This document shows, in pieces, positions 1 to 64,000 of a DNA stretch of 64,000 bases. The position numbers and the translations under genes were made by a program. Below the pieces are notes generated by a model, which was given only the letters and a program-made list of their open reading frames with translations, searched no databases and was not told the origin of the DNA. The DNA lies in contig NZ_QJRI01000169.1 in NCBI RefSeq assembly GCF_003254565.1, positions 1-64,000 of the forward strand. The letters run 5' to 3'. Within the stretch, counting starts at the first letter, position 1. Each line of letters opens with the position of its first letter. The DNA comes from Flavobacterium nitrogenifigens (GTDB lineage: Bacteria > Bacteroidota > Bacteroidia > Flavobacteriales > Flavobacteriaceae).

Positions 1-1
1 A

Positions 2-1933
2 ACAAGCGGTACATATTATGCAGCAATCTCAGACCCTGCAACAGGATGCGAGAGCGCTTCAAGATTAACAGTTGATGTGAATGTAACAGATCCAGCAACA
101 CCGACAACAAATGCTGCAGCACAGACTTTCTGTACAGGAACAAATCCAACAGTTGCAAATATTCAAGTGAATGAAAGCAATGTAGTTTGGTACACAACTC
201 AAACAGGAGGAACAGCTTTAGCTTCAACAACTGCACTTACTACTGCAACTTATTTCGGAGCAATTAAAGATCCAGCAACAGGATGCGAAAGTAGTGTAAG
301 ATTGCAAGTAGCTGTAACAGTTGGTAATACAATAAATCCAACAACAAACAGCACAGCACAGACTTTCTGTTCTGCAAATGCACCGACAATTGCAAATATT
401 CAAGTAAACGAAAGCAATGTAACTTGGTTTACAGCTTCAACAGGAGGAACTGCACTTCCAGCAGGAACAGTGCTTACTTCTGGAGTATATTTTGGAAATA
501 TTGTTGATCCAGCAGGATGCGAAAGTTCAACTCGATTACAAGTTACTGTTACAGTAGTTGATCCAAGTGCGACACCAACTACTAACGATACAACTCAAGA
601 CTTCTGTACATTAAATTCACCAACAATTGCCGATATTCAAGTAAATGAAGCAAATGTCGTGTGGTACAGTACAGCTACAGGAGGAACAGCACTTCCTGCA
701 ACAACAGCTCTTGCAACAGGTGTATATTATGGAGCAGTTTCTAGTGCGATTGGTTGCGAAAACCCTGCTAGATTGGCAGTAACGGTAAGTGTTAATTCAC
801 CAGGTGTAATTACAACGCCAAGAACAAATCAGACATTCTGTTTATCAGCTTTACCAACTTTAGCTAATATTTTAGTGAACGAACCAAATGTAGTTTTCTA
901 TACTAGCGCTACAGGAGGAACACCATTAGCAGCAAATACTCCGCTTACTGCAACAACTTATTATGCAGCTGCTTTGAGTAATACAACAAATGGTTGTGAT
1001 AACGGACCAAGATTAGGAATTACAATTGCATTCGAAAATGATGCTGCAGTTCAGCTTACTACTACAGATGATACACCGTGTGTATTCAAAGGAGTGACCT
1101 ATTCAATTGCAAATGGAAAATCTAATTATGTTTGGACTATTAACGGAGGTACTATTATTTCAGGCGGTGGTACAAACGACGGATCTGTAACCGTTTCTTG
1201 GTCAGACATTGGTCCAGGAACTGTAACGGTGGCTTATGTTAACAATTGTGACGAAAGAACTATGAAGACTTTAAATGTTACTGTAGCAAGCTGTTCAGAT
1301 TTAACGATTACTCATACGGTTGATAATCCAACTCCGAATTTTGGTGATCAGGTAACATTTACGATTACTGTAAACAATGTAGGTGAAGGAGACTTTATCA
1401 ATACTCTTGTTAGTGATTTACTTCCTAGCGGTCTACAATTAGTGAGCTCATCTGCAACATCAGGAACGTATGACCCAGCAACACAGCTTTGGACAATCCC
1501 AACGTTAAATGCTGGTCAGAGCGTCGTATTGACAATTGTTGCAGAAGTATTGCCAAACGGTACTTATACAAGTGTAGCAACCGTAGAAACTTCAACTCCA
1601 TTAGATGTTGATGCATCAAATAATTCAGCTTCGGTAACATTAGTGCCAATTTGTTTAACGGTTTACAATGAGTTTACGCCAAATAATGACGGTAAAAATG
1701 ATTTGTTCAGAATAGACTGTATTGAGTCTTATCCAAACAACGAACTGAAAGTATTTAACAGATACGGAGCGTTAGTGTATAGTAAAGCACATTATGAAAA
1801 TGATTGGAACGGAACAGCAAATGTATCCGGTGTAATTAATAGAGGAGATATGCTGCCAACAGGTACTTATTTTTATGTGATAACCATTGGAGATGGAACG
1901 GTTAAAAAAGGCTGGTTGTCTATCATGAGATAA
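2..1933 (+). CDS. T9SS-secreted repeat adhesin, 3' part (type B sorting domain)
   Basis: The reading frame is open from base 2, so the gene starts before the window; the GTG at 77 is only an internal codon. Five Ig-like modules of about 80 residues (the first partial) share the pattern TFC...NIQVNE.NV.WY...TGGT.L...Y.GA...GCE..RL.VTV. Each complete module has two cysteines that could form a disulfide. A PKD-like stretch follows (about bases 1040-1300), then a DUF11-type beta domain with a VDNPTPNFGDQVTFTITV-like start (1300-1650). The end, from NEFTPNNDGKND through VFNRYG to KKGWLSIMR, is the gliding-motility type B C-terminal domain that marks export by the type IX system. The PorP/SprF-like gene downstream is the usual partner of type B cargo. 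It is probably a surface adhesin; the ligand is unknown. Confidence 0.9.
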   Translation, partial: TSGTYYAAISDPATGCESASRLTVDVNVTDPATPTTNAAAQTFCTGTNPTVANIQVNESNVVWYTTQTGGTALASTTALTTATYFGAIKDPATGCESSVRLQVAVTVGNTINPTTNSTAQTFCSANAPTIANIQVNESNVTWFTASTGGTALPAGTVLTSGVYFGNIVDPAGCESSTRLQVTVTVVDPSATPTTNDTTQDFCTLNSPTIADIQVNEANVVWYSTATGGTALPATTALATGVYYGAVSSAIGCENPARLAVTVSVNSPGVITTPRTNQTFCLSALPTLANILVNEPNVVFYTSATGGTPLAANTPLTATTYYAAALSNTTNGCDNGPRLGITIAFENDAAVQLTTTDDTPCVFKGVTYSIANGKSNYVWTINGGTIISGGGTNDGSVTVSWSDIGPGTVTVAYVNNCDERTMKTLNVTVASCSDLTITHTVDNPTPNFGDQVTFTITVNNVGEGDFINTLVSDLLPSGLQLVSSSATSGTYDPATQLWTIPTLNAGQSVVLTIVAEVLPNGTYTSVATVETSTPLDVDASNNSASVTLVPICLTVYNEFTPNNDGKNDLFRIDCIESYPNNELKVFNRYGALVYSKAHYENDWNGTANVSGVINRGDMLPTGTYFYVITIGDGTVKKGWLSIMR

Positions 1934-1980
1934 CCCACTTCTATTAATCATCTAATTAATTAAACTAAATAAGTATCGTT

Positions 1981-2913
1981 ATGAAACTATATATAAAATC
2001 ATTAGAAACATATTTCATTTTAATATGTTCTTTTATTACGGTTTGCGCTTCGGCACAGCAAGATCCCGAATATACGCAGTATATGTATAACACTATGGCG
2101 GTAAATCCAGCGTATGCTGGATCTACCGGAACCATAGAAGCAGCACTTTTATACCGTTCTCAATGGGTAGGAATGCCTGGTGCTCCAGAAACACAATCTT
2201 TCTCAGTTCATTCTCCGCTTAGAAATGAAAAACTAGGAGTAGGTTTAAGCGTTGTAAATGATAAAATTGGACCTTCAAATGAACTGTATCTTGATGGAAA
2301 TTTCTCGTATTCGCTGCCTCTTGGTTACGAAAAAAGATTAGCTTTTGGTATTAAAGCTGGTACAAGAATGTTAAACATCGATTGGTCTAAAGGAAGATAT
2401 TATGATGAAGACGATGTTTTGTTAAATCAGAACATTAACAATCAGATGAAACTAGCAGTAGGAGCTGGAGTTTACTATTATACAGAAAAATGGTATGTAG
2501 GATTTTCTATTCCGAGTTTTATTCAGAATGATTACTATGACGATGTTCAAGAGTCTATTAATTATGATCGTATGCATTACTATTTAATGGGAGGTTATGT
2601 TTTTGATTTGAATCCAAATTTGAAATTTAAACCAGCATTTTTAGTAAAAGCAGTAAGCGGTGCGCCACTTACAGCAGATATATCGGCAAATTTCATGATT
2701 CAGGAAAAGTTTGTTATAGGAGGAGCATATCGAACAGATGATTCGGTAAGCATATTGGCAGGTTTTCAAATCTCACCAAGTTTCTTTCTTGGATATTCTT
2801 TTGATTACACTGTAAGCCAATTGAATAAATACAATGATGGTTCACACGAATTCATCTTACGTTATCAATTTGTGCAAAAACAAAGTAAAATTAAATCTCC
2901 TCGATTCTTCTAA
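1981..2913 (+). CDS. PorP/SprF family outer-membrane protein
   Basis: 310 residues with an N-terminal signal peptide ending near CASAQQ, followed by the family hallmark QDPEYTQYMYNTMAVNPAYAGS. The rest alternates short beta strands and aromatic-rich turns, as expected of an outer-membrane barrel. PorP/SprF proteins assist surface attachment or secretion of T9SS cargo with type B sorting domains. The gene sits 47 bases after such a cargo gene and 11 bases before an OmpA-type gene, an arrangement seen repeatedly in Flavobacterium. It is probably the dedicated partner of the upstream adhesin; that pairing is inferred from position. Confidence 0.9.
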   Translation: MKLYIKSLETYFILICSFITVCASAQQDPEYTQYMYNTMAVNPAYAGSTGTIEAALLYRSQWVGMPGAPETQSFSVHSPLRNEKLGVGLSVVNDKIGPSNELYLDGNFSYSLPLGYEKRLAFGIKAGTRMLNIDWSKGRYYDEDDVLLNQNINNQMKLAVGAGVYYYTEKWYVGFSIPSFIQNDYYDDVQESINYDRMHYYLMGGYVFDLNPNLKFKPAFLVKAVSGAPLTADISANFMIQEKFVIGGAYRTDDSVSILAGFQISPSFFLGYSFDYTVSQLNKYNDGSHEFILRYQFVQKQSKIKSPRFF

Positions 2914-2924
2914 AAACAAAACTT

Positions 2925-4862
2925 ATGAGAAAACTATATATCCTATGTTTAATTTTGAGCGTTACGTTTAGTTTCGCTCAAAAAACTAACTTGAAAAAAG
3001 CGGATGCTTTGTTTAGAAGCTTTTCTTATTCGGATGCTTCCAAGGCTTATGAAGAATGTCTGCAAAACATAAAAGATCCATCAGCGCAAACTTTGAAGAA
3101 CGCAGCAGATTCTTATTATTTTATTTCTGATTCTAGAAATGCACTCAAATGGTACAGAAAGTTGTATGAAGTGCAAGGAAATAATCTGACTGATATTTAC
3201 TATTTGCGTTATATCCAATCTATGAAAGCTGTTATGGATTATGATGAGGCAGATAAAATGACAAAAGAATATTTAGATAAAAAAGGTGATAAGGCAGAGA
3301 TTAACAGATATGTTGCCCAAAAGAAATACATGGACAGCGTAGCAAAGGCAAAACCTCTTTATACCATTAAAAATTTAGATATCAATACCAGTAAATCAGA
3401 TTTTGGAGCTACTTTTTTTAAAGACAATGTTGTGTTTACATCGGCTCGTGATACGACAAAGTTTAGTGAGAAATTGTATACTTGGAATAATCAGCCTTTT
3501 CTTAATCTGTATATCGCAGAAAGAAATCCGGCAGACGGAAGTTTATTCAATGAGACCGTTTTTCTTCCGAATATAATGACGAGGTATCATGAAGCAACAG
3601 CAAGTTTTGACAGTCAAGGAAAAACGATTTATTATTCAACCAATATTGTAAAGAAAAACAAATTGGTTGTTGACGAAGCTCGAGTAAATAACTTTCAGAT
3701 TGTAAAAGGATCGATTGTCAACAATAAATTGGAAAATCCAGAGAAAGTATTTTTTGACAGCGATGATTATTCTGTAGGACACCCTTCACTAAGTGAAGAC
3801 GGAAAATTGCTTTTCTTTGCTTCAGACATGCCAGGAGGACATGGAGAAACAGATCTTTACATGGTAAAAATTGCGGAAGACGGTACAATGAGTTCGCCTC
3901 AAAATTTAGGTCCAAATATCAATACAATTGGTAATGAAGTGTTTCCTTTTTTTCAAAATGGAGTTTTGTACTTCTCTTCTGATGGACATTATGGCTGGGG
4001 AGATTTGGATGTTTATGAAAGTAAGCTTCAAGCAGACGGAACTTTTTCAACGCCAAAAAACCTTGGAGCGCCAATTAACAGCAATAAAGATGACTTTTCT
4101 TTTATAATTGACACAACAGATGCTTATGGCTATTTTTCTTCTAACAGAGAAGGAGGTAAAGGAGATGATGATATTTATTCTTTTACAAAAGGAAAACCAA
4201 TTTGCAACCAAAGTATTTCTGGAATGGCAATAGATCGCAAAACGAAAAAGCCATTAACAGATGTTACCATAATGGCGTACAACTCTTTTAGTGAAGTTTT
4301 GGGCGAAACCAAAACAAATTTTGATGGAAAATATGCTATAGAAGTTCCTTGTAATAAAGTAGTAAAAATGATTGCCGCAAAACCAAATTACAGCAGCGAC
4401 GATAAAACAGTAGAAACTACTGGCCAAAACGGTGGCGAAATAAAAGACGTAAACTTTGAGTTGAGCAATTATGATGATTTGGTTGTGAAAAAACAAGGAG
4501 TAGAAAAAGTAGATGTAAATCCTATCTATTTTGATTATGACAAATATGACATTACGCCAAAAGCAGTAGAAGAATTAACCAAAGTGGTCTTCATTATGCA
4601 GAAATTCCCAAATATCAAAATCAAAATTGAATCTCACACAGATTCACGCGGAAAAGACGCATATAACCTGAAACTTTCAGACAATAGAGCAAAATCAACA
4701 CGAGATTATATCCTTTCGCAAGGCATAGATGCTTCTAGAATTGAAAGTGCAATTGGTTACGGAGAGACCCGTTTAATTAATAAATGTAAAAATGGTGTAA
4801 AATGTTCTGAAGAAGAGCATCTGTTAAATAGACGTTCAGACTTTATCATTATTCAAAAATAA
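2925..4862 (+). CDS. OmpA family protein with TPR, WD40-like and CarboxypepD_reg-like regions (PorE-like)
   Basis: 645 residues. A signal peptide ends near FSFAQ. Helical TPR-like segments follow (about 25-130), then PD40/WD40-like beta-propeller blades with motifs such as GHPSLSEDGKLLFFASD and NSNKDDFSF (about 150-420). A carboxypeptidase-regulatory-like domain comes next (about 430-510). The C-terminal OmpA peptidoglycan-binding domain starts at NPIYFDYDKYDITPKA and contains ESHTDSRG and NRRSDFI. The same domain order is known from PorE-type proteins that tie the type IX system to peptidoglycan. It is the last gene of the adhesin / PorP-like / OmpA cluster and is closed by a hairpin terminator. 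Anchoring is the probable role; binding partners are unknown. Confidence 0.88.
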   Translation: MRKLYILCLILSVTFSFAQKTNLKKADALFRSFSYSDASKAYEECLQNIKDPSAQTLKNAADSYYFISDSRNALKWYRKLYEVQGNNLTDIYYLRYIQSMKAVMDYDEADKMTKEYLDKKGDKAEINRYVAQKKYMDSVAKAKPLYTIKNLDINTSKSDFGATFFKDNVVFTSARDTTKFSEKLYTWNNQPFLNLYIAERNPADGSLFNETVFLPNIMTRYHEATASFDSQGKTIYYSTNIVKKNKLVVDEARVNNFQIVKGSIVNNKLENPEKVFFDSDDYSVGHPSLSEDGKLLFFASDMPGGHGETDLYMVKIAEDGTMSSPQNLGPNINTIGNEVFPFFQNGVLYFSSDGHYGWGDLDVYESKLQADGTFSTPKNLGAPINSNKDDFSFIIDTTDAYGYFSSNREGGKGDDDIYSFTKGKPICNQSISGMAIDRKTKKPLTDVTIMAYNSFSEVLGETKTNFDGKYAIEVPCNKVVKMIAAKPNYSSDDKTVETTGQNGGEIKDVNFELSNYDDLVVKKQGVEKVDVNPIYFDYDKYDITPKAVEELTKVVFIMQKFPNIKIKIESHTDSRGKDAYNLKLSDNRAKSTRDYILSQGIDASRIESAIGYGETRLINKCKNGVKCSEEEHLLNRRSDFIIIQK

Positions 4863-4971
4863 TTTTATATTTTCGCTGTAAGGTATTGATTTTCAGTTAA
4901 AAATATAAAACGTTGAAACCATTTGGAAGTTGGTTTTTTTAATTCTTTTTTAAGAATAATGGACAAGGAGG

Positions 4972-5005
4972 AAATCAGATTGCATGAATTTGCAATCTGA
5001 TTTTT
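4972..5005 (+). terminator. Hairpin terminator after the T9SS cluster
   Basis: A perfect 13-bp stem (AAATCAGATTGCA and its complement) with a 6-nt loop ends in a T-run. It lies 110 bases after the OmpA-type gene and just before the ligA promoter motif. Confidence 0.75.
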
Positions 5006-5015
5006 GATTTTCTAA

Positions 5016-7777
<2,762 letters not shown>

Positions 7778-7791
<14 letters not shown>

Positions 7792-8689
7792 TGGCGCTTT
7801 GGTTTGTATGTGCTTTGTCTTTATCAAAATAAAAGTCAATACGGCCTAAATTAATTCCGTAACATCCCACTTGATTTACCAGAACATCTTTTCCAATTTT
7901 GTTTTTCACAACAGTTGGTTTGTCTAAGAAGGTATGTGTATGTCCTCCAATAATTAAATCAATATCCTGAGTTTGTCCAGCAAATGTCAAATCACTAATT
8001 TTTGTTGGCTCATCTTTATACTTATAGCCTAAATGCGAAAGACAAATAACAAGATCACATTTTTGTTCTTGTTTTAAAAGTTTTGTCATATCCTGAGCAA
8101 CTTCAACAGGATTATTGTAAACCGTTTCTAGATATAATTTTTTGTCTACTAAACCTTGAAGTTCAATTCCCACTCCAAAAACACCAACTTTAATTCCGTT
8201 TTTATTAAAGATTTTGTACGGTTTAACATGCCCGTCCATAACCGTGTTTTTAAAATCATAATTAGAGTTGATAAAGTCAAAAGTCGCATGCGGAAGCTGA
8301 GCATATAATCCGTCAAGACCATTGTCAAAATCGTGGTTTCCAATTGTTGAAGCATCATATTTCATCATGCTCATCAATTTAAACTCCAATTCTCCTCCAT
8401 AATAATTAAAATACGGAGTTCCTTGAAAAATATCTCCAGCATCTAATAAAAGCACATTCGGATTTTCTTTACGGATAGCTTCAATTAGTGTTGCACGACG
8501 AGATACACCGCCCTTATTAGGATTACGTGGATCATCGGCAGGAAAAGGATCAATGTGGCTATGCACATCGTTTGTATGTAGAATTGTTAGATGTTTAATA
8601 TCGTTGCTTTCAAAACTGCTTAAAGACAATCCTAAACTTAATAGGGCAGTACTTGCTGCTGTTTTTTCGATAAACTCTCTTCTTTTCAT
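7778..8689 (-). CDS. Metallophosphoesterase, N-terminal half of a split 5'-nucleotidase
   Basis: 303 residues from the ATG at 8689, chosen because it begins a twin-arginine signal (MKRREFIEKTAAS followed by a hydrophobic stretch); an in-frame ATG 63 bases upstream would bury it. All calcineurin-type metal motifs are present: HTNDVHSH, DAGDIFQG, GNHDFDNG, CLSHLGY and GGHTHTF. This is the catalytic domain of UshA-like 5'-nucleotidases, which hydrolyse nucleotides in the periplasm. The C-terminal substrate domain is missing here and is encoded by the gene just upstream on the same strand. Export through Tat, already folded and metal-loaded, is inferred from the RR motif. Confidence 0.9.
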
Positions 8690-8823
8690 TTTATATATTT
8701 TTTTGCCAGAGGCGCTATGTCGTTTTAATTTTTTTTTAGCCACCAATTTCACGAATTAACACGAATTGGTTTTTCAATCATTTAAAAAATTGTGCAAATT
8801 GATGTAATTCGCGGCAAACTCTT

Positions 8824-9603
8824 TTATTCTTCTGTGATTCTGATATTTTTTGGAGCAACAACTGTGTCTACTTCTTTAAAATAATCAATCAGCACATCTC
8901 TAAGTTTGTAGTTTAAGTCAAATTTTTGAGTGCTTTTTGCAAAGAAAGCCATGCTGTCTCCGCCATTTGCTAAATAGTCATTTGTGGCAACATAATACGT
9001 TTTGTTTAGATCGAGTGGTTTGCCTTGCACCATGATATCCTTTGCTTTATTGTCTTTTGTAATAGTAAAGGTCATTCCAGACAATGGTTGAGGTTTTTTC
9101 TCCTTAATAATATATGCTGTAATATCTAAAATCTGATCACCTTTTAGAGCCATCACAACCAAACTGTTTTCAAAAGGCATAATTTCAAAAGCTGTTCTGG
9201 TTGTAACATTTCCTTTAGGAAGGATGGCACGAATACCGCCATGATTTAAAAGACAGATATCAATATCTTTCTTTTCTCTAGCATTAAAAACAAGGTTTCC
9301 TCTTTGCACACAAACATCTGCCATTAAGCTTCCAATGCTAGTTTGCCATTTCCCTGTGCTTTTGTCAAGAGTTTCTGGACAATACGCCAATACATTATCT
9401 AAATCTTTATTAATATGATCGCGATAAGGTTTAATAAAGTTTTCAATTTCAGGAGTTTCTCCAGCCTTTTCGGTAACTGGAACTTGTTTTCCTTCAATTT
9501 TAGTTAAATTGTAGTTCTTCGTACTACAAGAAGAGATTGAAAAAAGTGTTAAGAATATAACAAAAAGTTTTAAAAATCCGTTATACTTTTTTAGTTTTAC
9601 CAT
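8824..9603 (-). CDS. 5'-nucleotidase C-terminal domain lipoprotein
   Basis: 259 residues. The signal peptide ends in a lipobox (SISSC), so the protein should be lipid-anchored. The mature part matches the C-terminal substrate-specificity domain of 5'-nucleotidases: NHGGIRA, MPFENSLVVM, LSGMTFT and YYVATNDYLANGGDS. It has no metallophosphoesterase motifs; those are in the next gene downstream. The two products together probably rebuild one periplasmic nucleotidase. The domain order in the operon is inverted relative to a fused enzyme. Confidence 0.88.
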   Translation of the reverse strand: MVKLKKYNGFLKLFVIFLTLFSISSCSTKNYNLTKIEGKQVPVTEKAGETPEIENFIKPYRDHINKDLDNVLAYCPETLDKSTGKWQTSIGSLMADVCVQRGNLVFNAREKKDIDICLLNHGGIRAILPKGNVTTRTAFEIMPFENSLVVMALKGDQILDITAYIIKEKKPQPLSGMTFTITKDNKAKDIMVQGKPLDLNKTYYVATNDYLANGGDSMAFFAKSTQKFDLNYKLRDVLIDYFKEVDTVVAPKNIRITEE

Positions 9604-9650
9604 TTTAAATGCAACTTAAATAATTAATTTTGTAATCTAGTAAAAGTACT

Positions 9651-10163
9651 ATGTTTTTAAATTATATAAAGGAATTTTTTGTAAAAAAATCATTAAATGT
9701 CAATTTAAATAATGAAAAAAGCGAAGTATTTACTAAAAACGTTCAAACAATTGGTTTATTGATAGATGAGAGCACTTTTGAATCTTCAGAAGCGTTAATT
9801 AAGGAGATAACACTCCACGGAATTGCTTTAGAGAATATAAAAGTTCTTGCTTACAGAGAAAAATTCAAAGAAAAAGAGAGCTATGTTCGCCCAACTTTTG
9901 GTAAAAAGCACATCAATTGGAATGGCGAAATTACAGAAGATTTTGTGAATGAATTTTTAGATTCAAAATTTGATCTTTTGCTGAGTTATTACGATGTTGA
10001 AAATGTTTTTTTGATGTTGGTAACCAGCAAATCAAAAGCTAAATTTAAAGTCGGATTTTCTGCTGTAGATCAAAATCTGAATCGTTTGATGATTAATACA
10101 GGATTAGGAAACTATAAACTGTTCGTTTCAGAATTGTTTAGGTATTTAAAAAATATAAAATAA
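9651..10163 (+). CDS. Conserved Flavobacterial protein (DUF6913-like)
   Basis: 170 residues with no signal peptide or membrane segment. I recognise it as the kind of conserved protein placed before dapA in Flavobacteriia, probably DUF6913. Its function is unknown. A TAATTTTG -7 motif lies at 9625-9632. The dapA start is 15 bases after its stop, so the two are probably one operon. The segment from 60 to 110 is charged and the C-terminus ends in a basic helix. Confidence 0.8.
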   Translation: MFLNYIKEFFVKKSLNVNLNNEKSEVFTKNVQTIGLLIDESTFESSEALIKEITLHGIALENIKVLAYREKFKEKESYVRPTFGKKHINWNGEITEDFVNEFLDSKFDLLLSYYDVENVFLMLVTSKSKAKFKVGFSAVDQNLNRLMINTGLGNYKLFVSELFRYLKNIK

Positions 10164-10178
10164 ATTATAATTAATAAT

Positions 10179-11060
10179 ATGCAATCATTAATAGGAACTG
10201 GTGTTGCGCTTGTAACGCCATTTAAAAAAGATTTTTCAGTTGACATTGAAGCTTTACAAAGAATTGTAAACTTTTCTATAGATGGCGGAGTGGAGTATCT
10301 TGTTGTAATGGGAACAACAGCAGAAAATGCAACTCTTACGGCAGAGGAGAAAGAATTGGTTATAAAGACTGTAATCGATGTGAACAAAGGAAGACTGCCT
10401 TTGGTTCTTGGAGTTGGAGGAAATAATACTATGCAGATTGTAGAAGAGTTGAAAACAAGAGATTTTTCGGCTTTTGAGGCAATATTATCTGTTTCACCTT
10501 ATTATAATAAACCAACACAGGAAGGAATTTATCAGCACTTTAAAGCAATTGCTGAAGCTTCTCCAGTTCCAGTAATCCTATATAATGTTCCAGGAAGAAC
10601 GGCAAGTAATATGCTTCCTTCAACAGTGGTTCGTTTGGCTAACGACTTTAAAAACGTAGTAGCAATTAAAGAAGCTGCTGGAGATATGGCTCAAGCTATG
10701 CAGATTATTAAAAACGCGCCAAAAGATTTCTTGGTGATTTCTGGAGACGATATGCTGGCGTTACCTATCGTTTTGGCGGGAGGAGCAGGCGTTATTTCTG
10801 TAATCGGACAAGGTTTTCCTAAAGAATTTTCAGAAATGATTCGTTTAGGATTAAATAAAAAAGCAGCAGACGCCTACAAAACGCATTACTTTTTATCAGA
10901 CAGTATCGATATGATTTTTGAGCAGGGAAATCCAGCTGGAATCAAACAAATTTTCCAAGCACTTGGAATTGCTGAGAATACTGTTCGTCTACCTTTAGTT
11001 TCTGTTGATGAATCTTTAGCGACAAGACTAAATGACTTTGTAAAAAACAGCATTAAATAA
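10179..11060 (+). CDS. dapA: 4-hydroxy-tetrahydrodipicolinate synthase
   Basis: 293 residues, the usual size. It condenses pyruvate with aspartate semialdehyde, the first committed step to lysine and to diaminopimelate for peptidoglycan. Visible active-site elements are the MGTTAEN loop (T46, T47), [16 protein letters not shown] (Y135, R140) and the Schiff-base lysine in VAIKEAAGD (K164). It follows the DUF6913-like gene closely. Confidence 0.97.
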
Positions 11061-11100
11061 TTGTTAAAGTGTTAGTATTTTAAGATACTAAAAAATTATT

Positions 11101-11130
11101 TTGCAGTAGCTAAATTAATAACTAAATTTG
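11101..11130 (+). promoter_or_regulatory. Putative promoter of the bamD-rpoZ-coaBC operon
   Basis: TTG at 11101, a 19-nt spacer, then TAAATTTG at 11123-11130. Directly downstream a short hairpin (CACCGAA paired with TTCGGTG) would sit near the 5' end of the transcript, about 60 bases before bamD. Confidence 0.65.
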
Positions 11131-11197
11131 CCACCGAAACTTCGGTGCGATTTCACTTTGGCATAATTGTCTGAGAGATTGTAATAACAGTAAGAAA

Positions 11198-11992
11198 ATG
11201 AAAAAAACACTATTGCTTTTAATTGTTGTAACTCTTTTTTATTCTTGTGGAGAATATCAAAAAGCGTTGAAAAATGAAGATGTTGCAGCAAAATTTGAAA
11301 TGGCAACCAAAATGTATGATGCCGGTAAATACACAAAAGCGATTCGTCTTTTTGAGCAATTAGCCACTTCTTACCGAGGAAAGCCTCAAGCTGAAAAGCT
11401 GTTTTACATGTTTTCGCAATCGTATTATAAAACGAAACAATACTATTTGGCTGGTTATCAGTTTGAAGCTTTTGTTTCAGGTTATCCACGAAGTGAAAAA
11501 GTGCAGGAAGCTGCTTTTTTGGGAGCTTATAGCTACTCTAAGTTGTCGCCAGTTTACAGTTTAGATCAGGCAGATACAGTAAAGGCATTAGAGAAATTAC
11601 AAGCTTTCATTGATAATTATCCAAACTCAGAATACATTCCTCAAGCAAATGAGGCTGTACAAAAGCTAAATGGTAAATTGGAGAAAAAAGCATATGAGAA
11701 TGCTAAAGGATACAATACAATTTCAGATTATAAATCGGCACTAATTGCTTTTGATAATTTTATCGCTGATTTTCCTGGAACACCTTTCAAAGAAGACGCA
11801 TTGTTTTATAAATATGATTCAGCATATAAATTGGCAATTAACAGTATTCCTTCAAAAATGGAAGAACGTTTGCATGTTGCGCAAACAGCTTATGCTAATT
11901 TGATGAAATTTAAAAGCGATACAAAATACAAAGAAAAGGCAGACGAGATGAATGCCAGAGTTGAAACAGATTTACAAAAATTTACTAAATAA
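11198..11992 (+). CDS. bamD: Outer-membrane assembly lipoprotein BamD
   Basis: 264 residues. A short signal peptide ends in a lipobox (LFYSC). TPR helices follow, including YDAGKYTKAIRLFEQLA, YYLAGYQFEAFVSGYP and ALEKLQAFIDNYPNSEYI, the BamD (YfiO) arrangement. BamD supports BamA in inserting barrel proteins into the outer membrane. Genes for omega and CoaBC follow at 9 and 7 bases, so this is an operon. Confidence 0.93.
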   Translation: MKKTLLLLIVVTLFYSCGEYQKALKNEDVAAKFEMATKMYDAGKYTKAIRLFEQLATSYRGKPQAEKLFYMFSQSYYKTKQYYLAGYQFEAFVSGYPRSEKVQEAAFLGAYSYSKLSPVYSLDQADTVKALEKLQAFIDNYPNSEYIPQANEAVQKLNGKLEKKAYENAKGYNTISDYKSALIAFDNFIADFPGTPFKEDALFYKYDSAYKLAINSIPSKMEERLHVAQTAYANLMKFKSDTKYKEKADEMNARVETDLQKFTK

Positions 11993-12001
11993 AATAAAGT
12001 C

Positions 12002-12319
12002 ATGGATTTAAAAAAGACGAATGCTCCTGTAAACACAATAACTTACAACAAAACAGTTATTGAAGAGCCAACAGGAAATGTGTATGAGGCAATTACCATT
12101 ATGGCTAAACGAGCAAATCAAATTAATTCAGAGATTAAAAAAGAATTGACTGAAAAATTAGAAGAGTTTGCTACTTACAATGATAGTCTAGAGGAAGTTT
12201 TTGAAAATAAAGAACAAATTGAAGTTTCTAAATTTTACGAAAAATTACCAAAACCACACGCTTTAGCTGTTCAGGAATGGTTAGACGGTAAAACTTACCA
12301 CAGAAGTTCAAACAAATAA
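12002..12319 (+). CDS. rpoZ: DNA-directed RNA polymerase omega subunit, Bacteroidota type
   Basis: 105 residues. The core NVYEAITIMAKRANQINSEI matches the omega fold helix in which xxMAxRAxQI is conserved. Omega stabilises the beta' subunit of RNA polymerase. The C-terminal half (about 45-105) is acidic and longer than in proteobacterial omega, as is usual in this phylum. Its position between bamD and coaBC is typical of Flavobacteriia. Confidence 0.9.
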   Translation: MDLKKTNAPVNTITYNKTVIEEPTGNVYEAITIMAKRANQINSEIKKELTEKLEEFATYNDSLEEVFENKEQIEVSKFYEKLPKPHALAVQEWLDGKTYHRSSNK

Positions 12320-12326
12320 TAGTACA

Positions 12327-13541
12327 ATGTCAGTTTTAAACGGGAAAAAGATTTTACTGGGTGTTTCCGGTGGAATTGCAGCCTATAAAACAGCCACTTT
12401 AGTACGACTTTTTATAAAAGCAGGTGCACATGTCCAAGTGATCATGACACCTGCTTCTAAGGATTTTGTAACCCCACTTACATTATCTACCTTATCAAAA
12501 AATCCAGTACATTCAAGTTTCTTTAATCAGGATGATGAAGACGAAGTTTGGAACAATCATGTAGAATTGGCTCTTTGGGCAGATTTTATGCTGATTGCAC
12601 CAGCTACTGCAAATACGTTGTCTAAAATGGCAACAGGAAACTGCGATAATCTTTTAATAGCTACCTATTTATCGGCAAAATGTCCAGTTTATTTTGCGCC
12701 TGCAATGGACTTGGATATGTACAAACATCCTTCAACTTTATCAAGTTTTGCTGCGTTAAAACAGTACGGAAATATTATGATTCCTGCTGAAAGCGGTGAA
12801 TTGGCAAGTGGTTTGTCGGGAGAAGGCCGTATGGCTGAGCCTGAGAATATTGTTGCTTTCTTAGAAGCTGATTTAGAAAGCAAACTGCCTTTAAAAGGAA
12901 AAAAAATACTAGTTACTGCTGGTCCAACATACGAAGCAATAGACCCTGTACGTTTTATTGGAAATCATTCTTCTGGTAAAATGGGATTTGATATCGCCAA
13001 TGAAGCGGCAAGTTTAGGTGCAGAAGTATTTTTAATTGCAGGTCCGACTCATTATAAAGCTAAAAATAGCTTGATAAAAACGGTTGATGTTGTTTCGGCT
13101 CAGGAAATGTATGATGCCTGCCATCAGTATTTTAACGAAGTTGATGCGGCGATTGCAGCAGCAGCTGTTGCAGATTATAGACCAAAATTTGTTGCAGATC
13201 AGAAGATTAAAAAGAGTACAGAAGAGTTTTCGATAGAACTTGAAAAGACAAAAGATATATTGTCTTCTTTGGGGGCTATCAAAAAAAATCAGTTTTTAAT
13301 CGGCTTTGCATTAGAAACTGAAAATGAAATTGAAAATGCTAAGTTGAAAATTCAGAAAAAAAACTTAGATTTGATTGTTTTAAATTCCTTACAAGATAAA
13401 GGTGCCGGTTTTAAAAAAGAGACCAATAAAGTAACGTTTATTGATAAAAATTTTGAAATTGAACCAATGGAATTAAAATCAAAAGAATCTGTAGCGGTTG
13501 ATATTCTGAATAAAGTTATTCTGCATTTTTCAAAATCATAA
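12327..13541 (+). CDS. coaBC: Bifunctional phosphopantothenoylcysteine decarboxylase / phosphopantothenate-cysteine ligase
   Basis: 404 residues, a two-domain enzyme of coenzyme A synthesis. The flavin-dependent CoaC half (about 1-180) shows LGVSGGIAAYK, ATANTLSKMATGNCDN and FAPAMD. The CoaB ligase half starts near 190 with VTAGPTYEAIDPVRFIGN and contains SSGKMG and AAAVADYRP. It joins cysteine to phosphopantothenate and then decarboxylates the product. It is the third gene of the bamD operon; coaE, for the last CoA step, lies 5 kb further on. Confidence 0.97.
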   Translation: MSVLNGKKILLGVSGGIAAYKTATLVRLFIKAGAHVQVIMTPASKDFVTPLTLSTLSKNPVHSSFFNQDDEDEVWNNHVELALWADFMLIAPATANTLSKMATGNCDNLLIATYLSAKCPVYFAPAMDLDMYKHPSTLSSFAALKQYGNIMIPAESGELASGLSGEGRMAEPENIVAFLEADLESKLPLKGKKILVTAGPTYEAIDPVRFIGNHSSGKMGFDIANEAASLGAEVFLIAGPTHYKAKNSLIKTVDVVSAQEMYDACHQYFNEVDAAIAAAAVADYRPKFVADQKIKKSTEEFSIELEKTKDILSSLGAIKKNQFLIGFALETENEIENAKLKIQKKNLDLIVLNSLQDKGAGFKKETNKVTFIDKNFEIEPMELKSKESVAVDILNKVILHFSKS

Positions 13542-13611
13542 ATTTAGAATATACGCCGAAAACATAAATTGGAAACGACTTATGTTTCTAATATTAAATA
13601 TCTAGACGATT

Positions 13612-14496
13612 ATGAATAAGATAGTTACATTGTTAGTGTTTTTAAGCTTTGGTTTTGTACAAGCTCAACAGCTAAATTGTACAGTAACTATTAATACAGA
13701 ACGGTTAACAAATCCTAATAATCAGGTTTTTAAAACGCTTCAGACTTCTTTGGCTGAATTTGTAAATAAAACAGATTGGACAGGATCAGTTTTAAAACAA
13801 AACGAGAGAATTAACTGTTCGATGTATATTACTTTGTCGTCTAATAGTTCAGATCAGTTTACAGGAACCATTCAGGTCCAGTCTTCAAGACTGATTTTTA
13901 ATTCGACGTATTCTTCCCCGGTTTTAAATTACAACGATAAGGATTTTAATTTTAGATACACAGAATATGAGCCATTGTTGTTTAATCCAAACACTTACGA
14001 TTCGAATTTAGTTTCTGTAATTTCTTTCTATTGTTATATGATTTTAGGTATGGATGCCGATACTTTTCAAATGGGTGCTGGAAATCCGTATCTTCAAACT
14101 GCGCAGAATATTGCCAATGTTGCGCAGCAAGGTGGCTTTAAGGGTTGGAACCAATCTGACGGACTTCAGAATCGTTACTATTTAATCAATGATATGATCG
14201 CGCCAACTTATAGCGATTTACGTCAGACCACATATGCTTATCATACAGGATTGGATGCGATGACTATGGATCAGAAAGCTGCAAAAGAGAAAATAAAAAA
14301 CGCTTTATTGCTAATTGGAAAATTGAATTCGGTGAAACCAAATGCTTTTATCACCCGAGTTTTCTTTGATGCAAAATCAGATGAAATTGTTTCTATTTTT
14401 TCTGGAGGACCAAGCATTCCAATTACAGATTTGACGGATGTTTTGAATAAGGTTTCACCGTTAAACTCTACAAAATGGTCACAGATTAAATACTAA
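13612..14496 (+). CDS. DUF4835 family secreted protein
   Basis: 294 residues with a signal peptide cleaved after VQAQ. The mature protein starts QLNCTVTINTERL and contains LQTSLAEFVNKTDWT and RTTYAYHTGLDAM-like stretches, as in the DUF4835 family. The gene order coaBC, DUF4835, recN is conserved in Flavobacteriia. A periplasmic or outer-membrane location is likely; the function is not known. No lipobox is present. Confidence 0.85.
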   Translation: MNKIVTLLVFLSFGFVQAQQLNCTVTINTERLTNPNNQVFKTLQTSLAEFVNKTDWTGSVLKQNERINCSMYITLSSNSSDQFTGTIQVQSSRLIFNSTYSSPVLNYNDKDFNFRYTEYEPLLFNPNTYDSNLVSVISFYCYMILGMDADTFQMGAGNPYLQTAQNIANVAQQGGFKGWNQSDGLQNRYYLINDMIAPTYSDLRQTTYAYHTGLDAMTMDQKAAKEKIKNALLLIGKLNSVKPNAFITRVFFDAKSDEIVSIFSGGPSIPITDLTDVLNKVSPLNSTKWSQIKY

Positions 14497-14560
14497 TCTC
14501 GTTTTCTGTTTTTGCCATCTTTATTTATCATTATAACTTTTATTTTTACAAAATTGCCCT

Positions 14561-16213
14561 ATGATTACTTCGCTGTCAATTAAAAATTATGCTCTTATCG
14601 AAAAGCTCGCTATAGATTTTTCTAAAGGTTTTTCTATAATTACAGGTGAGACAGGTGCAGGAAAATCGATTATTTTAGGAGCTATTGGTCTTGTTTTGGG
14701 TAAAAGAGCAGACCTTACTTCGTTAAAAAATAAGGAAGAAAAATGTGTTATTGAAGCGCAGTTTGAAATTGGAAAATACAATCTTAAAGAATTTTTTGAA
14801 GCCAATGATTTAGATTATGAAGATGAGACGATTATAAGAAGAGAAATTCTTCCTTCTGGTAAATCTCGTGCTTTTATAAATGACAGTCCGGTAAATCTTC
14901 AAGAATTGCAGGATTTAAGTTTGTATTTAATTGATATTCATTCGCAGCAACAAACTCAAGAGCTGTCAGATGAGAGCGTTCAGTTTAAAATTATTGATGC
15001 TATTGCAAATAATTCAGAAGTAATTGCTGATTATCAAAAACTGCTTAAATCATATAAAGCTGATAAATCGAAGCTAAATGCATTGTTGAAAAAACAAAGT
15101 GACGCAGGTAAAGAACAAGAGTACCATACGTTTTTATTAAATGAATTGGTTGCGGCACAATTAAAATCTGGAGAGCAGGAAGAATTAGAAGCCGACTACG
15201 AAAAGCTGAATAATGTTGAGATTATTAAAGAATCTTTAGATAAATCTTTAGCAATTGCAAATGAAGAACAATTTGGTGTTTTTCATAATTTGAATGAAAT
15301 AAAGAATGCATTGCAAAAAGTGGCTCCTTTTGCACTAGAATATCAAAATCTATTCGAAAGAATTACAAGTTTGACTATTGACTTTGATGATATTTCTAAA
15401 GAATTAGAAAATTGCTCAGAGAAATTATTAAATGATCCTGCTCAGTTAGAATTGATAAATCAGAAACTGCAAGTGATTTATAATTTGCAGAAAAAGCATC
15501 AGGCGAGTTCTGTAGAGGAACTGCTTCAGATTCAGTCAGATTTAGGGAATTCTTTGTTGGAATTGGATAATATGGATGAAGAAATTGCTTCTTTGTCTAA
15601 ACTTATCGAAGAAAAGGCTATTGAGCTAGATGAATACGCATCGAAAATACATGAAAATAGGGTAAATGCAATTCCAAGATTATCAGAGCAGCTTGTTTCT
15701 ATTCTGGAAACTTTAGGAATGCCAAATGCTCGTTTTAATATGGAATTATTGCCTTCAGAAAACTATTTCCAAAACGGAAAAGATGAACTACAATTTTTGT
15801 TTTCTGCAAACAAGGGAACCGATTTTGGGTTATTGAAGAAAGTAGCTTCAGGAGGGGAAATGTCTCGTATTATGTTGGCTGTGAAAGCAATTCTAGCTAA
15901 GTATTCAAAACTGCCGACTTTAATTTTTGATGAAATTGATACAGGAGTTTCTGGAGAAATTGCTATCAGAATGGGTGAAATCATGAAAGAAATGAGTAAT
16001 ACGATGCAGATTTTTGCCATTACACATTTGCCTCAAATTGCAGCAAAAGGAGATTCTCATTTTAAAGTTTCTAAAGCAACAATTGACGATGACACTCAGT
16101 CAGAATTAAAGTTGCTGTCTCAGGATGAAAGAGTTACAGAAATAGCTCAAATGTTATCTGGTGCAGTCGTTTCTGATTCGGCTTTAAATCACGCGAAAGC
16201 CTTGTTGAACTAA
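14561..16213 (+). CDS. recN: DNA repair protein RecN
   Basis: 550 residues, an SMC-like ATPase that acts at double-strand breaks. Walker A is GETGAGKS (29-36). The N-terminal head also shows LSIKNYALIEKL and the DIHSQQQTQEL stretch. A long coiled coil occupies about 160-370. The C-terminal head has the signature ASGGEMSRIMLA and Walker B LIFDEIDTGVSG. The head and coil proportions are normal for RecN. Confidence 0.97.
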   Translation: MITSLSIKNYALIEKLAIDFSKGFSIITGETGAGKSIILGAIGLVLGKRADLTSLKNKEEKCVIEAQFEIGKYNLKEFFEANDLDYEDETIIRREILPSGKSRAFINDSPVNLQELQDLSLYLIDIHSQQQTQELSDESVQFKIIDAIANNSEVIADYQKLLKSYKADKSKLNALLKKQSDAGKEQEYHTFLLNELVAAQLKSGEQEELEADYEKLNNVEIIKESLDKSLAIANEEQFGVFHNLNEIKNALQKVAPFALEYQNLFERITSLTIDFDDISKELENCSEKLLNDPAQLELINQKLQVIYNLQKKHQASSVEELLQIQSDLGNSLLELDNMDEEIASLSKLIEEKAIELDEYASKIHENRVNAIPRLSEQLVSILETLGMPNARFNMELLPSENYFQNGKDELQFLFSANKGTDFGLLKKVASGGEMSRIMLAVKAILAKYSKLPTLIFDEIDTGVSGEIAIRMGEIMKEMSNTMQIFAITHLPQIAAKGDSHFKVSKATIDDDTQSELKLLSQDERVTEIAQMLSGAVVSDSALNHAKALLN

Positions 16214-16231
16214 AGAAATACTTTATATTTG
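16202..16231 (+). promoter_or_regulatory. Putative promoter of fabV
   Basis: TTG at 16202 (another at 16205) and TATATTTG at 16224-16231, with 19 or 16 nt between. It overlaps the last codons of recN and leaves a leader of about 75 nt before fabV. Confidence 0.6.
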
Positions 16232-16313
16232 TCATCGAAAAAATAATTAAACAAACGGGAATAAGCGCTCATTTACTTAATAAATAGCTTGTTAACGAAT
16301 AAATAAAATAAGT

Positions 16314-17504
16314 ATGATTATAGAACCTAGAATGAGAGGATTTATTTGTTTGACTGCCCACCCAACGGGAGCTGAGCAAAATGTAAAAAATCAAATCGAA
16401 TACGTAAAATCTAAAGGAGAAATCGCTGGTGCTAAAAAAGTTTTAGTTATTGGTGCTTCTACAGGTTTCGGATTGGCTTCAAGAATTACTAGTGCTTTTG
16501 GTTCTGGTGCATCAACAATTGGAGTGTTTTTTGAAAAACCGCCAGTTGAAGGAAAAACAGCTTCTCCAGGATGGTACAATTCTGCAGCGTTTGAAAAAGA
16601 AGCTCATAAAGCAGGTTTATATGCAAAAAGTATCAACGGAGATGCATTCTCAAACGAAATTAAGAGAGAAACTCTAGATTTAATCAAAGCAGATTTAGGT
16701 CAGGTAGATCTTGTAATTTATAGTTTAGCTTCTCCAGTACGTACAAATCCAAATACTGGTGTTACACACCGTTCAGTTTTAAAACCAATTGGACAAACAT
16801 TCACAAATAAAACAGTTGATTTCCATACAGGAAAAGTTTCAGATGTTTCAATTGCTCCTGCAAACGAAGAAGATATTGAAAATACAGTTGCTGTTATGGG
16901 TGGAGAAGACTGGGCAATGTGGATTGATGCTTTGAAAGCTGAAAATTTATTAGCTGAAGGAGCTACAACAGTTGCTTATTCTTATATTGGACCAGCATTA
17001 ACTGAGGCAGTTTACCGTAAAGGAACAATCGGTCGTGCAAAAGATCACTTAGAAGCTACAGCGTTTACTATTTCAGATTCTTTACAATCTATCGGAGGAA
17101 AAGCATATGTTTCTGTAAATAAAGCATTAGTTACGCAAGCAAGTTCTGCAATTCCAGTAATTCCATTATATATTTCTCTTTTATACAAAATCATGAAGGA
17201 AGAAGGAATTCACGAAGGTTGTATTGAGCAAATTCAGCGTTTATTTCAAGATAGATTATACAATGGTTCTGAAGTTCCTGTTGATGAAAAAGGAAGAATC
17301 AGAATCGACGACTGGGAAATGCGTGAAGATGTTCAGGAAAAAGTGGCTAAACTTTGGTTGGAAGCTACAACTGAAACATTGCCAGAAATCGGTGATTTAG
17401 CAGGATACAGAAATGATTTCTTAAATTTATTCGGATTTGAAGTTCCTGGTGTTGATTACAACGCAGACACAAATGAAGTTGTTGAGATCGAAAGTATCAA
17501 ATAA
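16314..17504 (+). CDS. fabV: Enoyl-ACP / trans-2-enoyl-CoA reductase FabV
   Basis: 396 residues, typical for FabV, the long SDR-type reductase that performs the last step of each fatty-acid elongation cycle and is naturally insensitive to triclosan. The N-terminus MIIEPRMRGFICLTAHP is diagnostic. The NAD-binding region is VLVIGASTGFG. The catalytic pair has the FabV spacing Tyr-x8-Lys (Y234, K243). No FabI is present in this window. It has its own promoter motif and a hairpin terminator. Confidence 0.96.
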   Translation: MIIEPRMRGFICLTAHPTGAEQNVKNQIEYVKSKGEIAGAKKVLVIGASTGFGLASRITSAFGSGASTIGVFFEKPPVEGKTASPGWYNSAAFEKEAHKAGLYAKSINGDAFSNEIKRETLDLIKADLGQVDLVIYSLASPVRTNPNTGVTHRSVLKPIGQTFTNKTVDFHTGKVSDVSIAPANEEDIENTVAVMGGEDWAMWIDALKAENLLAEGATTVAYSYIGPALTEAVYRKGTIGRAKDHLEATAFTISDSLQSIGGKAYVSVNKALVTQASSAIPVIPLYISLLYKIMKEEGIHEGCIEQIQRLFQDRLYNGSEVPVDEKGRIRIDDWEMREDVQEKVAKLWLEATTETLPEIGDLAGYRNDFLNLFGFEVPGVDYNADTNEVVEIESIK

Positions 17505-17530
17505 TAATATTTTACTAGCAGTAAACGAAA

Positions 17531-17560
17531 AACCATCAGCCAAAAGTTGATGGTTTTTTT
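17531..17560 (+). terminator. Intrinsic terminator of fabV
   Basis: An 8-bp stem (AACCATCA paired with TGATGGTT) with a 9-nt loop and a T-run. It lies 27 bases after the fabV stop. Confidence 0.8.
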
Positions 17561-17580
17561 GTGAATATACCATATCTTTG
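17547..17580 (+). promoter_or_regulatory. Putative promoter of glycosyltransferase-coaE
   Basis: TATCTTTG at 17573-17580, with TTG at 17547 (23-nt spacer) inside the 3' arm of the fabV terminator. The long spacer makes this a moderate match. Confidence 0.45.
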
Positions 17581-17631
17581 TTAAAATTTTACAACACTAA
17601 AAATATACCCTTTAATAACGCGCATTCTGCT

Positions 17632-18630
17632 ATGATTTTTTCTTTAATTATACCCGTGTATAATCGTCCAGATGAAGTTGATGAGCTTTTAGAAAGTCTC
17701 TCAAAATCTGATTATAATGAAGCTTTTGAAATTGTTCTTGTCGAAGATGGATCTTCAGTTCCATGTAGAGATGTGGTGATGAATTATCAAGGAAAATTAA
17801 ATATTTCATATTACTTTAAAGAAAACTCAGGTCCTGGAGACTCTAGGAATTTTGGTATGCAGAGGGCTAGAGGTGATTATTTTATCATCTTTGACTCAGA
17901 TTGTATTATTCCATCACAATATTTGACAGAAGTTCGTAAAGAATTAGATGCAAGTTATGTGGATTGTTTTGGAGGGCCAGATAAAGCGCTTGATAGTTTT
18001 TCAGACATTCAGAAAGCTATCAATTTTGCTATGACTTCATTTCTCACAACAGGAGGAATTAGAGGAGGCTCTGAGAAAATTAATAAGTTCCAGCCCCGTA
18101 GCTTTAACATGGGAATTTCTAAGAAAGCTTTTGAGGCTTCAAAAGGTTTTGGAAACATACATCCAGGAGAAGATCCAGATTTATCTATTCGTTTATGGAA
18201 TCTTGGATTTGAAACAAGGCTTTTTAAAGAAGCTTATGTGTACCATAAAAGAAGAATTGACTGGGAGAAATTTTCAGTTCAGGTAAATAAATTTGGAATT
18301 GCTAGACCAATTTTAAATAGCTGGTATCCAGAGCATAATAAATTAACTTTTTTCTTTCCGACTTTTTTTATACTTGGATTATTATTAGCTTTTTTATTGT
18401 TAATTTTTAATATCGATATTTTATTACAATTATATTTTGTATATTTCGTTATAATTTTTCTTACAGCCAGTGTTCAAAACAAAAGCATCAAAATTGGATA
18501 CTTGTCTGTAATAGCTGTGTGGAAACAGTTTTATGGTTACGGAACAGGTTTTTTAAAATCATATGTAAAAGTGATTTTGTTAAAGAAAAAACCGCAAGAA
18601 GCTTTTCCGCGTATGTTTTTTAAATTATAA
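17632..18630 (+). CDS. Family 2 glycosyltransferase, membrane-associated
   Basis: 332 residues from the ATG that starts IFSLIIPVYNRPDEVDELL, the classic GT-A opening; an in-frame TTG 54 bases earlier overlaps the promoter motif and is unlikely. Further motifs are LVEDGS, GPGDSRNFGM, IIFDSDCIIP (DxD-like) and PGEDPDLSIRLW. Two hydrophobic segments near the C-terminus (about 245-300) suggest membrane attachment. It transfers a sugar from a nucleotide donor to an unknown acceptor. coaE follows after 2 bases. Confidence 0.88.
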   Translation: MIFSLIIPVYNRPDEVDELLESLSKSDYNEAFEIVLVEDGSSVPCRDVVMNYQGKLNISYYFKENSGPGDSRNFGMQRARGDYFIIFDSDCIIPSQYLTEVRKELDASYVDCFGGPDKALDSFSDIQKAINFAMTSFLTTGGIRGGSEKINKFQPRSFNMGISKKAFEASKGFGNIHPGEDPDLSIRLWNLGFETRLFKEAYVYHKRRIDWEKFSVQVNKFGIARPILNSWYPEHNKLTFFFPTFFILGLLLAFLLLIFNIDILLQLYFVYFVIIFLTASVQNKSIKIGYLSVIAVWKQFYGYGTGFLKSYVKVILLKKKPQEAFPRMFFKL

Positions 18631-18632
18631 GA

Positions 18633-19229
18633 ATGACAAAAGTTATTGGTCTTACAGGAGGAATTGGCAGCGGTAAAACTACTGTGGCAAACTATTTTGA
18701 AGAAATGGGCGTTCCTGTTTATATTGCTGATGACGGTGCTAAAAGAGTTATGCAGTCAAAAAATATCCTTGCAGAAGTGAAATCTGCTTTTGGTGGCAAC
18801 ATTTTTGATGATGATATTTTAAATCGTGCCAAATTAGCACAGGTTGTTTTTAATGATAAAGAGCAATTAGCAAAATTGAATGCAATTGTACATCCAGCAG
18901 TAAAATTAGATTTTGAAGAATGGGTGAAAGAACATAAAAATCATGACTATGTAATTTATGAAGCTGCTATTTTGTTTGAAAGTGGCCGATATAAAGATTG
19001 CGATGTAATTATCACTGTGACAGCTCCAGTAGAAGTTAGAATTGAGCGAGTGATAAAGCGAGATAAAACAACCCGCGAGCAAGTTTTAAGCAGAATGAAA
19101 ATGCAGTGGGATGATGAAAAACGAATTTCTAAGAGCAATTTCGTGATTAATAACAATAATCTTAAAAATGCTAGAGAAGAAGTTGTTAAAATTCTTAAAA
19201 TTTTAAATATAAAACAAAAACAGTCTTAA
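18633..19229 (+). CDS. coaE: Dephospho-CoA kinase
   Basis: 198 residues. It phosphorylates dephospho-CoA in the last step of coenzyme A synthesis. The P-loop is GLTGGIGSGKTT, followed by YIADDGAKRV, the lid-region LNAIVHPAV and the late VIKRDKTTREQVLSRM. The size is normal. It is cotranscribed with the glycosyltransferase, with no obvious functional link. Confidence 0.96.
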   Translation: MTKVIGLTGGIGSGKTTVANYFEEMGVPVYIADDGAKRVMQSKNILAEVKSAFGGNIFDDDILNRAKLAQVVFNDKEQLAKLNAIVHPAVKLDFEEWVKEHKNHDYVIYEAAILFESGRYKDCDVIITVTAPVEVRIERVIKRDKTTREQVLSRMKMQWDDEKRISKSNFVINNNNLKNAREEVVKILKILNIKQKQS

Positions 19230-19275
19230 ATGTTAATATTTGGTTAATGTATTATTTAGTATATTGTTAAAATAT

Positions 19276-19283
19276 TAATTTTG
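19276..19283 (+). promoter_or_regulatory. -7 motif TAATTTTG five bases before the histidine kinase start
   Basis: TAATTTTG is separated by exactly 5 nt from the ATG at 19289, so transcription would start at or next to the start codon. A convincing -33 TTG was not found. Confidence 0.4.
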
Positions 19284-19288
19284 TTTCG

Positions 19289-20878
19289 ATGAATAAATTA
19301 TTTTTTAGAATACTTGTTTTATTGATGAGTCTGTCCTTGATAGGGATAATTCTGGTTCAAGTATTTTGGTTCAATTCTTCGTTCAAAAATAATGAAGAGC
19401 AGTTTAAATACCACGTTACTCAAGTAATTGGAAATGTTGCAGATAAGCTGGAACAACAAGAAGAGTACAGTTTCTACGACAAATATAACCGTATAAAAGA
19501 CAGTACGGGGAAAATTCCAAAAAAAGAAGATTTATTGCAAGTATTTTACGTTCAGAGAAATACTAAAACCAATAAAACAATTGTTTATTCTAATACCTTG
19601 ACATCTGAAGATTATGATATCAATGGTTCGGTTTTTAACAAAAAATTCAGCAGTGAGCGTTTTAAAAATTTTAGTTCTAAAAGAGTAACTGAAGTTTATA
19701 ATAACAACAATGGAATTGATAATAATAACAGTTTAGGACAAAGTATAATTCCTGATCTGAAAATTGAAAAATCAGGAAGCTTAGATATATTAAATAAAGT
19801 TCAGCAGCAAATTCAATATAAAGACATTGCTTCTTTAACTCCAATTGAAGGGAGGATAACAAAAGATAAGCTTTTTAAATTATTGAAGAAAGAGCTCGAA
19901 GAATATGGCGTAAAAACCAAATTTGAATTTGGGATATACAGCAGTGGCAATCCGACAAAGATAAAATCAGACGGATTTCATTATGATAAAGAAGCTACTT
20001 ACAGTATTCCGATATATACAGATAATGAAGGAAACAGCAGATATGAACTCTCTGTGACATTTCCTCATAAAAAGAAGTTCTTATTGTCCGAATTATTAAG
20101 TATTACTATCTTATCGATAGTCTTTACATTAATTATAATTGTAGCATATACGAGTGCCTTAAATCAGTTATTGCGTCAGAAACATATTTCTGAAATTAAA
20201 ACAGATTTCATTAATAACATGACGCATGAGTTTAAAACGCCAATTGCCACTATTAACTTAGCATTAGATGCTATTAGAAGTCCTAAGGTTATTGAAGATA
20301 AAGAGAAAGTTTATCGTTATCTTCAAATGATTAGGGATGAAAATAAGAGGATGCACGCTCAGGTCGAAAATGTTCTGCGTATTTCTAAACTAGAAAAAAG
20401 GGAGCTTGATATTACAAAAGAACCTACTGTAGTAACAGATATTATAGACGATGCAATTGAGCATGTTAATCTAATTTTGGAAGACAGACAAGGAACTGTC
20501 GAAAGGCATTATAATGCAGCCAGAACAACAGTTTTGATAAATGAAGTTCATTTTACAAACGTATTGGTTAATATTTTAGAAAATGCAATCAAATATTCTC
20601 CAGATGCGCCTAAGATTGAAATTTTTACAGAAAATGTGAAGGACATGATTCTGATAAAAGTAAAAGATCATGGTTTAGGAATGAGTAAGATAGCTCAGAA
20701 ACGAGTTTTTGAGAAGTTTTACCGAGAGCATACCGGAGATCTTCATAATGTAAAAGGACATGGTTTAGGATTGGCATATGTGAAAAGAATAGTGGAAGAT
20801 CACAATGGTCAAGTATATGTAGAAAGCGAAAAAGGAAAAGGTAGCACCTTTATAATAAAAATACCATTAATAAATTAA
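19289..20878 (+). CDS. Membrane sensor histidine kinase
   Basis: 529 residues. One transmembrane helix (about 5-27), a periplasmic sensor of about 240 residues with an Asn-rich patch near 138-148, and a second helix (266-290) come before the kinase core. No HAMP domain is evident. The phosphorylated histidine is in MTHEFKTPIA (H313). ATP-binding boxes are NILENAIKYS, DHGLGM and GHGLGLAYVKRI. The response regulator follows after 3 bases, so they form a pair. It resembles RprX-type kinases of Bacteroidota. The signal is unknown. Confidence 0.92.
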   Translation: MNKLFFRILVLLMSLSLIGIILVQVFWFNSSFKNNEEQFKYHVTQVIGNVADKLEQQEEYSFYDKYNRIKDSTGKIPKKEDLLQVFYVQRNTKTNKTIVYSNTLTSEDYDINGSVFNKKFSSERFKNFSSKRVTEVYNNNNGIDNNNSLGQSIIPDLKIEKSGSLDILNKVQQQIQYKDIASLTPIEGRITKDKLFKLLKKELEEYGVKTKFEFGIYSSGNPTKIKSDGFHYDKEATYSIPIYTDNEGNSRYELSVTFPHKKKFLLSELLSITILSIVFTLIIIVAYTSALNQLLRQKHISEIKTDFINNMTHEFKTPIATINLALDAIRSPKVIEDKEKVYRYLQMIRDENKRMHAQVENVLRISKLEKRELDITKEPTVVTDIIDDAIEHVNLILEDRQGTVERHYNAARTTVLINEVHFTNVLVNILENAIKYSPDAPKIEIFTENVKDMILIKVKDHGLGMSKIAQKRVFEKFYREHTGDLHNVKGHGLGLAYVKRIVEDHNGQVYVESEKGKGSTFIIKIPLIN

Positions 20879-20881
20879 AAT

Positions 20882-21598
20882 ATGGAAAATACTAACAAAA
20901 GAATACTTTTAGTAGAAGATGACCTAAATTTTGGGGCGGTTCTTAAAGATTATCTAATGTTAAATGACTTTGAAGTTACTTTAGCTAAAAACGGTATGGA
21001 AGGTTTCGAGAAATTCAAGAAGGATGTATACGATTTGTGCATTCTTGATGTAATGATGCCTTATAAAGATGGTTACACTTTGGCCAAAGAAATTAGAGAG
21101 AAGAACAGTGAAGTGCCAATTATATTCTTGACAGCAAAATCTATGAAAGAAGATGTGTTAAAAGGATACAAAGCGGGTGCTGACGACTATTTAAATAAAC
21201 CTTTTGATTCTGAAGTTCTTTTAATGAAAATTAAAGCAATCATTCAAAGAAAATCAGCTGATACAAAAGCAGAGCAAGTACAGTTTGAATTTAATATTGG
21301 TAAATTCCACTTAAATTCAAAATTGAGATTCCTTACTTTCCAAGATGAGGAACCGATTAAATTATCTCCAAAAGAAAACGAATTGCTTAAAATGTTAATT
21401 CTTCATGAAAATGACTTAATGCCAAGAGAATTAGCTTTAACAAAAATCTGGAGAGATGACAACTACTTTACTTCAAGAAGTATGGACGTTTACATCGCTA
21501 AATTGAGAAAATACTTAAAAGCTGATGAAGATGTTGAAATCTTAAACATTCACGGAGAAGGTTTCAGATTGGTAGTAAAAAGCAAAGTTTCTGAATAA
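20882..21598 (+). CDS. OmpR-family response regulator
   Basis: 238 residues. The receiver domain has the acidic pocket VEDD, the phosphoacceptor in CILDVMMP (D56), FLTAKS (T84) and NKPF (K106). The C-terminal winged helix contains LSPKENELLKML, LTKIW and YIAKLRKYL with GEGFRLV. It is probably the partner of the kinase immediately upstream (RprY-like). Its targets cannot be read from this window. Confidence 0.95.
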   Translation: MENTNKRILLVEDDLNFGAVLKDYLMLNDFEVTLAKNGMEGFEKFKKDVYDLCILDVMMPYKDGYTLAKEIREKNSEVPIIFLTAKSMKEDVLKGYKAGADDYLNKPFDSEVLLMKIKAIIQRKSADTKAEQVQFEFNIGKFHLNSKLRFLTFQDEEPIKLSPKENELLKMLILHENDLMPRELALTKIWRDDNYFTSRSMDVYIAKLRKYLKADEDVEILNIHGEGFRLVVKSKVSE

Positions 21599-21620
21599 TT
21601 AATTCACCGAAATATAATAT

Positions 21621-21648
21621 AAGCTCTGAGAAATCAGAGCTTTTTTTA
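21621..21648 (+). terminator. Intrinsic terminator of the two-component operon
   Basis: A 9-bp stem AAGCTCTGA / TCAGAGCTT with a 4-nt loop and seven T residues, 22 bases after the response regulator. Confidence 0.9.
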
Positions 21649-21685
21649 TGCGTAAAAGTATTTTCAATCACAATTACGCGCAATC

Positions 21686-21787
21686 TTGTCATTTTGACGA
21701 AGGAGAAATCACACACGTAATTCGACAAAGATTGGCGATTTTGTTTATGGAATTTCTAGTGTGATTTCTCCTTCGTCGAAATGACAA
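21686..21787. repeat. Palindromic intergenic element with 29-bp arms
   Basis: The left arm (21686-21714) and right arm (21759-21787) are inverted and match at 28 of 29 positions; the core is GACGAAGGAGAAATCACAC. The 44-nt centre contains a second partial match to the left flank (CAATCTTGTC versus GACAAAGATTG). The transcript could fold into a long hairpin. It resembles the REP-like elements scattered through Flavobacterium genomes. No ORF lies inside. Confidence 0.8.
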
Positions 21788-21919
21788 ATAGTTCGAAAAA
21801 ATATTATAATTTTAAATTTATCTTGTTATTTTTATTCTATTAAGAGTGGATTTAGATCTTTAGTTATTAGGTGGATAACGTGTTTTTGTTAAACGAACTA
21901 AATCTGTGATTTATTTATT

Positions 21920-21946
21920 TTGATGAATTTTCTTAAAATAAATTTG
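21920..21946 (+). promoter_or_regulatory. Putative promoter of the leader ORF and rtcB-prfH operon
   Basis: TTG at 21920, a 16-nt spacer, then TAAATTTG at 21939-21946. It would give a leader of about 65 nt before the 27-codon ORF. I see no convincing second promoter between the attenuator and the gene at 22264. Confidence 0.6.
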
Positions 21947-22015
21947 GAAAATCAAAAAACAATTCACAATATTTGCACACGAAAAAAATAATAACCCTTT
22001 AAAAACGAAGAAAAA

Positions 22016-22099
22016 ATGTTTGTACTTACATCGACATCACAAAGCTTCACACCAAACGAATTTGGTGCAGTAATTCTTCGTGGCTTATTTCAATCTTAG
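22016..22099 (+). CDS. 27-codon leader peptide ORF upstream of the RtcB-PrfH operon
   Basis: It runs ATG to TAG, starts after a run of A residues, and begins MFVLTSTSQSF. Its length, the promoter 70 bases upstream and the strong terminator 22 bases after the stop suggest a leader peptide rather than an ordinary gene. Ser and Thr make up about a quarter of the residues, but no single amino acid dominates, so the sensed signal is not evident from composition. The last third of the ORF encodes RNA able to pair with the terminator. An independent micropeptide is the alternative. Confidence 0.55.
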   Translation: MFVLTSTSQSFTPNEFGAVILRGLFQS

Positions 22100-22156
22100 A
22101 AATATATTTTTAGATATATAAAAAAGCCCGAAGACAATAAGTTTCGGGCTTTTTTT
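22042..22156 (+). promoter_or_regulatory. Transcription attenuator with mutually exclusive hairpins
   Basis: Terminator 3:4: AAAAAGCCCGAA (22121-22132) pairs with 22143-22154 and is followed by a T-run. Antiterminator 2:3: TCTTCG-T-GGCTT at 22075-22086, inside the leader ORF, pairs with 22124-22134 as an 11-bp helix with one bulged T. Anti-antiterminator 1:2: 22042-22050 pairs with 22080-22086, enclosing a perfect small hairpin (ACCAAA / TTTGGT with a CGAA loop at 22057-22060). This is the three-state arrangement of leader-peptide attenuators. A ribosome at the leader stop would cover segment 2 and favour termination. Pairings were found by reading; no folding energy was computed. Confidence 0.6.
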
Positions 22157-22199
22157 ATTCTAGACACTTCAAAATTTTCCCGAAAATCGATTTTTAGTA

Positions 22200-22217
22200 T
22201 TTATCCGTAAGGATAAA
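22200..22217 (+). promoter_or_regulatory. Small hairpin in the 5' leader of the repair operon
   Basis: A perfect 7-bp stem TTTATCC / GGATAAA closed by GTAA, a GNRA-type tetraloop, 46 bases before the first structural gene. It is followed by AAGCC TTTTT GGCT, a second possible stem. Its role is unknown; an RNA stability or protein-binding element is possible. Confidence 0.4.
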
Positions 22218-22263
22218 ATTTTTAAGCCTTTTTGGCTCTAATTTAACGCGCGATAATTTTTTT

Positions 22264-23025
22264 ATGGAAAATTATACGGTAGATGAGTATGCTTTATGTA
22301 CTCGTTTTAAAAGTAAACGAAAAAAGAAAAGATCAGTAAAAGAAGATTTTGAAAAACAATTAATTCAATTAAGAAAGCTTGAAGTTGAACTTTGGAAAAA
22401 GCGTAGAGACTTACCATTAGTTCCTTTAGAAATTCCTTATCAAAAAGGCTGGCAACGCAATTTTAAATTAAGAGATGATATTGCCAGATCAAGTGAAGCG
22501 ACATTTTACAGAGAGTTATTGGAAAAAATAAATACATGGCAGTTTTCTCATGAAAAAGCTTTTAAGAAGAAGAAAAAGAGAAAAAGAAAACATGTGTATG
22601 TTGAAAAACTCCAGACTGTAAAAGAATTTTCAGAGTGGGAATGGAAAAGTTCAAAACTGGAATTGACCGAAAAAGAGAAAACACATTTTTATAAAAGGGA
22701 ACGTTGGTGCAGCAATTGCAAACGATACAAAATTCATTACGTATTTAATGAACCTTGGAGATATGTGCTTCGTGTTAGTCCTTATATGATAACACACACC
22801 AAAATGGTCGATTCAGATTTGGAAAGTGAAATTCAACTTCTTGACAATTATATTGTTAATCATAATCTGAGGAATAAAATAAATAGATTAATACACGGCA
22901 GTTCTCATAAATGGAGTTACTATGAAAATGAAAATCCAAAAGAGATAAGTCCAATTAAAAATAAAAGTCTGCACACTTTGTATCAGCAATACGCAGATGA
23001 AATGATAGAAAATCATGGGAAATAA
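22264..23025 (+). CDS. Unknown highly basic protein, first gene of the RtcB-PrfH operon
   Basis: 253 residues with no family I recognise. Lys/Arg-rich stretches occur at about 14-28 and again around 98-110, where nine of ten residues from K101 are Lys or Arg. A CxxC pair lies in WCSNCKRYKIHY (C149, C152), with His nearby. Aromatic-rich segments follow (PWRYVLR, KWSYY). There is no signal peptide or membrane segment. The charge suggests binding to RNA or ribosomes. The end overlaps rtcB by 11 bases, so translation is probably coupled. A role in recognising damaged RNA or recruiting RtcB is inferred from context only. Confidence 0.8.
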   Translation: MENYTVDEYALCTRFKSKRKKKRSVKEDFEKQLIQLRKLEVELWKKRRDLPLVPLEIPYQKGWQRNFKLRDDIARSSEATFYRELLEKINTWQFSHEKAFKKKKKRKRKHVYVEKLQTVKEFSEWEWKSSKLELTEKEKTHFYKRERWCSNCKRYKIHYVFNEPWRYVLRVSPYMITHTKMVDSDLESEIQLLDNYIVNHNLRNKINRLIHGSSHKWSYYENENPKEISPIKNKSLHTLYQQYADEMIENHGK

Positions 23026-24406
23026 ATTATCTGGAAAAGACCTGATTAAATTAGGTTTTCCAAAGAACAATTCAATAAATATTGCCTTAGGGCAGATAAA
23101 CAGATATAGGAAAAGAGAAAAAAAAGAATCTATTCTAACAGAAGCAAAAGATGTTTTGTTACATCCTGAAAAGTATGAAGGAAATGGAACTTGGGGAAAA
23201 GTTGCCGAAGGTTTGATTAAACCTGTTCAAGTTCGAATGCATCAGCTTAAAAATACTAGGGCACCTTTTAAAATTTTTGGAGAAAATGAAATCGATGAGC
23301 AGGCAAAATTTCAACTGTATGATTCGTTGAAACTGCCAATTTCTGTTGCAGGAGCTCTAATGCCAGATGCACATTCAGGTTATGGACTGCCAATTGGAGG
23401 AGTTTTAGCAACTGACAATGCTGTAATTCCATACGGAGTTGGTGTTGACATTGGATGCCGAATGAGCCTTTCCATTTTTGATTTGCCAGCTTCTCATTTC
23501 AAAGGAAAAGAACATCAATTGGAAGCTATTTTAAAAGACAATACCAAATTCGGAATGTATGAAACGCACGCTTCAAGAGTAGATCATGAAGTATTTTATA
23601 GTAGTGGATTTCAAGATATTCCATTATTGAAAAATCTTTTGCCAAAAGCTTATAAGCAATTAGGAACTTCTGGAGGAGGAAATCATTTTGTAGAATTTGG
23701 AATCGCTAAAATTGAAAACCCTGAGAACGAATGGAAGCTTGAAAAAGGTGAGTATTTCGCGGTTCTTTCGCATAGCGGTTCTCGTGGATTAGGTGCAAAT
23801 ATTGCGAAACATTATACGTATTTGGCAACAAAACAATGTCCGTTACCAAAAAATGTGCAGCATTTAGCGTGGTTAGATCTGAATACGCACGATGGTCAGG
23901 AATATTGGCTGGCAATGAATTTGGCTGGAGAATATGCGAAAGCCTGTCACGACGATATTCATAGACGAATTGCTAAAGCGATTGGAAAAAGAGTGGTAGT
24001 AACGATTGAAAACCATCACAATTTTGCTTGGAAAGAAACCGTGAACGGTCAGGAATGCATTGTACACAGAAAAGGAGCGACGCCAGCGGGAGAAGGACAA
24101 TTAGGAATTATTCCTGGCTCAATGACTGCTCCTGGTTTTATTGTGAAAGGAAAAGGGAATTCTGAAAGTTTGAATTCAGCTTCGCATGGTGCGGGACGCT
24201 TGTTTTCGAGAGCAAAATGCAAAAGCAGTTTTACACAAAGTCAAATCAATAAAGAATTGAAGAAACATGAAGTGACTTTGATTGGAGGAAATATTGATGA
24301 AGCGCCCATGGCATATAAAGACATTGAAAAAGTAATGGCAAACCAAACCGATCTAGTTGAAGTTCTAGGAACTTTTACGCCAAAGATTGTTAGAATGGAT
24401 CGCTAA
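23015..24406 (+). CDS. rtcB: RtcB-family RNA ligase
   Basis: 463 residues. RtcB joins 2',3'-cyclic phosphate or 3'-phosphate RNA ends to 5'-OH ends using GTP and Mn2+. Metal and GMP residues are present: VGVDIGCRM (D145, C148), GGGNHFVEFG (N223, H224), LSHSGSRG (H253), ENHHNFAW (H334 or H335) and the guanylated histidine in SASHGAGRLFSR (H391). About 70 N-terminal residues (GKDLIKLGFPKNNSINIAL) precede the core. It overlaps the basic-protein gene and is 14 bases before prfH. RtcB next to PrfH is a recognised pairing linked to repair of cleaved rRNA. Confidence 0.95.
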   Translation: MGNKLSGKDLIKLGFPKNNSINIALGQINRYRKREKKESILTEAKDVLLHPEKYEGNGTWGKVAEGLIKPVQVRMHQLKNTRAPFKIFGENEIDEQAKFQLYDSLKLPISVAGALMPDAHSGYGLPIGGVLATDNAVIPYGVGVDIGCRMSLSIFDLPASHFKGKEHQLEAILKDNTKFGMYETHASRVDHEVFYSSGFQDIPLLKNLLPKAYKQLGTSGGGNHFVEFGIAKIENPENEWKLEKGEYFAVLSHSGSRGLGANIAKHYTYLATKQCPLPKNVQHLAWLDLNTHDGQEYWLAMNLAGEYAKACHDDIHRRIAKAIGKRVVVTIENHHNFAWKETVNGQECIVHRKGATPAGEGQLGIIPGSMTAPGFIVKGKGNSESLNSASHGAGRLFSRAKCKSSFTQSQINKELKKHEVTLIGGNIDEAPMAYKDIEKVMANQTDLVEVLGTFTPKIVRMDR

Positions 24407-24420
24407 AGAAAGGAAAAGTA

Positions 24421-25110
24421 ATGGAAAAAATAGTTCAGATAACAGCGGGTCGCGGACCTGCAGAATGCACTTGGGTGGTTGCCCAAGTGCTTAAAAAAGT
24501 CTTGGAAGAAGCTGAAGATCAGAATTTGGATGTGGTTTTACTTCAAAGAGAGAAAGGAGAAGAAAATGGAACTATAGAAACCGCATCGATTTCTGTAAAA
24601 GGGAAAAATGCCGATATGTTTGTGAAATCTTGGATAGGAACTATTCAATGGATTGGGCAAAGTCAGTTTAGGAAAATGAACAAACGAAAAAACTGGTTTA
24701 TCGGAATTTTTGAAATTGAACAGCAAAAGAATGCCGTAGTTTCAGAGAATGATATTCAGTATCAAGCTATGAGAAGTTCTGGAGCTGGTGGCCAGCATGT
24801 GAACAAGGTGAGTTCGGCAATTCGGGCAACACATATTCCGACTGGAATTGCAGTTGTGGCAATGGACAGCCGTTCTCAGCATCAAAACAAAAAACTGGCA
24901 ACAGAAAGATTATTAAAAAAAATAGAAGACGAGAAACTAGTTCAGCTTAAAAATCACGTTGGAAAACAATGGGGAAATCAGCTTAATGTAGAACGTGGAA
25001 ATCCAGTGAGAGTTTTTACAGGAAGCGATTTTAAGAAGAACAAAGTAGAGAAAAGCTACAAAGGAACTCGTCAGAAATTGAAAAACGATTTACGAAATGA
25101 AAACAACTGA
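24421..25110 (+). CDS. prfH: Peptide chain release factor homologue PrfH
   Basis: 229 residues. The GGQ peptidyl-hydrolysis motif lies in SSGAGGQHVNK (G123-Q125), followed by IRATHIPTGIAV and SRSQHQNKKLA as in class I release factors. The N-terminus (ITAGRGPAECTWVVAQVL) and the GTIQWIGQS...RKNWFIG stretch are characteristic of PrfH. Factors of this kind lack the usual stop-codon-reading domain and are thought to free peptide from ribosomes with damaged decoding centres. It lies directly after rtcB and overlaps the next gene by 14 bases. Confidence 0.93.
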   Translation: MEKIVQITAGRGPAECTWVVAQVLKKVLEEAEDQNLDVVLLQREKGEENGTIETASISVKGKNADMFVKSWIGTIQWIGQSQFRKMNKRKNWFIGIFEIEQQKNAVVSENDIQYQAMRSSGAGGQHVNKVSSAIRATHIPTGIAVVAMDSRSQHQNKKLATERLLKKIEDEKLVQLKNHVGKQWGNQLNVERGNPVRVFTGSDFKKNKVEKSYKGTRQKLKNDLRNENN

Positions 25111-25630
25111 TAAATACCTTTTTCAAGCCTTGGATAATTATCCGTTTTGGCTTGAAGGAACAATTGAATCTTTAGATTATGCTTTTTCTTATGATGATAA
25201 AAATACAATGGTTTTGTGTTTATACGGAAGAATTCAGGCAGAGCAATTAATGAATTATGAAGAAGCTAAATCTTATTTTCAACAAGCATTATCGATTAAT
25301 ATTCATGCTCTTGAAGTTTATCCGTATTATTTAAAAACGTTGATTTTAAACGAGGATTACGAAGAAGCGCGTAAGCTTATTGATTTTGCTTTAACGGTAA
25401 AAGGAATTAATAAATCAGAGATTTATCTTAAGAAAGCAATTCTGCTAGAAGTACAACATGAATTTAAGGATGCTTTAAAAGAAATTAAGCAGGCAAAATT
25501 ATATTCTATTCAGCATGATTATGATTCGGGAATTAGTGAAGTTGAGAAAAGAATTAAAGATAAAATTGATTTACTGAAAAAGAAGAAAGAGAAAAAATCT
25601 AAGAAAGGTTCTAAAAAGAAATCGAAATGA
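25097..25630 (+). CDS. TPR protein with Lys-rich tail, last gene of the RtcB-PrfH operon
   Basis: 177 residues. Helical repeats are seen: MNYEEAKSYFQQALSINIHALEVYP, LNEDYEEARKLIDFAL and HEFKDALKEIKQAK, consistent with three or four TPR units (about 35-150). The last 20 residues are almost all Lys and Ser. There is no signal peptide. The start overlaps prfH, so the four genes form one transcript ended by the hairpin at 25641. Protein-protein contact with an RNA-binding tail is plausible; the actual role is unknown. Confidence 0.85.
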   Translation: MKTTDKYLFQALDNYPFWLEGTIESLDYAFSYDDKNTMVLCLYGRIQAEQLMNYEEAKSYFQQALSINIHALEVYPYYLKTLILNEDYEEARKLIDFALTVKGINKSEIYLKKAILLEVQHEFKDALKEIKQAKLYSIQHDYDSGISEVEKRIKDKIDLLKKKKEKKSKKGSKKKSK

Positions 25631-25640
25631 TTTTGATAAA

Positions 25641-25668
25641 AAAAAGATGCAATTTGCATCTTTTTTTT
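25641..25668 (+). terminator. Intrinsic terminator of the repair operon
   Basis: GATGCA / TGCATC, flanked by five A on the left and eight T on the right, 11 bases after the TPR gene. Confidence 0.88.
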
Positions 25669-25681
25669 ATTTATTACAATT

Positions 25682-25778
25682 TCCTGCAAGGTTTTCAAAA
25701 CCTTGTAGGTTTGTTATTTAGAATCTAGCATTTTTAACTAAAGTGAAATACCTACAAGGTTTTGAAAACCTTGCAGGA
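25682..25778. repeat. Perfect 29-bp inverted repeat with self-palindromic arms
   Basis: Arms at 25682-25710 and 25750-25778 are exact reverse complements (29 of 29). Each arm itself contains the palindrome AAGGTTTTCAAAACCTT. The 39-nt centre is AT-rich with no ORF. It sits between the convergent TPR and thioesterase genes. Its core (GGTTTT, one base, AAAACC) is shared with the palindromes at 46139 and 52122. Confidence 0.85.
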
Positions 25779-25795
25779 CGGTTGCTCGCCAAGAT

Positions 25796-26542
25796 TTACT
25801 TCCAATGCAATTCTAAAGCAAAACAAGTTTTTTCGCCTTTTGTAATGCTGAAAGTTGCTGTAGTATGATCGTCGTCTTCGCTTTCGTGGATTACCACATT
25901 ATCTTGTAATGAAAGTTCTTTCATGAAATTCATTTCGAAGCTTTTAACTTCCTGTTTCATGATTCTTTTTGGATCAACATGATCCAAACACCATTCTAGA
26001 TATTTTACGTTATTTACGTGATTTACAATATCTAAATCTGACAGATAAACTGTTTTTTCGAAAACAGCTTCTTTTTCATGATTGATGTTGATTTTTGAAA
26101 AACCTTCTTTTGTAGCTCTTTTTTCTGGGAATAATTCGAAGTGTTCGTAAGGAAGTGCTAAAGCTTCAGGACGACGCGCTTGTGTGTTAAAAACAGCCCA
26201 ATATGTTTCACAGCCTACTATTTTTTTACCGTTAACATACATTTCCAACGCACGGACAGAACGTGAATTTTCTAAGCTATTAATCCATGTTTTTACGGTT
26301 ACAACATCTTGCCATTTTGGTAAAGCGTGAACTTCAACACGCATTCGGCTTAAAACCCAAGCTTGGTGAAATTCCTGCATGTCATAAAAGCTAATTCCTC
26401 CAATTTCTGAATGTGCAGCGGCAGTTAATTGTAGAATATTACACAAATCGGTATATTTTAAAAATCCGGTTGGCGTGCATTGCGTGAAATTGATTTCCCA
26501 GTCTTTGCTTAAAACTGATGTGAAATTGGGTGATATTGGCAT
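25796..26542 (-). CDS. Acyl-ACP thioesterase
   Basis: 248 residues, a double hotdog protein of the FatA/FatB type. The first hotdog contains the long helix LQLTAAAHSEIGGIS followed by AWVLSRMRVEVHALPKW. The second contains LSDLDIVNHVNNVKYLEWCLD, in which D, N and H positions match the catalytic region of plant-type thioesterases. It hydrolyses acyl-ACP to free fatty acid. The neighbouring genes are unrelated. Confidence 0.88.
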   Translation of the reverse strand: MPISPNFTSVLSKDWEINFTQCTPTGFLKYTDLCNILQLTAAAHSEIGGISFYDMQEFHQAWVLSRMRVEVHALPKWQDVVTVKTWINSLENSRSVRALEMYVNGKKIVGCETYWAVFNTQARRPEALALPYEHFELFPEKRATKEGFSKININHEKEAVFEKTVYLSDLDIVNHVNNVKYLEWCLDHVDPKRIMKQEVKSFEMNFMKELSLQDNVVIHESEDDDHTTATFSITKGEKTCFALELHWK

Positions 26543-26604
26543 TTTTTAATTTTAGATTTTAGATTTTTTCTTTTGAAAATAGATGCAAGAAGAAAGATCT
26601 TCTT

Positions 26605-27525
26605 TTACTTTAGAAGATTTTCTATGTAATGTATGATTTCTTTTCTATCAGTTGCGTAATCAAACCATTTTGTATTTTCATTTCGTTTGAACCACGTTAA
26701 TTGTCTTTTGGAGAATCTTCTTGTATTCTTTTTGATTTCTTCTATAGCAAAAGGCAAAGTGAATTCTCCGTCAAAATAACTAAATAATTCTCGATAACCG
26801 ACCGTTTGGAGCGCATTTAACGCTTTGTTAGGATAAAGTGCTTCGGCTTCTTTCAATAATCCTTCATTCATCATGATATCAACACGCTGATTGATTCTGC
26901 TGTAAATGATTTCTCTGTCGGCATCTAAACCAACTAGAATAGGAGTAAAGTTTCGGTTGTTTTTTTTCAGATTTAAAAAAGAAGAATATGGTTTATGAGA
27001 ACCAATACAAACTTCTACAAAGCGCATCATTCGTTGTGGGTTTTGTAAAGTCTGAGGATTTTCTAAAGTGATTTTTTGATAATAATCAGGATCTAAATTT
27101 TTTAGCTGATCTTGAAGATATTCAATTCCGAGTTTTTCGTAGTTCGAATTTACTTCTGTACGAACTTTTGGGTCGATTTCTGGAAATTCATCAAATCCTT
27201 TTAAGATTGCATCTACATACAATCCGGAACCGCCGATAAGAATTACAAAATCATTGGTTTGAAATAATTCTTCAATTTTGGTTAAAGCTTCTTTTTCGTA
27301 ATCGCCAACGGTGTAATTTTCGAAAATAGATTTATTTTGAATGAAATGATGTTTGGCAGAATCAAGTTCTTCTTGGCTTGGAACTGCGGTTCCGATGGTC
27401 ATTTCTTTGAAAAACTGACGGCTGTCACAAGAAACGATTTCGCATTTAAAATGTTGTGCCAAAGCAATACTCAAGGCTGTTTTGCCTATAGCTGTTGGTC
27501 CGACAATGGTAATTAGGTATTTCAT
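26605..27525 (-). CDS. miaA: tRNA dimethylallyltransferase
   Basis: 306 residues from the ATG giving MKYLITIVGPTAIGKTALS, which places the P-loop correctly; an in-frame upstream start would add 25 unrelated residues. Family motifs are IVSCDSRQFFKEMTIGTA, ILIGGSGLYVDAIL, NPQRMMRFVEV, and TVGYRE with the RRFSKRQLTWFKR end. It adds isopentenyl to A37 of tRNAs reading UNN codons. A TATATTTG -7 motif lies about 105 bases upstream on this strand. Confidence 0.96.
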   Translation of the reverse strand: MKYLITIVGPTAIGKTALSIALAQHFKCEIVSCDSRQFFKEMTIGTAVPSQEELDSAKHHFIQNKSIFENYTVGDYEKEALTKIEELFQTNDFVILIGGSGLYVDAILKGFDEFPEIDPKVRTEVNSNYEKLGIEYLQDQLKNLDPDYYQKITLENPQTLQNPQRMMRFVEVCIGSHKPYSSFLNLKKNNRNFTPILVGLDADREIIYSRINQRVDIMMNEGLLKEAEALYPNKALNALQTVGYRELFSYFDGEFTLPFAIEEIKKNTRRFSKRQLTWFKRNENTKWFDYATDRKEIIHYIENLLK

Positions 27526-27677
27526 AGTTTTTAGCCCAGATGGAAATGGAAACCGCGGACTTATATTTGTTGCATTTTTTTGGTGTAAAAGAGCGACCAA
27601 CGGAAGCTCCTTTTATGCCTTAAAAAATTACAAATATAAGGAGGAGTTGCAATGTACAGCTGGATTAGCTTCTTAAA

Positions 27678-28517
27678 TTAATTATTTGGCAATTCGGTTC
27701 CGCATTCGTAACAATATTTGGCGTTGTCGAAATGGACTTGTGATTGACATTTACGGCATGTTTTTTTCGTGCCTACAAAACTGCCTTTCAGACTACTTTT
27801 TGCAAATTCGGCAGTTACAATTCCGGTTGGAACGGCGATGATTCCGTAACCTAAAATCATAACACAAGCGGCTATAAATTGGCCAAGAGGTGTTTGGGGT
27901 GAAATATCTCCGTAGCCTACTGTTGTTAAGGTGACTATTGTCCAGTAAATGCCCATTGGAATACTGGTGAAACCTGATTCTTTTCCTTCGACCAAGTACA
28001 TTATGGTTCCAATTATTACGGTACTGATGAGTACAAAATAAATGAAAACCATAATTTTTTCTTTGCTGGCATGTATGGCTTCTTTTAGTTGCAGAGATTG
28101 ATGGTTGATTTGCGGGATATGCAAAATCTTGAATAATCGAAGAAAACGCAATGCTCTTACAATTGATAAAATGCTCGCACCAGGGAAAAAGATGGACAAA
28201 TACATGGGTAAAACGGCAAGTAAATCGATGATTCCGTAAAAGCTAAAAATGTATTTGACAGGTTTTTGAATTGAAATAATTCTCAGGACATATTCTATGG
28301 TGAAAAATACGGTAATTACCCATTCGCATATCAATAATTGATCGTGATATTTTGAGCTTATACCTTCAACGGTATCGAGCATTATTAAAAGTACGCTCAG
28401 TAAAATTAAACCTAGCAATACTAAATCGAACATTCTACCTAAGATGGTGTTAGTGCCATACAGGACGATTTTGACTTTTTCTCTAAAGATTTCGTATTGT
28501 GATTTTGCTTTTTTCAT
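27678..28517 (-). CDS. Voltage-gated potassium channel with C-terminal zinc ribbon
   Basis: 279 residues. Six membrane segments are visible: a basic S4-like helix (SIVRALRFLRLFKIL), then S5, the pore loop with selectivity filter TVGYGD, and S6. The C-terminal tail carries two CxxC knuckles (CRKCQ and CYECG), a predicted zinc ribbon. Potassium selectivity is strongly implied by the filter. The ribbon may act in assembly or sensing; that is inference. Confidence 0.92.
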   Translation of the reverse strand: MKKAKSQYEIFREKVKIVLYGTNTILGRMFDLVLLGLILLSVLLIMLDTVEGISSKYHDQLLICEWVITVFFTIEYVLRIISIQKPVKYIFSFYGIIDLLAVLPMYLSIFFPGASILSIVRALRFLRLFKILHIPQINHQSLQLKEAIHASKEKIMVFIYFVLISTVIIGTIMYLVEGKESGFTSIPMGIYWTIVTLTTVGYGDISPQTPLGQFIAACVMILGYGIIAVPTGIVTAEFAKSSLKGSFVGTKKTCRKCQSQVHFDNAKYCYECGTELPNN

Positions 28518-28547
28518 ATCCTTAAAGATAATGAAAGTTTCGATTTG

Positions 28548-29909
28548 TTAAAATTGAAGTATTTTTAATGATTTGCTTTTTCGCATATAACTCTGAATAA
28601 TATTCTTTACATCGCGATTGTGTTGCATTGGTACCAGAATATTTTTTAAAATATCAATATTCGTGATTTGATAATTGAGATCGTAATAAGCGTAGCCTTT
28701 GTAAATTCCGTCTTCGATCAAGATTGCGCTTCGTTCGTTTACATTTCTTCCTCTGTCTATCAGAACCATGCTTTTGTTCTCAAAACTGTTTTCTGAAATA
28801 AACTGCTGTACTCTTAGATTGTAAGTTTCGGGAGTGATTTCGCCAATACAAGCTCCATCACATTCTTTGATTTTGTACTGAAAGCACTCTTTTTGGGTTT
28901 GATATAAACCCGTGAGTTTTTGGCACAAATGGTATTTTGCCGTAATTTTAAAAAGCGCATTTTTTCCTTCCTGTAAAGAAGCGTAGGAAGTAATTTCTTT
29001 TTTGCGTCCGTCTGCTTTTTCCAGTTTTAGATTAATATAACCGTTAGCATCTTTTTCGGCATATAAGGCGAAAGGAAAAACACTTTTCTTTTGCGAACGA
29101 TTGTATCTTGGGCGATTGATTTTTATTTCTTGACTTTCTTTTAGAAGTGCAATTAATTCGCTTCCAGTTTCGTCATAGGTAATGGTAAAAACTTCTGCTT
29201 GGATTCTTTTACTTTTGGTTGTAATTCCTGTAAAGTGCTGATTTACTCTTTTTTTAATATTTTGGCTTTTGCCAATGTAAATTAAAGTTCCATCTTCTTT
29301 ATAAATATAATAAACCCCAGTTTTGGCTGGCATTTGGTTTAAAATATCTAAGAATTTCGGAGAAATCCCTTTTTCTACTTCGAGTTTTATGAAATCTTTT
29401 ACGATAGTTTTCTCAGTGTCTTTTTCTAGAAGCATTTTGAAAAGCTTCGTGGTTGCCATGGCGTCTCCGCTGGCACGATGTCTGTCGGCCATTGGAATTC
29501 CGAGTGAACGAACTAGTTTTCCTAAACTGTAAGATGGTTGCTCTGGAATTAGTTTTTTAGCTAATTCTACTGTACAAAGAGTTTTGGCTTCAAAATCGTA
29601 ACCTAAACGACGGAATTCTGTACGCAGAATTCTATAATCAAATGAAGCGTTGTGAGCTACAATAACGCAATCTTGAGTGATTTCTATAATTCGTTTAGCA
29701 ACTTCATAGAATTTTGGAGCAGAACGCAACATAGCATTATTAATTCCAGTCAGTTTTACTACGAAAGGCTGAATCGGAATTTCAGGATTAACAAGGCTGA
29801 TGAATTGATCAACTACTTCATGCCCATCAAATTTGTAGATAGCGATTTCGGTAATTCCCTCTTCATTAAATTGCCCTCCGGTTGTTTCTATGTCTAATAT
29901 CGCGTACAA
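28548..29909 (-). CDS. DnaQ-type 3'-5' exonuclease fused to a GIY-YIG nuclease domain
   Basis: 453 residues. The N-terminal DEDDh exonuclease has DIETTGG, HNASFDYRIL and HRASGDA (about 1-165). A GIY-YIG domain follows (TGVYYIYKEDGTLIYIGKS, about 200-285), as in UvrC and Cho. The C-terminal part has cysteines around 345-365. This fusion is known in bacteria and is annotated as a DNA polymerase III epsilon or Cho-like nuclease. The best start is a TTG, because the exonuclease motif begins three codons later and an in-frame stop lies just upstream. It is probably a DNA repair nuclease. Confidence 0.9.
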   Translation of the reverse strand: MYAILDIETTGGQFNEEGITEIAIYKFDGHEVVDQFISLVNPEIPIQPFVVKLTGINNAMLRSAPKFYEVAKRIIEITQDCVIVAHNASFDYRILRTEFRRLGYDFEAKTLCTVELAKKLIPEQPSYSLGKLVRSLGIPMADRHRASGDAMATTKLFKMLLEKDTEKTIVKDFIKLEVEKGISPKFLDILNQMPAKTGVYYIYKEDGTLIYIGKSQNIKKRVNQHFTGITTKSKRIQAEVFTITYDETGSELIALLKESQEIKINRPRYNRSQKKSVFPFALYAEKDANGYINLKLEKADGRKKEITSYASLQEGKNALFKITAKYHLCQKLTGLYQTQKECFQYKIKECDGACIGEITPETYNLRVQQFISENSFENKSMVLIDRGRNVNERSAILIEDGIYKGYAYYDLNYQITNIDILKNILVPMQHNRDVKNIIQSYMRKSKSLKILQF

Positions 29910-29965
29910 ATTCAGTATTCAGTGTTCAGATTCGATTGAAATCGAAATTAGTGTTCAGTTTTTCT

Positions 29966-29989
29966 GTAAAGACACAAGTGCGTCTTTAC
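29966..29989. repeat. Short inverted repeat of the GTAAAGACGCA type
   Basis: GTAAAGACACA pairs with TGCGTCTTTAC, with one mismatch and a 2-nt centre, in the spacer between the exonuclease and yggS genes. A better copy lies inside yggS at 30101. Confidence 0.65.
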
Positions 29990-30006
29990 GATTGTGGTTT
30001 GGAAAA

Positions 30007-30678
30007 TTATCTTCCTCCAAAAATGCTGCTTCCAATGCGAACCATTGTACTTCCGCATTCTATTGCTAATTGATAATCTCCAGACATTCCCATTGAAATT
30101 GTAGAGACGCACTGCAGTGCGTCTTTACCATATCCCTCAATGCTTTTTAATGAATCAAAAATGGATTTTAAATGGGTAAATTCTTTTTTAATCTGGTTTT
30201 GGTCTTCTGTGAAGGTTGCCATTCCCATTAAACCTAAGATACGAATATTTTTTAACTCTTTAAACTCTGCAGAAGTTAAAAGTTCATTTAATTCGTTTTC
30301 GTCCAAACCAAATTTGGATTCTTCTTCGGCAATATAAATTTGAAGAAGACAATCTATTGTTCTATTGTTTTTTAAAGCTTGTTTGTTGATTTCCTGCAAT
30401 AATTTCAAACTGTCAACGCCGTGAATCAAAGTGACATACGGCGCCATAAATTTAACTTTATTCGACTGAACATGACCAATCATATGCCACTGAATATCTT
30501 TTGGCATTTGTTCCCATTTTTCAGTCATTTCCTGAATTTTGTTTTCTCCAAAAATGCGCTGTCCAGCTTCATAAGCCTGCATCAAGTCTGAAACAGGTTT
30601 TGTTTTTGAAACGGCAACAAGAATTACATGTTCAGGTAAACTTGCTTTAATTGTATTTAAATTCGATTGAATCGACAT
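30007..30678 (-). CDS. YggS-family pyridoxal-phosphate homeostasis protein
   Basis: 223 residues. It is a single-domain PLP-binding barrel (YggS/PLPBP) that buffers free PLP. The lysine is in LVAVSKTKP (K25). Other motifs are FGENKIQEM, WHMIGHVQSNK, LGLMGMATF and SMGMSGDYQLAIECGSTMVRIGSSIFG. Just before SMGMSGDY, the stretch KDALQCVSTI is encoded by a palindromic repeat, unlike the usual family sequence there. The reading frame is kept. Confidence 0.93.
   Translation of the reverse strand: MSIQSNLNTIKASLPEHVILVAVSKTKPVSDLMQAYEAGQRIFGENKIQEMTEKWEQMPKDIQWHMIGHVQSNKVKFMAPYVTLIHGVDSLKLLQEINKQALKNNRTIDCLLQIYIAEEESKFGLDENELNELLTSAEFKELKNIRILGLMGMATFTEDQNQIKKEFTHLKSIFDSLKSIEGYGKDALQCVSTISMGMSGDYQLAIECGSTMVRIGSSIFGGR
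30101..30128. repeat. Palindromic repeat inserted in the yggS reading frame
   Basis: GTAGAGACGCACTG and CAGTGCGTCTTTAC form a 14-bp inverted repeat with a single G-T pair and no loop. It belongs to the same family as the copy at 29966, 135 bases away. It encodes about nine residues of YggS. Confidence 0.75.
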
Positions 30679-30689
30679 GATATTTCTTT

Positions 30690-31577
30690 TTATAAAAACT
30701 GCTTCGAGATTTTCTCTGCTTTTTTGCTTTCGCTGTAATCGTAAAAACCTTCTCCAGATTTAACTCCCAGTTTTCCTGCTCTAACCATATTTACTAAAAG
30801 TGGGCAAGGAGCATATTTAGGATTTTTGAATCCGTCGTACATTACGTTTAGAATTGCAAGACAAACGTCAAGTCCAATAAAATCTGCTAATTGTAAAGGT
30901 CCCATTGGGTGTCCCATTCCTAATTTCATAACCGTGTCAATTTCGTAAACTCCAGCAACACCATTGTATAAAGTTTCAATTGCTTCGTTTAACATTGGCA
31001 TTAAAATTCTGTTTGCTACGAAACCTGGGTAATCGTTTACTTCTACAGGAACTTTACCTAATTTTTCAGATAAATCCATGATGATTTTAGTCACTTCATC
31101 ACTTGTGTTATAACCGCGGATGATTTCAACCAATTTCATAATCGGCACCGGATTCATAAAGTGCATTCCGATAACACGCTCAGGATGTGCTACAACAGCT
31201 CCAATTTGTGTAATAGAAATAGAAGATGTATTGGTTGCTAAAATCGTATTGTGTGAACAATATTCGTTTAATTGTTTGAAGATGTTCAGTTTTAATTCAA
31301 CGTTTTCAGTTGCTGCTTCAACTACTAAATCAACACCAACAACTCCGTCTTTTAAGTCTGTATACGTAATGATGTTAGTAATAGTTTTAGCAACATCTTC
31401 TTGAGTGATGCTTCCTTTAGATAACATTCTGTCTAAGTTGGCAGCAATAGTTGCCATTCCTTTATCTAATGATTTTTCAGAAACATCAATTAATTTTACG
31501 GTAAATCCGCTTTGCGCAAAGGTATGAGCAATTCCGTTACCCATTGTTCCTGCTCCAATTACAGCTATTGTTTTCAT
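30690..31577 (-). CDS. 3-hydroxyacyl-CoA (3-hydroxybutyryl-CoA) dehydrogenase
   Basis: 295 residues. The NAD-binding fold starts IGAGTMGNGIAHTFAQSG. The catalytic histidine lies in GMHFMNPVPIMKLVEII, and NTSSISIT and NDYPGFVANRIL are family signatures. The C-terminal helical domain contains GVYEIDTVMKLGMGHPMGPLQLAD. It oxidises 3-hydroxyacyl-CoA to the ketone or runs in reverse. The single-domain length fits Hbd/PaaH-type enzymes. Confidence 0.93.
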   Translation of the reverse strand: MKTIAVIGAGTMGNGIAHTFAQSGFTVKLIDVSEKSLDKGMATIAANLDRMLSKGSITQEDVAKTITNIITYTDLKDGVVGVDLVVEAATENVELKLNIFKQLNEYCSHNTILATNTSSISITQIGAVVAHPERVIGMHFMNPVPIMKLVEIIRGYNTSDEVTKIIMDLSEKLGKVPVEVNDYPGFVANRILMPMLNEAIETLYNGVAGVYEIDTVMKLGMGHPMGPLQLADFIGLDVCLAILNVMYDGFKNPKYAPCPLLVNMVRAGKLGVKSGEGFYDYSESKKAEKISKQFL

Positions 31578-31603
31578 TTTATGCTAGATATTTTTTTATG
31601 ATT

Positions 31604-31643
31604 TAGCCACGAATTCACCAAATAATTCGTGAATTCGTGGCTA
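31604..31643. repeat. Inverted repeat of the TAGCCACGAATTCAC type
   Basis: TAGCCACGAATTCAC and GTGAATTCGTGGCTA form a perfect 15-bp stem with a 10-nt loop between two minus-strand genes. Related but degenerate sequences (CCACGAATT, CACGAATT) occur near 8743 and 50755. Confidence 0.8.
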
Positions 31644-31668
31644 TTTATTTTGATTTACTTTTTTAAAA

Positions 31669-32634
31669 CTATTTATTGAAACAGTCAATAATCTGATAAG
31701 CTACGCGCAATGCATCAGTTGCCTGCTCAAGTGTTACAACTGGCGTTGTATCATTATTAATGGCATCTGCGAACGAATTTAACTCATCTAAAATGGCATT
31801 GTTTTGCTCTACATCTGGATTCGTGAAATAGATTTGTTTTTTCACGCCTTCAGCATTTTGAAGAATCATATCAAAATCTCCAGGAACTTCTGGCGCGTCT
31901 TTCATACGAACTACTTCACATTTTTTCTCTAAAAAGTCAACAGAAATATAAGCGTCTTTTTGAAAGAAACGTGATTTACGCATGTTTTTCAACGAAATTC
32001 TGCTTGCCGTTAAATTGGCAACACAGCCATTTTCGAATTCGATTCTAGCATTGGCAATATCTGGAGTATCACTAATTACCGATACACCACTTGCGTGAAT
32101 GTCTTTTACTTTTGAGTTAACAACGCTCAAAATTGCGTCTATATCATGAATCATTAAATCTAAAACCACAGGAACGTCTGTACCACGCGGATTAAATTCT
32201 GCCAAACGATGTGTTTCTATAAACATCGGATTTTCGATCATGTTTTTTGTAGCAATAAAAGCGGGATTAAAACGCTCTACGTGACCAACTTGTCCTTTTA
32301 CATTGTATTCTTTGGCTAAAGCTATAATTTCTTCAGCTTCTTCAACTGTATTGGCAATTGGTTTTTCAATAAAGATATGTTTTCCAGATTTTATCGCAAC
32401 TTTTGCGCATTTATAGTGCGAAAGGGTTGGAGTTACAATATCAATCACGTCGACAGCGTGAATAAGTTTTGCAATTGTGCTGAAGTTTTTATAGCCAAAC
32501 TCTTTTGAGATTTTTTCGGCATTTTCTTGATTTTCGTCGTAAAATCCAACTAATTCGTATTTGTCAGATTGTTGTAATAAGCGTAAATGTATTTTACCAA
32601 GATGACCAGCACCTAAAACTCCTACTTTTAACAT
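31669..32634 (-). CDS. Gfo/Idh/MocA family oxidoreductase
   Basis: 321 residues. The Rossmann start is VGVLGAGHLGKIHL. The family lysine motif is HIFIEKPIANTVEEA, followed by GHVERFNPAF. The NAD(P)-binding and C-terminal alpha/beta domains have normal proportions. The substrate is probably a sugar or cyclitol but cannot be told from the sequence. A TATTTTTG motif on this strand (32651-32658) lies 16 bases before the start. Confidence 0.9.
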   Translation of the reverse strand: MLKVGVLGAGHLGKIHLRLLQQSDKYELVGFYDENQENAEKISKEFGYKNFSTIAKLIHAVDVIDIVTPTLSHYKCAKVAIKSGKHIFIEKPIANTVEEAEEIIALAKEYNVKGQVGHVERFNPAFIATKNMIENPMFIETHRLAEFNPRGTDVPVVLDLMIHDIDAILSVVNSKVKDIHASGVSVISDTPDIANARIEFENGCVANLTASRISLKNMRKSRFFQKDAYISVDFLEKKCEVVRMKDAPEVPGDFDMILQNAEGVKKQIYFTNPDVEQNNAILDELNSFADAINNDTTPVVTLEQATDALRVAYQIIDCFNK

Positions 32635-32788
32635 GAGAATGTATTTTAAACAAAAATATAATTTATTTGTTTAACGTGAAAATGAATTTAGCGAATTGTG
32701 TGTCGTGAACTACGAATTGTAAATTATCATACATGGTTTTTGACTTTTGACTTTCGGCTGTATTAATTTATTATTTAAAAATCAATAT

Positions 32789-32817
32789 TTGAAATCCTGT
32801 TTTGTTTCTTATTTTTG
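32789..32817 (+). promoter_or_regulatory. Putative promoter of pcm
   Basis: TTG at 32789, an 18-nt spacer, then TATTTTTG at 32810-32817; the start codon is 21 nt further on. This is one of the best matches to the phylum consensus in the window. Confidence 0.7.
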
Positions 32818-32838
32818 CGAAAATAAAACCTACCAATT

Positions 32839-33480
32839 TTGAAAGATACTGCCAAACATCAAGGACTTCGCAATCAGTTAGTAACGACTTTAGAACAAAA
32901 AGGAATTACTGATAGAGCGGTTTTGGATGCGATAAAAAAAATCCCGAGACACCTTTTTTTGAATTCAAGTTTTGAAGATTATGCTTATCAAGATAAGGCT
33001 TTTCCTATTGGAGCCGGGCAAACTATTTCGCAGCCATATACAGTTGCTTTTCAGTCACAGTTGTTAGAAGTAAAAAGAGATCACAAAATTCTGGAAATCG
33101 GTACTGGTTCGGGTTATCAGACTGCTGTTTTGTTTATGCTTGGAGCTAAAGTATATACGGTAGAGAGACAAAGTGAGTTGTTTAAAACGACATCTAATTT
33201 ATTTCCGAAATTAAATATTCGTCCAAAACACGTTACTTTTGGAGATGGATATAAAGGATTGCCAAATTTTGCACCGTTTGACAGTATTATAGTGACAGCG
33301 GGAGCGCCTTTTATTCCACAACCATTAATGGCTCAGCTTAAAATAGGAGGAAGACTGGTTATTCCGTTGGGAGAAGATGTTCAGATTATGACTTTATTAA
33401 TTAGGAAAAACGAAACTCAATTTGAAAAACATGAGTTTGGAGAATTTAGATTTGTTCCTCTATTAGAAGATAAAAATTAA
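32839..33480 (+). CDS. pcm: Protein-L-isoaspartate O-methyltransferase
   Basis: 213 residues. It methylates isoaspartyl residues in aged proteins so that they can revert. The SAM site is LEIGTGSGYQTAVL, followed by VYTVERQSEL. IPRHLFLNSSFEDYAYQDKAFPIGAGQTISQPY is the typical N-terminal substrate region, here cited as a span at about 32-64. The start codon is TTG, chosen because no ATG lies nearby in frame and the N-terminal helix matches the family. Confidence 0.95.
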   Translation: MKDTAKHQGLRNQLVTTLEQKGITDRAVLDAIKKIPRHLFLNSSFEDYAYQDKAFPIGAGQTISQPYTVAFQSQLLEVKRDHKILEIGTGSGYQTAVLFMLGAKVYTVERQSELFKTTSNLFPKLNIRPKHVTFGDGYKGLPNFAPFDSIIVTAGAPFIPQPLMAQLKIGGRLVIPLGEDVQIMTLLIRKNETQFEKHEFGEFRFVPLLEDKN

Positions 33481-33485
33481 AAAAG

Positions 33486-33510
33486 AAAAGCCCGTTTGAA
33501 CGGGCTTTTT
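33486..33510. terminator. Bidirectional terminator between pcm and the Fic gene
   Basis: AAAAGCCCGTT / AACGGGCTTTT form an 11-bp perfect palindrome with T-runs on both strands, between convergent genes. Confidence 0.88.
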
Positions 33511-34559
33511 TATTGCGTAAGAATTGAAATATATCTTTCTAAGCTTTCTTTCTCTTTTTGGGCTATAAAGAGAAAAAAGTCTTCTTTGTCTTTTTTGGTT
33601 TGAGCAATTTCTAAAGACTGGTAATATTGCATTCGAGTTTCGTAATCACCTTTGATATTGGCTATTGGATAACCTTTTTGCATTAGTATTAAATTCATTA
33701 TTAATCTTGAAGTTCTTCCATTTCCGTCAATAAAAGGATGAATTGTAACTAATTTTTCATGCATTTCAGCAGCAAGAATAATGGGATGTAATTTATTTTT
33801 ATTGATTTCATACCAAGTAAAATATTCTTCCATTTCTTGTAGAACCATTAAAGGTTGAGGGGGCATGTGACTGCTTCCTTGAATCATAACTTGAACTTTT
33901 CTGTAACGTCCAGCATCTTCTGGAATTATGCCACGTAAGATTAAATTATGAATGGATAAAAGATCACGTTCATTTAATGAATTGTTTTTACTCATTAACT
34001 CTTTTATAAAGCCAATAGCTTCCTGATGATTAATGGCTTCAAGATGTTCGCGCATACTTTTTCCAGAAATTGTCAGACCCTCGTTGATAACCATATCCGT
34101 TTCACGAAGCGTCATGGTATTTCCTTCAATTCTATTGCTTTCAAAGGTGTATTCTAGTTCCAGAGCTTGTTTTATTTTAAAACTGTCGTACTGGCGATAA
34201 GAATCTAGTTTTTCTTTTAAAATATCAATTTCTCTTAGAATTTTCTCTAGTGAAGTAGATAATTTGAAATTAGAGACTGTTTTATTGTATCTAATTTCGT
34301 CTTCAGCAACTTTTAGCGCCTTTAAAGCAAGATCATCATCGCCAATTTCATAAAGTATCTTTTCTTTAAGCCAGGCAACCATTAAAGTCTCATAATCAAT
34401 TTCTAAAAGTTGAGAAAGTTTAATTATTTGATCTTTGGTAGGTTTTCGTGTTCCAGATTCAAATTTACTGATCAATGCTTGATCAATTCCAGCAAGCTGC
34501 GCCAATTCCCGCGTTTTTAAACCTTTCTGTTCTCTCGCATTTTTTAATAATGATTTCAT
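33510..34559 (-). CDS. Fic-domain protein with N-terminal XRE-type HTH
   Basis: 349 residues from the ATG beginning KSLLKNAREQKGL; an in-frame ATG 12 codons upstream overlaps the promoter motif. The helix-turn-helix covers about 1-60 (TRELAQLAGIDQALISKFESGTRKP). The Fic motif is complete, HPFIDGNGR (H274-R282), so AMP transfer or another nucleotide transfer is possible. An inhibitory motif S141NRIEG146 fits (S/T)xxxE(G/N), placed N-terminal to the Fic core. A TAAATTTG motif on this strand is at 34583-34590. HTH-Fic proteins may regulate themselves; no toxin-antitoxin partner is seen nearby. Confidence 0.92.
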   Translation of the reverse strand: MKSLLKNAREQKGLKTRELAQLAGIDQALISKFESGTRKPTKDQIIKLSQLLEIDYETLMVAWLKEKILYEIGDDDLALKALKVAEDEIRYNKTVSNFKLSTSLEKILREIDILKEKLDSYRQYDSFKIKQALELEYTFESNRIEGNTMTLRETDMVINEGLTISGKSMREHLEAINHQEAIGFIKELMSKNNSLNERDLLSIHNLILRGIIPEDAGRYRKVQVMIQGSSHMPPQPLMVLQEMEEYFTWYEINKNKLHPIILAAEMHEKLVTIHPFIDGNGRTSRLIMNLILMQKGYPIANIKGDYETRMQYYQSLEIAQTKKDKEDFFLFIAQKEKESLERYISILTQ

Positions 34560-34610
34560 TTTAATGAAAGTTTTGGTCTTGACAAATTTAGTCAATTTTT
34601 AAATCAAAAG

Positions 34611-34636
34611 AAAAGCGATATTTTAATATCGCTTTT
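34611..34636 (-). terminator. Intrinsic terminator after the Gly/Tyr-rich lipoprotein gene
   Basis: AAAAGCGATATT / AATATCGCTTTT form a 12-bp perfect stem with a 2-nt apex and T-runs, 10 bases after the stop of the minus-strand lipoprotein gene. Confidence 0.8.
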
Positions 34637-34645
34637 TCTGTATTG

Positions 34646-35284
34646 TTATTTTGGAGGCAAAGAACCGTCTTTTCTCATTTCTTTGACAACTGCTTGCATT
34701 ATCGCATCGACTGTTTGTCCCAAATCTGTAACATATTGCGACTCTGTAGTTCCTGTCCAGATTAATTTATTTTGTTTTAATGAAAAGACATTGGTTTCTA
34801 CCATATAAGAAGTGGTTTCCTGATAGTAGCCTGGATCGTAGAAGTTTGGAGAGTACATTCCGTACCAGTTTCCAAAACCATACCCATACATGCCTGTGTA
34901 CATTCCGTCAAAACCTCCGTAATACATTCCGGTATAAGTGCCCGGTACATAATTAACTTCTTTTTCTTTGCTGACCAAACGCATACTAATTACGCCATCA
35001 AAATTTTCGTCTTGTAAAACCTTTAGTTTTTGTTCTTGTGTTAATTGAGAAGTTGCGTTTAGATATTGATATGAAGTTTTGAAAATCGGATTACCTGCTG
35101 CAATTCTATTTTCAGTAATTCGTCTCGAAGCTTCGTCTTTGACTAAAGCTACAACCAAAACTTTTTTAAATTGTTCCTGAGTGATTGTTACATCAGGATC
35201 TCTCCAGCTGTTTACAATAGAAGTATTACTGCCACAACTTGAAAACGCCGCAATAGCGAAAAACAAAACGAAGTACTTTTTCAT
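34646..35284 (-). CDS. Lipoprotein with Gly/Tyr/Met-rich insert (DUF4136-like)
   Basis: 212 residues. The signal peptide ends in a lipobox (AFSSC). The order of strands (VNSWRDPDVTITQEQFKKVLVVAL, DGVISMRLVSKE, ETNVFSLKQNKLIWTGTTES) resembles DUF4136-type lipoproteins. In the middle (about 117-155) is a stretch rich in Gly, Tyr and Met, with repeated GMY and GGFDGMYTG-like units. It is probably periplasmic and membrane-anchored. The function is unknown. Confidence 0.78.
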   Translation of the reverse strand: MKKYFVLFFAIAAFSSCGSNTSIVNSWRDPDVTITQEQFKKVLVVALVKDEASRRITENRIAAGNPIFKTSYQYLNATSQLTQEQKLKVLQDENFDGVISMRLVSKEKEVNYVPGTYTGMYYGGFDGMYTGMYGYGFGNWYGMYSPNFYDPGYYQETTSYMVETNVFSLKQNKLIWTGTTESQYVTDLGQTVDAIMQAVVKEMRKDGSLPPK

Positions 35285-35365
35285 ATTTTACAGTTAAATT
35301 ATTTTGTAATAAAAATAACGATAAAATATTATAAATGCATCATTCAGAGAAAATTAAATTTGGTT

Positions 35366-35821
35366 TTAATTGTACGCTTTTTTAATGCGATCCAAATCAC
35401 GTTTGGTATCTTGTTCTTTTAGGGATTCACGCTTGTCATAATTCTTTTTTCCTTTGCACAATCCGATTTGCAGTTTGGCTAAACCTTTTTCGTTTGTAAA
35501 CAATTTTAGAGGAATAATAGTTAGGCCTTTTGCCTGAACACTTTTATGAAGTGTTTTTAACTCTTTTTTATTTAAAAGTAATTTTCTTTCACTTCTAGAT
35601 TTATGGTTGAATTGGTTTCCAAAAGAATACTCTTCAATATAAGTATTAATGGCAAAAAGTTCCATGCCACTAAATTCACAGAAGCTTTCGGTAATATTTG
35701 CTTTTCCTAAACGGATAGATTTAATCTCTGTTCCTGCCAAAACAATTCCAGCAGTATAAGTATCGATTATTTCGTAATCGAATCGGGCTCTTTTGTTAAG
35801 TATATTGACTGATTTTATCAT
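35366..35821 (-). CDS. smpB: SsrA-binding protein SmpB
   Basis: 151 residues. It binds tmRNA and guides it to stalled ribosomes. Signatures are VNILNKRARFDYEI, AGIVLAGTEIKSIR, KLLLNKKEL and the C-terminal basic tail KKNYDKRESLKEQDTKRD with LDRIKKAYN. A TACATTTG motif sits exactly 5 bases before the ATG on this strand, suggesting a leaderless transcript. Confidence 0.97.
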   Translation of the reverse strand: MIKSVNILNKRARFDYEIIDTYTAGIVLAGTEIKSIRLGKANITESFCEFSGMELFAINTYIEEYSFGNQFNHKSRSERKLLLNKKELKTLHKSVQAKGLTIIPLKLFTNEKGLAKLQIGLCKGKKNYDKRESLKEQDTKRDLDRIKKAYN

Positions 35822-35826
35822 GGTTG

Positions 35827-35834
35827 CAAATGTA
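35827..35834 (-). promoter_or_regulatory. -7 motif TACATTTG five bases before smpB
   Basis: TACATTTG read on the minus strand, separated by 5 nt from the smpB ATG. A clear -33 TTG is not seen. Confidence 0.4.
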
Positions 35835-35925
35835 ACGAAAATTGAAAAAATGTAGCAGTTAAAATTAATTAAAGATTTTTTTTTAATCCATGATTTAAAT
35901 CATCCTTAAGGAAAAAGCTTACTCA

Positions 35926-35933
35926 TAAGTTTG
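35926..35933 (+). promoter_or_regulatory. -7 motif TAAGTTTG upstream of the barrel protein gene
   Basis: TAAGTTTG lies 29 nt before the start. No TTG is found at the expected -33 distance, so this is a half match. Confidence 0.35.
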
Positions 35934-35962
35934 TCCTGTAATTAAAAAAAAAACGAAATAAA

Positions 35963-36619
35963 ATGAAAAAGATTGTAACATTAGTGAGTATGGTATTAAT
36001 CGGTTTAATTGCTAAAGCTCAGGACTCTTCTCAAGGATTAAAAGGAGCTTGGTTTGCAACTTCTCAGTTTGGTTATCAGCAGACTAAAACTGGAGATGTA
36101 AAAGGAACTAATCTATCGGTGCTTCCAATTGTAGGAACATTTATTACGCCATCTGTAGCAGTAGGTGCGGGAATAGGTTATATTAACATAAAATCAGAAG
36201 GTTATGATAAAGTTAGTCCCGATCTTAAAACATTAGGGAATACAGACCTAATTGTAATTCAGCCATTGGCTAGAAAATACTGGAATGTAGCAGGTTCTTT
36301 ATACTTTTTCGGACAAGCAGCGATACCAGTTATCACTGGAAAAGAAAAAGAAAGCAACTTAAAAGTAAACCAAGTTGGGGTTTCTGTGTCAGGAGGTTTT
36401 GATTATTTTGTAACTAAGAATTTCTCAGTAGAGTTTTCTTATGATTTAGTAAACTTTACTTCTACAACTCTTAAACCAGAGAATGGAGAAAAAACAACTG
36501 TTACTAATTTTGGATTAGCTCATGTAGCTAATGTTGATTCTTATTACAACACAGCATTAGGCGGAAGTGCTCCAAACTTAACAACCCCGATTTCTGTTGG
36601 ATTTAAATTCATATTCTAA
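35963..36619 (+). CDS. Outer-membrane beta-barrel protein
   Basis: 218 residues. A signal peptide ends at IAKAQ. The mature part alternates strands with aromatic ends (WFATSQFGYQQTKTG, VAVGAGIGYINIKS, VGVSVSGGFDYFVTKNF, FSVEFSYDLVNFTST) and ends in a phenylalanine (VGFKFIF), as porin-like barrels do. It resembles small opacity/OmpW-like barrels of Bacteroidota. The substrate is unknown. Confidence 0.82.
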   Translation: MKKIVTLVSMVLIGLIAKAQDSSQGLKGAWFATSQFGYQQTKTGDVKGTNLSVLPIVGTFITPSVAVGAGIGYINIKSEGYDKVSPDLKTLGNTDLIVIQPLARKYWNVAGSLYFFGQAAIPVITGKEKESNLKVNQVGVSVSGGFDYFVTKNFSVEFSYDLVNFTSTTLKPENGEKTTVTNFGLAHVANVDSYYNTALGGSAPNLTTPISVGFKFIF

Positions 36620-36656
36620 TTTATTCTTTATTTGATTAATGTAAAATTCTATTTAG

Positions 36657-36664
36657 TAATTTTG
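36657..36664 (+). promoter_or_regulatory. -7 motif TAATTTTG upstream of the VF530-type gene
   Basis: TAATTTTG with TTG at 36632 (22-nt spacer). A full terminator hairpin lies between this motif and the start codon at 36728. Confidence 0.4.
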
Positions 36665-36673
36665 CGAAAAAAG

Positions 36674-36706
36674 AAGACCGTACTTTTTTGAAGTACGGTC
36701 TTTTTG
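36674..36706 (+). terminator. Intrinsic terminator between the barrel gene and the VF530-type gene
   Basis: A perfect 12-bp stem (AAGACCGTACTT and complement), a 5-nt loop and a T-run. It can end transcripts of the barrel gene, but also lies downstream of a -7 motif, so it could act as an attenuator of the next gene. Confidence 0.85.
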
Positions 36707-36727
36707 ATAGTATTTAAAAAGTATAAA

Positions 36728-36952
36728 ATGCAAAATCAATCCAAAGATCCATTACACGGAATTACACTTCAAAAAATTGTCGAAACTTTAGTAGATTATT
36801 ATGGCTTTGATACTTTAGGTGAATTAATTCCTGTAAAGTGTTTTAACTCAAACCCAAGTGTGAAATCAAGTCTTACTTTTTTAAGAAAAACAGATTGGGC
36901 TCGCAAGAAAGTAGAAGAACTTTATATAAAAACGCTTCCTAAATTAAGCTGA
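36728..36952 (+). CDS. VF530/DUF2132 family small DNA-binding protein
   Basis: 74 residues from the ATG starting [15 protein letters not shown]; an in-frame start 24 bases earlier lies in the terminator flank. Motifs [19 protein letters not shown] and [21 protein letters not shown] are those of the VF530 family, which has a compact helical fold proposed to bind DNA. The cellular role is not known. It converges with the DUF3575 gene, whose stop is 2 bases away. Confidence 0.88.
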
Positions 36953-36954
36953 TT

Positions 36955-37509
36955 TTATAATTTATACGAAATCATAACCCCGCCACGATACGGAAGCCAT
37001 TCGCCACTTTTATTCCAATTAGCTGCGGTTTCATATCTTCCAGGTGTACCATCAATGTAATATCCGTGATAAAATCCTTGGTGCCATCCACCTCCTACAA
37101 AAAAGTCAAGTAAAAATTTATCGTTTAGTTTTAGATTATAACCGACTGTAGCACCAATTCTATAGCCAAATCCGTCTTCATATTTATTGGTGTTCCAGTA
37201 ATTCCATTTTTGTATTTCATATTTATCTGCCCCCACATGTCCTCCGACATAAAAACCATTGTATTTTTCTTTGAAATGGTAACGAATTTCAGGTGTAATA
37301 GTGATAAATTTCATTGGGTCATTGCCATTAAAGGATTCCCAAAAGGAAGCCATTACATCGGCACTGAATGTGGTTTTTTCTCCAATACTGGTTTCAATAC
37401 CAATATTTGGGATTAACAGCAATGCGGTTGCTCCATTAAATTTTACAAACGTTTGACTTTGCATTTGCACACAAAATAGAAGAACAAGAAGGGCGGGTAC
37501 TTTTTTCAT
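36955..37509 (-). CDS. DUF3575-like outer-membrane protein
   Basis: 184 residues with a signal peptide ending at MQSQ. Beta strands with turn motifs (LLLIPNIGIETSIGEKTTFSAD, ITPEIRYHF, GFYVGGHVGADKYEIQ, GYRIGATVGYNLKLNDKFLLD) follow the DUF3575 pattern. The C-terminus ends in a barrel-type strand (RGGVMISYKL). The function is unknown. Confidence 0.82.
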   Translation of the reverse strand: MKKVPALLVLLFCVQMQSQTFVKFNGATALLLIPNIGIETSIGEKTTFSADVMASFWESFNGNDPMKFITITPEIRYHFKEKYNGFYVGGHVGADKYEIQKWNYWNTNKYEDGFGYRIGATVGYNLKLNDKFLLDFFVGGGWHQGFYHGYYIDGTPGRYETAANWNKSGEWLPYRGGVMISYKL

Positions 37510-37619
37510 AAGGACTTTTTGGAATTCAAAACAACTTTTTTTGCTGATTTTGAGCGCAAATATAGCGTATAACGGGAGATAAGTATTATTTATAAGATTA
37601 TTTTAACAAGAATAAAAAT

Positions 37620-38168
37620 CTACTTTTCTAGTAATGAGTAAATTACCTTGTCTATAAATTTTCCATCCCAAAATTCTACTTCTCTTAAATGCGCTTCTTT
37701 AACAAATCCGCACTTTTGTAATACTTTTTCAGAGGCATAGTTTTCGGGATCAATTACGGCTTCTATCGAATGGAGTTTTAAGTCTTCAAAACCAAAGGCA
37801 ATTAATCGTTTTACTGCTTCTGGTATAATTCCTTTTCCATGATGATCAGGTGAAAGAATATAGCCTACTTCAGCTCGGTAGTTTTCGGGTTGCATTCTGT
37901 AATACCCAATAATTCCAATTAATTTAGAATCATTTTTAAATCGGACTCCCCAGTTTATCCCTTCATTAGTATCAATCTTTTCATCAATCGTTCTAATAAG
38001 TTCCAAGGCGTCCTCGTGGTTTTTTGCCAGGGGTCTCGGAATATATTTCATATTTTCAGGATTAGAACGCAAGTCAAAAACTTCTTGTACATCTTTATCT
38101 GTTAGCCTATCTAAAATTAAGCGTTCTGTTTCTATTATTGGAAAAGGAGTAAAATTGAAATCTAACAT
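37620..38168 (-). CDS. GNAT N-acetyltransferase, RimJ/RimL-like
   Basis: 182 residues from the ATG that begins LDFNFTPFPIIETERLILDRL, the usual opening of this subfamily; an in-frame start 19 codons earlier would overlap the epimerase gene. The acetyl-CoA loop is HHGKGIIPEAVKRLI, followed by ENYASEKVLQKCGFVKE. It acetylates an amino group of a protein or small molecule, not identifiable here. Confidence 0.87.
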   Translation of the reverse strand: MLDFNFTPFPIIETERLILDRLTDKDVQEVFDLRSNPENMKYIPRPLAKNHEDALELIRTIDEKIDTNEGINWGVRFKNDSKLIGIIGYYRMQPENYRAEVGYILSPDHHGKGIIPEAVKRLIAFGFEDLKLHSIEAVIDPENYASEKVLQKCGFVKEAHLREVEFWDGKFIDKVIYSLLEK

Positions 38169-38178
38169 TTTGTTGTTT

Positions 38179-39030
38179 TTATAATATTGTGATACTAAAT
38201 TTTGCGCTGAAATCTTTGTTTTCATCCAGAATCAAAATTCCTTCTTTTTTGTATAAATCGCCTGTGTTTTCATCAGTATCAGAATAACCTAGCCAAGGTT
38301 CGATACAGATAAAAGGTGCATTTTCTTTTGTCCAGATTCCTAAACTTGGAAAGTCATTATAGCTTACTTTTACATATGGTTTTGAATTGTTAAGAATAGT
38401 CAATGATTTGGATTCTAATGTTTTAAATATTAAAGCATCATTTTTGAAAAGCTCATAATTTAAAGGAACTAAATTGTTTTTTGTTTCTAAAACTTTAGTC
38501 TTAGAAGAAATCAAATCGTTTTCAAGAAGATAATACTTTAAATTTTCTTCTTTTTCGAATTGAAAAGCATAATCTTCAAAATTGTCCGGAAGTGCGATTG
38601 CTGGATGTGCTCCAATTGAAAAAGGCATTTTTTCTTTTCCGTTATTTATTACTTTATATTCAAGTTCTAGTGCGTCTTCATTAAGCGTATAAATAAGCTG
38701 TAATTCAAATTCAAAAGGATATTTCTGCAATGTTTCTTCAGAAGATTTAAGAGAGAAGATGGCTTTGTTCTCCATTTTTTCAATCAATTCAAAATCCATG
38801 TCACGAGCAAAACCATGACGTGGAAGATGATATTCTTTTTCATTGATTGTGTAAGTGTTGTTTTTTAAAGTTCCTACAATTGGAAAAAGTACAGGAGAAT
38901 GCTTGCCCCAAAAAGCTGGATTGCCTTCCCATATATATTCGTTGTTTTGATTGTCTTTTATAGAAAATAATTCGGCTCCAGCATGTTTAATAGAAGCTTT
39001 TAATATAGAATTTGAAATAGTTGTAGTCAC
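38179..39030 (-). CDS. Aldose 1-epimerase family protein
   Basis: 283 residues. The beta-sandwich fold of mutarotases is shown by NNEYIWEGNPAFWGKHSPVLFPIVG, LPRHGFARD, FSIGAHPAI and CIEPWLGYSD. The catalytic H (in GAHPA) and E (in IEPW) are present. This subgroup (YeaD/LacX-like) interconverts sugar anomers; the sugar is unknown. Confidence 0.9.
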   Translation of the reverse strand: MTTTISNSILKASIKHAGAELFSIKDNQNNEYIWEGNPAFWGKHSPVLFPIVGTLKNNTYTINEKEYHLPRHGFARDMDFELIEKMENKAIFSLKSSEETLQKYPFEFELQLIYTLNEDALELEYKVINNGKEKMPFSIGAHPAIALPDNFEDYAFQFEKEENLKYYLLENDLISSKTKVLETKNNLVPLNYELFKNDALIFKTLESKSLTILNNSKPYVKVSYNDFPSLGIWTKENAPFICIEPWLGYSDTDENTGDLYKKEGILILDENKDFSAKFSITIL

Positions 39031-39215
39031 AATGTTGAGTCTAAAATGAATATTCTTTTGATAGATGTAAATATATTTTATAAAATTTAGTTTTTTAAGA
39101 AAATGGCTTAAATTATTTTATTGATAAAATTATGCTAAAATTAAATTTATGTTTTGAAATTTCTCTGTAAATAGCTTTTTTTTTCATTAATTTGCTACAT
39201 AAACAGCTAAAAAAT

Positions 39216-41486
39216 ATGAAAAAGCAATCTGCAAAAGCCATTTTAACCGCGGCTTTATTTTTTGGGATTTCTTCAGTTTGGGCGCAGCAAACTCCTTCAG
39301 CACCAACAGCAAATCCAGTAAACAATTACAATTATCATGATGCCTTTGGTCCTCATTTTTACACTAAAAATGCTACGTCAACTCGTGCTGCGAGCGGCGA
39401 GCCAGGAGTAGAATATTGGCAGAATAGAGCCGATTATCAGATTACGGCAAAATTAAACGGAACTACAAACGAGATTGTAGGGACAGATGAAATTACATAT
39501 ACTAATAATAGCCCTAATAAATTAGGATTTCTTTGGCTGAATTTAGATCAGAACTTATTTAAAGAAGATTCTAGAGGAAATGCTGTTGTGCCTTTAACAG
39601 GAAGCCGTAACGGAGCTCAAGGACAAGTTTTTGATGGTGGAAATAAAATTAAATCGGTTAAAGTAATTTCTGGAGGAAAAAACAAAACTGAAGTCGATGC
39701 TAAATATATAGTTACAGATACCAGAATGCAGATTTTCCTTCCTCAGGAATTGGCAGCAAAAGGAGGTTCTGTAAAGGTTAAAATCGAATTCTCTTTCATC
39801 TCGCCTTTTGAGGGGTCGGATAGAATGGGAGTTTTAGAAACTAAAAATGGAAAAATCTTTACAATTGCTCAGTGGTACCCACGCATGTGTGTGTATGATG
39901 ATGTAAGAGGATGGAATACAGCTCCTTATTTAGGTGCATCTGAGTTCTACTTAGAATATGGTGATTTTGATGTAAAATTAACTGTACCAGGAAATCACTT
40001 TGTAGTAGCTTCTGGTGAATTATTAAATGGCCAAGAAGTGCTTTCTGCAGATCATTTCAAAAAATATAAAGATGCCGCAAACAGTGATAAAACGGTAACA
40101 ATTCGTTCGGAGCAAGAAGTAAATTCAGCTTCAAATGCAAATGCAGGAACAGAAAAAACATGGCATTATAAAATCAAAAATGCGCGTGATTTCTCATGGG
40201 CATCATCTCCAGCTTTCATTTTAGATGGAGCAAAAATTAACCTTCCAAGTGGTAAAAAATCATTAGCATTATCTGCTTATCCTGTTGAAAGTGCAGGACA
40301 AGGTGCTTACGGGCGTTCTACAGAATATGTAAAAGCATCAATCGAACATTATTCAAAACAATGGTTTGAATATCCTTATCCAGCAGCTACAAACGTAGCC
40401 GGAAATGAGGGAGGAATGGAATATCCTGGAATTGTTTTCTGCGGATGGAAATCTAAAGGACAAGATCTTTGGGGTGTAACAGATCACGAATTTGGTCATA
40501 TTTGGTTCCCAATGATTGTGGGTTCAAACGAAAGACTATTTGCTTGGATGGATGAAGGATTTAATACTTTTATTAATTCATTAAGTACTGCTGCATTTAA
40601 CAATGGTGAGTATAAAGAAGAGCCGACAAATTTGCATGATATGGCAGAACCGTTTACTAGACCTGATTTAGAAACTATTATGAGCTCTCCTGATAATATG
40701 AAAGAGGCTAATATCGGTATGTTATGCTACTTTAAGCCAAGTGCAGGTTTAGTGATTTTAAGAGAGCAGATTTTAGGAAAAGAGCGTTTTGATACTGCTT
40801 TTAGAACTTATATTGAGCGTTGGGCATACAAACACCCGCAGCCTGATGATTTCTTTAGATCAATGGAAAATGTGGCAGGAGAAGACTTAAGCTGGTTTTG
40901 GAGAAGCTGGTACGTAAACAACTGGCGTTTCGATCAAGGCGTTAATTCTGTAAAATATGTAAAAAATGATCCAGCTAAAGGTGCTGTAATTACAGTTGAG
41001 AATTTTGATAAAATGCCAATGCCAATTGTTTTAGATGTGAAAACAAAAAGCGGAAAAGTGACTAGAGTTAATCTTCCAGTAGAAATCTGGCAAAGAAACA
41101 CTTCTTGGTCTTTCAAACACAATTCTACTGAAGAAATTGAAAGTATTACTTTAGATCCAGATAATGCTTTTCCAGATAATAATACGTCTAATAATGTTTG
41201 GACAGCAGGAAAGGGAAAAATAGAAAAAGATATTATTTTAGATCCTTTTGTTGGTAGCTATGTTACGTCAAAATCGCCTTTGACAATTGAATTGACCGAG
41301 AAAAATAGTGTTTTAAATGCAGAACTTCCAAACTATCCTAAATTTGCTTTGAAGCCTGTTGAAAACGAAAAAGATACTTTTGAATCATCAAGAGCTGGTT
41401 TAAAAATTAAATTTAATGATGCTAAAAACGGTTTCGATTTGATACTTTTAGGAAATGGTCAAGTAATACCTTTTACTAGAAAATAA
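39216..41486 (+). CDS. M1-family metallopeptidase, exported
   Basis: 756 residues from the ATG that starts the signal peptide [17 protein letters not shown], cleaved near VWAQ. The zinc site is HEFGH (H424, H428) with the third ligand E447 in WMDEGFN, the M1 spacing. The substrate-binding GxMEN motif is modified to GGMEYPG. A beta-rich N-terminal domain precedes the catalytic part and a further beta domain follows. It is probably a periplasmic or surface aminopeptidase. No type IX sorting domain is seen at the C-terminus. Confidence 0.92.
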
Positions 41487-41509
41487 TAGAATTAAAGCAA
41501 AAAAAACGT

Positions 41510-41546
41510 AAAGCCCGATGGTTATCTTAACTATCGGGCTTTCTTT
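41510..41546 (+). terminator. Intrinsic terminator of the M1 peptidase gene
   Basis: AAAGCCCGAT / ATCGGGCTTT, extended inward by GTTA / TAAC, and followed by a T-rich stretch. Confidence 0.85.
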
Positions 41547-41678
41547 TGTTTTTAAGTTTCAAGTTTATTCTGTTTAATTTTTGAAAATTAAAAACTCAGA
41601 ACCTCAGTAACTTAGAATCTTAGTAACTTCTAAAGATAACAAAACGCAAAAAAAATGTTAGAATTTTATTTTTTTGTT

Positions 41679-41706
41679 TTGTGAATAAAAAAATAATGTA
41701 CTTTTG
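41679..41706 (+). promoter_or_regulatory. Putative promoter of the arginine cluster
   Basis: TTG at 41679, a 17-nt spacer, then TACTTTTG at 41699-41706. The ATG of the leader peptide follows after 5 nt, so the transcript would be leaderless or nearly so. Confidence 0.65.
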
Positions 41707-41711
41707 CACCG

Positions 41712-41798
41712 ATGAATAAAATAAGTTTATATATAACTTCTTTGTCACGGACAAACTCACCGATTACTTCTCCCGAAGTACGGACACTATCTCTATAG
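41712..41798 (+). CDS. 28-codon arginine leader peptide
   Basis: It runs ATG to TAG, starting MNKISLYITSLSRTNSP. Arg13 and Arg24 are both encoded by CGG, which looks uncommon in the neighbouring genes, where AGA and CGT dominate by eye. It lies between the promoter and the first arginine genes. Each CGG codon sits at the foot of an RNA helix. A leader peptide sensing charged arginine tRNA is the simplest reading. The ORF is short, so protein expression is unproven. Confidence 0.55.
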   Translation: MNKISLYITSLSRTNSPITSPEVRTLSL

Positions 41799-41833
41799 TG
41801 TTCACTGAGTTTTATAGCCGTATATTTATTCAT
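41712..41833 (+). promoter_or_regulatory. Multi-helix leader RNA of the arginine cluster
   Basis: Four helices can form at once. The closing stem pairs ATGAATAAA (41712-41720) with TTTATTCAT (41825-41833). The second pairs ACGG plus AAACTCA (41747-41759) with TGAGTTT plus CCGT (41806-41821). Two internal hairpins are TACTTC / GAAGTA (41765-41780, loop TCCC) and GGACACTAT / ATAGTGTTC (41782-41803, loop CTCT). The leader start codon lies in the closing stem. There is no strong T-run, so the control may not be simple termination. Helices were found by eye. Confidence 0.5.
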
Positions 41834-41847
41834 ACCCATTTTTCATT

Positions 41848-42033
41848 TTGAAATCATATAATTTGTCCATTGGACAAACATATCCTAAAAGTATTTATTA
41901 TTTTGTGAATTTTCTTGATCAAGTTTTTGATTTTGAGAATGTTACTTCTATTTTGCTTAATTTTATTGGATTCAATTCTGGATTTCAAACGAATCAATAT
42001 GCTTTAATTTTTAACTCTAACTTCAATAATTGA
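41848..42033 (+). CDS. Small ORF before the arginine-cluster GNAT gene
   Basis: 61 codons from a TTG, with no ATG available in frame. It ends 1 base before the ATG of the GNAT gene, as an operon gene would. The composition (Phe, Asn, Ile rich; no Glu/Lys pattern) is unlike a typical globular protein, and I recognise no family. It may be a real small protein coupled to the GNAT gene, or open reading by chance in AT-rich DNA. Confidence 0.3.
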   Translation: MKSYNLSIGQTYPKSIYYFVNFLDQVFDFENVTSILLNFIGFNSGFQTNQYALIFNSNFNN

Positions 42034-42034
42034 A

Positions 42035-42670
42035 ATGAAGATCTCTATTGTTGTTACCCAGGAAGAACACTTCAAATACGCACAAGAAATCTGCGATACG
42101 ATAGAATCATCTGCCTTATTAAGAGGCACGGGGATTGCTAAAAGAACTCCTGAGTACATTCAGAAAAAAATGGCAAACGGTGATGCAATGATTGCTTTGG
42201 CTGACGGAAAGTTTGCAGGTTTTTGTTACATAGAAAGCTGGCAGCACGGAAAGTTTGTTGCGCATTCTGGGTTAATTGTACATCCAGATTATAGAAGTCA
42301 TGGTTTGGCCAAAAAGATAAAATCGAAGGTTTTTGAGTATTCTTTGAAAAGATTTCCAGACGCTAAAATATTTGGAATTACGACTGGTTTGGCGGTAATG
42401 AAAATTAACTCTGAATTAGGTTATAAACCAGTTCCGTTTTCAGAATTGACAACTGATCCAAGTTTCTGGGCAGGCTGCAAAACGTGTACAAACTATCCTA
42501 TTCTGCAAAGCAAAGAAAACAAAATGTGCCTTTGCACAGGAATGTTGTACGACCCAAAAGAAAAACAAAAAACACCGCCAAGACATCCTTTTAATGAGGC
42601 TGTTTTAAATAGACTTAGAAAAATAAAACAAGCTTTATTCTTAAATAAAATCTTGTCATTGTTTGTTTAA
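42035..42670 (+). CDS. GNAT acetyltransferase, probable first enzyme of arginine synthesis
   Basis: 211 residues. The GNAT core contains GDAMIALADGKFAGFCYIE, the acetyl-CoA loop HPDYRSHGLAKKIKSKVF and GLAVMKINSELGYKPV. The C-terminal part has a CxxC...CxC cluster (CKTCTNYP, MCLCTG) that could bind a metal. As the first structural gene of the arg cluster, it is the best candidate for acylating glutamate, since no ArgA or ArgJ is present here. That role is inferred from position. Confidence 0.82.
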   Translation: MKISIVVTQEEHFKYAQEICDTIESSALLRGTGIAKRTPEYIQKKMANGDAMIALADGKFAGFCYIESWQHGKFVAHSGLIVHPDYRSHGLAKKIKSKVFEYSLKRFPDAKIFGITTGLAVMKINSELGYKPVPFSELTTDPSFWAGCKTCTNYPILQSKENKMCLCTGMLYDPKEKQKTPPRHPFNEAVLNRLRKIKQALFLNKILSLFV

Positions 42671-42734
42671 GTCAAATGAATTAGAAAAAATCTCAAACTG
42701 CTACATACGAAAGTATTAGCCAAAATTATAAAAA

Positions 42735-43928
42735 ATGAAAAAAGTAGTATTAGCTTATAGCGGAGGATTAGATACCTCGTATTGTTTGAAATATTTAAAA
42801 AATGAAAAAGGATACGAAGTTCATACTGTTCTTGTTGACACAGGAGGATTTTCTGCTGAAGAATTAACAGCTATTGAAAAAAGAGCTTATGAGTTAGGAA
42901 GTGCACAACACGCCAACTTAACAATTTTAGATAAATATTACGATAAAGCTATCAAATACTTGATTTTCGGAAACGTATTAAAAAACAATACTTATCCATT
43001 ATCAGTAAGTGCTGAACGTGTTTTTCAGGCAATTGAAGCTATAAAATATGCGAAAAAAGTAGGAGCTACTGCTATTGCTCACGGAAGTACAGGTGCAGGA
43101 AACGACCAAATCCGTTTCGATTTGATTTTCCAAACTATCGCTCCGGAAATCGAAATTATTACTCCAATTAGAGATTTAAAACTTTCAAGACAGGAAGAAG
43201 TAGATTATTTGGCTCAAAACGGAGTTCACTATTCTTGGGAAAAAGCACAATATTCTATTAATAAAGGACTTTGGGGAACCAGCGTTGGAGGAAAAGAAAC
43301 ATTGACTTCAAGCCAACCATTGCCAAGTGAAGCGTATCCTTCGCAATTGCAAAAAGAAGGTGAAGAAAAAGTAACACTTCATTTTGAACAAGGAGAATTA
43401 GTTGGTTTAAACGGAAAAACAGATAAACCTTCAAATAATATTGTGGCTCTAGAAAAACTGGCAAGTGCTTACGCAATTGGTAGAGATATTCACGTCGGAG
43501 ATACGATTATTGGAATTAAAGGAAGAGTTGGTTTTGAAGCTGCTGCTCCATTAATTATTATCAAAGCGCACCATTTATTAGAGAAACATACTCTTGGAAA
43601 ATGGCAGCAATATTGGAAAGAGCAATTAGGAAACTGGTACGGAATGTTATTCCACGAAGGTCAGTTCTTGGATCCAGTTATGAGAAATATTGAAACTTTC
43701 TTGCAAGACACACAAAAAACAGTAAACGGAACGGTAACAGTTTCATTAAAACCATATCATTTCTCACTTGACGGAATCGAATCTGAAAATGATTTGATGA
43801 ACACAGGTTTCGGTCAGTACGGAGAAATGAATAATGCTTGGACATCTGACGATGCAAAAGGATTTATCAAGATTTTAGGAAATGCACAAAACATATTCTC
43901 ATCTGTAAACAAATTAGATCATGATTAA
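42735..43928 (+). CDS. argG: Argininosuccinate synthase
   Basis: 397 residues. The ATP pyrophosphatase loop AYSGGLDTSYCLKYL opens the protein. Further motifs are AHGSTGAGNDQIRFD and SINKGLWGTSVGGKE. It condenses citrulline with aspartate. It overlaps argC by 8 bases, so the two are coupled. Confidence 0.97.
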   Translation: MKKVVLAYSGGLDTSYCLKYLKNEKGYEVHTVLVDTGGFSAEELTAIEKRAYELGSAQHANLTILDKYYDKAIKYLIFGNVLKNNTYPLSVSAERVFQAIEAIKYAKKVGATAIAHGSTGAGNDQIRFDLIFQTIAPEIEIITPIRDLKLSRQEEVDYLAQNGVHYSWEKAQYSINKGLWGTSVGGKETLTSSQPLPSEAYPSQLQKEGEEKVTLHFEQGELVGLNGKTDKPSNNIVALEKLASAYAIGRDIHVGDTIIGIKGRVGFEAAAPLIIIKAHHLLEKHTLGKWQQYWKEQLGNWYGMLFHEGQFLDPVMRNIETFLQDTQKTVNGTVTVSLKPYHFSLDGIESENDLMNTGFGQYGEMNNAWTSDDAKGFIKILGNAQNIFSSVNKLDHD

Positions 43929-44898
43929 TGTCGGAATTATTGGTGGTTCGGGCTACACAGCCGGAGAACTCATCAGAATTTTAATGTATCATCCAAAAGT
44001 AAACATCGATTTTGTTTACAGTACAACAAACGCCGGGAAACCACTTTCTGTGGCACACCACGATTTGATGGGGGATATTGAAATGAATTTCACAGCTGAA
44101 ATCAATCCAAATGTGAATGTTGTTTTCTTGTGTTTAGGTCACGGAAAATCAATTTCATTTTTGAAAGAAAATCAGTTTGCGAGTCATACTAAAATCATCG
44201 ATTTAGGAAATGATTTCAGATTGAACAAAGATGCTCATTTCGAAGGAAAAGATTTTGTTTACGGTTTGCCTGAAATCAATAAAGCCGAAATAAAAAAGAC
44301 AAATTATATTGCCAATCCAGGTTGTTTTGCAACTGCTATTCAATTGGCATTATTGCCTTTAGCAAAACATAATTTGCTGAATAATGATGTTCATATTAAT
44401 GCAACAACTGGAAGTACAGGAGCAGGAGTGAGTCTTTCAGAAACTTCTCATTTCAGTTGGAGAAACAATAATATGTCACATTACAAAGCTTTTGAACACC
44501 AGCACTTAGGTGAGATTTCAGAAAGTCTGGTTCAGTTGCAGGAAGATTTTGACAGCGAATTGCTTTTTATTCCGAACAGAGGAGATTTTCCAAGAGGAAT
44601 TTTTGCAACGCTTTATACATTATGTGATGATAGTTTGGAGCAATTGGTTGCGAAATATGAAGAGTTCTATAAAAACGAACCTTTCGTAACTGTTACCACA
44701 ACCAACATCAACATGAAACAAGTGGTGCAAACGAATAAATGTATTATTAGTTTATTGAAAAAAGGAAACCGGGTTCTCATAACATCAATTATCGATAACT
44801 TAACCAAAGGTGCTTCTGGACAAGCGATTCAAAACATGAATTTAATGTTCGGATTAGAAGAAACCACAGGTTTACATTTGAAACCAAGCGGATTTTAG
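43921..44898 (+). CDS. argC: N-acyl-gamma-glutamyl-phosphate reductase
   Basis: 325 residues. The NADP fold is VGIIGGSGYTAGELIRIL. The catalytic cysteine is in ANPGCFATA (C135), and GSTGAGVSLSETSHFSWR is the usual substrate loop. It reduces acylglutamyl phosphate to the semialdehyde. It may act on acetylated or succinylated substrate (see the argF-like gene). Confidence 0.96.
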   Translation: MINVGIIGGSGYTAGELIRILMYHPKVNIDFVYSTTNAGKPLSVAHHDLMGDIEMNFTAEINPNVNVVFLCLGHGKSISFLKENQFASHTKIIDLGNDFRLNKDAHFEGKDFVYGLPEINKAEIKKTNYIANPGCFATAIQLALLPLAKHNLLNNDVHINATTGSTGAGVSLSETSHFSWRNNNMSHYKAFEHQHLGEISESLVQLQEDFDSELLFIPNRGDFPRGIFATLYTLCDDSLEQLVAKYEEFYKNEPFVTVTTTNINMKQVVQTNKCIISLLKKGNRVLITSIIDNLTKGASGQAIQNMNLMFGLEETTGLHLKPSGF

Positions 44899-44907
44899 AA
44901 AAAATTT

Positions 44908-44971
44908 GTTTCAGGTTTTAAGTTTCAAGTTTCACGTTCTCTAGCGTAACTTGAAACATGAGACCTGAAAC
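44908..44971. repeat. Imperfect inverted repeat in the argC-argD spacer
   Basis: Arms of 24 bases (44908-44931 and 44948-44971) with GTTTCAGGT and GTTTCAAGTT blocks match at most positions. It is made of AAGTTTCA-like words and contains a spurious ATG in frame with argD at 44958. Confidence 0.65.
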
Positions 44972-44987
44972 TTTAAACAAAAAACAC

Positions 44988-46127
44988 ATGAACTTATTCA
45001 ACGTTTACCCATTATACGACATAACTCCAGTAAAAGCAGTAGATTGTACAATTATTGACGACAAAGGAGTAGAATATTTAGATTTGTACAGCGGACATGG
45101 TGTGATTTCTATCGGACACACGCAACCGGATTATGTAGCAAAATTAAAGAATCAGATAGATAACTTAGGTTTTTATTCGAATGCTATTCAAAACCCTTTA
45201 CAGGTGGAATTGGCTCAGAAATTAGGAAAACTTTCTGGTCTTGAGGATTATGAATTGTTTTTATGCAGTTCTGGTGCTGAAGCCAACGAAAATGCTTTAA
45301 AATTAGCTTCTTTTCACAACGGAAAATCAAGAGTTGTGGCTTTTGATAATTCTTTTCACGGAAGAACTTCTGCTGCCGTTGCAGTTACAGATAACAAAAA
45401 AATCGTTGCACCAATTAATGCACAACAAGTAGTTACTTTTTTACCACTAAACCAAATTGAATTAGTTGAAGCTGAATTGGCTAAAGGAGATGTTACAGCT
45501 GTAATTATCGAAGGAATTCAAGGAGTTGGAGGTTTAGATCAAGGAACAACTGAGTTTTTTCAAGCTTTAGAAAAAGTATGTAAAAAACATGATGTTGTTT
45601 TGATTTTAGACGAAGTGCAGTCAGGATACGGAAGAAGTGGAAAATTCTTCGCTTTCCAACACCACGGAATCAATGCTGATATTATTTCGGTTGCCAAAGG
45701 AATGGGGAACGGTTTTCCAGTTGGCGGGATTTTAATTTCTCCAAAATTCGAAGCAAGTTTCGGATTATTAGGAACTACTTTCGGCGGAAGCCATTTGTCT
45801 TGTGCAGCAGGAATTGCAGTTTTAGATGTAATTGAAAAACTTGATTTACAGAAAAATGTAAATGAAGTTTATGAATATTTCTTAGAGAAAATCAAAGAAT
45901 TAGAAGGAATCAAACAAGTAAAAGGAAAAGGATTAATGCTCGGAGTTGAGTTTGATTTTGATGTAGCAGCTTTAAGAAAGAAATTAATCATCGAAAAGCA
46001 CATTTTTACAGGAAGTGCCAACAATAAAAATCTATTAAGAATTTTACCGCCTTTGACAGTGAAAAAAGCTGATATTGATACGTTTGTAAAAGCTTTAAAA
46101 GAAAGTTTAGAAGAATTAAAGAACTAA
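44988..46127 (+). CDS. argD: Acylornithine aminotransferase
   Basis: 379 residues from the ATG that starts NLFNVYPLYDITPV; the in-frame ATG 30 bases earlier lies in a repeat and is not used here. Class III PLP aminotransferase signs are LCSSGAEANENALKLA, FHGRTSAAVA, LILDEVQSGYGRSG and the PLP lysine in SVAKGMGNGFPVGG (K237). It makes acylornithine from the semialdehyde. Confidence 0.96.
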   Translation: MNLFNVYPLYDITPVKAVDCTIIDDKGVEYLDLYSGHGVISIGHTQPDYVAKLKNQIDNLGFYSNAIQNPLQVELAQKLGKLSGLEDYELFLCSSGAEANENALKLASFHNGKSRVVAFDNSFHGRTSAAVAVTDNKKIVAPINAQQVVTFLPLNQIELVEAELAKGDVTAVIIEGIQGVGGLDQGTTEFFQALEKVCKKHDVVLILDEVQSGYGRSGKFFAFQHHGINADIISVAKGMGNGFPVGGILISPKFEASFGLLGTTFGGSHLSCAAGIAVLDVIEKLDLQKNVNEVYEYFLEKIKELEGIKQVKGKGLMLGVEFDFDVAALRKKLIIEKHIFTGSANNKNLLRILPPLTVKKADIDTFVKALKESLEELKN

Positions 46128-46138
46128 TTCTCGTTACG

Positions 46139-46175
46139 TTAAACCTGACGGGTTTTAAAAACCCGTCAGGTTTAA
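46139..46175. repeat. Perfect palindrome in the argD-proA spacer
   Basis: Two 18-base arms around one central A; the core arm is AAACCTGACGGGTTTT. It starts 11 bases after the argD stop and could act as a weak terminator or RNA stabiliser inside the operon. It is related to the copy at 52122. Confidence 0.85.
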
Positions 46176-46228
46176 AATAAAGTTTCCGAAAAAGAAATAA
46201 CCAAAAAACAACCAACCCACTTGAAATT

Positions 46229-47422
46229 ATGAAACCATTATCAATTGAAACACGTAATGCGGTTTTGCGGACTATGGCAAAGCTGGTCGAGCAGGAGCGG
46301 AATCAGATAATCTTGACCAATCAAGAAGATTTATCAGATTACGACGGCTCAGATTTAGCGATGGAAGAACGCTTAAAAGTAGATGATAAAAAAGTCGATG
46401 AGATGATTTTATCATTAAATCAATTAGCTTCTCAGGAAGATCCCGTTGGTGTTGAGCGTTTTCATTTTACTCATGATAATGGAATAAAAGTGGTGAATAA
46501 AACCGCTGCTTTCGGAACGATTTTAATTATTTACGAATCCCGTCCAGACGTTACCATCGAAGCGGGCGGAATTGCTTTTAAATCCGGAAATAAGATTTTA
46601 TTAAAAGGAGGGAAAGAGTCTTTAAAATCGAATTTAAAAATCGTAAGTCTTTGGCACAAAGCTTTGGAAGAAAACGGAGTTTCAAAAGACTGGGTAGAAT
46701 ATCTGAATTATAACAGAACAGAAACACAGGCTTTTTTAGAAAAACCAACTCAAAAAGTCGATTTAATAGTTCCGAGAGGAGGAGAAAAACTTATTGAATT
46801 TGTAAAAGCACATGCGACTTGTCCCGTAATTGTAAGCGGACGAGGAAATAATTTTGTTTACGTTCATGAAAAAGCAGATACTGATTTGGCGTTAAAAGTA
46901 ATTTTAAATGCTAAAACATCTAAAATTTCGGCTTGTAATGCTTTGGATAAAGTTTTAATAGATTCTAAACTGCCCAATTTTGAAGGTTTCGCAGCGATGC
47001 TGATTGAAGAGTTAATAGAATCAAAAGTGGAGGTTATTGTAGATAAATCTTTAGAGTATTTCGAAAACACTAAAACAATCGAAAACGAAGATATTTGGTA
47101 CGAAGAATTTCTAGATTATAAAATCGTAATCGGAACCATCGATTCTCAGGAACATGCTATTGATAAGATCAATAAGTACTGCGGAGGACATTCTGCAGCA
47201 ATTATAACTAGAGATGATGAAGTTGCACAGCAGTTTATGGAATCGATCGATGCTGCGGCTGTTTATCAAAATGCATCAACCCGTTTCACAGACGGCGGAC
47301 AGTTTGGTTTAGGCGGAGAATTAGCCATAAGTACTGATAAACTCCATCAACGCGGTCCAATTGGTCTTCAACATCTCGTAACAAACAAATGGTATGTTTA
47401 CGGAGAAGGACAGATTAGGTAA
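46229..47422 (+). CDS. proA: Gamma-glutamyl phosphate reductase
   Basis: 397 residues, an aldehyde-dehydrogenase-type enzyme of proline synthesis. Visible signs are FGTILIIYESRPDVTIEAGG, KSGNKILLKGGKES, the catalytic cysteine in TSKISACNALDK (C236) and TRFTDGGQFGLGGELAIST. It works with proB, the next gene. Its place among arg genes fits the shared substrate glutamate. Confidence 0.96.
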   Translation: MKPLSIETRNAVLRTMAKLVEQERNQIILTNQEDLSDYDGSDLAMEERLKVDDKKVDEMILSLNQLASQEDPVGVERFHFTHDNGIKVVNKTAAFGTILIIYESRPDVTIEAGGIAFKSGNKILLKGGKESLKSNLKIVSLWHKALEENGVSKDWVEYLNYNRTETQAFLEKPTQKVDLIVPRGGEKLIEFVKAHATCPVIVSGRGNNFVYVHEKADTDLALKVILNAKTSKISACNALDKVLIDSKLPNFEGFAAMLIEELIESKVEVIVDKSLEYFENTKTIENEDIWYEEFLDYKIVIGTIDSQEHAIDKINKYCGGHSAAIITRDDEVAQQFMESIDAAAVYQNASTRFTDGGQFGLGGELAISTDKLHQRGPIGLQHLVTNKWYVYGEGQIR

Positions 47423-47540
47423 TTGAGATAATTAGATAATTAGTCAATTGAGATAATTTTAGATTGTGAATTTTTGATTTTTAGATTTTTGAATTTGATA
47501 TTCAATTGGAATTTGGAATTTAAATATTGGAATTTAATAT

Positions 47541-47572
47541 AAAAACTTAGTGCCTTAGCGCCTTTGTGGCAA
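47541..47572. repeat. Interspersed repeat before proB
   Basis: The block ending CTTAGCGCCTTTGTGGCAA is nearly identical to one at 50991-51024 before the M20 gene. It contributes a GTG in frame with proB at 47566 that is not taken as the start. The rest of the proA-proB spacer is AT-rich with short repeated words (GATAATTAG, TTGGAATTT). Confidence 0.7.
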
Positions 47573-47580
47573 ATAACAAG

Positions 47581-48339
47581 ATGAAAAGACGGATTTTATT
47601 AAAAATAGGAAGTAATACTTTAACCAAAGAAACCAATCATATTTCGCGGGGAAAGATTGAAGATCTTGGAATACAGATTGCAGCTTTAAATGACGAATAT
47701 GAGTTTATCATAGTAAGTTCAGGAGCAATTGCGGCTGCAAAGCAATTTGTAAAACTGGATAATCAGGATAAAGATGTTTTTGTAAAACAAGCTCTAGCTT
47801 CAATCGGTCAGCCACATTTAATGCGGATTTACAATGAAAATTTTAAAGATTTAGGATTAAACACTTCTCAGTGTTTGCTTTCTTATTCTGATTTCGAAAA
47901 AGAGCAGACCAAAAAGAACATTGTAAATACGATTAATGTATTGGTTAAAAACAATTACATTCCGATTATCAATGAAAATGATACCGTTGCGACAGATGAG
48001 ATTCGGTTTGGAGATAATGACAAATTAGCAGCGTTAACAGCAGTTCTTTTAAATGTTGATATTCTGATTATTGCGACCAACACAAACGGAATTTACACGA
48101 AAGAATCCATTCATGATGAAAATCCGGAGACCATAAAATTGGTAAATGATTTAAAAACGCTGGAAAAAGAAATCGGAGATTCAAAATCATCACACGGAAC
48201 AGGGGGAATGCAGTCTAAAATAGAGGCCGTTGCAATTTCAAAAGCAGCCAATATCGAAACCTGGATCGTCAACGGACTGAATGATAATTTTATTCTGCGA
48301 GCATTGAAGGATGAAATTCCCTTTACCAAAATTGTGTAG
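47581..48339 (+). CDS. proB: Glutamate 5-kinase, without PUA domain
   Basis: 252 residues from the ATG starting MKRRILLKIGSNTLT. Amino-acid kinase motifs are VSSGAIAAAKQF, PIINENDTVATDEIRFGDNDKLAA and GTGGMQSKIEAVAIS. It lacks the C-terminal PUA domain found in Escherichia coli ProB, as in many short bacterial forms. It makes glutamyl phosphate for proA. Confidence 0.95.
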   Translation: MKRRILLKIGSNTLTKETNHISRGKIEDLGIQIAALNDEYEFIIVSSGAIAAAKQFVKLDNQDKDVFVKQALASIGQPHLMRIYNENFKDLGLNTSQCLLSYSDFEKEQTKKNIVNTINVLVKNNYIPIINENDTVATDEIRFGDNDKLAALTAVLLNVDILIIATNTNGIYTKESIHDENPETIKLVNDLKTLEKEIGDSKSSHGTGGMQSKIEAVAISKAANIETWIVNGLNDNFILRALKDEIPFTKIV

Positions 48340-48344
48340 ATAGA

Positions 48345-48398
48345 ACGCGGATGAAACGGATTCGCTATCACGAAGACGCGGATTAAAACGGATTTTTT
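48345..48398. repeat. Left arm of the inverted repeat flanking the GxxExxY gene
   Basis: It contains ACGCGGAT, GGATTCGCTATCACGAAGAC and GCGGATT. It is complementary over most of its length to the right arm at 48838-48898. Confidence 0.7.
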
Positions 48399-48446
48399 AT
48401 ATTTGTTTTAATTTTATGTAGTATATTTCATTCAAATTTGTTTTTT

Positions 48447-48836
48447 ATGGAATTATTGCATCGAGAGTTAACTGAAGTCATTATCAAAACTTTTTATGAA
48501 GTTTATAATGAATAAGGACATGGGTTTTTAGAAAGAGTTTATCAAAATTCCTTGTATTTGGAATTGAAAAATAAAGGTTTGTACGTTGAAGCTCAAAAGA
48601 AAATAAAAGTTTATTATAAAGGAATCGAAGTTGGAGAATATTATGCAGATTTAGTAGTTGAAGATTTAATTATTTTAGAATTAAAAGCTGCGAATTGCAT
48701 AGTAATAGAATTTGAAAACCAAATTTTAAATTATTTAAAAGGCACCAATTGTGAAGTAGGTTTACTTCTAAATTTTGGAACAAAACCAGAATTTAGACGA
48801 AAAGTATTTGAAAACAGTAGAAAAATAAGAATATAA
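48447..48836 (+). pseudogene. GxxExxY-family (PDDEXK-like) gene with an in-frame stop
   Basis: The ATG at 48447 opens MELLHRELTEVIIKTFYEVY. Codon 23 is TAA (48513-48515), exactly where family members usually have Leu before the Gly of the signature; the frame then continues GHGFLERVYQNSL, the GxxExxY motif itself. The rest has the PD-(D/E)xK-like strand YYADLVVEDLIILELKA and the end GLLLNFGTK. A single change TTA to TAA explains the break. A shorter ORF from 48552 would lack the signature and is unlikely to be a gene. The whole unit lies inside an imperfect inverted repeat between proB and the argF-like gene. Confidence 0.82.
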
Positions 48837-48837
48837 A

Positions 48838-48898
48838 AAATCCGCGTTAATCTGTGTCTTCGCGATAGCGAATCAGTAAAATCCGCGTCTAATTTTTT
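48838..48898. repeat. Right arm of the inverted repeat flanking the GxxExxY gene
   Basis: It contains ATCCGCGTTAATCTGTGTC, TTCGCGATAGCGAATC and AATCCGCGTC. Its reverse complement aligns with the left arm at 48345, apart from scattered substitutions and small gaps. Confidence 0.7.
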
Positions 48899-48923
48899 AC
48901 AAACCAATAAGAAAAAAAAGAAA

Positions 48924-49877
48924 ATGAACTATATCTCAATAAAAGAAATCAACTCATTGTCAAAATGGGTGAGACAAGCGATAAAAATCAAAAAGAATCC
49001 GCTTAAAAATCAGAGTTTAGGAAAGAACAAAACTCTTGGAATGTTATTTTTCAATCCGAGTTTAAGAACGCGTTTGAGTACTCAAAAAGCGGCAATGAAC
49101 TTAGGAATGAACGTTATGGTAATGAATTTTACCAACGAAGGATGGACATTAGAATTCGAAGACGGAGCTGTGATGAATTCTGGTGCTTCAGAGCATATTA
49201 AAGAAGCAGCAGAAGTAGTTTCTCAATACTGTGATATTATTGCAATCCGTGCTTTTGCTGGTTTGGTTGATAAGGAAAAAGATTATCAAGAAACTGTAAT
49301 TTCAGGATTTTTGAAATACGCTACAGTGCCGATTGTAAATATGGAAAGTGCTATTCGTCATCCGTTACAGTCGTTGGCAGATGCGATTACAATGGAAGAA
49401 TTCAAACCTAGACACAAAGAGAAACCAAAAGTAGTGCTTTCTTGGGCTCCTCATCCAAAAGCTTTACCGCAGGCAGTTGCCAATTCATTCGTAGAAATGA
49501 TGCAGATGCAAAAAGATATGGATTTTGTAATCACACATCCAAAAGGTTACGAGTTAAGCCCAGAAATCACACAAGACTGTAAAATCGAGTACGATCAAGA
49601 CAAAGCTTTCGAAAATGCCGATTTCGTTTACGTAAAAAACTGGAGCAACTTCAACGATTACGGAAAAGTAACCAATAGCGATCCAAATTGGACGGTTACG
49701 GCAGAAAAAATGGCTTTGACCAATAACGGAAAATTCATGCACTGTCTTCCAGTTCGTCGTAACGTTATTGTAAGCGACGAAGTTCTAGACGGAGAAAATT
49801 CAATAGTAATCGAGCAAGCGAATAACAGAACGTATTCAGCACAATTAGTTTTACAAAAGATTCTTAAAAAAATATAA
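48924..49877 (+). CDS. argF': N-acylornithine carbamoyltransferase (ArgF')
   Basis: 317 residues. The carbamoyl phosphate loop is FFNPSLRTRLS, with SLRTR as in transcarbamylases acting on acylated ornithine rather than STRTR of ordinary ones. MESAIRHPLQSLAD, SWAPHPKALPQAVANSF and MHCLPVRRN follow. The residue before the conserved EH (S89) sits where N-acetyl enzymes have Glu and the Bacteroides N-succinyl enzyme has Pro, by my alignment from memory. This enzyme makes acylcitrulline, which needs a later deacylase. Confidence 0.92.
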   Translation: MNYISIKEINSLSKWVRQAIKIKKNPLKNQSLGKNKTLGMLFFNPSLRTRLSTQKAAMNLGMNVMVMNFTNEGWTLEFEDGAVMNSGASEHIKEAAEVVSQYCDIIAIRAFAGLVDKEKDYQETVISGFLKYATVPIVNMESAIRHPLQSLADAITMEEFKPRHKEKPKVVLSWAPHPKALPQAVANSFVEMMQMQKDMDFVITHPKGYELSPEITQDCKIEYDQDKAFENADFVYVKNWSNFNDYGKVTNSDPNWTVTAEKMALTNNGKFMHCLPVRRNVIVSDEVLDGENSIVIEQANNRTYSAQLVLQKILKKI

Positions 49878-49884
49878 TTTTTTG

Positions 49885-49968
49885 AGGGACTAAGGTTCTA
49901 AGTTTCTGAGATACTAAGAAACTGTGAGCAAAAAACTTAGTACCTTAGAACCTTAGCATCTTAGAACC
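49885..49968. repeat. CTTAGAACCTTAG-type repeat in the argF'-argB spacer
   Basis: The left half carries CTAAGGTTCTAAGTTTCTGAG and the right half CTTAGTACCTTAGAACCTTAG, roughly inverted copies. Related words appear at 41590-41630 after the M1 peptidase gene. The repeat ends directly at the argB start. Confidence 0.65.
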
Positions 49969-49970
49969 TC

Positions 49971-50747
49971 ATGAAAAAAGTTACCGTAATAAAAATAGGA
50001 GGAAACATCATCGACAATCCAGCAGAATTAGAACAATTTTTAACCGATTTTTCTAAAATTGAAGGCTATAAAGTTTTAGTTCATGGTGGTGGAAAATCGG
50101 CTACAAAAATGGCGCAAAGTATTGGTTTGGTTCCACAAATGATTGATGGGCGCCGAATCACAGATGCTCCAATGCTTGATGTTGTGGTAATGATTTACGC
50201 AGGACAAATCAACAAACATATTGTAGCGCAATTGCAGGCAAAAGACAATAATGCAATTGGTTTTTCTGGAGCTGACGGAAATTTAATTCAGTCAACAAAA
50301 AGAAATCATCCAACAATTGATTACGGATTTGTAGGTGATGTGAAGCAAGTGAATACCAAATTATTGGCTACTTTATTAGAAGCTGGAGTTGTTCCTGTTT
50401 TCTGTGCCATCACGCACGATAAAAACGGACAATTGTTAAACACAAATGCTGATACCATTGCAAGCGAATTATCAATTGCTTTATCTGAGGTTTTTGATGT
50501 TACGCTAACATATTGTTTTGAAAAACAAGGTGTTTTGATGGATTCAGAAGACGATTCATCTGTAATTACAGAAATCAACGAAACATTATACAATAAACTA
50601 AAAGAAGAAAAAGTAATTCATTCTGGAATGATTCCAAAACTGGATAACTGTTTCAATAGTTTATCAAGAGGCGTGCAGAAAATCAAAATTGGGCATCACA
50701 AAATGCTTCAAAATTCAGATATTCCGCATACAACGATTACGTTGTAA
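49971..50747 (+). CDS. argB: N-acylglutamate kinase
   Basis: 258 residues. The amino-acid kinase fold shows VIKIGGNIID, VHGGGKSATKMAQ, GLVPQMIDGRRITD, IGFSGADGNLI and NTNADTIASELS. It phosphorylates N-acylglutamate, the step before argC. The short form without an N-terminal helix suggests an arginine-insensitive type; that is inference. Confidence 0.94.
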   Translation: MKKVTVIKIGGNIIDNPAELEQFLTDFSKIEGYKVLVHGGGKSATKMAQSIGLVPQMIDGRRITDAPMLDVVVMIYAGQINKHIVAQLQAKDNNAIGFSGADGNLIQSTKRNHPTIDYGFVGDVKQVNTKLLATLLEAGVVPVFCAITHDKNGQLLNTNADTIASELSIALSEVFDVTLTYCFEKQGVLMDSEDDSSVITEINETLYNKLKEEKVIHSGMIPKLDNCFNSLSRGVQKIKIGHHKMLQNSDIPHTTITL

Positions 50748-51037
50748 AGATATAGCCACGAATTATACGAATTGACACTAATTTTTTTCGGCTTAAAAAA
50801 GAGAAAATAATTTTAAACAGACAGTAAAAAGTTTATTTTGATTTTAAATCTGTAACAAAAAGATAATTTGTGAAAACTCATGCAATTAGTGGCAAAAAAA
50901 CAGAACTGCGCAGTACTTTTAAATATTAATTTAAGAAATTTGCGCAAATTAAAAATGTCGCGTATTATTTAGTTAAGTAAGTAAAAGCTTAAAAAAACTT
51001 AGCGACTTAGCGCCTTTGTGGCAAGAGCACAACAAAA
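50748..51037. other. 290-base argB-M20 spacer made of degenerate repeats
   Basis: It starts with a TAGCCACGAATTATACGAATT block, and a partner word ATTAGTGGC lies at 50885-50895. It ends with the CTTAGCGCCTTTGTGGCAA block (50991-51024). The middle is AT-rich with no ORF, terminator or promoter that I can defend. Confidence 0.6.
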
Positions 51038-52108
51038 ATGAAAAATATAGATACGCTTACCCAAGAAGCAATTAGTTTATTAAAAAGCTTAATCGAAACG
51101 CCTTCATTTTCAAGTGAAGAAGATCAAACGGCTCTTTTAATCGAAAATTGGTTCAATCAGAATGAAATACCTTTCAAGAGAGAAAACAATAATGTGTGGG
51201 CTTTCAATAAATATTTCGACAAAAACAAACCAACACTTTTACTAAATTCACATCACGATACTGTACGTCCAAATCAAGCGTACACCAACGATCCGTTTAA
51301 AGCAATTGAAAAGGACGGAAAATTATTTGGTTTAGGAAGTAATGACGCTGGAGGATGTTTAGTTTCGTTACTGGCGACTTTTGTACATTTTTACGAAAAT
51401 CAAAACCTTTCTCACAATATTGTAATTGTAGCTTCCGCGGAAGAAGAAAGCAGCGGAAAAAATGGTTTAAACAGCGTTTTAAAACACTTGCCAGAATTAG
51501 ATTGTGCCATTGTTGGAGAACCAACTTTAATGCAATTAGCAGTTGCAGAAAAAGGTTTGTTAGTTCTAGATGTAAAAGTAAAAGGAACTGCAAGCCACGC
51601 AGCGCATCAAAACGATGATAATGCTTTATACAAATCAATTCCGGTGATGGAATGGTTTAAAAACTATAAATTCGACAAAATCTCAGACGTTTTAGGTCCC
51701 GTAAAAATGACCGTAACGCAGATCAATGCAGGGAAACAGCACAATGTTGTGCCTTCAGAATGTGATTTGGTTGTGGATATTCGCGTAACAGATCGCTATA
51801 CAAATGCTGAAATTCTGGAAGTTGTAAAAGCAAATGTAAACGCCGAAGTAACACCACGATCAATGCACTTAAATGCTTCGTCTATTCCAATTGCACATGG
51901 TCTGGTTCAGGCAGGAATTGCTTTAGGAAGAACGACTTACGGTTCGCCAACACTTTCAGATCAATCAGTTTTAAGCTGTCAGTCTTTAAAATTGGGACCA
52001 GGAGAAACATTGCGTTCGCATTCAGCAGACGAATTTATTTTTGTAAATGAAATTGTAGAAGGAGTCGACTTGTATATCAAAATACTAACCGATTTCTTTA
52101 AATTATAA
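51038..52108 (+). CDS. argE: M20-family deacylase, probable acylornithine/acylcitrulline deacetylase
   Basis: 356 residues. The metal ligands are in LLLNSHHDTV, LGSNDAGGC, ASAEEESSGKNG and VGEPT, with the final histidine near LRSHSADEF. The lid domain (about 170-285) has GTASHAAHQNDDNA. As the only deacylase in the cluster, it should remove the acyl group after the argF-like step, most likely from acylcitrulline. The exact substrate is inferred from context. Confidence 0.88.
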   Translation: MKNIDTLTQEAISLLKSLIETPSFSSEEDQTALLIENWFNQNEIPFKRENNNVWAFNKYFDKNKPTLLLNSHHDTVRPNQAYTNDPFKAIEKDGKLFGLGSNDAGGCLVSLLATFVHFYENQNLSHNIVIVASAEEESSGKNGLNSVLKHLPELDCAIVGEPTLMQLAVAEKGLLVLDVKVKGTASHAAHQNDDNALYKSIPVMEWFKNYKFDKISDVLGPVKMTVTQINAGKQHNVVPSECDLVVDIRVTDRYTNAEILEVVKANVNAEVTPRSMHLNASSIPIAHGLVQAGIALGRTTYGSPTLSDQSVLSCQSLKLGPGETLRSHSADEFIFVNEIVEGVDLYIKILTDFFKL

Positions 52109-52121
52109 TTGAAACGAAATT

Positions 52122-52154
52122 AAACCCGACAGGTTTTTAAAACCTGTCGGGTTT
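52122..52154. repeat. Perfect palindrome in the M20-argH spacer
   Basis: 16-base arms (AAACCCGACAGGTTTT and complement) around one central T. Compared with the copy at 46139, two positions in each arm differ and the partners change with them, so pairing is kept. Confidence 0.85.
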
Positions 52155-52168
52155 CTAAAACAGTACCT

Positions 52169-53449
52169 ATGAAACTTTGGGAAAAAGGAATACCAACAGA
52201 TAAACAAATTGAGCAATTCACAGTAGGAAACGACCGTGAACTGGATTTAGTTTTAGCAAAATACGATGCTTTAGGTTCAATTGCACATGCAAAAATGTTA
52301 GGACAAATCGGTTTGTTGACTTCAGAAGAAACGACTTCTTTGGTTGATGCATTAAACGAAATTATTGCTGATATCGTAGTAGGTAATTTCGAAATCGAAG
52401 ATAGTTTTGAAGATGTTCACTCTAAAATCGAATATCTTTTAACTGTAAAACTTGGCGATGCAGGAAAGAAAATCCACACTGCACGTTCTCGTAACGATCA
52501 AGTTTTAGTAGATGTTCATTTGTATTTGAAAGATGAATTAAAAGTGATTAAAGAGCAAGTAAAGACCTTGTTTGACTTGTTGATGGAATCGGCAGAAAAA
52601 CACCAAAACGTTTTATTGCCAGGATATACACATTTACAAATTGCAATGCCATCGTCATTTGGAATGTGGTTTTCTGCTTATGCCGAAAGTTTAATTGATG
52701 ATATTACAATGTTGAACGCAGCTTCAAAAATTGTAGATCAGAATCCGTTAGGTTCTGCTGCAGGTTACGGAAGTTCGTTCCCAATCAACAGAACTTTTAC
52801 AACTCAGGAGTTAGGTTTCGAAACTTTGAAATACAATGCTGTTGCCGCACAAATGAGCCGTGGAAAAGCAGAGAAAACGGTTGCTTTTGCTATGACAAGC
52901 GTAGCAGGGACATTGTCAAAATTTGCAATGGATGTTTGTCTGTATATGAGCCAGAATTTTGATTTTATCGGTTTACCGGCGCATCTTACAACAGGTTCTA
53001 GTATTATGCCTCATAAAAAGAATCCAGATGTTTTCGAATTAATCAGAGGAAAATGCAATAAGATTCAGGCTCTTCCATACGAAATCACTTTAATTACCAA
53101 TAATCTTCCAAGCGGTTATCATAGAGATTTACAGCTTTTGAAGGAAGGTTTGTTTCCGGCAATTCAGACTTTGAAATCTTGTTTAGATATTGCAATTTTT
53201 TCAATAAAAGATATCACGGTTAAAGATCATATTTTAGAAGATAAAAAATACGATTATTTGTTTACAGTAGATACTTTAAACGAAATGGTAGTTGCAGGAA
53301 TGCCGTTTAGAGATGCGTACAAAGCCGTTGCTGAACAATTGGAAGCCGGCACATATAAATCTCCAAAAGCTACAAAGCATACACATGAAGGAAGTATCAA
53401 TAATTTGTGTCTTGATGCGATAAAAGATAAAATGAAAGCAGCTTTTTAA
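52169..53449 (+). CDS. argH: Argininosuccinate lyase
   Basis: 426 residues. The fumarase-family signature is GSSIMPHKKNPD. Other blocks are HTARSRNDQV, LPGYTHLQIAMPSSFG and NPLGSAAGYGSSF. It splits argininosuccinate to arginine and fumarate, the last step. It is the end of the cluster and is closed by a terminator. Confidence 0.97.
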   Translation: MKLWEKGIPTDKQIEQFTVGNDRELDLVLAKYDALGSIAHAKMLGQIGLLTSEETTSLVDALNEIIADIVVGNFEIEDSFEDVHSKIEYLLTVKLGDAGKKIHTARSRNDQVLVDVHLYLKDELKVIKEQVKTLFDLLMESAEKHQNVLLPGYTHLQIAMPSSFGMWFSAYAESLIDDITMLNAASKIVDQNPLGSAAGYGSSFPINRTFTTQELGFETLKYNAVAAQMSRGKAEKTVAFAMTSVAGTLSKFAMDVCLYMSQNFDFIGLPAHLTTGSSIMPHKKNPDVFELIRGKCNKIQALPYEITLITNNLPSGYHRDLQLLKEGLFPAIQTLKSCLDIAIFSIKDITVKDHILEDKKYDYLFTVDTLNEMVVAGMPFRDAYKAVAEQLEAGTYKSPKATKHTHEGSINNLCLDAIKDKMKAAF

Positions 53450-53465
53450 GTTGTTTTCCAAAATT

Positions 53466-53503
53466 AAAAACCGATTTGCTAATTAAGTAAATCGGTTTTT
53501 TTT
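53466..53503. terminator. Bidirectional terminator between argH and the pectate lyase gene
   Basis: AAAAACCGATTT / AAATCGGTTTTT form a 12-bp stem with an 11-nt loop and T-runs on both strands, between convergent genes. Confidence 0.88.
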
Positions 53504-53522
53504 ATGTTGTTTTTAGTTGCAA

Positions 53523-54575
53523 TTAAGTTTTATTGCCACAACTTGTAGATATCATGCCATTAGAATTAACTTGAAGCGTTGCTCCCGCGCCGCAAGATTT
53601 ATTCGAAATGTATTCTTCGGCTTTTCCTAAAGTAAGTGTAGTGTAGATATAAGAGGGCTTATTTACTTTTGTCCCAAAATCTATTCGTCCTTTGCGGCAG
53701 TTATCAAATACAATTCCAACTTTGCCACCATCTGTACTGGTATATTCTTTAAAAACTTTATCCACTTTCGCAAAATCAGAACCCTCTACATAGCAAGTTG
53801 AGTTTTTAGTACCTCCGCCTAAACCTATTGCTACCGAGCCAGACTCAGATGTACTATAAAGACAGTTTAGAATATGGATTTCCGCATTTCTAACACGCGG
53901 CATTCTTTGTTTACATCCTTGAGCCCAATAACAGTTTTTAAAGGTTATACTGTAATGACCATCTACTGGCGCATCAGTTTTAGAAGCTCCCACTAGGTTT
54001 GAGAACCTATGATCATCAGCTCCGCCAGAGCCTCCTGCTTTTGGAGCTTTTAAATAGGTAAATTTGCACCAAGAAATGGTTACGTTATCGGCTGTGCCTT
54101 TATTGTCAAAATTCCCATCCATTCCATCCTGAAATTCACAATGATCGACCCAAAGATTAGTTGCTTCTGAAGTAAGATTATCATGTCCGTCAACATCGTA
54201 AGCTCCTGGTCCTTCAAAAATTAAATTTCTGATGATAATATTATTAGAGCCAGGTTTTAAACTTAGAATTCCTGAACCTGCAGCCGTTTGATCCAAGTTA
54301 ATTAATCGTGCACCCGGAAGACCAATTATAGTTTTGTCATTGACTAGTAAGCTGGTATATGTACAATTTATGGTTCCTGAAACTAAGATAACTTGCGGAG
54401 TAGTTAATTTCAGTTTTGCTGTTAAATCGGCTAAAGTTGTAACTGTTACTGGAGTAGCGCTTCCCCCGCCGGTTGCAGAAGCACCGAATCCTTCAGGAGC
54501 GCTCATGAAATAATTTTGAGCAAATAGAAAGGAGCAAGGCAGAAGCAATGCCAGTAATATAAGTTTTGTTTTCAT
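53523..54575 (-). CDS. Pectate lyase, polysaccharide lyase family 1
   Basis: 350 residues from the ATG beginning MKTKLILLALLLPCSFLFAQ, a signal peptide. The right-handed beta-helix of PL1 is shown by NNIIIRNLIFEGP, ATNLWVDHCEFQDGMDGNFD (span with the calcium Asp residues), VTISWCKF, YSITFKNCYWAQGCKQRMPRVRN (span carrying the catalytic Arg region). It cleaves polygalacturonan by beta-elimination. It has no type IX sorting domain, so it should be periplasmic. A 14-bp palindromic operator lies 37 bases upstream. Confidence 0.9.
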   Translation of the reverse strand: MKTKLILLALLLPCSFLFAQNYFMSAPEGFGASATGGGSATPVTVTTLADLTAKLKLTTPQVILVSGTINCTYTSLLVNDKTIIGLPGARLINLDQTAAGSGILSLKPGSNNIIIRNLIFEGPGAYDVDGHDNLTSEATNLWVDHCEFQDGMDGNFDNKGTADNVTISWCKFTYLKAPKAGGSGGADDHRFSNLVGASKTDAPVDGHYSITFKNCYWAQGCKQRMPRVRNAEIHILNCLYSTSESGSVAIGLGGGTKNSTCYVEGSDFAKVDKVFKEYTSTDGGKVGIVFDNCRKGRIDFGTKVNKPSYIYTTLTLGKAEEYISNKSCGAGATLQVNSNGMISTSCGNKT

Positions 54576-54611
54576 TTTCAAGTATGTCTTTTTGTGGTTT
54601 TATTAGTTAGT

Positions 54612-54625
54612 TGTAATCGATTACA
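54612..54625. promoter_or_regulatory. GalR/LacI-like palindromic operator upstream of pectate lyase
   Basis: TGTAATCGATTACA is a perfect 14-bp palindrome with the central CG typical of LacI/GalR-family operators (compare TGTAAnCGnTTACA). It lies 37 bases before the lyase start on its upstream side. No regulator gene is in the window. Confidence 0.6.
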
Positions 54626-54839
54626 CAAATGTAAAGGAATAAAAATAATTTCAAATTAAATTATCAGATATTTATGTTTTAAAGTTTTGGTTTTTAGAAT
54701 TGTAAATGTTGTTTTTACATTATTTAATTATAAAAATTTGCTGTGAGAATATTTTAAGAAAAGGGGAAAGGTTTTAAAATTTAAAGCAGAATTTTCATGC
54801 TAAATACATATATTTGATGCACCAGTTTAAAACATACCA

Positions 54840-55841
54840 ATGGAAAAATTCAAAGATCAGTCTGCTCTCCATCTTTTTAAGAAAGGCTTAATTACTGAAA
54901 ATCAGTTTGAAGAAGTAAAAACGTATCGAAATTTAAACATCTTTTCATTAAACGCAGAATTAAAGTTGTTCCTTTATTTGTCAGTCTTACTGTTTACTTC
55001 AGGAATCGGAATTCTGATTTATGAAAATATTGATACCATAGGACATATTGCTATTTTGTCATTGCTTTTAATTGTGATTGCAGTTTGCTTTTTTTATTGT
55101 TTCAAGTATTCTAAAGGTTTTCAGAAAACAGAAACAACTTTTGAGCATCCTGTTTTAGAATATTTGGTTTTGGCAGGAAATATTTTGACCTGTATTTTCA
55201 TTGGATATCTTCAATTTCAATACAAAACTTTTGGTGAACATTACGGTTTAGCGACTTTGGTTCCTACAATAGTAAGTTTCTTTTGCGCTTATTATTTTGA
55301 TAATAGAAGTGTTTTGACCATTGCCATTACTGGTTTGGCAGCTTATGTAGGGCTTTCGGTTACGCCACAAGACATATTCAATGACAGTAATAATTTGTAT
55401 GCAAGCCAAAGTTTGAGCTATTCTGCAGTTATGCTTGGAGTTTTATTGGTTTTATGGACAATCTACAGTCAGCGAATTTCGCTCAAAACCCATTTTGGCT
55501 TAGTTTTTCTCACTTTTGCATTGCATATTGTAAGTATTGCTGCCATCAGTAATCTAACAGGTTATGATACCTTAATTTGGGTAATTTTTGCTCTAATTTT
55601 AGCTGGTTCAACATATTATTTTTATAAGGTAAGTTATCAATACAAAGCCATGTCGTTATATGTATTTATGATTGTTTATGCTTACATCGGCGGAAACATT
55701 GTTTTGTTTAGAGTTTTTGAAAATGTTGACTTCTCAGATATTTGGGAATTATTAGTATTCCTATTGCCAGCGTATTTTGTCGGCTCGATTATAATGTTTA
55801 TTAAACTGATTAAAAACTTCCACAAAGAAATAGCAGAATGA
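54840..55841 (+). CDS. DUF2157 membrane protein
   Basis: 333 residues. A cytoplasmic N-terminal helix pair (LFKKGLITENQFEEVKTY) is followed by about eight to ten membrane segments, the DUF2157 layout. It overlaps the next membrane-protein gene by 4 bases. The function is unknown; the pair probably forms a complex. Confidence 0.8.
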   Translation: MEKFKDQSALHLFKKGLITENQFEEVKTYRNLNIFSLNAELKLFLYLSVLLFTSGIGILIYENIDTIGHIAILSLLLIVIAVCFFYCFKYSKGFQKTETTFEHPVLEYLVLAGNILTCIFIGYLQFQYKTFGEHYGLATLVPTIVSFFCAYYFDNRSVLTIAITGLAAYVGLSVTPQDIFNDSNNLYASQSLSYSAVMLGVLLVLWTIYSQRISLKTHFGLVFLTFALHIVSIAAISNLTGYDTLIWVIFALILAGSTYYFYKVSYQYKAMSLYVFMIVYAYIGGNIVLFRVFENVDFSDIWELLVFLLPAYFVGSIIMFIKLIKNFHKEIAE

Positions 55842-57001
55842 TAGTATACAACAAACAATTATTAGATAATGAAGTTTTAGCTGATGAAGCAAATGCTTTG
55901 TATAAAGGAGGTTTCATTAGTAAAGAGCAGAAGAAATTTATAGAAAAAGAATTGCCGGTTTTAAAAAGTCAGAATAATATTCTCGTTAGAGTGGGTTTCT
56001 TTTTGCTTGGCTGTTTATTGTACGGCTCAATTTGTGGTGCAATTTCTTTGTTTGGGCTAAGTGCCGAGAATACATTTTTTAAAATCTGCTGTTATATTTT
56101 TGCCGCAGTTGGGTTTGGTGGAGTAGAATTGCTTGCCAATCAGGAGTATCATAATCACGGTTTAGACGATGCTTTTATATTGAATGCACTTTTGTGCTTA
56201 GGAGTGGCAATAGGAATAACAACAGAAGGTTACGAAATGGTAATTGCTTTTTTTGTAGCAGTTGGAGCGCTTTTTATGTTTTTAAGATATTTGCATGTAC
56301 TATCAATGCTCGTGTTCTGTCTTTCTGCAACTGCGTTTTTGTTTTACGGAATGTTTGAATTTGGAGATATCGGAAAAGCTATTTTGCCATTTGTAGCAAT
56401 GATTTTCGCGGGAGTTTTTTATTTTTTGACGAAAAAAATGATGAATCATCTTAGCGAAAGCTATTACTATAACGGGCTATTGTTGGCAAATAGTTTTTGC
56501 TTAGTTTTATTTTATCTTTCTTGTAATTATTTGGTTGTAAGAGAGCTTTCTGCAGAACTTTTAGGAACAGAAGTAAAACCTGGAGCAGATATTCCGTTTG
56601 CGTATTTCTTTTACGCATTTACTTTTGTAGTTCCAGTGCTTTATTTGGTTCAGGCTTTAAAAGCAAAAGATAGAATAATGCTTTGGCTCAGCTTTTTGGC
56701 TATCGCATTTTCAATTTATACCATTCGATTTTATCATTCCGTTTTGCCAATCGAAGTTGCATTAACACTTGGAGGTGTAGTTTTATTTGCAATTGCTTAT
56801 TTTTCAATTAAAAAATTAAAGGAAAAAGAAAGTGGTCTGACCTTTAAACCAGATAGAATTAGCCATTCAGATAACTTATTAAATGCAGAAGCTTTAGTTG
56901 TGGCTTCAACTTTCGGAATGAAACCAGAAGTTAAGACAGACTCTCCAATGGAATTTGGAGGAGGAGGCTTCAGCGGTGGAGGCTCCGACGGAAGTTTTTA
57001 A
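55838..57001 (+). CDS. DUF4401-like membrane protein with Gly-rich tail
   Basis: 387 residues. Its N-terminal segment (ALYKGGFISKEQKKFIEKEL) mirrors the upstream protein, and about ten membrane segments follow. The tail ends in GGGGFSGGGSDGSF. It is coupled to the DUF2157 gene through an ATGA overlap. Both proteins may derive from one ancestral family. Confidence 0.75.
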   Translation: MIVYNKQLLDNEVLADEANALYKGGFISKEQKKFIEKELPVLKSQNNILVRVGFFLLGCLLYGSICGAISLFGLSAENTFFKICCYIFAAVGFGGVELLANQEYHNHGLDDAFILNALLCLGVAIGITTEGYEMVIAFFVAVGALFMFLRYLHVLSMLVFCLSATAFLFYGMFEFGDIGKAILPFVAMIFAGVFYFLTKKMMNHLSESYYYNGLLLANSFCLVLFYLSCNYLVVRELSAELLGTEVKPGADIPFAYFFYAFTFVVPVLYLVQALKAKDRIMLWLSFLAIAFSIYTIRFYHSVLPIEVALTLGGVVLFAIAYFSIKKLKEKESGLTFKPDRISHSDNLLNAEALVVASTFGMKPEVKTDSPMEFGGGGFSGGGSDGSF

Positions 57002-57066
57002 GTTTAATTATGAATTATGAGTTGAGCGCTAATTTGAATTAAAATTAGACTTGACGTAGAAATATA

Positions 57067-57100
57067 AAAGCCTGAAATTATTTGTATAATTTCAGGCTTT
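57067..57100. terminator. Bidirectional terminator between the membrane-protein pair and ytxJ
   Basis: AAAGCCTGAAATTAT / ATAATTTCAGGCTTT form a perfect 15-bp stem with a 4-nt loop. Around it a second, outer inverted repeat pairs TTATGAATTATGAGTT (57008-57023) with its exact complement at 57141-57156. Confidence 0.82.
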
Positions 57101-57178
57101 ATAATTTTTAAATTTTGTGTAGTGATTAAGTTGAGTAATTAACTCATAATTCATAACTCATAATTTATAACTGATAAC

Positions 57179-57568
57179 TTAGATCTTGCTTTTCAATGCT
57201 TCAGCATCAATATCGCTGTGTGAAACATCGTAAACTGCTTTTCCGTTTTTGATTAAAATCAATTGAGGAGATTCGTGATATACTCCAAATTTGCTTGCAA
57301 TTTCGTTTGAAATATCTCTATTTGCGATTAAATCTAAAAAGTACGGATCAACTGCTTCTTCGAGATCAAATTCTCTTTCAAATTGTTTTAAAGCCATTCG
57401 GCTGATACTGCATCTTGTGCTGTGTTTAAAAATGACAACTGGTTTTTCATTAGAAATAGCTTCGATTTCCATTAATTGAAGCATGTCTGTTAATTCTGTC
57501 CAGTTTACTTTGCTTTTTGCGGCTTCTGAGTTCTCTGAACTTCCGAAGATTGAATTGAAAAAACTCAT
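57179..57568 (-). CDS. ytxJ: Bacillithiol-system redox protein YtxJ-like
   Basis: 129 residues, a thioredoxin-like fold with a single cysteine in KHSTRCSISRMALKQF, as in YtxJ. PQLILIKNGKAV is the cis-Pro strand and helix. YtxJ proteins are associated with bacillithiol-based redox control; Flavobacteriia are known to encode it. The first 25 residues are low-complexity (SSENSEAAKSK). Confidence 0.88.
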   Translation of the reverse strand: MSFFNSIFGSSENSEAAKSKVNWTELTDMLQLMEIEAISNEKPVVIFKHSTRCSISRMALKQFEREFDLEEAVDPYFLDLIANRDISNEIASKFGVYHESPQLILIKNGKAVYDVSHSDIDAEALKSKI

Positions 57569-57774
57569 ATTTGACTTGATTTATGACTTTTTGACGTGTT
57601 AAAATAAAGGAATTTTAATTTTTAACGACATTTTGTCTGTTTTTTTGCTATGGAATATAATTTGAATATTTGAATGCAAAGTTAAATTATTTGAGTTAAA
57701 AAAGTACCTCAATAAATCGTAACTTTAATCTTATAAATTGTCAAACAAATAAAATCAATCAAAATCGTAAAAAT

Positions 57775-60372
57775 ATGAATATAAATAAGTTTACTATTAA
57801 ATCGCAAGAAGCCATTCAGTTGTCGCAACAATTAGCGCAGCGAAATGGCCAGCAGCAAATTGAAAATGAACACATTTTCAAAGCCATTTTTGAAGTTGAC
57901 GAAAACGTAGCGCCATTTATTTTGAAAAAATTGAATGTAAATGTGCCTTTGTTTTTACAAATTTTAGACAGTACAATTCAGAGTTTTCCAAAAGTTTCTG
58001 GAGGAGATGTTATGCTTTCCAGAGATGCTAATAAAGCTTTGAATGAAGCTGAAATCATTGCACAAAAAATGAACGACGAATACGTTTCGATCGAGCATTT
58101 AATTTTAGCCATTTTTGACTCAAAAAGTAAAGTTTCTCAGATTTTAAAAGATCAAGGAGTTACGGGAAAAGGTCTGAAAGCTGCCATTGAAGAATTAAGA
58201 AAAGGTGAACGAGTAACTTCGGCTTCAGCGGAAGAAACCTATAATTCGCTTAATAAATTCGCTAAAAACTTAAACGAACTAGCACGTACAGGAAAACTAG
58301 ATCCAGTAATTGGTCGTGATGAAGAAATTCGTCGTGTATTGCAGATTCTGACTCGTAGAACAAAAAACAACCCAATGCTTATTGGTGAACCTGGAGTTGG
58401 TAAAACGGCAATTGCAGAAGGTTTAGCGCACAGAATTGTGGACGGAGACGTTCCAGAAAACTTAAAAGATAAAATCGTTTTCTCATTAGATATGGGAGCT
58501 TTGATTGCCGGAGCGAAATATAAAGGAGAATTTGAAGAACGTTTGAAATCGGTTGTAAAAGAAGTTACAGCTGCAGAAGGTGATATCGTTTTGTTTATTG
58601 ATGAGATTCATACGCTTGTAGGAGCGGGTGGAGGTGAAGGCGCAATGGATGCGGCTAATATCTTGAAACCAGCTTTGGCTCGTGGTGAGTTAAGAGCAAT
58701 TGGAGCTACAACTTTAGATGAATATCAAAAATATTTTGAGAAAGATAAAGCGCTTGAAAGACGTTTCCAAAAAGTATTAATCGACGAACCAGATACAGAA
58801 AGCGCGATTTCGATTCTTCGTGGAATTAAAGAGAAATACGAAACGCACCATAAAGTTCAGATTAAAGACGAAGCGATTATCGCGGCTGTAGAACTTTCAC
58901 AGCGTTACATTACCAATCGTTTCTTACCAGATAAAGCGATCGACTTAATGGACGAAGCAGCTTCTAAACTGCGTATGGAAATCAATTCAAAACCTGAAGA
59001 GTTAGATGTTTTGGATCGTAAAATCATGCAGTTGGAAATCGAAATCGAAGCCATCAAACGTGAAAAAGAAGAAAGCAAGCTGAAAATTTTAGGAATGGAA
59101 TTGGCCAACCTGAAAGAAGAGCGAAACGAAATCTACGCAAAATGGAAACAGGAAAAAGATATTGTTGACGGAATTCAGGCTGTAAAACATGAAATAGAAG
59201 ACTTTAAATACGAAGCGGAACGTGCAGAACGTGAAGGCGATTACGGAAAAGTAGCAGAAATCCGTTACGGAAAAATAAAAGAAGCGCAGGAACGTCAGGA
59301 AACTTTGCAAAAACAATTGCTAGAATTCCAATCTGGAAATTCTTTGATCAAAGAAGAAGTTACTAGAGAAGATATCGCAGAAGTTGTAGCAAAATGGACT
59401 GGAATTCCAGTTACCAAAATGCTTCAGACAGAAAGAGAAAAACTATTGCATTTGGAAGACGAATTACACAAACGAGTAGTAGGTCAGGAAGAAGCGATAG
59501 AAGCGGTGAGTGACGCCGTTCGTAGAAGCCGTGCAGGTTTACAGGATATGAAAAAACCTGTTGGGTCATTCTTATTCTTAGGAACAACCGGAGTTGGTAA
59601 AACAGAGCTGGCAAAAGCTTTGGCTGAATATCTTTTTGATGATGAAAATGCTATGACTCGTATCGATATGAGTGAATACCAAGAGCGTCACAGTGTGAGC
59701 CGTTTAGTTGGTGCGCCTCCAGGATATGTAGGTTATGATGAAGGAGGTCAGTTAACAGAAGCTGTTCGAAGAAAACCTTATTCTGTTGTATTGTTAGACG
59801 AGATCGAAAAAGCGCATCCAGATACTTTCAATATTTTATTGCAAGTTCTAGATGAAGGACGTTTAACAGACAACAAAGGTCGTTTGGCCGATTTTAGAAA
59901 TACGATTATTATTATGACCTCAAATATGGGTAGTAATATTATTCAGGAGAAATTTGAAAACCTAAAAGGAAGTGTTGAAGCTGCAACAGAAGCTGCTAAA
60001 AACGAAGTTTTAGGGTTATTAAAACAAACTGTTCGTCCTGAGTTTATCAACCGTATCGATGAGATTGTAATGTTTACACCGCTTACGGTAGAGAACATCT
60101 CGAGAATCGTAAACTTACAGTTGAAGAGTGTTACCAAAATGCTGGCTCTGCAAGGCATTACTATGGATGCAACTCCAGAAGCTATTGCGTATTTGGCTGA
60201 CAAAGGTTACGATCCACATTTTGGCGCAAGACCTGTAAAACGTGTGGTTCAGAGAGAAGTTTTAAATCAATTGTCAAAAGAAATTTTGGCAGGAAATATT
60301 ACAACAGACAGCATCATTTTGTTAGATGCTTTCGATGGCAAACTGGTTTTTAGAAACCAGACAGTTAAATAA
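57775..60372 (+). CDS. clpB: ATP-dependent disaggregase ClpB
   Basis: 865 residues. A Clp-N domain (1-145) is followed by NBD1 with Walker [14 protein letters not shown] and Walker [15 protein letters not shown], the coiled-coil M domain (about 400-525), NBD2 with [15 protein letters not shown] and [13 protein letters not shown], and the C-terminal D2-small domain (about 760-865). It resolves protein aggregates with DnaK. No heat-shock sigma promoter is recognisable, which is expected in this phylum. Confidence 0.97.
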
Positions 60373-60393
60373 TTATTTTTTTAGTTAATCTTG

Positions 60394-60430
60394 AAAAAGC
60401 ATCAGTGTTAAAAGCTGATGCTTTTTTTTT
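60394..60430 (+). terminator. Intrinsic terminator of clpB
   Basis: AAAAAGCATCAG / CTGATGCTTTTT form a 12-bp stem followed by nine T residues. Confidence 0.9.
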
Positions 60431-60542
60431 GCTCAAAATTCTGAAACTTTTCGCCTAATTCGTATAACAAGATATTTTCAAAAAAGAATCAATTTTAAAT
60501 AAATAAAAATCAGCAAATTATTAATTTAAAAATCTCAAAATC

Positions 60543-60662
60543 ATGAACAATATTTTCAGAGGATTATTAGCAGGATATGGAGCTAAGAAGTTAGGTGGAG
60601 GCTGTTTCGGAACTATTATAGTTTTTATTATTCTGTGGGTTCTTTTAGGACAATGCAGTTAG
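60543..60662 (+). CDS. Small single-pass membrane protein, 39 residues
   Basis: It starts MNNIFRGLLAGYGAKKLGGG and ends in a hydrophobic helix TIIVFIILWVLLGQ. The N-terminal half is amphipathic and glycine-rich. It starts 170 bases after clpB, beyond its terminator. It looks like a real small protein, with a clear hydrophobic segment and an A-rich region before the ATG. The function is unknown. Confidence 0.6.
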   Translation: MNNIFRGLLAGYGAKKLGGGCFGTIIVFIILWVLLGQCS

Positions 60663-60770
60663 ATTTCATCTACAGAAAAATACGAATAAAAAGAAAAATT
60701 TTGATGCTCTAATATTGGGCAGATTAAGTCAAAATGTCTAGATTCGCATCACTAAAAATAAATTTTAAAA

Positions 60771-61655
60771 ATGGCTTCAGGTTTTTTTGTTCTATTAGAT
60801 GATATCGCAGCAATTATGGATGATGTTGCAGTAATGAGTAAAGTTGCTGCAAAGAAAACTGCTGGAATTCTTGGTGACGATTTAGCTGTAAATGCAGAAA
60901 AAGCTTCTGGGTTTGCATCCTCACGAGAATTGCCTGTTTTATGGGCAATTAGTAAAGGTTCTTTACTCAATAAAATTATTATTCTACCAATTGCATTTTT
61001 GCTAAGTGCTTTTTTACCAATTGCAATCATAATAATTTTAGTGCTTGGGGGATTATTTTTAGCTTATGAAGGAGCTGAAAAAATTTATGAATTTGTTTTT
61101 CCACATAAACACGATGAGTCAGAAGGGATTACAGACGAAGCTCTTACCGAAGAGCAAATTCTAGAGCTTGAAAAAGGAAAAATAAAATCAGCAATCGTAA
61201 CCGACTTTATATTATCTGTAGAAATCGTAATTATTGCGTTAGGAACAGTTATAGAAGAACCGTTAATACAACAAATTGTTGTAACGTCTATAATTGCATT
61301 GGTTGCAACAATAGGAGTTTACGGAATTGTAGCTCTGATTGTCAGAATGGATGAAGCGGGGTATAAGCTTATAAAATTTAGTAAAAGCGAAAAAAGTCCA
61401 TCAAGATTTATTGGAAATTTATTAGTTAAAGCACTTCCATTGGTTATAAAAGGCTTGACGGTAGTTGGAACAATTGCATTGCTTTTAGTTGCAGGCGGAA
61501 TATTTGTACATTATATTCCATTTTTTCACCATTTGTCAGAAGAAATTAAAATCCCTTCAATTATCAAAGAATTTACAGTTGGATTAGCTTTAGGACTAGT
61601 AGTTTTACTGTTTGTGAATCTTTTCAAAAAGATTTTTAAAAAGAAAACGGCTTAA
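60771..61655 (+). CDS. DUF808 family inner-membrane protein (YedI-like)
   Basis: 294 residues. The typical start MASGFFVLLDDIAAIMDDVAVMSKVAAKKTAGILGDDLAVNA (span 1-42) is present, followed by ELPVLWAISKGSLLNK and about six membrane segments. DUF808 proteins are found in many bacteria; the role is unknown. Confidence 0.93.
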   Translation: MASGFFVLLDDIAAIMDDVAVMSKVAAKKTAGILGDDLAVNAEKASGFASSRELPVLWAISKGSLLNKIIILPIAFLLSAFLPIAIIIILVLGGLFLAYEGAEKIYEFVFPHKHDESEGITDEALTEEQILELEKGKIKSAIVTDFILSVEIVIIALGTVIEEPLIQQIVVTSIIALVATIGVYGIVALIVRMDEAGYKLIKFSKSEKSPSRFIGNLLVKALPLVIKGLTVVGTIALLLVAGGIFVHYIPFFHHLSEEIKIPSIIKEFTVGLALGLVVLLFVNLFKKIFKKKTA

Positions 61656-61683
61656 ATACAACTTCAATCAATATACTTTAAAA

Positions 61684-61710
61684 ACATCAGTTTAAGACTG
61701 GTGTTTTTTT
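61684..61710 (+). terminator. Intrinsic terminator of the DUF808 gene
   Basis: ACATCAGT / ACTGGTGT (one G-T pair) with a 5-nt loop and seven T residues. Confidence 0.8.
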
Positions 61711-61748
61711 GTTTTAGAAGCATATCAATTCGTTTCCAAAAGCACATT

Positions 61749-61820
61749 TAGTCCCGCTCTCCGTTAAATCTTTTTCCTGCTAAAGGAGCAGGAAAAAGGA
61801 TATCACTTCGATCGGGGCTA
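61749..61820. repeat. Interspersed palindromic element with nested stems
   Basis: The inner stem TTTTTCCTGCT / AGCAGGAAAAA is perfect (11 bp, loop of 5). Outer ends TAGTCCCG and CGGGGCTA pair with one mismatch. The sequence GGATATCACTTCGATCGGGG resembles a dispersed element common in Flavobacterium intergenic DNA. It fills part of the 340-base gap before the lipoprotein gene; the rest is AT-rich without a gene. Confidence 0.75.
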
Positions 61821-61997
61821 GCGAGAAATTTTTTATTTTCATAAGAAATAAAAGTAATTTTTAAATATTTTTTTATAAAATAAATTGTTGATTTATAGTT
61901 GTTTAATAAATAGTTGAAACTTTTTAACATTTTTTATAAGCAACCTTTATAACCAAGGCACATCTTCATAGTAATTAACAATTAATTATTATTTTAT

Positions 61998-62417
61998 ATG
62001 AAAAGTTTTAGATTAAAAACAGTTTTAGTAGTATTATTTTTATCAATTGGATTTGTTTCATGCAGTAACGACGATGATAAAGATCAAACACCAGCTCCAA
62101 CTCCAACTACAAAGGCAGCTCTAGTTACAGAAATTAAAGGACCAGCGACAGGAAAAGTAAATGATGAACTAAGCTACGATGTGACTTATACAGTTGATAA
62201 TGCTTGTGCAGAATTTGATAAAATTTCAGAAGTAACAATTGGATCTGTAAAAGGTTTGCAAGTAATTGCAAAATATCCGTCAGAAGTTTGTACGTTGCAA
62301 GTGCCTGAACCAAAGAAAACAGTTTATAAATTTAAAGCAACTGCAAAAGGAACTTTCGAAATTAAATTCAAAAAATCAGAAACTGAATTCTTAACTCAGA
62401 AAGTTGTAATCGAATAA
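61998..62417 (+). CDS. Small lipoprotein of unknown function
   Basis: 139 residues. The signal peptide ends in a lipobox (GFVSC). An acidic SNDDDKD linker, then Pro/Thr repeats (PAPTPTT), precede a beta-rich domain with two cysteines (C in DNACAEF and EVCTLQ). It is probably surface- or periplasm-exposed; the SNDDD sequence after Cys resembles the acidic lipoprotein export signals described in Bacteroidota. The beta domain resembles an immunoglobulin-like fold, with low certainty. Confidence 0.75.
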   Translation: MKSFRLKTVLVVLFLSIGFVSCSNDDDKDQTPAPTPTTKAALVTEIKGPATGKVNDELSYDVTYTVDNACAEFDKISEVTIGSVKGLQVIAKYPSEVCTLQVPEPKKTVYKFKATAKGTFEIKFKKSETEFLTQKVVIE

Positions 62418-62559
62418 CAACTATTTTTAGTTGATATTTTTTTAGGTTGAAAAACCATTTTGCAAAGGTTTAATTTTAAGCTAATGTAAAGTGGTTTTTT
62501 AAATTTTGATTAAATTGTAAGAATTTTTAATTCTGAAAAACAATGCTAATTAAATTGAT

Positions 62560-62592
62560 TTGAAATAGATGTGGTTTTTTTTCTTACATTTG
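62560..62592 (+). promoter_or_regulatory. Putative promoter of the 38-residue / DUF6169 pair
   Basis: TACATTTG at 62585-62592 with TTG at 62560 (22-nt spacer); the ATG is 21 nt downstream. Confidence 0.45.
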
Positions 62593-62613
62593 TATTTGAA
62601 ATCAAAAACAATC

Positions 62614-62730
62614 ATGGAAAAAACAATAATCATAAAGCCAGATGCTAAGACAATTTCTGTTCTTAAAAAAATGGTTGATTTAAAAGAAGAACATCGAAAA
62701 GAAGTTATAGCAAGATTAAAGAAAAAATAG
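62614..62730 (+). CDS. Small basic helical protein, 38 residues
   Basis: It starts MEKTIIIKPDAKTISVLKKM and ends ARLKKK. The strand-helix pattern with a Lys/Glu-rich helix recalls small ribbon- or helix-type partner proteins. It is 10 bases before the DUF6169 gene and shares its promoter, so they are probably a functional pair. The function is unknown. Confidence 0.6.
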   Translation: MEKTIIIKPDAKTISVLKKMVDLKEEHRKEVIARLKKK

Positions 62731-62740
62731 TATTTCTTTT

Positions 62741-63214
62741 ATGTATCAATATATTCAAGAAGAGGGTTTATACCCTCTTTTTTATTTTACAACAAAACAT
62801 GGATTAGAATATTTTGTCAGTTTTCATAAAATGGATTTTGATAGTATTTTTTTTGAAAAATTATATTCAGTGGATTTTTATGAAGCTAATAATCAAAAGT
62901 TCTTTAATGATCCTTTAATAGAAATTACGATAACTAATATCATCAATAATTATTTTAAAGATAACCCAGATATAATATTGAATTATGTTTGTGACAGTGT
63001 TGACTTTAAGCAAGATTTCAGACAAAAATTATTTGATAAATGGTATAAAAACACTTCGAATAATGAATTTTCTAAAGTTAATTTTCAGTATAAGCTTGAA
63101 CATGAAAAGATGATTTATCATTTGAGTTTTATTTTTAAAACAGAATTTTATAATCTACAAGAGATTGTTGAAGAAGTTAACTCACTATTAAAAGAGTTTT
63201 CGAATTTTAAATAA
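62741..63214 (+). CDS. DUF6169-like protein
   Basis: 157 residues. The N-terminus YQYIQEEGLYPLFYFTTKHGLEYFVSF and the FYLQEI-like C-terminal helix match what I remember of DUF6169, a Bacteroidota family. It has no signal peptide and is rich in Phe, Tyr and Asn. A toxin-like or stress role has not been shown; the short gene ahead suggests a two-gene unit. Confidence 0.65.
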   Translation: MYQYIQEEGLYPLFYFTTKHGLEYFVSFHKMDFDSIFFEKLYSVDFYEANNQKFFNDPLIEITITNIINNYFKDNPDIILNYVCDSVDFKQDFRQKLFDKWYKNTSNNEFSKVNFQYKLEHEKMIYHLSFIFKTEFYNLQEIVEEVNSLLKEFSNFK

Positions 63215-63247
63215 ATGTTGTTGATTTGAAGAAGGTTTTTCTTCGTT

Positions 63248-63277
63248 TTGCCATTCCTTTAAAAAGTATTATTTTTG
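63248..63277 (+). promoter_or_regulatory. Putative promoter of the amidohydrolase gene
   Basis: TTG at 63248, a 19-nt spacer and TATTTTTG at 63270-63277; the start codon is 19 nt downstream. A very good match to the phylum consensus. Confidence 0.7.
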
Positions 63278-63296
63278 CACTCTTAAATTTTATGTC

Positions 63297-64000
63297 ATGG
63301 CGAAAAGAAAGTATAAAATATCGGTTATTCAGTTAAATCTGAATGATGTTGCCGAAAATAATCTTAAAAAATGTATCAGCTGGGTAAGAGATGCTGCAAG
63401 TCAAGGAGCAGAAGTTATCTTATTGCCTGAATTATATAGCAGTCATTATTTTTGTCAAAGTGAAGATGTAGAGAATTTTGCATTAGCAGAACCACTTTAC
63501 AGTACTTCATTTATTGCATTCAGCGAATTGGCAAAAGAATTAGGAGTTGTAATTATTGTTCCTTTCTTTGAGAAAAGAATGGCAGGGATTTATCATAACA
63601 GTGCTTATATCATTGACACTGATGGAACTGAAGCAGGTTTATACCGTAAAATGCATATTCCAGACGATCCTCATTTCTATGAAAAATTCTATTTCACACC
63701 AGGTGATTTAGGTTTCCAGGCAATCGAAACAAAAAAAGGAACTGTTGGAACATTAATCTGCTGGGATCAATGGTATCCAGAAGCGGCTCGTATTACAGCG
63801 CTTAAAGGAGCAGAGGTTTTATTTTATCCAACAGCAATTGGATGGCATCCTAAAGAAAAAGAGCAATATGGAGAAAATCAATACGGAGCTTGGATGAACG
63901 TAATGAAAGGCCATGCGGTTGCAAATGGAGTTTTCGTTGCAGCAGCGAACAGAATCGGTTTAGAAAAATACCTTGAAGGAACAGAAGGAATTCAATTCTG
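63297..64000 (+). CDS. aguB: N-carbamoylputrescine amidohydrolase, 5' part (carbon-nitrogen hydrolase)
   Basis: 234 codons are in the window and the 3' end lies beyond it. The nitrilase-fold triad is visible: E in VILLPELYSSHYF, K in GLYRKMHIPDDP and C in GTLICWDQWYPEAAR. WHPKEKEQYGENQYGAW is typical of N-carbamoylputrescine amidase, which makes putrescine from agmatine-derived carbamoylputrescine. An agmatine deiminase gene would be expected next but cannot be seen. Confidence 0.93.
   Translation, partial: MAKRKYKISVIQLNLNDVAENNLKKCISWVRDAASQGAEVILLPELYSSHYFCQSEDVENFALAEPLYSTSFIAFSELAKELGVVIIVPFFEKRMAGIYHNSAYIIDTDGTEAGLYRKMHIPDDPHFYEKFYFTPGDLGFQAIETKKGTVGTLICWDQWYPEAARITALKGAEVLFYPTAIGWHPKEKEQYGENQYGAWMNVMKGHAVANGVFVAAANRIGLEKYLEGTEGIQF

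Follow-up and report, generated by a model that had tools for sequence, protein, structure and literature searches.

In this work, we analyzed an operon of Flavobacterium nitrogenifigens (22264-25630 of a window, that is, the whole stretch of DNA analyzed, of 64,000 nucleotides) together with the leader element upstream of it (21968-22156). We consider it probable, at roughly two chances in three, that this putative ribosome-repair operon is controlled by a translation-dependent transcription attenuator that would respond to the damage mended by RtcB and PrfH. The attenuator itself is well supported as a predicted element by sequence comparison, and we further infer that expression depends on readthrough, with damaged ribosomes as the inducer. 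The new part of this locus looks to be the leader attenuator and not, as the first-pass annotation had proposed, the two outer proteins of the operon. The features are collected in Table 1.

Table 1. Position of the leader and operon features within the window.
Feature	Coordinates	Strand	Basis
Promoter -7-like box AATATTTG, ~47 nt 5' of leader start codon	21968..21975	+	Bacteroidota consensus
Region 1 ACGAAG, just 5' of leader start codon, predicted to pair with region 2	22005..22010	+	RNA fold
Leader ORF, 27 codons, MFVLTSTSQSFTPNEFGAVILRGLFQS, stop UAG	22016..22099	+	
Hairpin within leader ORF	22050..22067	+	RNA fold, alignment A4
Region 2 CUUCGUGGCUU, within leader ORF, predicted to pair with region 1 or 3	22076..22086	+	
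Region 3 AAGCCCGAAG, terminator 5' arm and region 2 partner (predicted antiterminator)	22124..22133	+	
Region 4, intrinsic terminator 3' arm and U-run	22142..22156	+	
A, basic orphan protein, 253 aa, optional member	22264..23025	+	no family match
rtcB, RNA ligase, 463 aa	23015..24406	+	PF01139 match, motifs
prfH, release factor H, 229 aa, GGQ at 123-125	24421..25110	+	TIGR03072
TPR protein, Lys-rich tail, 177 aa	25097..25630	+	TPR_2 profile, neighbourhood
Hairpin and T-run 3' of TPR gene, probable operon 3' end	25645..25668	+	sequence read directly

The leader just upstream of the operon had been overlooked in the first-pass annotation. Its promoter box differs by one base from the Bacteroidota -7 consensus TAnnTTTG, quoted here from PMC9723704; of 141 unique elements, 140 carry the relaxed form [TA]AnnTTTG between -75 and -30 relative to the leader start, against a mean of 7.8 and a maximum of 16 after base shuffling, and 36 carry the strict form. 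Region 1 was in place at 117 of the 121 loci, and each of the four pairs of the hairpin within the ORF shows double changes in alignment A4. Inspection of the listed leader peptides revealed no stretch of codons for a single amino acid; in one locus (L264) the ORF is, in our reading, out of frame with region 2. The leader stop is TAG in 132 of 141 unique elements, as against 109 of the 1072 distinct ORFs of at least 200 codons in the loci, and this near-invariant UAG lies outside what the attenuator model accounts for. Neither the terminator formed with region 4 nor the hairpin and T-run at the probable 3' end of the operon was called by a simple terminator scan. In an Rfam scan of the window, only Flavo-1 exceeded its gathering score, far from the leader, and low-score matches to enterobacterial leaders were treated as chance.

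Region 2 can pair either with region 1 (1:2) or with region 3 (2:3), the two pairings being mutually exclusive. Since our element finder accepted only elements with CTTCG in the ORF plus a CGAAG-like terminator motif, and the folding set was restricted further to those with CGAAG before the ORF, pairing in the lower halves of 1:2 and 2:3 is built in, and the outer bases are the only fair test. At 2:3, with each outer-base combination counted once (21 in all), 86 of the 105 pairs form; permutation gave a mean of 78.7, and 0 of 20000 permutations reached 86. On 25 haplotypes, with some outer-base combinations counted repeatedly, 103 of 125 pairs form (p 5e-5); these permutation p values, like the weak p of 0.025 obtained for the outer bases of 1:2 on 10 haplotypes, overstate significance because the elements are related. 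In A4, 95.2% of the 2:3 cells pair, versus 60.4 and 57.6% when the arms are slid by one, and six cells carry double changes, a number reached by 0 of 500 shuffles; on two weaker measures, the number of pairs with double changes and the number of pair types, 28/500 shuffles reached the observed value. The 3:4 terminator is paired in 90.2% of A4 cells with covariation not above that of shuffles, perhaps through misalignment. For the predicted antiterminator 2:3, the comparisons show retention by compensatory change. Folding of 136 unique elements with assumed ribosome footprints gave a mean pair probability of 0.95 for 1:2 before region 3 is made. For 2:3 the value was 0.97 when a ribosome occupied the first codons (above 0.5 in 136/136), 0.25 when it stood at codon 10 and 0.00 when it stood at the stop. 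With region 3 present and no ribosome, 1:2 and 2:3 were nearly equal (0.47 and 0.51), so that the predicted off state relies on folding order.

The distribution of the leader was followed with a covariance model, R1, which contains neither 1:2 nor 2:3 because MAFFT misplaced region 1. R1 matched 104 of 299 genus genomes at E<=0.01 and 95 at E<=1e-11, and these 95 include all 92 genomes with PrfH; upstream of each of the 93 prfH genes (93/93), a match lies 1.66-3.52 kb away on the same strand. The three strong matches beyond the PrfH set all have rtcB downstream, as A-rtcB without prfH (G200), as rtcB alone (G206) or in a broken-up operon of a fragmented genome (G296). Other Flavobacteriales also carry the element, with peptides that differ and base changes that compensate one another: at E<=1e-3 it is matched in 40 of 196 genomes of the order, and 38 of these 40 matches precede an rtcB-prfH operon. 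In G659 the leader stands before the TPR gene, with rtcB 3 kb further and no prfH, and in G254 (E 5.2e-6) a decayed leader precedes the TPR gene, and the 10 kb examined hold neither rtcB nor prfH. The match in G177 (E 8e-4) looks like chance, being by eye an ordinary terminator, as are the weak matches in G423 and near 33400 of the window. These genome comparisons show the candidate leader to be linked near-exclusively to the rtcB-prfH operon.

The four genes downstream form, as the evidence supports, one co-directional and tightly packed unit: coordinates, strand, the 11-base overlap of A with rtcB, the 14-base gap between rtcB and prfH and the 14-base overlap of prfH with the TPR gene were all confirmed. 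So was the identification of RtcB and PrfH as neighbours, with rtcB directly 5' of prfH on the same strand. RtcB matches PF01139 (Pfam profile search, E 7.8e-85) and carries GVDIGCRM, GNHFVEF, LSHSGSRG, HHNFAW and SHGAGR, which we take to be the RtcB catalytic motifs. PrfH scores 231.2 bits with TIGR03072 of NCBIfam (cut-off 166.65), and its nearest solved chains (9mor, 9mq4 and 7sa4) are titled peptide chain release factor H. The expected company of the outer genes with this pair was borne out by the neighbour tally: A adjoins rtcB in 35 of the 36 A-positive genus genomes, the lone exception (G164) being a 42-residue match (E 8.6e-4) whose surrounding 11 kb hold no operon genes, and of 98 TPR matches, 85 have a prfH on their own strand no more than 2 kb away, another one is in the broken-up operon of G296 and six, distant from prfH, stand beside an rtcB without prfH. 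Among the 299 genus genomes, A occurs in 36, PrfH in 92 and both in 33 (hypergeometric p 3.9e-16, kinship ignored). The A/rtcB/prfH/TPR arrangement is far beyond chance, and within it RtcB-PrfH-TPR is the common core and A is optional.

As to the outer proteins, the first was rightly described as very basic and without a family (pI 9.67; no Pfam or NCBIfam match at E<=1). Its WCSNC pair is present at residues 148-152 and is replaced elsewhere, by YPMSHSKC in the Taibaiella homologue and by WCSNF in L035. The AlphaFold2 model of A (mean pLDDT 80.7, pTM 0.55) had a best E of 0.33 in Foldseek against the PDB and, with VIA-align, a best Z of 5.1 over 53 residues with no outstanding family; the A profile had 0 matches to PDB sequences at E<=10. 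The last protein does have the Lys-rich tail attributed to it, behind an acidic core (pI 4.84), whereas its TPR assignment falls just short of the Pfam threshold (TPR_2, 25 bits; cut-off 27), and its best E against PDB sequences was 0.15. In some relatives, the rtcB-prfH gap holds a zinc-ribbon protein (pLDDT 72; Foldseek best E 0.13), weakly like zinc finger protein 512 (Pfam E 0.022; PDB 2ctd E 0.0071), or a nucleotidyltransferase-like protein (NTP_transf_5, E 0.0044, 17.1 bits, below the cut-off of 31.2).

The first-pass annotation had suggested that the four products could form one damage-response complex, in which recognition, religation, peptide release and scaffolding would be shared out and the two outer proteins would be undescribed. 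The close vicinity of A and the TPR gene to rtcB and prfH agrees with it, as does the single 724-codon frame of A and RtcB in L035, possibly a sequencing artefact. A fixed complex of four members is doubtful, however, because A was not found in 59 of the 92 PrfH genomes and the contents of the gap vary, and A is split in L135, L147 and L151. The novelty of the outer proteins fails because section 2.4 of a 2019 paper (PMC6514570) already names four kinds of gene next to RFH-RtcB: one for a TPR protein, one for a Pol-beta nucleotidyltransferase, one for a zinc-ribbon protein whose C-terminal helix is charged, and a charged-helix orphan. A fits the wording used for this orphan (charged helices, no homologues), and the two may be the same. 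All in all, the four-protein complex seems unlikely to us. That A might instead be a toxin or a mobile passenger riding the operon would suit its patchy presence, its several split copies and a second copy upstream in L185, but we hold this to be highly improbable: A otherwise keeps a constant slot 5' of rtcB, in most cases with an overlap or a gap of a few bases, and no match was found in PADLOC, PHROGs, plasmids or viral contigs.

Returning to the attenuator, we propose that it serves a cassette made of the RtcB ligase, the release factor PrfH, the TPR partner and, optionally, the basic helper A. Transcription would start about 35 nt 5' of the 27-codon ORF, as judged from the promoter box, and would stop by default at 3:4. 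With no ribosome on the leader, region 1 would pair with region 2 as soon as the latter is made and the terminator would form; it would also form behind a normally moving ribosome, which would unwind 1:2 and cover region 2 while ending at UAG. A ribosome parked on the first three codons or so would hide region 1 and leave region 2 free to capture region 3, the terminator would be blocked and the repair genes would be made. Where ribosomes initiate but decode poorly, for instance after cleavage in the 16S decoding centre, they would be expected to accumulate on or close to the first codons, and the switch would thereby be thrown by the same damage that is mended by RtcB and PrfH. Colicin-E3-cleaved ribosomes, which are described as initiating at about 75% and halting after a few codons (PMC2615495), speak for this model, as does the response of the Pseudomonas PA5471.1 leader of armZ/prfH to ribosome inhibitors (PMC12057347). 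According to PMC2615495, however, a single elongation round is impaired at most about twofold and synthesis is at zero after about eight codons; E3-cleaved ribosomes would therefore be spread over codons 1-8. This spread is wider than the predicted on position and counts against the damage-sensor model.

The same stopping over about eight codons, beyond the first three, would suit an attenuator of identical anatomy that senses elongation generally, any early stall caused by ribosome-targeting antibiotics or starvation being enough to induce. Causes other than rRNA damage could stall early ribosomes, the leader has no codon run naming one signal, and the Pseudomonas PA5471.1 leader responds to aminoglycosides and chloramphenicol (PMC12057347). 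Such a sensor would be wasteful, however, because the enzymes it would induce act against rRNA cleavage, as described for E. coli in PMC9223846, and we regard it as rather improbable. A leader that is a dedicated RNA sensor of decoding-dead ribosomes, with the UAG as a second input through slow RF1 release or PrfH feedback, is a tentative idea that we place somewhat below even odds; ribosomes able to initiate yet trapped on the first codons would then turn on the very genes for releasing their peptide and religating their rRNA. In a last and very unlikely reading, the 27-codon ORF and its terminator would make up an independent gene for a small protein, and the operon would be transcribed from a promoter further downstream. 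An ORF and a terminator alone would suit a tiny gene, the peptide is conserved in the genus, and some first genes begin several hundred bases past the leader. Yet the peptide is wholly changed outside the genus while the pairings are retained, region 2 covaries with the terminator arm from inside the ORF, and a promoter box occurs within 110 nt 3' of the terminator, the stretch scanned, in only 9 of 141 elements.

Attenuators of the trp type combine a leader ORF, alternative 1:2, 2:3 and 3:4 pairings and a terminator default. The leader described here shares the ORF and, as predicted, the alternative pairings and the terminator default but, unlike them, has no one-amino-acid codon run and a predicted on state with the ribosome at the first codons; an amino-acid biosynthesis attenuator was rejected because of the absence of such runs. 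In the same genus, leader-peptide attenuation was inferred for amino-acid biosynthesis operons of F. psychrophilum from structured 5' regions (PMC9723704); the target operons differ, and rtcB is not mentioned in the main text of that paper. The RFH-RtcB (RtcB2-PrfH) operons on record (PMC9223846, PMC6514570, PMC1586002) have RtcB directly before PrfH, as here, where PrfH exceeds the TIGR03072 cut-off and the kinds of accessory genes match those of PMC6514570; their main texts mention no leader or attenuator. The closest precedent is PA5471.1, which precedes the RtcB-like armZ and the prfH gene PA5470 of Pseudomonas aeruginosa and at which ribosome inhibitors were proposed to relieve transcription attenuation (PMC12057347). 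It shares a leader peptide and downstream terminators before an rtcB-like/prfH pair, belongs to another phylum and is likened here by description, not by sequence; the Flavobacteriales element is set apart by predicted pairings of its own, by a leader stop of UAG and by the other accessory genes that follow it.

This leader bears on the question of how a cell detects its broken ribosomes early enough to repair them. If our reading is right, a damaged ribosome would report itself by the place at which it stops on a 27-codon leader, in a compact and testable way. The Pseudomonas armZ leader, discussed in a review under efflux regulation (PMC12057347), gains a new context, and the covariance model serves as a pointer to the repair operons. 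Were the idea of a dedicated sensor to hold, control of rtcB-prfH by a leader would be a design that recurs in Pseudomonas and the Flavobacteriales, one that may extend, with another short ORF, to the Taibaiella side of the Bacteroidota.

The operon is laid out as the first-pass annotation described it: the coordinates, both overlaps (11 and 14 bases) and the single 14-base gap all match, and its gene observation as such is correct. Profile searches give clear family membership for both RtcB and PrfH, the solved chains nearest PrfH being 9mor and 9mq4, titled peptide chain release factor H. A second rtcB is present elsewhere in the same genome. Long inverted repeats, with a dispersed-palindrome look by eye, flank the operon on both sides, and Flavo-1 RNA is the sole Rfam family above gathering score in the window.

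Features of the window (coordinates in nucleotides)
Feature	Position	Strand	Remark
Inverted repeat	21690-21787		upstream flank of operon
A	22264-23025	+	first gene, 11-base overlap with rtcB
rtcB	23015-24406	+	14-base gap to prfH
prfH	24421-25110	+	14-base overlap with TPR
TPR	25097-25630	+	last gene of four
Inverted repeat	25683-25777		downstream flank of operon
Flavo-1 RNA	61746-61823	-	Rfam family

The association of both outer proteins with this gene pair was borne out by their neighbours. The basic orphan protein A is present in 36 of 299 genomes of one genus, taken to be Flavobacterium from its closest named records, and in 3 of 149 sampled across the family, two of the latter being weak matches; of 41 named A loci, one is from Taibaiella, outside the family. 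Same-strand rtcB lies in the flank of all the 73 loci first fetched as A matches, a count that includes L003, whose weak A match was not recovered on re-search. Six Flavobacterium matches without an initial locus were fetched later: A adjoins rtcB in G208, G322, G422, G385 and G296, and the exception, G164, is apparently a chance match not adjacent to rtcB. Because PrfH occurs in 92 of the 299 genomes and only 33 hold both, A is an optional member of the operon. In one locus (L035:5968-8142) A and RtcB share a single uninterrupted 724-codon frame, either a natural fusion or a sequencing error; in another (L185) rtcB is preceded by two copies of A, which are separated by 754 bases and have the leader element between them.

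The slot between rtcB and prfH is optional too. It is filled by a zinc-ribbon protein of 200-204 residues in 24 of the 41 named A loci and by a nucleotidyltransferase-like protein (N) in some others; the window has neither. In L138 (genome G122) a degenerate A and the rtcB-N-prfH-TPR operon are immediately preceded by a second, different rtcB and two genes that resemble nucleotidyltransferases by eye. The TPR gene is the steadier partner, standing beside prfH in 85 of 98 matches, and is missing from eight PrfH genomes. Among the 13 matches away from prfH, G355 was left out of inspection, one lies in a broken-up operon (G296), and ten further ones were fetched, of which six adjoin an rtcB that lacks prfH and four adjoin neither gene; in G254 such a match is preceded by a decayed leader. 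Distant TPR relatives (31-37% identical) directly after rtcB without prfH (L209-L214) suggest that an rtcB-TPR pair independent of PrfH exists.

Before A lie a promoter-like box, ACGAAG, a 27-codon ORF with a UAG stop and a strong terminator (pairing of regions 3 and 4, 3:4) ending about 107 nt before the gene, and this leader RNA folds much better than shuffles (z -4.86). The same parts occur in the same order in 117 of 121 loci, with A present or absent and in several chromosomal contexts; the arrangement was missed at a contig end in L046, in the Taibaiella locus L072, and in L137 and L138, where the form is diverged. Many loci in the named and unnamed sets may come from identical or close strains; dropping identical elements left 141 unique ones from 211 loci. 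Of these, 132 end in TAG, compared with 109 of 1072 distinct ORFs of at least 200 codons in the loci. UAG may be near-fixed through slow release holding the ribosome on region 2, or possibly through PrfH feedback. Outside Flavobacteriales, L195, L072 and L196 carry a different short ORF upstream of rtcB or A (MTExFYISSLFxAA in the first two, MKHLTSISPLSLIA in the third), whose stop by eye coincides with a small GC stem; searched as a DNA pattern, it matches exactly once in G462, once in G934 and nowhere in G559. Could this be a second, unrelated leader of the same operon?

Outside Flavobacterium the leader peptide differs but the pairings are kept, GGCUU/AAGCC being replaced by GGUUU/AAACC, GACUU/AAGUC, GAUUA/AAAUC or UGCAU/AUGCC, some incomplete. 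The finder demanded the lower helix halves, so those pair by construction; among the outer bases of the antiterminator (2:3), 86 of 105 pairs form over 21 distinct combinations, against a permuted mean of 78.7, and none of 20,000 permutations reached 86 (an earlier tally on 25 haplotypes gave 103 of 125, p 5e-5). On the element alignment the 2:3 helix is 95.2% paired, versus 57.6-60.4% when slid by one column. Its double-change cells were reached by 0 of 500 shuffles and its number of double-change pairs by 28 of 500. The 3:4 helix is conserved on that alignment with covariation no higher than in shuffles, and support for 1:2, which pairs region 1, before the ORF start, with region 2, inside it, is weaker than for 2:3 (p 0.025).

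The element is also almost exclusively linked to the repair operon. The 5.4 Mb genome contains a single instance of a pattern that combines regions 2 and 3. At E<=0.01 the covariance model R1 matches 104 of the 299 Flavobacterium genomes, and 95 still match at E<=1e-11. These 95 include every one of the 92 PrfH genomes, each of the 93 prfH genes having a match 1.66-3.52 kb upstream, and rtcB lies downstream in the other three. As R1 was built from such loci, recovering them is expected and the real test is strong matches elsewhere; none was found in the 299 genomes. Across Flavobacteriales, under stricter filters that lose weak matches, R1 at E<=1e-3 matches 40 of 196 genomes, 38 of these matches standing before an rtcB-prfH operon; in G659 the match precedes TPR, an rtcB follows after 3 kb and prfH is absent, and that in G177 is apparently due to chance.

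The suggestion that the outer proteins were undescribed in such systems fails, because section 2.4 of PMC6514570 already names genes for TPR, Pol-beta nucleotidyltransferase, zinc-ribbon and charged-orphan proteins in the neighbourhood of RFH-RtcB; functional tests of the outer proteins were not found in the literature covered. Leader control of such a gene pair has a proposed precedent: in Pseudomonas armZ (RtcB-like) and PA5470 (prfH) follow the leader peptide PA5471.1, for which PMC12057347 proposes transcription attenuation under ribosome inhibitors. The Flavobacteriales element, whose pairings are described here, is of that known kind but from another phylum, and no leader on rtcB-prfH in Bacteroidota was found in main texts of the open-licence PMC literature. 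The protein novelty is largely claimed already; the attenuator, for which that literature gave no published account, is the result that merits pursuit.

Partition functions were computed for 136 unique elements with assumed ribosome footprints, the lower helix halves again being demanded by the finder; they gave 1:2 a probability of 0.95 before region 3 is made. With region 3 present and no ribosome, 1:2 and 2:3 come out about even (0.47 and 0.51). Masking codons 1-8 together with the preceding sequence raises 2:3 to 0.97; with a ribosome at codon 10, 1:2 predominates (0.71 vs 0.25 for 2:3), and one at the stop codon forbids 2:3. From these position-dependent values, antitermination is predicted chiefly when a ribosome is stuck on the opening codons of the leader ORF. 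E3-cleaved ribosomes are described as initiating at about 75%, stopping after a few codons and reaching zero at about eight, each elongation round being impaired at most about twofold (PMC2615495). This agrees with stalling early in the ORF, but over a wider stretch than codons 1-3. We infer that the switch is linked to stalling of cleaved ribosomes; as their spread (about eight codons) exceeds the predicted on position, confidence in both readings that follow is slightly reduced. That the ribosome-repair operon is under a translation-dependent leader attenuator responding to damaged ribosomes is probable, at roughly two in three. More tentatively, the leader might be a dedicated RNA sensor of decoding-dead ribosomes, with UAG adding a second input, and represent a recurrent rtcB-prfH leader design.
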